NCBI GenBank assembly: GCA_030833725.1
Contig: JAURGP010000021.1
Span: 1 to 34,771, forward strand
Direction: 5' to 3'
Source of the DNA: Candidatus Kapaibacterium sp.
GTDB taxonomy: Bacteria > Bacteroidota > Ignavibacteria > Kapaibacteriales > Kapaibacteriaceae
Length of the DNA: 34,771 bases
The notes under the pieces are model-generated. The model ran no database searches and was not told the DNA's origin. It saw only the letters and a list, made by a program, of their open reading frames with translations. Made by a program: the position numbers and the translations under genes. Shown in pieces: positions 1 to 34,771 of this stretch. Position 1 is the stretch's first letter, and each line of letters begins with the position of its first letter.

Positions 1-594
1 CATGCCATGCGTTGTGGATGTCCAAGCCGGCAAGTTGTTGCGCACCGTGTACCCACCGAAAGCCCCCTGCAGACACACGGCTGCGAAGGCGGCAAGGGCC
101 AACCATAACAAGCGCCTCGTGCCACTGGATCGTCCCGCCGTCCACGCAAAACCAATCATCGATGCTGCAAGCATCACCATAAAAGACTCCATGAACCCCG
201 ACGGCATCGAGTGCACGCCAAAGATGGCCGTCACGATGGTTGCGAACACCAAGCCGACAAAGCCGGCAATCAAACCATGAGGACGCTCGCCTCGCGGTAC
301 GCTTCGGTAGACAACAACGAGGAGGATGGTGGTAACCAAGCCCACAACACTGGCGAACAGACGGTGGCCGTGTTCCCAGAACTTGTCGCCTTCCCACAGC
401 CATTTCGACGGAGCATAGGTCATCATCGGAGCAGCGTTCGACGTTGGCCAATCCGGGAAGGCCATGCCACTACGCGTGGTGTTCACGTGGCCACCCCACA
501 CGATCAACATGAAGGTCAGCACAGCCAGGACCGAACCGATCGTACGAATACGACGGAGAGCAATGGTGTCGCCGATGGTTCCTTCACTCGTCAT
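1..594 (-). CDS. ctaA: Heme A synthase CtaA/COX15 (partial, 3' end outside window)
   Basis: Integral membrane enzyme that oxidises the heme O methyl group to make heme A for the terminal oxidase encoded just upstream. I translated the minus strand by hand: 198 codons are open to the window edge. After a first membrane helix come the family signatures WGGHVNTTRSGMAFPDWP and EHGHRLFA, where the His residues are heme ligands, and later LQGAFGGYTVRNNLPAW. Several hydrophobic helices alternate with short loops, as expected. I place the start at the ATG at 594, which has a GGA seven bases upstream. An in-frame ATG at 618 is an alternative and would leave 12 bases after the ctaD stop. The C-terminal half lies beyond position 1. 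The family assignment is secure; the start is uncertain by 8 codons. Confidence 0.9.
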   Translation of the reverse strand, partial: MTSEGTIGDTIALRRIRTIGSVLAVLTFMLIVWGGHVNTTRSGMAFPDWPTSNAAPMMTYAPSKWLWEGDKFWEHGHRLFASVVGLVTTILLVVVYRSVPRGERPHGLIAGFVGLVFATIVTAIFGVHSMPSGFMESFMVMLAASMIGFAWTAGRSSGTRRLLWLALAAFAAVCLQGAFGGYTVRNNLPAWTSTTHGM

Positions 595-630
595 ACGTGA
601 TCCGTTTGATGGGCTCATTGTCCAAACACG

Positions 631-2505
631 TTACGCCGAAACCGTCGATGCCTGCTGGTGCTCATCCACTACAACCGTGCGATGGTGCACGGTTTTGGAT
701 GCACCTGGAATCCATTGTGGCCAGTAGTCCTCCTCACGACCCTCGACACTGAACTCGTACGGCCCACGGTACACCGTGATGTCCGTGTCAAAGTTTCCGT
801 GGCCAGGATGGGCAGGTGCTGCCCATTCCAGCGTGTTGGCATGCCATGGGTTGCGAGGTGCAGCCTTGCCCCACTTCAGGGAGTACAGGATGTTTGCCAC
901 CAGAATCAGCTGAGCAAATCCCATCACGATGGCTGAGATGGTGATGAACTCGTTCATACCACCAAAGCCCTTGAGGAAGTCGTAGATGTTTGGATCATAG
1001 ATACGACGCATGTGTCCGCCGACGCCAAGGATGTGCATCGGGAAGAACGTCGCGTTGAAGGCTAGGAACGACCAGAACAGGTGGCGGCGTCCCCATGTCT
1101 CGTTCAGCATCTTTCCGAACATCTTTGGATACCAGTAGTAGATACCGGCGAAGATGCCGAACAGCGAACCACCGAAGAGAACGTAGTGGATGTGCGCCAC
1201 GATGAAGTACGTGTCGTGGATGTAGATGTCCACGGGGGCCGAGGCCATGAAGATTCCGGACAATCCACCAATGATAAACATCGATACGAAGGCCAGTGCA
1301 GCAAGCATGGCCGACGAGAAGTGAATGCTGCCACGCCACAGCGTACCCAACCAGTTGAACACCTTGATCGACGAAGGAACAGCAATCACGATTGTCGACA
1401 GCATGAAGGTGGTACCCAGCAACGGGTTCATTCCGGACTGGAACATGTGGTGACCCCACACGATAAAGCCCAAGAAGGCGATACCGGCAATAGCGAACAC
1501 CATGGCCTTGTAGCCATAGACTGGCTTGCGGGAAAACGTTGCCATCACATCCGAAACGATGCCCATCAACGGCAGAATCATGATGTACACAGCTGGGTGC
1601 GAGTAGAACCAGAACACGTGTTGATACAGTACGGGCTGTCCTCCACCAGGGAAGGACCCGCTGGCAACCAGACTGTCAGGGAGGAAGAATGACGTGTGGA
1701 AGAAGTTGTCGAAGAACAGCATAGCCAAACCAGAGGCCAACACTGGTGTACCCAACGTAGCAATGATTGCCGTAATGAACAGGGCCCAGACGGTTAGCGG
1801 CATGTCGAACAGCTTCATGCCCTTAGCACGCTTATTCAGGACGGTGGCAACGTAGTTCACGGCACCCATGATCGACGAGAACCCTACCATGAAGATCGAA
1901 ATGATCCAGAGGGTCTGCCCGCTAAATTCAAGCGCCGGTTTGTTGATATCCGCCGAAAGCGGTGGATAGCTGGTCCACCCTGCTGTGGCAAAACCCGAAT
2001 CGGTGAACATACCGGCCAACAGGATCAAGCCCGCAGGCGGAACAAGCCAGAAGGACCACATGTTCAACCGTGGCAACGCCATGTCGTCCGTGCCAATCAT
2101 CAGCGGGATGCAGAAGTTGCCGAACATACCTACCGCCATCGGGATGATCACGAAGAAGATCATGATCGTGGCATGCATCGTGGTGAGTTTCACGAAAAAC
2201 TCTGGCGCGATAATGCCACTTCCCGCCTCCGTGACCCATGCATCCGGCATCAGAGAGCCAATGATGGGCACGGGCTGTCCAGGATACGCTAGCTGCCAGC
2301 GCAGCATCAATGCTGCAAGTCCGCCAAGGAACAGAAAGATCATCGAAGCAAGCATGAACTGCTTGGAAATGACCTTGTGGTCCGTGGAGAAGAGGTACTT
2401 CCGGTACCACGGCAATTCGTGGTGATCGTGGTGATCGTGATGGCCGTGTTCGTCGTGATGAGCGTGTGCAGCGTGCTCGTGCGTTTCCAGTTGTGTGGTG
2501 CTCAT
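631..2505 (-). CDS. ctaD: Cytochrome c oxidase subunit I, A2-type heme-copper oxidase
   Basis: Catalytic subunit of an aa3/caa3-type terminal oxidase; it reduces O2 to water and pumps protons in the inner membrane. It has 624 residues and about 12 helices. Heme a ligands are H111 and H440, and the heme a3 ligand is H438 (within HDTYFIVAHIHYV). CuB is bound by H303 and H352-H353. Residues 301-307 read YSHPAVY: the D-channel Glu of the usual HPEVY is absent and replaced by the YS motif that defines A2 oxidases. Y307 is the expected cross-linked tyrosine. The N-terminus carries 12 histidines in residues 9-29 before the first helix. It sits 67 bases downstream of ctaC and just ahead of ctaA. No subunit III gene is seen inside the window. 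Confidence 0.97.
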   Translation of the reverse strand: MSTTQLETHEHAAHAHHDEHGHHDHHDHHELPWYRKYLFSTDHKVISKQFMLASMIFLFLGGLAALMLRWQLAYPGQPVPIIGSLMPDAWVTEAGSGIIAPEFFVKLTTMHATIMIFFVIIPMAVGMFGNFCIPLMIGTDDMALPRLNMWSFWLVPPAGLILLAGMFTDSGFATAGWTSYPPLSADINKPALEFSGQTLWIISIFMVGFSSIMGAVNYVATVLNKRAKGMKLFDMPLTVWALFITAIIATLGTPVLASGLAMLFFDNFFHTSFFLPDSLVASGSFPGGGQPVLYQHVFWFYSHPAVYIMILPLMGIVSDVMATFSRKPVYGYKAMVFAIAGIAFLGFIVWGHHMFQSGMNPLLGTTFMLSTIVIAVPSSIKVFNWLGTLWRGSIHFSSAMLAALAFVSMFIIGGLSGIFMASAPVDIYIHDTYFIVAHIHYVLFGGSLFGIFAGIYYWYPKMFGKMLNETWGRRHLFWSFLAFNATFFPMHILGVGGHMRRIYDPNIYDFLKGFGGMNEFITISAIVMGFAQLILVANILYSLKWGKAAPRNPWHANTLEWAAPAHPGHGNFDTDITVYRGPYEFSVEGREEDYWPQWIPGASKTVHHRTVVVDEHQQASTVSA

Positions 2506-2572
2506 TCCGTGTATCCTGACGTTAATCGAGATAAATGTTCGGTATCAATCGTGAAGGTCACCGAAGAGAGAC

Positions 2573-3475
2573 TTACTCTTCGCCCCACACGTCGTCGGTT
2601 GCGTTATCGCTTGGAGCATCGGCAGAAGCTTCCTCAGAAGAAGCCTCAGCCTCACCAGCTGGTGTCTCGCTCGATTCAGCCGATGCACTCATGATGGCCG
2701 CCTGCTTGGCGATCTCACCATCCAGCCATGTATCGTACTCGGCCTTCGACAGCACCTTGTACTCTGCCCTCATTGCTCCATGACCGCCGCCACAGAGTTC
2801 GGCACAGGCCAGTTCGTACGTACCGGTCTTGAACAGATTGAACCAGATGTTCATCCACGTTCCTGGCACCACGTCCTGCTTGACGCGAGCGTGGGGCAGG
2901 AAGAACGAATGCAGCACGTCAATCGACGAGCCCCGTACCATCACATTGGCATTGACGGGCACGCGGAACTGATTCTCAACGACGAAGTCGTCCTGTGCCT
3001 TTGGGTCGTTGCGATCGATACCGAATGGATTGGTAGCGCTCATCAGGGCGCGGTTCGCACGGTTGTTGTAGGCATTGGCCCCGAACTCACCGTCCGCCCC
3101 TGGGTACAGGAAGTACCAGCCAAACTGCTTACCCAAGCACAGGATCTCGACATCGGGAGCTGGCATCTGCTCGGGATACTTGGTCTTTTCCCAGATATCG
3201 TCCGAGTACAGGCCGATTCCGGCAAAGAGGATCGTCGGCAGGATCGTCCACGTGAGCTCTACCACGTTGTTGCCGTGGTAGTTGTAGCCGCGGTGTCCCG
3301 GACGGGCACGATAGCGTACCATGAACCACGCCATCAACCCAAAGGTCAAGAAGAAGATCGCAACGCTGATCCAGTAGATCACTGCGAAGAGATCATCCAG
3401 GGCCTGACCGAAGGTGGAGATATTTTCCGGAAACCAGGCTAACATGTCGAAGACGCGGAGGAAGTCGCTCATCAT
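2573..3475 (-). CDS. ctaC: Cytochrome c oxidase subunit II (CuA subunit)
   Basis: Accepts electrons from cytochrome c through the binuclear CuA centre and passes them to subunit I. Two N-terminal membrane helices (about residues 27-50 and 72-92) precede a periplasmic cupredoxin domain. The CuA ligands are visible as H189 and the cluster CAELCGGGHGAM (C224, E226, C228, H232, M235). There is no fused cytochrome c domain; a separate cytochrome c gene lies immediately upstream. The last 40 residues form an Ala/Ser/Glu-rich acidic tail with no known role. The open frame extends to a TTG at 3493, but I prefer the ATG at 3475, which has a GGA seven bases upstream; the next codon is also ATG. Length is 300 aa. 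Confidence 0.95.
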   Translation of the reverse strand: MMSDFLRVFDMLAWFPENISTFGQALDDLFAVIYWISVAIFFLTFGLMAWFMVRYRARPGHRGYNYHGNNVVELTWTILPTILFAGIGLYSDDIWEKTKYPEQMPAPDVEILCLGKQFGWYFLYPGADGEFGANAYNNRANRALMSATNPFGIDRNDPKAQDDFVVENQFRVPVNANVMVRGSSIDVLHSFFLPHARVKQDVVPGTWMNIWFNLFKTGTYELACAELCGGGHGAMRAEYKVLSKAEYDTWLDGEIAKQAAIMSASAESSETPAGEAEASSEEASADAPSDNATDDVWGEE

Positions 3476-3525
3476 CTCAGTATCCGTGATCAATGATAGA
3501 TCGTGAGTGGTTGATGTCAGTAATC

Positions 3526-4131
3526 TTACAGCTCTGCTTCTGTGTAGGGCAGCAGTCGATCAGTGGTGGACGAACGAATCGCTGCCACTTCATCCGCTGT
3601 CACGGGCGTACCCGTATTGCCGAAGGATGAACGGACGTACGTGAGCACGTCGGCAATCTCCTGATCAGACAAGGCATCCTTCCAGGCTGCCATCTGACCG
3701 TTAATCGTTACGCCGTTGCGAACAATCTCGCCGCGCAAACCATGCAGAACAATCTTGATCGGTAACGTGGCGTCTCCCTGCGCAATGGCCGAGCCGGCCA
3801 GTGCGGGAATATTTGCCCCCGGGCTACCTTTACCGCTACCCAAGTGACACGCCGCACAGATGCGTGAATAGATAGCCTTCCCAGCACCTCCACCAGCCGC
3901 TGCGTCTGCTGTGGTCTCAGCACTGGCGTTCGGATCAACCCACACGGGATCATCACCGTAGGAAGTGAAGAATCCTTGGACATTACACGAAGTAAGCGTG
4001 GCGCCCACCAGCAGGAGTCCGGCAATCCGGAGCGAGACGGAAGATGCTAGAGTCATTCCTAGGTTCATACCAACATTCATGGTGATGGTTGTTGAAGTGC
4101 GTGCTGACTGCAAAGATACACTGTTCGTCAT
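3526..4131 (-). CDS. Membrane-anchored (lipoprotein) monoheme cytochrome c
   Basis: Class I c-type cytochrome, probably the electron donor to the oxidase encoded downstream. The heme site is CAACH at residues 92-96, and the likely axial methionine is M147 in NGQMAAW. A hydrophobic segment ends in the lipobox LTSC (Cys49), so the mature protein is expected to be lipid-anchored on the periplasmic side. An Ala/Gly-rich linker connects the anchor to the heme domain. The ATG at 4131 overlaps the epimerase stop as ATGA, which supports this start. It leaves an unusually long n-region of about 33 residues, however, and internal ATGs (for example codon 18) would give a more conventional signal peptide. 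The ctaC start follows 50 bases downstream. Function as oxidase donor is inferred from position. Confidence 0.88.
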   Translation of the reverse strand: MTNSVSLQSARTSTTITMNVGMNLGMTLASSVSLRIAGLLLVGATLTSCNVQGFFTSYGDDPVWVDPNASAETTADAAAGGGAGKAIYSRICAACHLGSGKGSPGANIPALAGSAIAQGDATLPIKIVLHGLRGEIVRNGVTINGQMAAWKDALSDQEIADVLTYVRSSFGNTGTPVTADEVAAIRSSTTDRLLPYTEAEL

Positions 4132-5039
4132 TTCCTAAACGATGCTACCGTGCGTACAATTCCCGAAGCCAGATCCATCGTGGGTTTCCATCCTGTTGCT
4201 CGATGCATTCGCTGATAGGAGCCCAACGTGCGGGCTGGATCCCCTGCCTTTGCCGGACCATGCTCAACCGTAAGGCGCTCCCCCAACGCATGCTCTAGGT
4301 GGTGCACCACATCCAGCACCGAGGCCTCCGTGGAGGTACACACCATGTAGGTCTCGTTCAGTCGGTGATCGGAAGCGGTAAGGTTGGCCGCCGCCACGTC
4401 CGACACGTAGATGTAGTCGCGCACTTGGCTGCCGTCACCGTGGATTCGGCACTGCTCACCACTTAGATGCTTGTGGAGGAAGATGGCCATGACGCCCGAT
4501 TCTCCAAATGGATTCTGCCGAGGACCGTACACATTGGTGTAGCGCAGGGTAGTAATCGTTAGCCCATGCGTTACTCGATAGTAGTCGGCGTAGAGCTCCA
4601 CGGCACGTTTTGACACGCCATAGGGGGCTATAGGCTTTGCGGGATGCTCCTCATCTGCGGGAAACTGATACATCTCCCCCAGCACTGCACTCGTCGATGC
4701 AAGGATCACGTGCGGCCGCGACGTGCGCATGGCCGCTTCCATCACGTTGATCGAGCCCAGGATGTTCACTGCCGCATCGTGTAGTGGCTTTTCGACACTG
4801 ACCCGCAGCTCCATGTGCGCTGCATGATGATTGACCACATCAAACTGCTCGCGCTCGAACAGCTCACGAAGCTCCTCCGAAGTGACATCCATCGCCACAA
4901 AACGCACTCCCTCGGGAATATTCTCTAGGCGTCCTGTAGAGAGGTTGTCGATTACGACGACTTCGTGGCCAGCCTGAGCGTAGGCTTCGGCTACATGCGA
5001 GCCAATGAACCCTGCCCCACCGGTGACAAGCACCTTCAT
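4128..5039 (-). CDS. NAD-dependent sugar epimerase/dehydratase (GalE-like extended SDR)
   Basis: Extended short-chain dehydrogenase of the UDP-glucose 4-epimerase type, expected to act on a nucleotide sugar for envelope polysaccharide. The Rossmann motif GGAGFIGSH is at residues 7-15, with D31 as the NAD-binding acid. The catalytic set is the Ser/Thr cluster 115-117 (STS) with Y140 and K144 in YGVSK. The sugar-binding region RYTNVYGPRQNP follows. Its length (303 aa) is slightly short for GalE. It overlaps purD by 4 bases upstream (ATGA) and the cytochrome c gene by 4 bases downstream. The exact substrate cannot be read from sequence; UDP-galactose or UDP-glucuronate epimerase and dTDP-glucose dehydratase-like enzymes share these motifs. 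Confidence 0.85.
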   Translation of the reverse strand: MKVLVTGGAGFIGSHVAEAYAQAGHEVVVIDNLSTGRLENIPEGVRFVAMDVTSEELRELFEREQFDVVNHHAAHMELRVSVEKPLHDAAVNILGSINVMEAAMRTSRPHVILASTSAVLGEMYQFPADEEHPAKPIAPYGVSKRAVELYADYYRVTHGLTITTLRYTNVYGPRQNPFGESGVMAIFLHKHLSGEQCRIHGDGSQVRDYIYVSDVAAANLTASDHRLNETYMVCTSTEASVLDVVHHLEHALGERLTVEHGPAKAGDPARTLGSYQRMHRATGWKPTMDLASGIVRTVASFRK

Positions 5040-6304
5040 CGCGCTTTCTTTCCGATGTCTGTTCGAAACATTTTCGTGGCGTAGGTAATCTTCTCCACCG
5101 CTGCATAGGACCGGCGCATGGCTTCATCGAGAGTTTCACCGATGGCCGTGACACCTAGGACGCGCCCACCATTGGTCACGAGCTGGTTATTCTTCATGGC
5201 CGTGCCAGCGTGGAACACCGTGACCTGCGGATCCTCTTCTGCACGGTCGATTCCGGCAATCGGCAGCCCCTTTTCATATTGATCCGGATACCCGGCAGAG
5301 GCCAACACCACGTTACAGGCCGATCCCCGCTGCGTGGAACGAACTGTTGACGGATCTAGTGCTCCTCGAGCTGCCGAGGCCAGAAGTGCTGCGACATCTG
5401 CGTCCAGCACCGACAATACGGCCTGCGTTTCGGGATCACCAAACCGCACGTTGAATTCTACCACCGATGGATGGTTGTCCCTCACCATCAGACCGCAAAA
5501 CAGACAACCAATGAATGGTGTTCCCATCTCAGTCATGCCGCGCAGAAGGGGCTGGACGATGCTTGTGGACACACGTTCCATGACCTCCGCGGTTGCGATG
5601 CCGGCTGGTGCATACGCCCCCATGCCTCCGGTATTCTTTCCCGTGTCGTCATCACCTGCGCGTTTGTGATCCTGAGCCGGAGCTAGGAGCAGGAAACGCT
5701 CCCCGTCGCAGATGGCGAACACGCTGACTTCCTCTCCTTCGAGAAAGCCCTCAATCACCACCCCGTCGTCGCCAAACATGCCCCGCATCATGTCGTCAAT
5801 GGCGCGCTGGGCCTCGTCGTGTGTGGCGGCCACCACGACGCCCTTGCCAGCAGCCAGGCCATCGTACTTGATCACAACGGGTACGGCATGCTGGAGGACA
5901 TAGTCCGTGGCAGCAGCATGTTCGTGCATTCCGAATCGACGGTATGGGGCTGTAGGGATACTCAGGCGTTGCATCAGATCCTTGGAGAACCCTTTCGAGC
6001 CTTCCAGTTGAGATGCAGCCTTCGATGGCCCAAACACATCCACGTCATGCTGCCGGAGCACATCGGCCAAGCCATCGCACAATGGTTGCTCGGGGCCAAC
6101 GACCACCAGCGTGACGCGTTGCTGCTCGCACCAACGAGCAAGGTCCGTGTGATCATCAAGACGCAAGGCAACACACTCTGCTTCCCTGGCGATACCGGGA
6201 TTTCCGGGGGCTACCCACAGCTTCTCGCACGATGGCGAATGCAGCAGAGCAACGGTAAGTGCGTGCTCACGACCTCCTGAGCCGATCAGGAGTATCCGTT
6301 CCAT
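5036..6304 (-). CDS. purD: Phosphoribosylamine-glycine ligase (GAR synthetase)
   Basis: Second step of purine synthesis: ATP-dependent joining of glycine to 5-phosphoribosylamine in the cytosol. It begins with the family signature RILLIGSGGREHAL. ATP-grasp features follow: KYDGLAAGKGVVVA, EGEEVSVFAICDG, and the metal site around EFNVRFGDPETQ. At about 422 residues the length is normal. Three in-frame starts are possible: TTG 6319, ATG 6316 and ATG 6304. I chose 6304 because it matches the usual PurD N-terminus and has GGA seven bases upstream. The gene follows the DUF3127 gene by 18 bases and overlaps the epimerase by 4. No other purine gene is nearby. Confidence 0.95.
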   Translation of the reverse strand: MERILLIGSGGREHALTVALLHSPSCEKLWVAPGNPGIAREAECVALRLDDHTDLARWCEQQRVTLVVVGPEQPLCDGLADVLRQHDVDVFGPSKAASQLEGSKGFSKDLMQRLSIPTAPYRRFGMHEHAAATDYVLQHAVPVVIKYDGLAAGKGVVVAATHDEAQRAIDDMMRGMFGDDGVVIEGFLEGEEVSVFAICDGERFLLLAPAQDHKRAGDDDTGKNTGGMGAYAPAGIATAEVMERVSTSIVQPLLRGMTEMGTPFIGCLFCGLMVRDNHPSVVEFNVRFGDPETQAVLSVLDADVAALLASAARGALDPSTVRSTQRGSACNVVLASAGYPDQYEKGLPIAGIDRAEEDPQVTVFHAGTAMKNNQLVTNGGRVLGVTAIGETLDEAMRRSYAAVEKITYATKMFRTDIGKKAR

Positions 6305-6322
6305 GTGGCGTTCCATCAACGA

Positions 6323-6706
6323 CTAGAACGGTACGTCGTCGAATTCGTCCTTGGCCGTGCCAGGCTGAGCCGAGGGAATCTGGGAGTAGTCCGTACCAGA
6401 CGGCGCACCGCTACCCGACAGACGCTCCAACCGCCAACAGTCGAGGCTGACCCAATAGTCCTTGGCGCCATCGTTTTTCCGCGTGTACTCTCGACCGCGC
6501 AGGTTGAAGAATACCTTGACCTGCTGCCCAACGGCATAGTTATCCAAGAGGGCAGTCTTGTCTTGAACAACCTGAAACTTCACGGACTGAGGATACTGCC
6601 CGTCCGGAATCTCAATGGCAAACTCACGCTTCTTGAACGTGTCGGAAACTTGCTGCGTATCCATGATGGATACAAGGGTGCCGGTTGCTTCGTAGGTAGT
6701 GCTCAT
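6323..6706 (-). CDS. DUF3127 OB-fold protein with an SSB-like C-terminal tip
   Basis: 127-residue protein that I recognise as the DUF3127 family of Bacteroidota. Diagnostic stretches are DTQQVSDTFKKREFAIEI, QSVKFQVVQDKTALLD and KVFFNLRGREY. The family is predicted to fold as an OB barrel related to single-stranded DNA-binding protein. The C-terminus is a short disordered linker ending in DEFDDVPF. That closely resembles the acidic-aromatic tip (DDDIPF) through which SSB recruits repair and replication partners. A role in single-stranded DNA or RNA binding is therefore plausible, but it is inferred. The gene lies 31 bases after alaS and 18 bases before purD on the same strand, so co-transcription is likely. 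It is not the replicative ssb of known type. Confidence 0.82.
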   Translation of the reverse strand: MSTTYEATGTLVSIMDTQQVSDTFKKREFAIEIPDGQYPQSVKFQVVQDKTALLDNYAVGQQVKVFFNLRGREYTRKNDGAKDYWVSLDCWRLERLSGSGAPSGTDYSQIPSAQPGTAKDEFDDVPF

Positions 6707-6737
6707 CTGAAAACAATAAGTGAATCAAGAAGTAAAA

Positions 6738-9287
<2,550 letters not shown>

Positions 9288-9333
9288 GAAGGTAGGTTCT
9301 GCGTTAATGAACGCGACAAATTACGGCGGAGAG

Positions 9334-9341
9334 TACATTTG
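9334..9341 (+). promoter_or_regulatory. Bacteroidota-type -7 box for the M61 peptidase (leaderless candidate)
   Basis: TACATTTG matches TAnnTTTG, the -7 element used by the Bacteroidota primary sigma factor. It ends five bases before the ATG at 9347, and there is no Shine-Dalgarno sequence, so the transcript may start at or next to the initiation codon. No clear -33 TTG was found. A small inverted repeat, GCGTT-N4-AACGC, lies just upstream at 9301-9314. Confidence 0.6.
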
Positions 9342-9346
9342 TTTCG

Positions 9347-11248
9347 ATGAAACACGCCCCACACTTTCGACATCTCCTGCTTCTGCTCGTACTGGGTATC
9401 GGAGCAAGCGTCGCTACCACTGCCCAGCACGGCTACCAAGCAACCATCGACACGCGGTCCCTCGACGCCGATCGACTGCTGGTGACGGTGGAGCTTCCAC
9501 CAATCCAGACCGACACGGCGGTGTTCGTGTTTCCCATTACGGTTCCCGGCACCTACGAGACGCACCTGTGGTGGCGCTTGGTGTCGGATCTGCAAGCTTT
9601 CGACGCGTCTGGAAGCCCCCTACCTGTTACGAGGTCGGCAGATTCGCAGTTTGTGCTGCTGAAGGCTCGCCAGACCCGTCGCATCACCTACCGCCTCGAT
9701 GATTCATTCGACGACACCGACGATCGTGTGTCGATCTTCAATCCCGCTGGTACCAGCTTCCAAGGCGACAGCATGTTCGTGTTCAATCACGGTGGAATGC
9801 TTGGCTACGTGGAAGGCTACCAGCGACTTCCCTACTCCGTAGCGGTATCCCATCCTGCGGCGTTGTACCTCTCCACCGCGCTGGAGGTGGTGTCGCGCAC
9901 CGAGAGCACGCAGTACGTGACGTCCACCTACCAGGCGCCGACGTTTGATGCCATCGTAGATGGTCCTGCCATCCTGTGTCGGCCGGATACGGCTTCCTTC
10001 AGTGTAGCCGGTGTAGATGTGCAGGTAGCTCTGATGCACGGACGATCTGCGCTGGTTGCACCTGCGTATGCAAAGGCGTTGGAAGCTGTCACAGCGGCAA
10101 TCGGCAGATTCCTTCCACGGATGCCGGTAGATCGGTATGCCTTCCTGATGTACCTCTGGGATGGCGACACAACAGAGGTCAAGGCTGCAGGAATGGGGCA
10201 AGGGGCTCTGGAGCATAGTTACTCATCGTTCTACTTCTGGCGCTATGGTAGCAAGCCCTTCGGTCTGGATGGCATTGCGGCCCACGAGTTCCTCCACATC
10301 CTGGTTCCGCTGAACGTTCACAGCAGGGAAATCGAGGAGTTTAATTTTCGGTCACCGGCGATGTCGGGTCACCTCTGGCTCTACGAGGGAGTTACAGAGT
10401 ACTTCGCCGATCAGGCACTCTTGCGTGGCGGCAAGCGGAAAGAGGCCTCGCACATTCGTACGATCGAGAGTCATGCTGCCAGCGTGCGTCAGCTGCCAGA
10501 CACGTTTAGTCTGTACGACTTCTCGCGTGATGTGCTCAGCGACCAGAATCAAGAACTGTATCCGTTGATCTACCAGGTTGGTCCGCTCAACGCCCTACTC
10601 ATGGACATCCTGCTGCGCGAATCCACGTCAGGCCGGATGGGGATGCTGGAACTGGTCTACGCTCTGATGGATCGGTACGGACCGAGCAAGCCGTTTAACG
10701 ATGAGGATCTGTTTGGTGTGATCACCGAATTGTCGTCGCCAGCCGTAGGTGAATATTGTCGGCGCTACATCGCTGGGCGTGAAGCGTTTCCCATGGCAGA
10801 CTACCTGCCACGCATAGGCCTCCAGTACCAGGACAGTGTTCCTACAACGGAGTTGTCGTATGGCATCCGATTTAACTGGCGAGCCATGCGTGAGGAATCA
10901 GTTCCTGTGAGCCCTACTGGTAGCAACCCTCTCAAACTCGAGCGTGGTGATGCACTCGTTGCAATCAACGGAACGCCCTTGGGTGACGTTGATCGTGGTG
11001 TGTTTCGAGAGATTCTCAATCCAGAGGATCGTGAGGCAAGCCTGACCCTTACGGTGCTGCGCGATGGTGCATCGGTTGATCTGCAAGGTAGCCCGGTGGA
11101 CATGACCATCTACAAGCGCCACGTCGTAACCGACATGAAGGAGCTCACCTATGAGCAACGCCGATTGCGTAACCTGGTGTTCTATGGCAACGAGGACGGT
11201 AGGAAAGCCCCTTCCTCGACGACACCTACCTCTGATACCAATCGTTGA
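9347..11248 (+). CDS. Secreted M61-family metallopeptidase with PDZ domain
   Basis: Predicted exported zinc peptidase of the M61 (glycyl aminopeptidase-like) family. A signal peptide (hydrophobic LLLLLVLGIGA, then ATTAQ near residue 27) begins the protein. A beta-rich N-terminal region follows. The catalytic domain has the zinc motif HEFLH at 313-317 and the downstream ligand in LWLYEGVTEYFAD (E347). A PDZ-like domain at about 500-600 contains GDALVAINGTPL. At 633 aa the length is normal for the family. It is the only plus-strand gene in this part. Its last 23 bases overlap the convergent methyltransferase gene. Substrate and cell location (periplasm or surface) are not evident. The stop is preceded by a Ser/Thr-rich tail. 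Confidence 0.88.
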   Translation: MKHAPHFRHLLLLLVLGIGASVATTAQHGYQATIDTRSLDADRLLVTVELPPIQTDTAVFVFPITVPGTYETHLWWRLVSDLQAFDASGSPLPVTRSADSQFVLLKARQTRRITYRLDDSFDDTDDRVSIFNPAGTSFQGDSMFVFNHGGMLGYVEGYQRLPYSVAVSHPAALYLSTALEVVSRTESTQYVTSTYQAPTFDAIVDGPAILCRPDTASFSVAGVDVQVALMHGRSALVAPAYAKALEAVTAAIGRFLPRMPVDRYAFLMYLWDGDTTEVKAAGMGQGALEHSYSSFYFWRYGSKPFGLDGIAAHEFLHILVPLNVHSREIEEFNFRSPAMSGHLWLYEGVTEYFADQALLRGGKRKEASHIRTIESHAASVRQLPDTFSLYDFSRDVLSDQNQELYPLIYQVGPLNALLMDILLRESTSGRMGMLELVYALMDRYGPSKPFNDEDLFGVITELSSPAVGEYCRRYIAGREAFPMADYLPRIGLQYQDSVPTTELSYGIRFNWRAMREESVPVSPTGSNPLKLERGDALVAINGTPLGDVDRGVFREILNPEDREASLTLTVLRDGASVDLQGSPVDMTIYKRHVVTDMKELTYEQRRLRNLVFYGNEDGRKAPSSTTPTSDTNR

Positions 11249-11825
11249 GGCGTTCAGCGAAGTCTTCTTCTGACAGAGCTGAGTGGTGATACAATCCGGC
11301 GCGCTGTCGCTGTCGAAGAGCCTCGTAGAGCGACACAGCGCAGGCGACGGAGATGTTCAGCGACTGGACAACACCCATCTGAGGGATCACAAAGTTCCCG
11401 TCGGCAAGGGCACGGGCTTCGTCGCTCACACCGGAATGTTCATTACCAAACACGAGTGCAACCGGCTGTGTAAGGTCCACATCGTACAAGGACACCGCAT
11501 CACTGCTCATGTGCGTCGTGTATATCCGGAAGCCTCGGCGGCGTAGCTGGGAGAAGCACTCATCGACGCTATCGTGAAGATGGAGATCCACCCACTTTCT
11601 GGCACTGCCAGAACTCTTCCGACCGAGTTCCGGGAATACCTGAAAGCCGGTGTAGATGCCATGTGCCTCTAACACGCCGGTGGCATCACAGGATCTTAGA
11701 ACTGCCGACACGTTGTGCGGGTCGTGCACATTCTCAAAGACCACGGTCAAGGATGGCTGCCGACGCTCCAACACAGAACGGAGTTTTGCAGCACGTTCTG
11801 GTGTGATGGATGTAGGATGAGGCAT
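11226..11825 (-). CDS. SpoU/TrmH-family RNA 2'-O-methyltransferase
   Basis: SPOUT-class enzyme that transfers methyl from SAM to a ribose 2'-OH, most likely in tRNA (TrmH, Gm18). All three trefoil-knot motifs are visible: HDPHNVSAVLRSCDATGV (motif 1, with the catalytic Arg), VALVFGNEHSGVS (motif 2) and IPQMGVVQSLNISVACAVSL (motif 3). It has 199 aa from the ATG at 11825; a TTG at 11840 is possible but less likely. A short C-terminal extension resembles that of TrmH, but rRNA-specific relatives share these motifs, so I leave the symbol blank. It lies 24 bases after nuoD and probably shares its transcript. It overlaps the convergent peptidase gene by 23 bases. Confidence 0.87.
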   Translation of the reverse strand: MPHPTSITPERAAKLRSVLERRQPSLTVVFENVHDPHNVSAVLRSCDATGVLEAHGIYTGFQVFPELGRKSSGSARKWVDLHLHDSVDECFSQLRRRGFRIYTTHMSSDAVSLYDVDLTQPVALVFGNEHSGVSDEARALADGNFVIPQMGVVQSLNISVACAVSLYEALRQRQRAGLYHHSALSEEDFAERLNDWYQR

Positions 11826-11849
11826 GAGGCGAGTGGGCAACCGACCGAC

Positions 11850-13142
11850 TTATTTGTCGGCCTCTCCCATCACAGGATCGATGGAACCGATGATGGCCAC
11901 GACGTCCGACACCATTGAGCCTTCGGCCATAAACTTCAACGCCTGAAGATTCGACGACGACGGTGAGCGCAATTTCAACTTCCACGGATGACCGGTGCCG
12001 TCACTCACGATAAAGAAGCCCAGTTCTCCCTTCGGAGCCTCGATGGCGGTGTAGGTCTCGCCGGCAGGAATCTGCTGACCAAAGTTGACCAACATGAAGT
12101 CGTTGATCAGCTCTTCCATCTTGGTATAGATCTCCTTCTTGCGAGGCATCACGTTCTTTGGATCCTGGTCGTTCAACACGGGTGTGCGCGGTGTAGACTC
12201 CAGAACGTCGAGGCACTGATGACAGATCTTCATTGATTCCCAGATTTCTTCGGCCCGGCAACGGAATCGAGCGTAGCAATCGCCGTCGTTCTTAGTGATG
12301 ACATCAAACTCGACCTTGTCGTAGAACATGTACGGCTCATCACGACGCAGGTCGCGAGCAATACCCGATCCACGCAATGTTGGGCCCGACAATCCTAGGG
12401 CAATAGCCTTGTCGGCTGGCATGTAACCAACTCCAGCCATGCGATCGATAAAAATGCGGTTGCGCGCTACTAGGCCGTCGAACTCACGCAGGCGCTCAGG
12501 CATCTGGTTCAGCCACGAGCGGATGTCGCGCATCACGTCGGCAGGGATGTCGTTGGCCACTCCACCGATGCGTGCAAACGATGTCGTAAACCGTGCTCCG
12601 CAGATACGTTCAAAGAGATCGTACTGCTTCTCGCGTTCGGTGAATGTCCAGAGGAAGAGCGTGAGTGCGCCTACGTCCATCGCCGTTGCACCCATCGCCA
12701 AGAGGTGCGATGAGATCCGCGCCATCTCTGCTACCAACATGCGAACCCAGATGGCACGATCTGGAACGCTGATGTTGCCAGCCTTCTCGATTGCCATGCA
12801 GATACCAACGTTATTCGACATCGGTGCGATGTAGTCCAAGCGGTCGGTGTGCGGGATGAACTCGTGGTAGGTGCTGTTTTCGGCCAACTTCTCAAAGCCG
12901 CGATGTAGGTAACCCAACTCCGGAACACACTTCACCACCGTTTCGCCGTCGAGGCGCAGGAGAACACGCAGTACACCGTGCGTTGCAGGATGCTGCGGCC
13001 CCATGTTGAGAACCATGTCGTTCTCGAGGGGATCTTCAAACATGGCCACGGTATCCTTGTCCATGACCTCGCGGAGGATCTTGGCCTGACGAAGCTTCTC
13101 GACGCGCTCGATCGTACTGGTGTTGGTAACGGGCAGACTCAT
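11850..13142 (-). CDS. nuoD: NADH-quinone oxidoreductase subunit D (49-kDa subunit), solitary
   Basis: Subunit of complex I that forms much of the quinone-binding cavity at the base of the peripheral arm. It has 430 residues from the ATG at 13142, preceded by ACGAGGAA as ribosome-binding site; an upstream in-frame extension to 13193 lacks support. Family hallmarks are MGPQHPATHGVLR, PELGYLHRGFEKL, LDYIAPMSNN and the C-terminal SIDPVMGEADK. The His of HPATHG and the Tyr of LDYIAP, which contact the quinone headgroup in Thermus Nqo4 (His38, Tyr87), are both kept, so the protein looks functional. No other nuo gene occurs in the window. It has its own promoter at 13191 and follows two tRNA genes and a terminator. 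Confidence 0.95.
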   Translation of the reverse strand: MSLPVTNTSTIERVEKLRQAKILREVMDKDTVAMFEDPLENDMVLNMGPQHPATHGVLRVLLRLDGETVVKCVPELGYLHRGFEKLAENSTYHEFIPHTDRLDYIAPMSNNVGICMAIEKAGNISVPDRAIWVRMLVAEMARISSHLLAMGATAMDVGALTLFLWTFTEREKQYDLFERICGARFTTSFARIGGVANDIPADVMRDIRSWLNQMPERLREFDGLVARNRIFIDRMAGVGYMPADKAIALGLSGPTLRGSGIARDLRRDEPYMFYDKVEFDVITKNDGDCYARFRCRAEEIWESMKICHQCLDVLESTPRTPVLNDQDPKNVMPRKKEIYTKMEELINDFMLVNFGQQIPAGETYTAIEAPKGELGFFIVSDGTGHPWKLKLRSPSSSNLQALKFMAEGSMVSDVVAIIGSIDPVMGEADK

Positions 13143-13190
13143 TGTTGTGGTTCCTCGTAAAAGCCGGTCAGTGTTGGGAGCAACTCGCCA

Positions 13191-13198
13191 CAAATATA
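13191..13198 (-). promoter_or_regulatory. -7 box for nuoD
   Basis: On the minus strand this reads TATATTTG, an exact TAnnTTTG match. It lies about 50 bases upstream of the nuoD ATG and just after the tRNA terminator hairpin, so nuoD and the methyltransferase gene can be transcribed independently of the tRNAs. No convincing -33 element is seen. Confidence 0.6.
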
Positions 13199-13209
13199 CC
13201 CGGCAAACG

Positions 13210-13264
13210 AGAAACGGCGTGTCACCGTTCCGGAGGGTTTCCGAAGAAGTGACACGCCGTTTCT
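13210..13264 (-). terminator. Strong hairpin after the tRNA-Ser/tRNA-Leu genes
   Basis: The 16-base arms AGAAACGGCGTGTCAC (13210-13225) and GTGACACGCCGTTTCT (13249-13264) are perfectly complementary and enclose a 23-base loop that can pair further. The hairpin starts 21 bases after the mature end of tRNA-Leu. Transcription of the tRNAs would end with a short U-rich tract inside the descending arm. Because the stem is symmetric it could also act on plus-strand transcripts, but no gene calls for that. Confidence 0.75.
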
Positions 13265-13285
13265 ACCGTTATCGGTGATGATCCG

Positions 13286-13369
13286 TGGGCGAGGTGGGAC
13301 TTGAACCCACACGTCCTTGCGAACACGGGCTTCTGAGACCCGCCTGTCTGCCAATTTCAGCACTCGCCC
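13286..13369 (-). tRNA. tRNA-Leu (anticodon CAG)
   Basis: Class II tRNA of 84 bases. The acceptor arm GGGCGAG pairs with CTCGCCC, with discriminator A. The D arm contains AAATTGGCAGAC, typical of tRNA-Leu. The anticodon loop CTCAGAA gives CAG (codon CUG). The variable arm GTTC-GCAA-GGAC is followed by a normal T arm (GTGGG TTCAAGT CCCAC). The 3' CCA is not encoded (CGG follows). It is separated from tRNA-Ser by only 8 bases. Confidence 0.95.
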
Positions 13370-13377
13370 AACTGCTG

Positions 13378-13464
13378 CGGAGAGGGAGGGATTCGAACCC
13401 TCGAAAGGATTGCTCCTTTAACGGTTTTCGAGACCGCCCGATTCAACCACTCTCGCACCTCTCC
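13378..13464 (-). tRNA. tRNA-Ser (anticodon CGA)
   Basis: Class II tRNA of 87 bases. The acceptor GGAGAGG pairs with CCTCTCC, with discriminator G as expected for serine. The anticodon loop CTCGAAA gives CGA (codon UCG). The long variable arm AAAGGA-GCAA-TCCTTT pairs perfectly. The T arm is GAGGG TTCGAAT CCCTC. CCA is not encoded. It is transcribed first, then tRNA-Leu. Confidence 0.95.
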
Positions 13465-13488
13465 AGGCCGCAGCGTCTTGTGGGGTGA

Positions 13489-13496
13489 CAAAGATA
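13489..13496 (-). promoter_or_regulatory. -7 box for the tRNA-Ser/tRNA-Leu unit
   Basis: Minus-strand TATCTTTG matches TAnnTTTG exactly, 25 bases upstream of the mature 5' end of tRNA-Ser. It lies between the end of rsgA and the tRNA. No clear -33 TTG at the expected spacing. Confidence 0.6.
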
Positions 13497-13537
13497 GCAA
13501 TGCCCAGAAAAGTTAGGACATGAAAAGTTCGTCTTGA

Positions 13538-14620
13538 TCAGCGTCGCAGATCATGGTCCTGTTGGACTTCGTCCAGGAGCAGGAGGTAGGAGAGGTACCG
13601 CTCGGGATCAATCTTTCCCTCTTCGACGGCTTGAATCACGGCACAGCCAGGTTCATGGTGATGCGAGCACGGCTGGTACCTGCAGTGTTCAGCGTAGGGT
13701 GTGAACTCAGAGAAGTAGTAGGGCAACTCCTGGGCGTCCAGTTCCCATACCGCAAACTCTCTTAAACCAGGTGTGTCCACGAGCTGGCCCCCGTCAGGTA
13801 GCGCAATCACCATCGCCGCCGTTGTGGTGTGACGTCCCTTCTGATACATCGAGGAGATAGCGCCAACGCGCAGTCGCGCGTCCGTGAGGGTGTTGATCAC
13901 GCTGGACTTCCCTACACCGGACGGTCCACTGAGTAACGTTGAACACCCGTGGAGGATCTTGCGCAGTGCGTCGAGGCCCTCCCCTGTGGAGGCTGATACG
14001 AACACGACTGGCAGGTCCAGGTCATCCCAGTACGCTGCAAGGTCTTCGATGAGTTCGGCACGCTCGGTAGCCGGAACGAGATCGATCTTGTTGACCACGA
14101 TGATTGGTTCCAGATCTCCCTTGTCGGCGGCGATGAGATACCGGTCGATAAGGCGCTTGTTGTACACTGGTTCTCGGGCCGCCACCACGATCGCCAGTTG
14201 ATCGACGTTGGCTACCACCACCTGTTCACGTCGGGCACGTCCAGCCGCTCGCCGGGACAGTAGCGTCCGCCGTTCTTCCCGCTTGACGATCACTCCGACG
14301 GGATCTCCGAACTCTGTCATCTCTTCTTGGGGCACGATCCACACCACATCGCCTACGGTAACGATGGTATCCGTCTCCGGGCTATCCACCGTACCAGACA
14401 CCGTACAGATCACCGCTTCGGCTCCTCCTGCAGGAGTCACCACCCAGTATGGACCGGCCGAGGTCACCACAACGCCCTGTAAGGCGTTTTCTGGCAACGC
14501 CTTACCTGCCTTCAGGCGAGTACGAACCTTGTCGGACCTCCGCCGTACCTGCCGCGACTTGGCGCGGAAGGACGCCTCGAGATCCCTACCCTGGTGGTGG
14601 CCCCGCGTGGGACGTGCCAT
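13538..14620 (-). CDS. rsgA: Ribosome small subunit-dependent GTPase RsgA
   Basis: Circularly permuted GTPase that checks late maturation of the 30S subunit. An N-terminal OB domain (about residues 45-120) is followed by the permuted G motifs: NKIDLV (G4), SASTGEG (G5), then GPSGVGKSS (G1) and DTPG (G3). The C-terminal zinc knuckle reads CRYQPCSHHHEPGC. The open frame extends to 14764, but the ATG at 14620 gives a normal 360-aa protein beginning with a basic Arg-rich stretch (ARPTRGHHQGR), as in many RsgA proteins. It is divergent from recJ with a 90-base spacer. Fully recognisable family member. Confidence 0.95.
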   Translation of the reverse strand: MARPTRGHHQGRDLEASFRAKSRQVRRRSDKVRTRLKAGKALPENALQGVVVTSAGPYWVVTPAGGAEAVICTVSGTVDSPETDTIVTVGDVVWIVPQEEMTEFGDPVGVIVKREERRTLLSRRAAGRARREQVVVANVDQLAIVVAAREPVYNKRLIDRYLIAADKGDLEPIIVVNKIDLVPATERAELIEDLAAYWDDLDLPVVFVSASTGEGLDALRKILHGCSTLLSGPSGVGKSSVINTLTDARLRVGAISSMYQKGRHTTTAAMVIALPDGGQLVDTPGLREFAVWELDAQELPYYFSEFTPYAEHCRYQPCSHHHEPGCAVIQAVEEGKIDPERYLSYLLLLDEVQQDHDLRR

Positions 14621-14651
14621 GTGAATGTCTTGACAGGAGTGTGGATAAATG

Positions 14652-14682
14652 TTGACAGTTTGAGGGAACCGTCGTAACTTTG
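14652..14682 (+). promoter_or_regulatory. Promoter for recJ (-33 TTG, -7 TAACTTTG)
   Basis: TTG at 14652-14654 and TAACTTTG at 14675-14682 are separated by 20 bases, a good match to the Bacteroidota consensus. The predicted start (near 14688) would give a short leader containing AGGA five bases before the recJ TTG start at 14711. Confidence 0.7.
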
Positions 14683-14710
14683 CCCAGATTTTCAAATTAG
14701 CAGGATTCCT

Positions 14711-16417
14711 TTGAACTACCGGTGGAATTTCCGGGAAAGTATCGATGAAGACGCCGTACAACACCTAGTCCATGATGAACACCTTCCAGGCCCGATTGCT
14801 CGGGTGCTGGTAGGTCGGGGCATCGACACTGTCGATGCTGTGAGAACTTTTTTCGCACCAGACCTGGAGAAGTTGCATTCTCCGTGGCTCATGGACGGTA
14901 TGGTGAAGGCTGTGGATCGCATCGAGCAGGCGCTGCGCGATGGTGAAGCAGTCTGGATCCATGGCGATTACGACGTTGACGGTACCACCAGCACGGCGAT
15001 GATGTTGCACTTCTTGCGCAGCATCGGGATCAGTGCCGATTACCACATCCCCAACCGCATGGACGAGGGCTTTGGCTTCATGCCGCTGTCCGTGGATCAT
15101 GCCATGGAGTTTGGGGCCAAGGTGATCATCACGGTAGACGTAGGCATTACGGCTGTTAAGGCCGTTGACTATGCCGCCCAACGTGGAATTGACACCATCA
15201 TCTGCGACCATCATCAGGCCGCCGAAGACCTTCCTGCTGCGCATGCCATTCTTGATCCGATCAAACCTGGCTGTACCTATCCGTTCAAGGAGCTCGCAGC
15301 GTGCGGCGTAGCCTTTAAACTGATCTCTGCCGTCTGTGAGCGCCTCGGTAGACCCGAGCAAGCGTACCAGTATCTCGACTTCGTGGCTATCGCATCGGCC
15401 GCCGACATTGCTCCCCTCACCGACGAGAATCGTGTGATGAGCACCTACGGCCTGAAACTGATCAACGAGCACCCACGTCCAGGCCTCAAGGGCCTGGTAG
15501 ACTGTGCTGGATTGACGATCGGCAACATCACCAATGCGAGTGTGATCTTTGGCCTCGCTCCTCGTATCAATGCTGCAGGTCGTCTCGGCGACCCTCGACG
15601 AGCCGTTGAGATGATGATCCAGACCGATGAGTTGTTTGCCTTCCGCATTGCCCAGGAGCTGGAGCACGACAACCGCAAGCGACGGGCGATCGACGAACAT
15701 ACCTTCGACGAAGCCATGCAGCAGGCAGAGCAGCTCATGGCTGGTGGCCCGATACACTCACTGGTTCTCCATGGCACAGCCTGGCATGCCGGCGTGATTG
15801 GCATTGTTGCCTCCCGCCTCGTGGAACGGTTCCACCTCCCCACCGTGATGCTAACATCTGTCGATGGCGTAGCGAAGGGATCGGCACGATCCATCAAGAA
15901 CTTCGACATCCATGCTGCTCTTAAAGACAGTGAAGAGCTCCTCATAGAGTATGGAGGCCATAAGCACGCCGCCGGCCTGTCGCTGCGCGTAGAACACATT
16001 CCAGAGCTGCGTCGCCGTATCGAGAGGATTGCGGCTGAGCAACTCTCGGACGATGAGCTTACGCCCGATATCCAGATCGACACCGAGTTACAGCTCACGG
16101 AACTCTCCCCCACCTTTCTGCAATACCTCGTGCGCTTCGCCCCCTACGGGTATCGCAACCATCGTCCCATCTTTTTCACGAGGAACGTGGTGTCGGCTAA
16201 TGGTGTGAAGATTGTGGGCAACAACCATCTGAAGTTCCGCGCACTGCAGAATAACTTCGCCATCGATGCCATCGGGTTCAACCTCGGTCACAAAATCGAT
16301 GTATGTACACACGGCAAATCATTTGCCATGGTCTACACCATTGAAGAGAGTACGTTCAATGGCACGTCGATGCCTCAAGTGCGCATCAAGGACCTGCGCC
16401 CGGATTCACTCGCATAG
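14711..16417 (+). CDS. recJ: Single-stranded-DNA-specific exonuclease RecJ
   Basis: 5'-3' single-strand exonuclease of the DHH superfamily, acting in recombination and mismatch repair. Residues near 85-91 read DYDVDGT (motif I); DVGITA and the DHH motif (DHHQA, near 166) supply further metal ligands. The DHHA1 half contains APRINAAGRLGDP and the glycine-rich GGHKHAAG. It has 568 aa, normal length. The start codon is TTG, supported by AGGA five bases upstream and by the promoter just before it. The nuclease-helicase gene follows after 30 bases, so the two DNA-processing genes are probably co-transcribed. Confidence 0.96.
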   Translation: MNYRWNFRESIDEDAVQHLVHDEHLPGPIARVLVGRGIDTVDAVRTFFAPDLEKLHSPWLMDGMVKAVDRIEQALRDGEAVWIHGDYDVDGTTSTAMMLHFLRSIGISADYHIPNRMDEGFGFMPLSVDHAMEFGAKVIITVDVGITAVKAVDYAAQRGIDTIICDHHQAAEDLPAAHAILDPIKPGCTYPFKELAACGVAFKLISAVCERLGRPEQAYQYLDFVAIASAADIAPLTDENRVMSTYGLKLINEHPRPGLKGLVDCAGLTIGNITNASVIFGLAPRINAAGRLGDPRRAVEMMIQTDELFAFRIAQELEHDNRKRRAIDEHTFDEAMQQAEQLMAGGPIHSLVLHGTAWHAGVIGIVASRLVERFHLPTVMLTSVDGVAKGSARSIKNFDIHAALKDSEELLIEYGGHKHAAGLSLRVEHIPELRRRIERIAAEQLSDDELTPDIQIDTELQLTELSPTFLQYLVRFAPYGYRNHRPIFFTRNVVSANGVKIVGNNHLKFRALQNNFAIDAIGFNLGHKIDVCTHGKSFAMVYTIEESTFNGTSMPQVRIKDLRPDSLA

Positions 16418-16447
16418 TCGTGTTTGATTTCTTGTGGTTGATCTCTT

Positions 16448-19351
16448 GTGTCTGAGCACTCTTCAGTACCTCCACTCCTTGACGCAGATCCGTGTGTGAT
16501 TGCGTCCATCGACGGCGAGCACGTTCATCTGATCAGTTCTCGTCGCGGCACGGTGGTTGTTTCAGCCGCGCAACTTGGACATCGCCCTTCGTCGCCCCTC
16601 TGGGAAGGGGCTTCGGTCATGCTGGTCACACTACGTCATCGCGACGTGTCCGACGACATACACATTCCCATACTGGAGCCCGATTACCTGACGGACGTAA
16701 CGGAGATTGCCGACGCGTGGCTCCCAGGAAGTAGCAGTGCCGAAACCATCCTATTCAATCGCTTGCGGTCGCGCACCACGTCCATGGCAATGGCTCGTGG
16801 GAGTCTGTTGAACAACGTATTTGATCTGGCCGTTGTTGACGCTCTTGTTGATCACGAGGCGTCCGATGATGAACTGATTGCGCGCGCACTACAAGCAAAC
16901 CTGCTGCCATGGGCTGCCTTTGCCCATCGCGGAGTCGAGCTCGAGAAGGCACTCTCGGAGTTGCTGCCGGTGGTGGTCTCCATGCGTCGGCAGCTGCGAG
17001 CATGGCTTACACCAACGGTATCGGACTCGACTCATCCAGTACGTCTGCGCGTAGAGCCCCATGCTATCTCACCGGTTCTCGGCCTAGCCGGGCGGTTTGA
17101 TATTCTCCTTGAATCGGATCGTCGTACAACGCTTGTTGAATTGAAGAGCGGCACTCCCCCACGGCGAGGAGGACGTCCGAGTCACATTGCTCAGTTGAGC
17201 TGTTACGCAGCTCTGCATCTTGCCGTCGAGGGACGATGGCCCGATGATGTCCTGCTCTGGTATGCTGCACATCCTGAGCCCGATATGGCACTGCGCCCGG
17301 TGACAGCCGACGAGATCCTGCGCACCGTACACAGCTTGCTACAGCTCAGAAATGCTACAGTGAGCATGGACCATGCTCTTGCACAACGAACCTTTGGTGC
17401 ACTTCGCAACATCGGACCCTCCATGCCGGGCGTCAGCGATTTTGCGCAAGATGCCGCCGAGCGATTTCAGGATGCCTATGCCGCAGCCGATCCGGTGGTT
17501 CGCACAGCGAGTCAGGGGTGGTTATCGATGCTTCACCGAGAGCGGTGGGTGCAGCGTCTGGGTACGACGGAGTCCGCTCCGCGTTCTGTGCGTGCCCGGG
17601 CAGATCTCTGGCGTGAGTCGCTGGAAACGAAACGCAACGACCCGTCCTGTATCACCGATCTGGTGATCGACGTTGAAGCATCGAACTTCGAACGGATGCA
17701 CTTGAGCTTCCGGAGAGATCAGCCGATCGAACACACCTCGCTACGCCACGGCGATTTGGTGATCCTGCACCAACAGCGCTCTACACAGCCCAACGGCCGG
17801 TTCATCATCAAGGCAACAGTCGAGGCACTACACGAATCGTCCGTGCGGTTGTCACTCCGCAACAAGCAGATCGATCAGCACGATCTGCTCACGGGCTCGT
17901 GGATCATCGAAGTGGATCTGTCGGACAAGTCGATTCGCGATGCAATGCCAGGAGCCGTCGCTCTCCTGGCGATGAGCGCACGGCGACAGAACCTCCTGCT
18001 TGGCCGAACACCGGCTCCGATACCACCGGAGGTGGTCCAGCCCCCTACCCCTGCGGCAGTCACCGAAGCTACACCGGTACAAGTGCGCGTGATTCGCCAG
18101 GCACTGGCACAGCCGGAGCTATTCCTGCTACAGGGCCCCCCTGGAACGGGCAAAACGAACATCGCTCTGCGCAGTATCGTGGCCACGCTGGCAGCTAAGC
18201 CGGATGAACGTGTTCTTGTGCTGGCGTTCACCAATCGGGCCGTCAGCGAAATCTGTGCAGCACTGTCTACTGTGCTACCACATGATCAGTTCATTCGCCA
18301 CGGATCGAAGGTCGGCAGCGATGAAACACAGGATGTTGCCGCCATTCCGCATCTCGCGCGTACGCTGTCGGCACAGGACCTGGCCGAGCGTATCGCTACG
18401 GCGCGTGTTGTGGTTGCAACCATGAGCAGCATCGTAAGCTCAGCCGAAATCTTCGAGTTTGGAACGTTCACCACGGCCATCGTCGACGAGGCCTCTCAGC
18501 TCATCGAGCCGTTAGTGCTGCACATTGCGTTGCGAGTCCACCGGCTGATCCTGATCGGCGATCACGCACAGCTACCGCCCGTTATTACGCAGCCGACGGC
18601 GCACCTTGCGGTAAACGCCCCGCTCCTGCACGATGTGGGTCTGGATCATTTGGGGCAGACCACCTTCGAGCGGCTGTTTACGATCTACCAATCCCGTGGA
18701 TGGACGGATGGCTCGGCGATGCTGGTGGAACAAGGGCGGATGCACCAGGACGTCATGACGATGCCGTCGTCCATGTTTTACGGCGAGCGCCTGCAACCAG
18801 TGCTGGAATGGCAGCGCAGTAGCGAGCCCCTTCCATGGCACGATATGCTTCCACACCGGGCCATCTTCATTCCTGTGAGGGCTAACAGATCCGAGCACCA
18901 GCACACCCTAGAAGTAGCCACCATCACATGGCTCCTGGGTTCCATGTTTCCCGAGGAGAGCAGCGAGAGCTTGAGCGTGGGTGTGATCACGCCATTCCGT
19001 CTGCAGAATCATGCGATGCTACTGGCGGTGTCGGGATTGGCTCAGCGTGTGAGCTCCACGATTACCATCGATACGGTTGAACGGTTTCAAGGCAGTCAGC
19101 GTGACGTGATCATCTACGGCACGGCTGTTGCCACTAGCACCGATCTACGAACCATCACTTCCGAAACTCGTGTGGATGGTCGTGTGGTGGATCGTAAGCT
19201 GAACGTTGCCTGTACACGGGCGCGACAGCAGTTCATCATGCTTGGACACCCGGAGATCCTCTCCCAGAGCGAGTCCTATGCCGAGGCATTACGTCAGCTT
19301 CCATGGGTACACCTGCAGGATCGCATAGATTTGCCGTATGGCAGGTCATAG
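16448..19351 (+). CDS. Dna2-like RecB-nuclease/superfamily 1 helicase fusion
   Basis: 967-residue protein joining a PD-(D/E)XK nuclease to an SF1B (UPF1/Dna2-type) helicase. The nuclease part is at about 205-255: GRFDILLES supplies the Asp, LVELKSG the E-x-K, and QLSCY the conserved Q-x3-Y. Helicase motifs follow: GPPGTGKT near 562-570 (Walker A), LAFTNRAV (Ia), VDEASQ near 679 (Walker B), GDHAQLPPV near 703 (III), VERFQGSQRDV near 875 (V) and NVACTRARQQF near 918 (VI). Unlike eukaryotic Dna2 and Cas4, I see no cysteine cluster flanking the nuclease, so an iron-sulfur cluster is unlikely. The start is GTG 16448, without a strong ribosome-binding site. It sits between recJ and yebC-ruvC, which suggests a role in recombination or end processing. 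The exact role is unknown. Confidence 0.85.
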   Translation: MSEHSSVPPLLDADPCVIASIDGEHVHLISSRRGTVVVSAAQLGHRPSSPLWEGASVMLVTLRHRDVSDDIHIPILEPDYLTDVTEIADAWLPGSSSAETILFNRLRSRTTSMAMARGSLLNNVFDLAVVDALVDHEASDDELIARALQANLLPWAAFAHRGVELEKALSELLPVVVSMRRQLRAWLTPTVSDSTHPVRLRVEPHAISPVLGLAGRFDILLESDRRTTLVELKSGTPPRRGGRPSHIAQLSCYAALHLAVEGRWPDDVLLWYAAHPEPDMALRPVTADEILRTVHSLLQLRNATVSMDHALAQRTFGALRNIGPSMPGVSDFAQDAAERFQDAYAAADPVVRTASQGWLSMLHRERWVQRLGTTESAPRSVRARADLWRESLETKRNDPSCITDLVIDVEASNFERMHLSFRRDQPIEHTSLRHGDLVILHQQRSTQPNGRFIIKATVEALHESSVRLSLRNKQIDQHDLLTGSWIIEVDLSDKSIRDAMPGAVALLAMSARRQNLLLGRTPAPIPPEVVQPPTPAAVTEATPVQVRVIRQALAQPELFLLQGPPGTGKTNIALRSIVATLAAKPDERVLVLAFTNRAVSEICAALSTVLPHDQFIRHGSKVGSDETQDVAAIPHLARTLSAQDLAERIATARVVVATMSSIVSSAEIFEFGTFTTAIVDEASQLIEPLVLHIALRVHRLILIGDHAQLPPVITQPTAHLAVNAPLLHDVGLDHLGQTTFERLFTIYQSRGWTDGSAMLVEQGRMHQDVMTMPSSMFYGERLQPVLEWQRSSEPLPWHDMLPHRAIFIPVRANRSEHQHTLEVATITWLLGSMFPEESSESLSVGVITPFRLQNHAMLLAVSGLAQRVSSTITIDTVERFQGSQRDVIIYGTAVATSTDLRTITSETRVDGRVVDRKLNVACTRARQQFIMLGHPEILSQSESYAEALRQLPWVHLQDRIDLPYGRS

Positions 19352-20081
19352 CAAATGGGCGAACATCAAGCATCGCAAAGCCGTTGTTGATGCACGACGC
19401 GGAAAACTCTTTACGCGCATCTCACGCGAGATCATCGTAGCCGCACGACTGGGAGGTGCCGACACCGAGGCAAATCCGCGGTTGCGGATGGCAATCGCCA
19501 ATGCACGTGCCGTATCGATGCCATTAGACAACATCAAGCGAGCCATCCAACGTGGCACGGGTGAGATTGAAGGGGCTACCTACGAAGATGTGACCTTCGA
19601 GGGATACGGACCGGGAGGCGTAGCGATGATCGTGGAGTGTACCACCGAGAATCGTAATCGCACCATTGCCGACGTACGGTCAGCCTTCTCCAAGAATGGC
19701 GGTAATCTGGGTGAATCCAATTCAGTAGCCTGGAGCTTAACTCGTCAGGGTCTGCTGCGTATCGATACGGAACGGTCTGAAGAGGACATGCTAGAACTGG
19801 CACTCGATGTTGGTGCCGACCACGTGGAGATGATTAACGACGGAGCCGTGCTCACCTGTGCACCGGACGTGTTAGGTACAGCGGCACGCTCGCTGGAACA
19901 GGCTGGCGTCACGATTGCCGAACAGCGCATGGTGTATGAACCACAACAGAGAATTGCCGTCACTGATCCGGCGCTAGCGAAGAAGCTGCTGAAACTCTTG
20001 GATACCTTCGATGATCTGGACGATGTGCAGCAGGTCTACAATAATGCCGAGATTTCCGACGACGTGGCGGACCAACTGTGA
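19338..20081 (+). CDS. yebC: YebC/PmpR-family protein (TACO1-like)
   Basis: Conserved 247-aa protein of the YebC family, described as a transcriptional regulator and more recently as a factor helping ribosomes through difficult proline-rich stretches. It starts with the hallmark AGHSKWANIKHRKAVVDARRG and contains the central EGYGPGGVAMIVECTTENRN stretch and FSKNGGNLGESNSVAW. The ATG at 19338 lies inside the end of the helicase gene (14-base overlap), which implies translational coupling. It precedes ruvC by 7 bases, the classic yebC-ruvC arrangement. Confidence 0.96.
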   Translation: MAGHSKWANIKHRKAVVDARRGKLFTRISREIIVAARLGGADTEANPRLRMAIANARAVSMPLDNIKRAIQRGTGEIEGATYEDVTFEGYGPGGVAMIVECTTENRNRTIADVRSAFSKNGGNLGESNSVAWSLTRQGLLRIDTERSEEDMLELALDVGADHVEMINDGAVLTCAPDVLGTAARSLEQAGVTIAEQRMVYEPQQRIAVTDPALAKKLLKLLDTFDDLDDVQQVYNNAEISDDVADQL

Positions 20082-20088
20082 GCATCAC

Positions 20089-20637
20089 ATGAGAATCATC
20101 GGTATCGACCCAGGCAGTGTTGTGTGTGGCTATGGTGTGATCGACGTTCAGGGCTCCACAATGACCGTCGTGGAGTGTGGTGTGGTGCAGGTGAAGCGTC
20201 GCAGCACCAACTTCCCCGGACGCCTGCGCGAGATCCACGATCGCCTGCACGCTGTGATCGCACGCACACAACCCGATGCCTGTGCCATGGAGCAGGTGTT
20301 CTATGCCAAGAACGTGAAGTCCATCGTCCAGTTGTCGCACGCTCGAGGCGTTGCGATGCTGGCAAGTGCGCAACACAACCTTGATCCTGTAGAATACACG
20401 CCCATGCAGGTCAAACGCTCTGTAACCGGTCGTGGAGCTGCTTCAAAAGATCAGGTGGCGCACATGGTGCAGGCTATCTTGGGCATCAGTGAAACGCCGG
20501 AGTTTCATGATACCACAGACGCCCTGGCTGTTGCGATCTGCCACGCCGTTAACGGGAAGCCACCAGAACCGATCCTCAAGCAGCGCACCAATCGCCGCAA
20601 GGCATGGGCCGACTTCGTGCGACAGCAGAAGTCCTAA
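20089..20637 (+). CDS. ruvC: Holliday junction endonuclease RuvC
   Basis: Resolves Holliday junctions together with RuvAB. RNase H-like fold with acidic catalytic residues D7 (in IGIDPGS), E68 (in CAMEQVFYAKN) and D141/D144 (in DTTDALAVAICHA). It has 182 aa from the ATG at 20089; the C-terminal extension of about 20 basic residues is slightly longer than in E. coli. It follows yebC by 7 bases. No ruvA or ruvB is in the window. Confidence 0.97.
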   Translation: MRIIGIDPGSVVCGYGVIDVQGSTMTVVECGVVQVKRRSTNFPGRLREIHDRLHAVIARTQPDACAMEQVFYAKNVKSIVQLSHARGVAMLASAQHNLDPVEYTPMQVKRSVTGRGAASKDQVAHMVQAILGISETPEFHDTTDALAVAICHAVNGKPPEPILKQRTNRRKAWADFVRQQKS

Positions 20638-22895
<2,258 letters not shown>

Positions 22896-22933
22896 ATGGT
22901 GGATCTTTCCTCACGAAACGCACGGTCACACCC

Positions 22934-23869
22934 ATGTATCAGCGTACACGCGGCTTGAGCTTCTTTCCTCCGTTCATCAAGTTCTTGATGTTCGCCAACG
23001 TAGGTGTGTTCTTCCTGCAGTCGTTTGCCGATGGCTTCACCTTTGGTGGGGTACCTCTCGGCTCGGCTATCATGGAATGGTTCGCACTCTGGCCAATCGG
23101 GGAGAATTTTTGGCCGTGGCAGTTCCTTTCCTACCAGTACCTGCACGGGGGCTTCGGTCACCTCTTCTTCAACATGTTTGCCCTGTGGATGTTCGGGATG
23201 GAGCTCGAGAACATGTGGGGCTCGAAGCGGTTTGCCGTGTACTACACGCTGGCCGGCATTGCTGCCGGCATTGTTCACCTGGTTGTGACCCCACTCTTTG
23301 GCGGCAGCGGTGCACCAACCATTGGTGCTTCGGGTTCGATTATGGGAGTTCTGCTGGCCTTTGGCATGCTGTTTCCTGACCGTCCGGTGATGATGTTCCC
23401 GATCTTTTTCCCAATTCCTGCACGGTTCTTCGTGTTGATCTATGCCGGCATCGATCTGGTGATGGGAATCTCGAATGCCAGCGACGGTGTTGCCCACTTT
23501 GCCCACCTAGGTGGTGCACTCGGAGGCTACCTGCTCCTCAAGTTGGGAGAACCCCTCTGGACATGGCTCGAGGGAACGCGTGTAGGGGGCTCGCAGTCGA
23601 GCGTATACAACGTTCAGGACGTCGAGTTCCGTGATGTGAGCGACGGTCCTACGCTCTTCTACCAGCGACCATCGGCACCGGAAACCACCACAACCACCGA
23701 GCAGCGCGCAACACCCGCTACGGAAACGTATACACGATTCGTGGTGGACGGTGAGCGCATCACCCAGGAACACATCGACGAGATCCTCGACAAGATTTCG
23801 CAGGCCGGCTACCACAGCCTCACCGAGCGAGAGAAGAACATCCTCTTCCAGGTAAGCCGACAGCTATGA
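22934..23869 (+). CDS. Rhomboid-family intramembrane serine protease with C-terminal cytosolic tail
   Basis: Six-helix rhomboid protease. The catalytic Ser133 is in GASGSIMG on helix 4, and the partner His191 is in AHLGGALGG on helix 6. The conserved L1-loop and helix 2 region HGGFGHLFFNMFALWMFG is also present. After residue 205 come a Thr/Pro-rich linker and a compact C-terminal segment (about 245-311) rich in charged residues, with TQEHIDEILDKIS and LTEREKNILFQ. That tail recurs in rhomboids of Bacteroidota-type genomes and may bind a partner (inference). It has 311 aa from the ATG at 22934; no obvious ribosome-binding site. ispG follows after 7 bases. The substrate is unknown. Confidence 0.92.
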   Translation: MYQRTRGLSFFPPFIKFLMFANVGVFFLQSFADGFTFGGVPLGSAIMEWFALWPIGENFWPWQFLSYQYLHGGFGHLFFNMFALWMFGMELENMWGSKRFAVYYTLAGIAAGIVHLVVTPLFGGSGAPTIGASGSIMGVLLAFGMLFPDRPVMMFPIFFPIPARFFVLIYAGIDLVMGISNASDGVAHFAHLGGALGGYLLLKLGEPLWTWLEGTRVGGSQSSVYNVQDVEFRDVSDGPTLFYQRPSAPETTTTTEQRATPATETYTRFVVDGERITQEHIDEILDKISQAGYHSLTEREKNILFQVSRQL

Positions 23870-23876
23870 GGAGTAT

Positions 23877-25790
23877 ATGAGGCGCACTACTGTTGACGTT
23901 CGCATAGGCGACCTCATGATGGGGTCGAACTATCCGATCCGGATCCAGTCGATGACGACCACCGATACGATGGATACGGAGGCCACGGTTGCGCAGTCGA
24001 TTCGCATGATCGAGGCCGGCTGTGAACTTGTGCGTGTGACTGCCCCTTCCCAGAGAGAGGCCTTGAATCTCGAGGCGATCCGCACGGAATTGCGAGCTCG
24101 CGGCTACACCACTCCATTAGTGGCCGACATTCACTACACGCCGAATGCGGCCGAGATCGCAGCTCGCATCGTCGAAAAGGTGCGCATCAATCCCGGCAAC
24201 TACATCGATAAGAAGAAGTTCGAGGTCGTCGAGTACGATGATGCGGCCTACAGCGCGGAGTTGGATCGCGTGCGAGATCGCTTTCTCCCCTTGCTGCACG
24301 TGTGCAAGGAGTATGGAACAGCACTCCGTATCGGCACGAACCATGGTTCTCTGAGTGACCGCATCGTGAACCGCTACGGCGACAACCCTGCCGGGATGGT
24401 AGAAAGTGCGCTGGAGTTTCTCCGTATTGCCGCAGATGAGAGCTTCCATAACATCGTGCTCTCGATGAAGTCGAGTAATCCGATCATCATGATCGAGGCC
24501 TACCGCCTCTTGGTCCAACGACTCGAATCCGAGGGCTTGCCTCCGTATCCGCTGCACCTTGGTGTTACTGAGGCCGGCGACGGAGATGATGGCCGCGTCA
24601 AGAGTGCCGTTGGTATCGGAACACTCCTCGAAGACGGGCTGGGAGATACCATTCGCGTGTCGCTCACGGAGGAACCAGAGGCCGAACTTCCGGTGGCCCG
24701 AGCTCTTGCGGCTAGGTACGACCCACACATGGGCGGCGGCACATCCGCTTCTACACGGGCTGAACCCATCAACCTGCAGTACCAGCGCCATCGCAGTGCA
24801 GCGGTCAGTGTTCTTGGTGGCGAACACCTGCCTCGCGTGCTTGCTGATCTCCGTGGCTTCGGCATCTACCAACCAGAAGATCTGGCAGGGATAGGTCACC
24901 TCTACGATGCACAGACAGACAAATGGACCATGACCGACCAGGCTGCGGAGTTTGTGCTTGTCGGTGATCAACCGCTGCCATTCATGGCTCCGTCGGGAGT
25001 CCGGCAGTTGGTGGACGCTTCCACCTGGTTAGCTGGAAACGACAAACTGTACCGCGTTCCTGTGTGGTCAGCAGAACAGCTTCTGGCAACGACGGAGGAG
25101 GAACGTCATTCCGTCCTGAACGTCATCCACGTACCGGTCTCGCAGGTCACGCCATCGTGGATCGAGCAGGTGCGCCAGCTTTCAGCCACGATCCTCTTGG
25201 TGGAAGCTGACACCGAACTGCCCTACCGCAACGTTCGGGATATGTTCCGACAGATGCGAGATGCGGGCTGTTCAATGCCGATAATCGTGGCGTCATCCTA
25301 CGCCAGCTGCGATCAGGACGAGCCACTCCTGCAGGCATGCACAGACGTGGGATCGATTCTAGCAGATGGCTACGGAGACGGTGTACTACTTCGCTGCACC
25401 GATCACACGATGGCTCCGCAGGAACGATTGGCTTGGAGCACGAAACTGTCGTTCGGCATTCTGCAGGCTACCCGACTGCGAATGACCAAAACCGAGTACA
25501 TTAGCTGTCCTTCGTGTGGCAGGACGCTCTTTGATCTGCAAGAGACAACGGCCCTCATCCGCTCGCACACGGACCACCTCAAGGGCGTGAAGATCGGCAT
25601 CATGGGATGCATTGTGAACGGTCCGGGAGAGATGGCCGACGCAGACTATGGCTACGTTGGTTCGGGACCAGGCAAGATTACGTTGTATCGTGGTCAGAGC
25701 ATCGTACAACGAGCAGTGCCCACCTCCTCCGCTGTTGATGCTTTGATCAACGTGATACGGGAAGACGGGCGCTGGATTGAACGCGGATGA
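23877..25790 (+). CDS. ispG: 4-hydroxy-3-methylbut-2-enyl-diphosphate synthase (long form)
   Basis: Iron-sulfur enzyme of the MEP isoprenoid pathway, converting MEcPP to HMBPP. The N-terminal TIM barrel has GSNYPIRIQSMTTTDT, VADIHYTP and KVRINPGNY. The C-terminal reductase-like domain carries the [4Fe-4S] ligands in SCPSCGRT and GCIVNGPGE. At 637 aa it is the long type, with an insertion of about 250 residues between the two conserved domains, found in Bacteroidota/Chlorobi, chlamydiae and plants. AGGAG precedes the ATG at 23877. It ends 15 bases from the convergent rplY gene. Confidence 0.96.
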   Translation: MRRTTVDVRIGDLMMGSNYPIRIQSMTTTDTMDTEATVAQSIRMIEAGCELVRVTAPSQREALNLEAIRTELRARGYTTPLVADIHYTPNAAEIAARIVEKVRINPGNYIDKKKFEVVEYDDAAYSAELDRVRDRFLPLLHVCKEYGTALRIGTNHGSLSDRIVNRYGDNPAGMVESALEFLRIAADESFHNIVLSMKSSNPIIMIEAYRLLVQRLESEGLPPYPLHLGVTEAGDGDDGRVKSAVGIGTLLEDGLGDTIRVSLTEEPEAELPVARALAARYDPHMGGGTSASTRAEPINLQYQRHRSAAVSVLGGEHLPRVLADLRGFGIYQPEDLAGIGHLYDAQTDKWTMTDQAAEFVLVGDQPLPFMAPSGVRQLVDASTWLAGNDKLYRVPVWSAEQLLATTEEERHSVLNVIHVPVSQVTPSWIEQVRQLSATILLVEADTELPYRNVRDMFRQMRDAGCSMPIIVASSYASCDQDEPLLQACTDVGSILADGYGDGVLLRCTDHTMAPQERLAWSTKLSFGILQATRLRMTKTEYISCPSCGRTLFDLQETTALIRSHTDHLKGVKIGIMGCIVNGPGEMADADYGYVGSGPGKITLYRGQSIVQRAVPTSSAVDALINVIREDGRWIERG

Positions 25791-25805
25791 CGGATACGAC
25801 GAGCC

Positions 25806-26375
25806 TTAGGAGGCTGATTCGCCGCTCTTGACCTTTGGAGCGTGGCAGGCAACAACGACGGCTTCTGGACGGTCCAAGAACTCCACACCTGCGAACGTAA
25901 GTTCACTGACGTGGATCGACCCGCCGATGTCAAGGTGCGAAATGTCAACGTCGATGTGCTCAGGCATCTTGGTAGGGTCGACCTTCACATGTGCCTTGTG
26001 CATCACATGCTCCAGCACACCACCACCACGAACGCCAGCGGAGTTACCGACGAGATGGAGAGGAATCTCCATCTGAAGCGACTGGCCGGCAGTAATGCCG
26101 AGCAGGTCGATGTGGAGGATGCTGTCGCTAATGGGATCGAAGGTCACATCCTTCAGAATCGCCGTCTTTGCGCCAGCACCGTCAACCTGGAGGTTAATCA
26201 CCTTGGCTTCAGCCGTGTAGACCACATCGCGCAGATCCAACGCCGGAATCGAGAAGTGGATCGGATCCTGTCCCTTGGCGTAGTAGACACCTGGAATCGT
26301 GCCATTGCGGCGAAGAGACTTGGCCTCTGCTTTTCCAGGAGTACGCTTAGTGGCCTTGATTGTAATGTCGCTCAT
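25806..26375 (-). CDS. rplY: 50S ribosomal protein L25/Ctc
   Basis: 5S rRNA-binding ribosomal protein of the long CTC type. The N-terminal L25 domain contains GTIPGVYYAKG and the TFDPISDSILHIDLLG stretch. The C-terminal TL5/CTC beta domain contains VDISHLDIGGSIHVSEL. It has 189 aa from the ATG at 26375, which is preceded by TAGGTG; the open frame also offers a GTG at 26384. It follows prs by 33 bases, the prs-ctc pairing known from Bacillus and many other bacteria. Confidence 0.95.
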   Translation of the reverse strand: MSDITIKATKRTPGKAEAKSLRRNGTIPGVYYAKGQDPIHFSIPALDLRDVVYTAEAKVINLQVDGAGAKTAILKDVTFDPISDSILHIDLLGITAGQSLQMEIPLHLVGNSAGVRGGGVLEHVMHKAHVKVDPTKMPEHIDVDISHLDIGGSIHVSELTFAGVEFLDRPEAVVVACHAPKVKSGESAS

Positions 26376-26408
26376 GATGTTCACCTACCGGTAGTAACGT
26401 TGTGACGG

Positions 26409-27371
26409 TCACCCTTCGATCTTCTCGAAGAGAGAACTAATCGACTGATTTTCATGCGTACGAACGATTGCCTCCGCAAACAGCGGCGCAACGCTAATCA
26501 CTTCAATGTTGGGATAGTGGTCCCGAAGCGGGATCGTGTCTGTCACGAACAGCTTCGAAATCGCCTCCGATGACGAAATCAACTCAACGGCCTCACCGCT
26601 GAACACAGGATGGGTACACACTCCAACAACCGATGCAGCACCACGATCCTTGATGGCCTCAGCACACTTCACGAACGTCGAACCCGTGTCGATCAGATCG
26701 TCCACAACTAAGATGTTCTTCCCTGCCACGTCTCCGATGATGTTCATGACTTCGGCAACGTTGTGCTTTGGCCTGCGTTTGTCGACCACTACCAAGTCAA
26801 CGCCGTCACCGAGCATCTTGGCATAGGTACGAGCGTTTTTCACACCCCCCACATCCGGACTTGCCACGGCAACGTTGGTCAACCCTAGCCCCTTGATCAC
26901 GTCGATGCTGATCGTAGATGCGTAGAGGTGGTCAACAGGAATATCAAAGAACCCTTGGAGCTGAGGCGTGTGCATGTCCATCGTAATCACGCGGTTAGCA
27001 CCAGCCTGTGTTAACAGATTGGCTACCAGCTTTGCCGTGATTGCCACGCGTGGCTGGTCTTTCCGATCTTGCCGTGCATATCCAAGGTACGGGATCACAG
27101 CTGTGATGCGACGTGCGGAGGCCCGCTTTGCCGCGTCGATCAGCAGTAACAATTCAAAGAGATTGTCCGAGGGAGCGTGCAGCGACTGCACGATGTAGAG
27201 ATCTACACCTCGAACGTTCTCCTCGTACTTTACCCACAGTTCACCATCACTGAAATTCCGAATCGTAACCTCTGCCAGTTCCCGGTGCGTCGCTCGAGCA
27301 ATCCGTTCGGCAATTGCGCGATTGGACCGCCCAGCTACAATTTTCACCTCAGAGTTCACGCTTGTTTCCAC
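26409..27371 (-). CDS. prs: Ribose-phosphate pyrophosphokinase (PRPP synthetase)
   Basis: Makes PRPP from ribose 5-phosphate and ATP for purine, pyrimidine, His and Trp synthesis. Class I features are FSDGELWVKYEENVRG, the catalytic flexible-loop region YLGYARQDRKDQPR, MDMHTPQLQGFFDIPVD and the PRPP loop VVDDLIDTGST. It has 320 aa if the GTG at 27371 is used; GTG codons at 27359 and 27347 are also in frame, and no strong ribosome-binding site decides between them. It lies 19 bases after tRNA-Gln on the same strand with no terminator between, so it is probably read from upstream. Confidence 0.96.
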   Translation of the reverse strand: METSVNSEVKIVAGRSNRAIAERIARATHRELAEVTIRNFSDGELWVKYEENVRGVDLYIVQSLHAPSDNLFELLLLIDAAKRASARRITAVIPYLGYARQDRKDQPRVAITAKLVANLLTQAGANRVITMDMHTPQLQGFFDIPVDHLYASTISIDVIKGLGLTNVAVASPDVGGVKNARTYAKMLGDGVDLVVVDKRRPKHNVAEVMNIIGDVAGKNILVVDDLIDTGSTFVKCAEAIKDRGAASVVGVCTHPVFSGEAVELISSSEAISKLFVTDTIPLRDHYPNIEVISVAPLFAEAIVRTHENQSISSLFEKIEG

Positions 27372-27390
27372 GTTATGGACATGTGGTTAG

Positions 27391-27462
27391 CTGGGGCGGC
27401 AGGGATCGAACCTGCGAATGCCGGAACCAAAACCCGGTGCCTTACCACTTGGCGACGCCCCA
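27391..27462 (-). tRNA. tRNA-Gln (anticodon TTG)
   Basis: 72 bases. The acceptor TGGGGCG pairs with CGCCCCA, with discriminator G. The U-starting acceptor is typical of bacterial tRNA-Gln. The D arm includes GCCAAGTGGTAAGGC. The anticodon loop TTTTGGT gives TTG (codon CAA). The T arm is GCAGG TTCGATC CCTGC. CCA is not encoded. It is embedded between rpsR (16 bases upstream) and prs (19 bases downstream). Confidence 0.96.
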
Positions 27463-27478
27463 ATGTACAGGCTACGGC

Positions 27479-27769
27479 TTATCGTGTATCCTGAGCTACG
27501 AACGGCAGTAGGGCCAGATGACGAGCGTACTTGATTGCACGCGTCAGTCGGCGTTGCTGCAGTGCCGTTACTCCCGTAATGCGACGAGGCAGGATTTTGC
27601 CCTGATCGTTCGTAAAACGGCCAAGGAACTTTGGATCCAGATAGTCAATCAAGCGCGACTGCTTCAGCGGATTGTTCCGCTTACGTGGCTGCGCCTTTTT
27701 CTGACGAAATGGCGAATTGATCGTGTTTGGGTTTTGCGACCGCATTGGTCCGCGCTGATTCATCATCAT
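27479..27769 (-). CDS. rpsR: 30S ribosomal protein S18
   Basis: Small-subunit protein that binds the platform with S6. It has 96 aa. Diagnostic stretches are [28 protein letters not shown] and [18 protein letters not shown]. An N-terminal extension rich in Asn, Pro and basic residues precedes the core. Three consecutive ATG codons (27769, 27766, 27763) could start it. The start is only 3-4 bases from an 11-bp tandem repeat that forms its entire upstream region, so translation initiation must use repeat sequence. No rpsF or rplI neighbours are seen, unlike the usual S6-S18-L9 cluster. Confidence 0.96.
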
Positions 27770-27772
27770 GAT

Positions 27773-27836
27773 GGTCTACTCGTGGTCTACTCGTGGTCTA
27801 CTCGTGGTCTACTCGTGGTCTACTCGTGGTCTGCTC
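27773..27836. repeat. 11-bp tandem repeat abutting the rpsR start
   Basis: Five exact copies of GGTCTACTCGT (plus strand) at 27773-27827, followed by a partial sixth copy with one change (GGTCTGCTC). On the rpsR strand the unit is ACGAGTAGACC. It occupies most of the 102-base interval between rpmE and rpsR. Eleven is not a multiple of three, so copy-number change would shift any reading frame across it. The GAG in each unit could serve as a weak Shine-Dalgarno sequence. Confidence 0.95.
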
Positions 27837-27871
27837 AAGAAAGTCAGTTACTTCTCAGCTTCCGTCTCGTC

Positions 27872-28099
27872 TTACTTCTTCGCACGCACGGCTTGCGTTT
27901 TCGCCATGCGCTTGTTGAAGCGGTCAACCCGACCGGCCGTATCCAACAGCATTTGCTTGCCGGTGTAGAACGGATGGGACTTGGAGTCGATCTCAAGAAC
28001 CATGCGCTCGCCACTGTAGCATGAACGCGTCTGGAAGGTGGTACCGTCAGTCATGACAACGTCGACGGTCTTGTACGCTGGGTGTATGCCTTTTTTCAT
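27872..28099 (-). CDS. rpmE: 50S ribosomal protein L31, cysteine-poor form
   Basis: 75-aa L31. It begins KKGIHPAYKTVDVVMTDGT and ends with HPFYTGKQMLLDTAGRVDRFNKR, the family signature. The paired cysteines that bind zinc in the C-plus type are absent; only one Cys remains (RSCYSG), so this is a zinc-independent (C-minus) form. The ATG at 28099 lies 3 bases after the stop of the 57-aa gene. rpsR follows after the tandem repeat. Confidence 0.94.
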   Translation of the reverse strand: MKKGIHPAYKTVDVVMTDGTTFQTRSCYSGERMVLEIDSKSHPFYTGKQMLLDTAGRVDRFNKRMAKTQAVRAKK

Positions 28100-28102
28100 C
28101 GC

Positions 28103-28276
28103 TTATCCGTTGAAATCCATTTTATCAAGTTGGCCAAGTTCGTCCACCTGGACGAACCGTTCCTTGAACTTCACCGTTCCGGTCTCACCACGGAAGCCGC
28201 GGATGACCTTCACGCTGATACGCGACGTGCCTGCTTTTTTCTTGCCCTTGTCGCCGAAGGTTTGCTGTTTAGCCAT
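28103..28276 (-). CDS. Small basic protein of unknown function, first gene of the rpmE-rpsR operon
   Basis: 57-residue ORF read by hand from the minus strand. It begins MAKQQTFGDKGKKKAG and continues with a beta-like stretch ISVKVIRGFRGETGTVKF and an acidic end. By count it has 13 Lys/Arg against 7 Asp/Glu, with the positive charge in the first 25 residues. It starts 29 bases after a good promoter, ends 3 bases before rpmE, and its size, charge and position resemble small ribosome-associated proteins. I do not recognise a named family; it is not L33 or L28, and it does not resemble DUF4295. A ribosomal or RNA-binding role is inferred only from context. Confidence 0.78.
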   Translation of the reverse strand: MAKQQTFGDKGKKKAGTSRISVKVIRGFRGETGTVKFKERFVQVDELGQLDKMDFNG

Positions 28277-28304
28277 TGTAGTGCCTTGGTTGCGATACGA
28301 ACAA

Positions 28305-28335
28305 CAAAGATACGGCCTTTGCTACTATTGGGCAA
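28305..28335 (-). promoter_or_regulatory. Promoter for the 57-aa protein-rpmE-rpsR operon
   Basis: On the minus strand, TTG (28333-28335) is followed after 20 bases by TATCTTTG (28305-28312). The spacing is the same as at the recJ promoter. It lies back to back with the aspartokinase promoter, whose TATCTTTG is identical. Confidence 0.72.
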
Positions 28336-28347
28336 GAGCCAAGGTGG

Positions 28348-28355
28348 TATCTTTG
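28348..28355 (+). promoter_or_regulatory. -7 box for the aspartokinase gene (leaderless candidate)
   Basis: TATCTTTG ends five bases before the ATG at 28361. A TTG at 28328-28330 is 17 bases upstream, a little close. No ribosome-binding site fits between box and ATG, so the mRNA is probably leaderless or nearly so. Confidence 0.62.
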
Positions 28356-28360
28356 TGATT

Positions 28361-29563
28361 ATGGTTGTGATCAAGTTCGGCGGGGCCATCCTAGGCTCCT
28401 CCCCCGACAGCTTCCACCGCATGACAGAGGTGCTCGGCACCCTTCCCGGAGGCATGGTTGTGGTGAGTGCTCTCGGCAGAACCACGCAGGATCTATCCGA
28501 CGCAGCCGAGCTGGCTCAACAGAGCAATCTGCAGGGGGCTCTTGGCATCGTGGATCAGATCGTCGCCATGCATCACGAGATGGCCGAGGCTCTACTGCCA
28601 TCTCCGAGTGTTCGGAATCAGATCTCGGATCAGTTCGTAGAACTTCAGCGATCGCTCGTGACGATCCTACGGAGTGTGTCTGTCACGAGACAGCTGTCCC
28701 TTCGGACACGAGACCGCATTCTTGCCTACGGCGAGGATTTCTCGATCGCCCTCGTGAGAGCCGTCCTGCAGCAAGCCGACATACGGTGTTCGGTGATCGA
28801 TGCTCGGCTGTGGTTACTAACATCCGACGACCATGGTTCCGCAACGCCGCAGCTGGAACGCACGCAAGAGCGATTCAACCGTGTCGTGGTGCCACAGCTC
28901 CGGCCTGGAGCGTGGGTCCTCACCCAAGGCTTCGTTGCAGCCACGGAACTTGGGGCAACAACGACCATGGGGAAGGAGAGCTCCAATCTTACTGCAACAG
29001 TCGCAGGCTTGATGATGACCTCTAAGAGTATCATCATCGTCACCGACGTCCCGGGCGTACGAAGTGCCGACCCCCACATGATACCTCGCACGGAATTGCG
29101 GCCTGAGCTGTCGTTTCAGCAAGCGCGCACGGCAGCGCAGCACGGTGTGAAGCTCCTCTATCCCACGATGATCGAGCCTGCGGAACGAGCGGGCATTCCT
29201 ATCATCCTGCGAGATCTTGCTGGATCGGACGAACAGGTCACGATCATAGGTCCTGCATCGGCCTCCCATTCGCGTCCAATCGTATCTCTGCAGCCTCCTA
29301 CCTCGCCGGAAGCCCCCTACCGCATCGCCATCGTATGCATCACAGCTATTCAGTGGCTGTGGGTCCTTCAAGTAGTCCTGAAGCACATACCCGATCTCCC
29401 GGTAAGCGTGCATAGCAGCAACAGCGAGGAGTGGGTTGAGGTTTCGCTCCCATCAATGTGGGATGGTTCCATCACCGATCTTCTGCGAATGATCCACGGT
29501 GCAATGCTCGAGGCAGCTGATCGTTATCCGCGTTCGCAACACTCATCCCGAACAGCACCATGA
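28361..29563 (+). CDS. Aspartokinase-family amino acid kinase, atypical
   Basis: Amino acid kinase fold of the aspartokinase type, which would phosphorylate aspartate at the head of the Lys/Thr/Met pathway. The start VVIKFGGAILG is the phosphate-binding loop. TDVPGVRSADP matches the conserved TDVDGVYTADP, and the SFQQARTAAQHGVKLLYP stretch is typical. Two features are odd. The GRGGSD loop reads GKESSN, losing the usual Asp. The C-terminal part after about residue 310 is only about 90 residues and does not show two clear ACT domains, although a degenerate one may be present. It has 400 aa from the ATG at 28361, and a 76-aa gene overlaps its stop. It may be a genuine unregulated aspartokinase or a diverged paralogue. 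Confidence 0.8.
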   Translation: MVVIKFGGAILGSSPDSFHRMTEVLGTLPGGMVVVSALGRTTQDLSDAAELAQQSNLQGALGIVDQIVAMHHEMAEALLPSPSVRNQISDQFVELQRSLVTILRSVSVTRQLSLRTRDRILAYGEDFSIALVRAVLQQADIRCSVIDARLWLLTSDDHGSATPQLERTQERFNRVVVPQLRPGAWVLTQGFVAATELGATTTMGKESSNLTATVAGLMMTSKSIIIVTDVPGVRSADPHMIPRTELRPELSFQQARTAAQHGVKLLYPTMIEPAERAGIPIILRDLAGSDEQVTIIGPASASHSRPIVSLQPPTSPEAPYRIAIVCITAIQWLWVLQVVLKHIPDLPVSVHSSNSEEWVEVSLPSMWDGSITDLLRMIHGAMLEAADRYPRSQHSSRTAP

Positions 29564-29790
29564 AACCAGTCCATGACAAGCGCAGTATTGAAGACGTCAC
29601 ACCGGGCCATACCTATGTGGTCGGCATGAATGGTACCGACCTTTACGAGGGCACGGTCACGAAGTTCCACGGTGGATGCTGGGCAACCATTCGTGTCGAG
29701 AAGGCTATCGATGGCCCGATGGCACCACACTATCAGCCGGGAATGGAGTTCGACATCAAGGTGGCGAACTACACGCTAGTGCCGGTCTAG
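29560..29790 (+). CDS. 76-aa protein of unknown function, coupled to the aspartokinase gene
   Basis: The ATG overlaps the aspartokinase stop codon (ATGA), which strongly suggests a real, translationally coupled gene. The sequence has alternating polar and hydrophobic residues (THYVVGMNG-like strands, YEGTVTKFHGGCWATIRVE, FDIKVANYTLVPV), consistent with a small beta barrel. There is no signal peptide, membrane helix or recognisable motif. I do not know the family. The stop lies 32 bases from the convergent gene. Confidence 0.65.
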   Translation: MKPVHDKRSIEDVTPGHTYVVGMNGTDLYEGTVTKFHGGCWATIRVEKAIDGPMAPHYQPGMEFDIKVANYTLVPV

Positions 29791-29822
29791 TCGGCCTACC
29801 CGCTGGTTCTCGTTGTTCTGCG

Positions 29823-30362
29823 CTAGTTGTTCTGTTTGGCTGCGATCTTGGCTAGAATTGCCTCGTGCATACGGCGCTCCAGCACCCCATTCGACGTCCA
29901 GAAGTGCACGGCATTGGTGATGAACTGTTCGAAACCGGACAGCTCTGCTCTCAGGATCAGTACCGTCTGACGCACACCGATCTCCCGGACGTTCACCTTG
30001 AATTGCACCCGGCCCGTGATCCAGATTCCACCACGGATCATTGGTAGCTTGCCATACTGTTCCATGTGATCACGCGTGGTATCCTCGCCGGTGGCAAGGA
30101 TGCAGAAATCACTGATGTACATCCCCTTGTAAAATCCCAGCTCGTCCTCGGGGTCGGTGATCTTGTTGGTTTGGGCCTTACCGCACGACATTTCGGCCAT
30201 GGACTCCTCCATCGCACTCCAGACCGTACCAAATGGAGCACTGATCGTATCTCGAATCACCACGGCATCCGATGCGGCGTCTTGAGACAGAGCCGATGAT
30301 GACGCACCAAGACTAACCCAGATGGCCACCAGTGCTACGATGCGTTTCATGTACATGTGCAT
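29823..30362 (-). CDS. Exported protein of unknown function, downstream of smc
   Basis: About 179 aa with an N-terminal signal peptide (basic MKR, hydrophobic IVALVAIWVSLGASSSA, cleavage near LSQDA). The mature part begins VVIRDTISAPFGTVWSAMEE, reminiscent of helix-grip (BamC/START-like) domains, in which a strand leads into a long helix. That resemblance is weak and only by eye. Two cysteines (MSCGK, SDFCIL) could form a disulfide. The open frame extends into smc, but the ATG at 30362, 7 bases after the smc stop and with GGGTAG upstream, is the likely start. ATGs at 30356 and 30350 are alternatives. It is probably co-transcribed with smc; no functional link is known. Confidence 0.7.
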   Translation of the reverse strand: MHMYMKRIVALVAIWVSLGASSSALSQDAASDAVVIRDTISAPFGTVWSAMEESMAEMSCGKAQTNKITDPEDELGFYKGMYISDFCILATGEDTTRDHMEQYGKLPMIRGGIWITGRVQFKVNVREIGVRQTVLILRAELSGFEQFITNAVHFWTSNGVLERRMHEAILAKIAAKQNN

Positions 30363-30369
30363 CACGGAA

Positions 30370-33300
30370 CTACCCTTTCGAGAGCTGAACGGAAACAACC
30401 TTCGAAACAGCCGGTTCCTCCATTGTGACGCCGTAGAGGGTATCGGCCGCTTCCATCGTCTTTTTGTTGTGCGTGATCATCAGGAACTGTGTGTTCTCGG
30501 AGAACTTCCGGATAATCTTGAGGTACCGATCAATGTTCGCATCATCGAGCGGTGCATCCACTTCGTCAAGGATACAGAACGGACTCGGTTTTACGAGGTA
30601 GATCGCAAACAGCAGAGCGATAGCGGTGAGCGTCTTCTCGCCACCCGACAGCATCTCGATGGAGTGCGGACGCTTACCACGGGGCTTGGCAATGATCTCG
30701 ATCTTGCTTTCCAGCGGATCATGATCGCCCTCCTCAATCATCTGCAGGTCGGCTTCATCGTCCTGGCTAAACAGCACGGTGAAGAGCTCCTTGAAGTTTG
30801 TTCGGATGGCTTCGAAGGTGGCCGTGAACTTTTCTCGTGCCGTTCGATTGATCTCAGCAATCGTCTCGTTCAACGTCCGTTCAGATTCAACCAAGTCGGC
30901 GAGCTGGCGCGTGAGAAACTCGAAACGTTCGTTTTCACGCTCATGCTCTTCCAGTGCCAGGAAGTTGACATTGCCCATCGAGGTAAGCTTTCGACGCAGT
31001 TCCTGTGCCTCTTCGCGCAGCTCTTCGCGTGGTCGGTCGGATGCCGGCAGCTCAGGCTGTTCCGACAATGATTCCGGCAACTCCAACTCAAGCTCTTCAA
31101 CAGCACGCGCCCGCAGGTTCTCGATGCGCAGCGTTGAGGCATTCAGTTTGAGGTCCACCTCGTGCAGTTCCGTGTGGACGGCATCCACCGTCTTGCGCTG
31201 GAGTCGGACGTCTTCGATAGCCTGGTGCGTGGCAGTCGAGCATTCGCGTACGACACGTTCGGCCTCCTCACGTCGGGCAGTAGCTTGGGTGAGGTCCCGC
31301 TGCGTAGTATCCACTGCGGTGCTGGCGGCAGCACGCTCGGCCTCGAGCTCGGCCTGACGGGTACGAACGTCCTCTTCCTCTTGCGCTCGCTGATCCCGGC
31401 GCTGGTCTATCGAGGTGCTCTGACTCCGCAGCCGCTGCTCATCGGCCTGCAAGGTTTGGACCTCGCCATCCAGACGCACCAACACCAATTCGGCGTCACG
31501 CAGGAGGGCCCGCGCCTCCGACAGACGTTGGTCGGCTGCCTGCAGATGCTGTTCTGACGTCTGCAGTTCGCTCTCGTGAGAGGCTACGTGGCTCTGCTGG
31601 TCTGCAACCCCTCCCTCAGCAGCTTCGATCAAGTGCTGAATAGAACCCTCTTCTTCCACCAAGGTTGACTGCTCGGTTTGCAGTACCTGAAGCTGACCCA
31701 CCACATCCTCCAATCGCCCCTTGAGTGCATCCAGCCGCTGCAGGCGCTCGTTACGAGCAACTGCCGTGCGGCGAACCGTCTCACCCAGCTGGCGGAGATC
31801 GATCTCTGCGAGGGCACCCTTGACGTCGCTGAGCCGCACATCCGTCGTTGTCATCTGCTCTCGCAGTCGCTCGACGTCATTTCGCAGCTGATCGATGCGT
31901 TCACGTCGGCCTACGCGGACACCCTCGGTCTTTGACACGCTGCCACCGCGCACGGCACCCGATCGATGCACGACCTCACCGGTGCGCGTGACGGCTGCAT
32001 CGATGCTGGACTGCTGAACGGCTGCCCATGCGGCATCGATGGAGTCGACCACCACGGTGCGACCAAGAATGCCACGTACGGCACCACGCAACGTGGGATC
32101 GGTGTCCACCAGTTCACTAGCCCATCCCACGATCCCATCACCCTGAGGGATGGAAGGGGGCTCGGGCAGTTCGGGGATGGCATCCCGACAGAGGAAGGTT
32201 GCCTTCCCGACGCTGTTCTTTGATAACGCTGCAATAGCGGCGTTTGCTTCGGCGCGATTTGCCACCACGAAATACCGCGATGCCGGGCCCAGCGCTGCTT
32301 CGATCGCAATGCGGAGGTCATCGGCGGTATTCAAGACCTCTGCCAACGTGAGCTTCTCGCCGGACGGCGTCCACTCCGACGTATTCATCAGAAACTTACT
32401 TGACTCTGTCGTGTCCACCAGGCCCACCAGAAACTCCAGCGACGCACTGGTATGAGCGGTGTGCTCGCGCAACTCATCCATCCGTGCCTGGAGCGACTCC
32501 TGCTCGTTGCGCAGTGTGTTCTGCTGCGCTTCTGCCTGATGCAGGGCAGCTTCAGCAGCCTGCAGTGCAACGTCAAGGGCCGGAACATCTGCAGACTCAC
32601 GCTCGATGTGCTCGGCAACTGTGCGTCTGCGCTCCTCGAGCTGCTGTTGTTGAGCCTGGACGTCGCGTAGGCGTCGCTGTAAACCCTGCATCTGCACGAG
32701 GAGGCGGTCAGACTCGGATCGACGCTCGCTTAGCGCCTGACGCTCGCGGGCAAGAGCCTCGCGCTGCTGGTCGACGGCACTACGTGCCTCGGCAACATGC
32801 TGCTGTTCGGCAGTCACGCGCTCTCGACGTTGATCGGTTGCTTCGACGGCCTGCTGCGCTTCCTGTTGGGCTGCGCTGCGCCGCTCCATCACCGACTGCA
32901 ATTCCTCTTCCGTTGACACACGCTGCTCAGCGGACTCATTGTGTTCGCGCTGGAGGCGCTCGAGTGCCCTCTGGCTGGCAACAATCCGCTCCTCGAGGAC
33001 AGACAATCTCTGACGTTCCTCGCCCAGCACCGACCGAACACTGTTTTCCAGTTCCTGTGCCTGACGCAACTCGGCTTCTGCAGCTGTATGTGCGGTCTCT
33101 GAATCCGAAACGGCCTCTTCACGCTGGGCAAGGTCGCCTTCAGCAGCCTCCTTCCGTGAGCGTACGTCGGCGATGTGCAGTTGGAACTGCGTCAGTGCAG
33201 CCCACTCCTCGGCATAGTCAAAGGCAAACAACAGATGGTCGATGGCACGCAACTCGGCGGTGAGCTCCTGGTGTCGCTTGGCCTTTTGTGCTTGCCGCGC

Positions 33301-33915
33301 CAGTGAGCCCACGGTCTTTTCAACTTCTCGTACAATGTCCTGCACACGAGCAATATCGCGTTGTGCGGCCTCGAGCTTACGCGCGGCTTCCTTGCGCCGA
33401 ACCTTGTACTTCGTAACTCCAGCTGCCTCCTCGAACAGATGCCGACGCTCGTCGGCCTTGTCACTGAGGATGGTCTCGATCATCTTCAACTCGATCACGG
33501 AGTAGGCATCGGCACCCATGCCGGTGTCCATGAACAGATCTACGATGTCGCGCAACCGACACTGCGTCTTGTTCAACAAGTACTGACTCTCACCACTGCG
33601 GAAGAGTCGGCGGGTGATCACCACCTGGGCGTACTCGGTTGGAAGGATGTGCTTGTTGTTCTCGATGGTCAGGGACACCTCAGCCATTCCGAGTGGCTTG
33701 CGTGCCTTCGAGCCGTTAAAGATCACCTGATCCATGCTGTCGGCTCGGAGCATGGACGTTTTCTGCTCTCCGAGAACCCAACGAATAGCGTCAACGATGT
33801 TCGTCTTTCCGCAACCATTGGGTCCAACGATCGCCGTTACCCCATCGTTAAACGACAGATCGATCTTTTGGGCGAAACTCTTGAAGCCGACCATTTCCAG
33901 GCGCGACAGGTACAT
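30370..33915 (-). CDS. smc: Chromosome segregation ATPase SMC
   Basis: 1181-aa condensin subunit that compacts and segregates the chromosome with ScpA and ScpB. The N-terminal head has Walker A GPNGCGKT at 31-38. Long coiled coils (about 170-490 and 670-1020, rich in Gln, Glu, Ala and Arg) flank a hinge at about 500-660 that includes GGSVSKT. The C-terminal head has the signature LSGGEK at 1089-1094 and Walker B FCILDEVDAP. Full length and intact. The start LSRLEMVGFKSFA is canonical. No scpA or scpB nearby. A dyad sequence precedes it in the 106-base gap after mreD. Confidence 0.98.
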   Translation of the reverse strand: MYLSRLEMVGFKSFAQKIDLSFNDGVTAIVGPNGCGKTNIVDAIRWVLGEQKTSMLRADSMDQVIFNGSKARKPLGMAEVSLTIENNKHILPTEYAQVVITRRLFRSGESQYLLNKTQCRLRDIVDLFMDTGMGADAYSVIELKMIETILSDKADERRHLFEEAAGVTKYKVRRKEAARKLEAAQRDIARVQDIVREVEKTVGSLARQAQKAKRHQELTAELRAIDHLLFAFDYAEEWAALTQFQLHIADVRSRKEAAEGDLAQREEAVSDSETAHTAAEAELRQAQELENSVRSVLGEERQRLSVLEERIVASQRALERLQREHNESAEQRVSTEEELQSVMERRSAAQQEAQQAVEATDQRRERVTAEQQHVAEARSAVDQQREALARERQALSERRSESDRLLVQMQGLQRRLRDVQAQQQQLEERRRTVAEHIERESADVPALDVALQAAEAALHQAEAQQNTLRNEQESLQARMDELREHTAHTSASLEFLVGLVDTTESSKFLMNTSEWTPSGEKLTLAEVLNTADDLRIAIEAALGPASRYFVVANRAEANAAIAALSKNSVGKATFLCRDAIPELPEPPSIPQGDGIVGWASELVDTDPTLRGAVRGILGRTVVVDSIDAAWAAVQQSSIDAAVTRTGEVVHRSGAVRGGSVSKTEGVRVGRRERIDQLRNDVERLREQMTTTDVRLSDVKGALAEIDLRQLGETVRRTAVARNERLQRLDALKGRLEDVVGQLQVLQTEQSTLVEEEGSIQHLIEAAEGGVADQQSHVASHESELQTSEQHLQAADQRLSEARALLRDAELVLVRLDGEVQTLQADEQRLRSQSTSIDQRRDQRAQEEEDVRTRQAELEAERAAASTAVDTTQRDLTQATARREEAERVVRECSTATHQAIEDVRLQRKTVDAVHTELHEVDLKLNASTLRIENLRARAVEELELELPESLSEQPELPASDRPREELREEAQELRRKLTSMGNVNFLALEEHERENERFEFLTRQLADLVESERTLNETIAEINRTAREKFTATFEAIRTNFKELFTVLFSQDDEADLQMIEEGDHDPLESKIEIIAKPRGKRPHSIEMLSGGEKTLTAIALLFAIYLVKPSPFCILDEVDAPLDDANIDRYLKIIRKFSENTQFLMITHNKKTMEAADTLYGVTMEEPAVSKVVSVQLSKG

Positions 33916-33974
33916 GAGCGCTGAACTTTCCTAAGTGCGTCGTGAGAAAATATGGCCAACGGGCAAGTTGCGAC

Positions 33975-33997
33975 GAACGCGACGTTCATGTGAACGT
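33975..33997. promoter_or_regulatory. Dyad cluster between mreD and smc
   Basis: Three half-sites alternate in orientation: GAACG (33975-33979), CGTTC (33983-33987) and GAACG (33992-33996). The last two form the perfect inverted repeat ACGTTCA-TG-TGAACGT. It lies about 70 bases before the smc start, where an operator or a short hairpin could act. No clear -7 box is visible here. Function unknown. Confidence 0.4.
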
Positions 33998-34021
33998 GAG
34001 TTTTCCACAGATCCGAGCCCC

Positions 34022-34546
34022 CTACCACTCGTTTCGGCGATTGACGAGCAGCATGGGGAAGGTTGCCACAACCGTCGTGTAGAGGGTTGTCGCTACGCCG
34101 TTTACAAGGAAGAACTCCCAGAATGACGTCTGCATTGGCTTGATGTAGAAGAAGAAGTAGACGAGGTTATGCAGGAATCCCGTGAACGTCACAATGAGCA
34201 ACAAGCGGTAACTGCCGATGGTAGCTAGTCCCATGCCCTCGCGGTAGAAATAGCCAGCCATGAACCCGGCCAGCGTTTTTGCCAATGCATTGGAGCCCAG
34301 AACATCGGTCGTGAGCATATCGAAGAGCAGGCCTGCTCCAAATCCAACAATCATGCCTACGTACTGTCCCTCCATCAGGGCAGCCCATACCACCAACAAC
34401 AACAGCAAGTCTGGTGTGACCGACTGCACCGAGACGTACTTGAGGAACACCATGTGCACCACGCTCAGCAGCAAGGCGACTACTGCATAGGCCAGATACC
34501 GGAGTGCTGGGTTGTCGAACATGGACATCGAGAAGTACGTACTCAT
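34022..34546 (-). CDS. mreD: Rod shape-determining protein MreD
   Basis: Integral membrane protein of the elongasome, linking MreC and the cell-wall synthesis enzymes. It has 174 aa, about five hydrophobic helices and the family stretch VTPDLLLLLVVWAALMEG, followed by GFGAGLLFDMLTTDVLG and the later helices. The ATG at 34546 immediately follows the mreC stop (TAG-ATG), the usual mreC-mreD order. smc follows after 106 bases. Confidence 0.93.
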   Translation of the reverse strand: MSTYFSMSMFDNPALRYLAYAVVALLLSVVHMVFLKYVSVQSVTPDLLLLLVVWAALMEGQYVGMIVGFGAGLLFDMLTTDVLGSNALAKTLAGFMAGYFYREGMGLATIGSYRLLLIVTFTGFLHNLVYFFFYIKPMQTSFWEFFLVNGVATTLYTTVVATFPMLLVNRRNEW

Positions 34547-34771
34547 CTAGCGTCCTCCCCCAGCTTGTCCGCGGTCCGTAGGACGCTGGACTACCCGATC
34601 CTCCAGGGCAACTCGCTCCGGATCTGGTTGCCAGCGCACAACAAACACCTGCGACAGCGTCGAGGCATCGGCCATGGGTCGCACGAGGATGCGCTGGAAC
34701 ACGGAGTTCTCTACATCAGCCACGAATGCAACGGTACCGATGACGATGTTCGCGGGAAACCTCGTGGAGAA
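34547..34771 (-). CDS. mreC: Cell-shape protein MreC (partial, C-terminal end)
   Basis: The last 74 codons of a gene that enters from beyond the right edge. The translation contains FPANIVIGTVAFVADVEN and FQRILVRPMADASTLSQVFV, which match the end of the MreC beta-barrel domain (a pattern of F-P-x-G-x-x-I-G-x-V, then V-x-P-x-A-D). A Gly/Arg/Pro-rich tail ends the protein. Its position directly ahead of mreD supports the call. Confidence 0.88.
   Translation of the reverse strand, partial: FSTRFPANIVIGTVAFVADVENSVFQRILVRPMADASTLSQVFVVRWQPDPERVALEDRVVQRPTDRGQAGGGR

Follow-up and report, generated by a model that had tools for sequence, protein, structure and literature searches.

Among solved ribosomes, the 50S ribosomal protein bL38 is seen as chain 4 of 7JIL ('50S ribosomal protein L38'), which we take to be the F. 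johnsoniae ribosome. The Bacteroidota DUF4295 protein L046 matches this chain at 6.9e-25 and also matches chain 15 of 9I5T, the 50S subunit of Porphyromonas gingivalis, at 2.4e-10. At the 50S subunit bL38 contacts uL6, uL14 and helices H95/H97, and Borrelia burgdorferi bL38 (bb0162) occupies a 50S place similar to that of F. johnsoniae bL38, according to PMC10618245. That paper also reports a displacement of 14 A, and there F. johnsoniae bL38, used as the query of a translated search, missed the Borrelia protein. Here we describe a 57-codon gene in a 34,771-nucleotide stretch of Candidatus Kapaibacterium sp. DNA (the window), which very probably encodes a divergent version of the 50S ribosomal protein bL38 that has no cysteine and is typical of its lineage.

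The ORF lies on the minus strand (28103..28276), with its ATG at 28276 and its stop codon at 28103–28105. It is followed, after a gap of 3 bases, by the ATG of rpmE at 28099 (27872..28099, minus strand), whose product is a bL31 (TIGR00105, 4.1e-29) that lacks the zinc-binding pairs of Cys residues (C- form). The third gene, rpsR (27479..27769, minus strand), encodes bS18 (TIGR00165, 6.5e-21). An earlier note on this DNA had described a short basic ORF 3 bases ahead of rpmE, with ribosomal-protein genes behind it, and the coordinates and family matches agree with that description. The product has a pI of 10.09, with 13 K/R versus 7 D/E, and a net charge of +5 over residues 1–19. It contains no cysteine, and so the zinc-ribbon (C+) arrangement of CxxC before strand 1 and CxC/CxxC after strand 2 is absent. 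Like 7JIL bL38 and the DUF4295 (PF14128) proteins, it falls within 50–57 aa and has a MAK start, a basic N-tail and a predicted hairpin of two strands, with KVI..., a turn glycine (G) and F.E in the second strand. It likewise occurs once per genome, in the neighborhood of ribosomal-protein genes. It differs from them in its distinct MAKQQTFGDKxKKK N-terminus and in scoring below the Pfam cut-off. Downstream of the bS18 gene come tRNA-Gln, a ribose-phosphate diphosphokinase gene and an L25 gene, and upstream of the ORF is a divergently oriented gene, which from its sequence is presumably an aspartokinase gene. Most of the rpmE–rpsR gap is taken up by 5.9 tandem copies of the 11-base unit TGGTCTACTCG (27772–27836).

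The 57-codon ORF is a genuine conserved gene under purifying selection. A protein search found it in 57 of 60 related genomes. Most of the related contigs that carry a name bear the label Candidatus Kapaibacterium, Ignavibacteria or Bacteroidetes. The 3 relatives without a match (G009, G011 and G053) had no bL31 match either, so that independent gene loss was rejected and the absences are probably assembly gaps, that is, a missing assembly stretch in each. Across 22 same-length genes, pN was lower than pS in 231/231 pairs, with synonymous sites near saturation in most of them (mean pS 0.69), and dN/dS ranged from 0.05 to 0.40 across the 12 least-diverged pairs listed.

Upstream of the gene we found a Bacteroidota-type promoter motif, composed of the -7 element TATCTTTG (28305..28312, minus strand; 29–36 nt before the ATG) and the -33 element TTG (28333..28335, minus strand) 20 nt from it. 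The full arrangement, TTG-N20-TATCTTTG at 28335–28305, is one of only two such matches within the window. The sigma-ABfr consensus is given in PMC7366714 as TAnnTTTG at -7 and TTTG at about -33. The motif TTG-N19/20-TAnnTTTG was present upstream in 26 of 30 loci (L001–L030), its -7 part starting 36–63 nt before the ATG; the 26 loci are related and hence do not count as 26 independent events, and mononucleotide shuffles gave an expectation of 1.8 of 30 loci for the -7 part alone. By scan, no E. coli sigma-70 elements were found upstream of the ORF, and the sole match, at 28119–28146, falls within it; a promoter of that kind was dropped in favor of the Bacteroidota-type motif. This Bacteroidota-type site is probably the gene's own promoter, from which bL38, bL31 and bS18, in that order, would be co-transcribed as one operon. 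By eye, a second TATCTTTG was seen on the plus strand at 28340–28360, just ahead of the divergent gene; no TTG was seen at 19–20 nt from it, and it was rejected as a promoter of that gene.

The only Pfam match of the 57-aa protein was to DUF4295 (E 0.021, 15.1 bits), below the cut-off of 27 bits, and NCBIfam gave no match. Assignment to bL38 is by homology and not by the curated Pfam model. We compared the window clade (A2, 23 rows; A1, the same clade with one Balneolales row, 30 rows) with 15 DUF4295 proteins (A3), 19 intermediates drawn from other families in the phylum (A4) and a 37-row profile of all Cys-free types, DUF4295 rows among them (A5). PDB searches with the single 57-aa sequence and with A2 returned no match, and the direct hhalign comparison of A2 with A3 reached a probability of 38% (E 3.3e-4); the homology is for these reasons transitive. 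The intermediates linked the two ends, with 98.7% (E 2.8e-16) for A2 against A4 and 98.1% (E 9.3e-14) for A4 against A3, and 0/200 column shuffles reached the observed score in each of four comparisons. The A4–A3 similarity is flattered, because 18 of 19 A4 rows were, like A3, gathered through PF14128 matches, a bias that survives column shuffles. The A4–A2 similarity is free of this selection, and most of the shared N-terminal motif falls outside the PF14128-matched stretch. In PDB searches, the top match of A1 was the 9I5T DUF4295 protein (E 0.016); A4 without A3 rows matched 9I5T at 1.9e-6 and 7JIL at 0.013; and A5, which contains DUF4295 rows, matched them at 3.1e-13 and 3.4e-11, respectively. 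No chain named as Borrelia ribosome was among the listed PDB matches of the profiles. By profile comparison, then, the window protein is homologous to the solved bL38 (the 7JIL chain 4 family) through intermediates.

The AlphaFold2 model, built on A1 (mean pLDDT 80.7, pTM 0.48), comprises a beta-hairpin (20–29/35–44), a short helix (47–52) and a low-confidence basic N-tail, in keeping with the basic beta-strand protein originally predicted. Foldseek gave no significant match to the model (best E 0.94). VIA-align placed 9I5T chain 15 third, in the sequence register (Z 2.1, rmsd 2.5, 34/35 residues), behind two unrelated ribosome chains that scored as high or higher, and 7JIL was not among the matches listed. 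Of the solved relatives, the P. gingivalis chain is the best match by profile and also by in-register fold comparison, with 26% identity over the 34 aligned residues and a Z of only 2.1. The model agrees with bL38, which for so small a fold proves little. By analogy with solved bL38, the window protein would be incorporated into the ribosome with a corresponding site and contacts. Its hairpin would pack on the 50S subunit near uL6 and 23S helices H95/H97, beside the sarcin-ricin loop, its flexible Lys-rich N-terminal tail (the MAKQQTFGDKxKKK stretch) would grip rRNA, and the protein as a whole may stiffen the factor-binding side of the subunit.

The operon partners of the bL38 family vary between lineages. 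Window-type genes had bL31 and bS18 adjacent in 45/45 loci (L001–L030, L116–L130), which come from 45 of the 57 matching genomes, and in L117 and L118 bS18 comes ahead of bL31. In contrast, genes of the DUF4295 type (L031–L060) stand in a bL28-bL33-ftsY context, with bL33 adjacent in 30/30 loci, bL28 in 28/30 and ftsY downstream in 30/30. The A4 intermediates share the DUF4295 place, being located behind bL33 in 12/19 loci and behind bL28-bL33 in 11/19; seven others (L110–L112, L114, L131, L132 and L134) had no such ribosomal neighbor, and neither had the Ignavibacteria-type loci L096–L101. In a second locus set, largely repeating the same genomes, the Balneolales locus L095 showed the bL28-bL33 context, L086 and L090 stop at a contig edge, and L085, L088 and L094 had neither the bL31-bS18 nor the bL28-bL33 context.

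Profile A5 matched 190 of 198 genomes of the phylum, with one match each, and the window genome holds a single family member without a second copy. Six of the 190 matches were weak and fell at the same place as a cysteine-bearing (Cys-form) profile or protein, and of the 8 genomes without a match, 7 had the Cys form and one (G235) had neither. By comparison, the Pfam cut-off for DUF4295 reaches 59 of 148 genomes, so that the annotation of many genomes of this group probably lacks one ribosomal protein. The intermediate sequences, their bL28-bL33 neighborhood, the single copy per genome and the compatible hairpin model together make it most likely that the sequence similarity reflects common descent, and that the 57-aa protein is a divergent branch of DUF4295/bL38 and not a new family. 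The protein had been described in the earlier note as unrecognised and as possibly a lineage-specific ribosomal or ribosome-associated protein. It is indeed passed over by the Pfam cut-off and by NCBIfam, and through bL38 homology a ribosomal role is supported. Lineage specificity, judged from genomes of Bacteroidota, applies to that phylum and not to this lineage. The family is one already characterized, however, and given the homology to DUF4295/bL38 the gene adds a new branch to a ribosomal protein that was already known.

In families that A5 missed or matched weakly, we found the Cys form, a protein of 63–65 aa with the same MAK.Q.FADK start and hairpin, in which CxxC precedes strand 1 and CKCNEK follows strand 2. 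A profile of this form (A6) matched A2 at E 5.9e-13, and still at 2.5e-8 once the N-terminal motif had been removed, with 0/100 shuffles reaching the score in each case. When A6 was run against the window translated in six frames (all 792 stretches of at least 25 residues), the ORF ranked first (6.9e-8; next 0.065); a PDB search with A6 gave no bL38 match. In 294 genomes of the class, A6 matched 212 and A5 206, together 277, and 75 genomes matched A6 at 1.6e-18 or better. CxxC...CxC was present in 30/30 fetched loci of the strongest A6 matches (L175–L204), and among 36 further proteins 22 had four cysteines and 14 had none or one. Sister families carry the C+ form in place of the C- form, and two families hold both: in f50, G281 reads CPKC...CSNC and G249, of almost the same length, has no cysteine, and in f15 both types are present. 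Family f42 (L169, L215–L217, L220–L223) retains one leftover cysteine (CPDT...VYES); in L169 this one-cysteine form lies downstream of plsX. Within the class of the window, C+ and C- families thus replace one another, and cysteine remnants or losses can be traced inside single families. As the family labels derive from genomes and not from the bL38 gene, the cysteines changed more than once.

The bL38 family resembles bL31, in which Cys pairs likewise bracket a hairpin and are kept in some lineages and lost elsewhere, and bL31 of the same genomes shows the C+/C- split. We compared both proteins in 30 genomes, which are few and related and one of which (G456) had no bL31 match. All 15 genomes that have the Cys form of bL38 encode a bL31 with both Cys pairs; of the 14 genomes in which bL38 is Cys-poor and bL31 was matched, 7 have these bL31 pairs and 7 lack them. 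The latter 7 include 6/6 genomes read from the window's order, in which the C- form of bL38 adjoins C- bL31. For these few, related genomes, the pattern would fit a loss of the zinc site first in bL38 and later in bL31. Zinc binding by the Cys form is putative, as suggested by its cysteine pattern, and membership in the ribosome would follow from homology and mutual replacement. In contrast to bL31, a C+/C- duality of bL38 was not found in the literature searched on bL38, DUF4295 and ribosomal-protein zinc ribbons (few subscription papers), in which the divergent bL38 form and the zinc-ribbon relatives were likewise unreported.

Other explanations for the ORF and its family have to be weighed against these data. 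A chance ORF could be suspected from its shortness and from a longer mechanical ORF that overlaps it on the opposite strand, but the chance of this is negligible given its conservation in 57/60 relatives, the excess of pS over pN in every pair and the conserved promoter motif. The protein might instead be a lineage-specific ribosome-associated or RNA-binding protein, for example a translational autoregulator of rpmE-rpsR, whose likeness to bL38 is that of short basic hairpins in general. The weak direct similarity to DUF4295 and a gene location unlike that in Bacteroidia speak for it. We nevertheless consider it unlikely, because graded intermediates with the same N-terminal motif occupy the bL28-bL33 place, a family member is present in almost all genomes of the phylum while the window genome has no second one, and the shuffle controls did not reproduce the similarity.

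The surroundings of the Cys form raise the further possibility that the family was ancestrally non-ribosomal, for instance a zinc-ribbon partner of the adjacently encoded GAF-GGDEF protein, and that recruitment to the ribosome took place only in some lineages, of which this one may not be part. The Cys form adjoins a GAF-GGDEF gene in 42/42 loci from 35 genomes (L141–L144, L161–L168, L175–L204), and bL28, bL31, bL33, bS18 and ftsY were absent within about 1.5 kb in 42/42. A gene that we take to be deoB-like (Pfam: Metalloenzyme) was found in 31/42 of these loci and a sigma-70 gene in 15/42. The window form is beside ribosomal genes in all 45 of its loci, however, and Cys and Cys-free forms were seen together in no genome compared (not every genome was read by eye), so that a non-ribosomal ancestry appears very improbable.

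With the gene read as bL38, the family includes zinc-ribbon forms and probably descends from them. On this evidence bL38 is probably, like bL31, a ribosomal protein that exists in a zinc-binding and a zinc-free version, that of the window being zinc-free. We also consider it likely that bL38 is a C+/C- ribosomal protein whose ancestor was a zinc-binding 50S protein, of which Bacteroidia, including F. johnsoniae, have only the cysteine-free descendant. With the widened profile, bL38 is recognized in nearly the whole phylum and no longer just in the part reached by the Pfam cut-off. The cysteine-bearing relatives give an indication of the origin of bL38, and they suggest that zinc-site loss shaped the part of the 50S subunit next to the sarcin-ricin loop.
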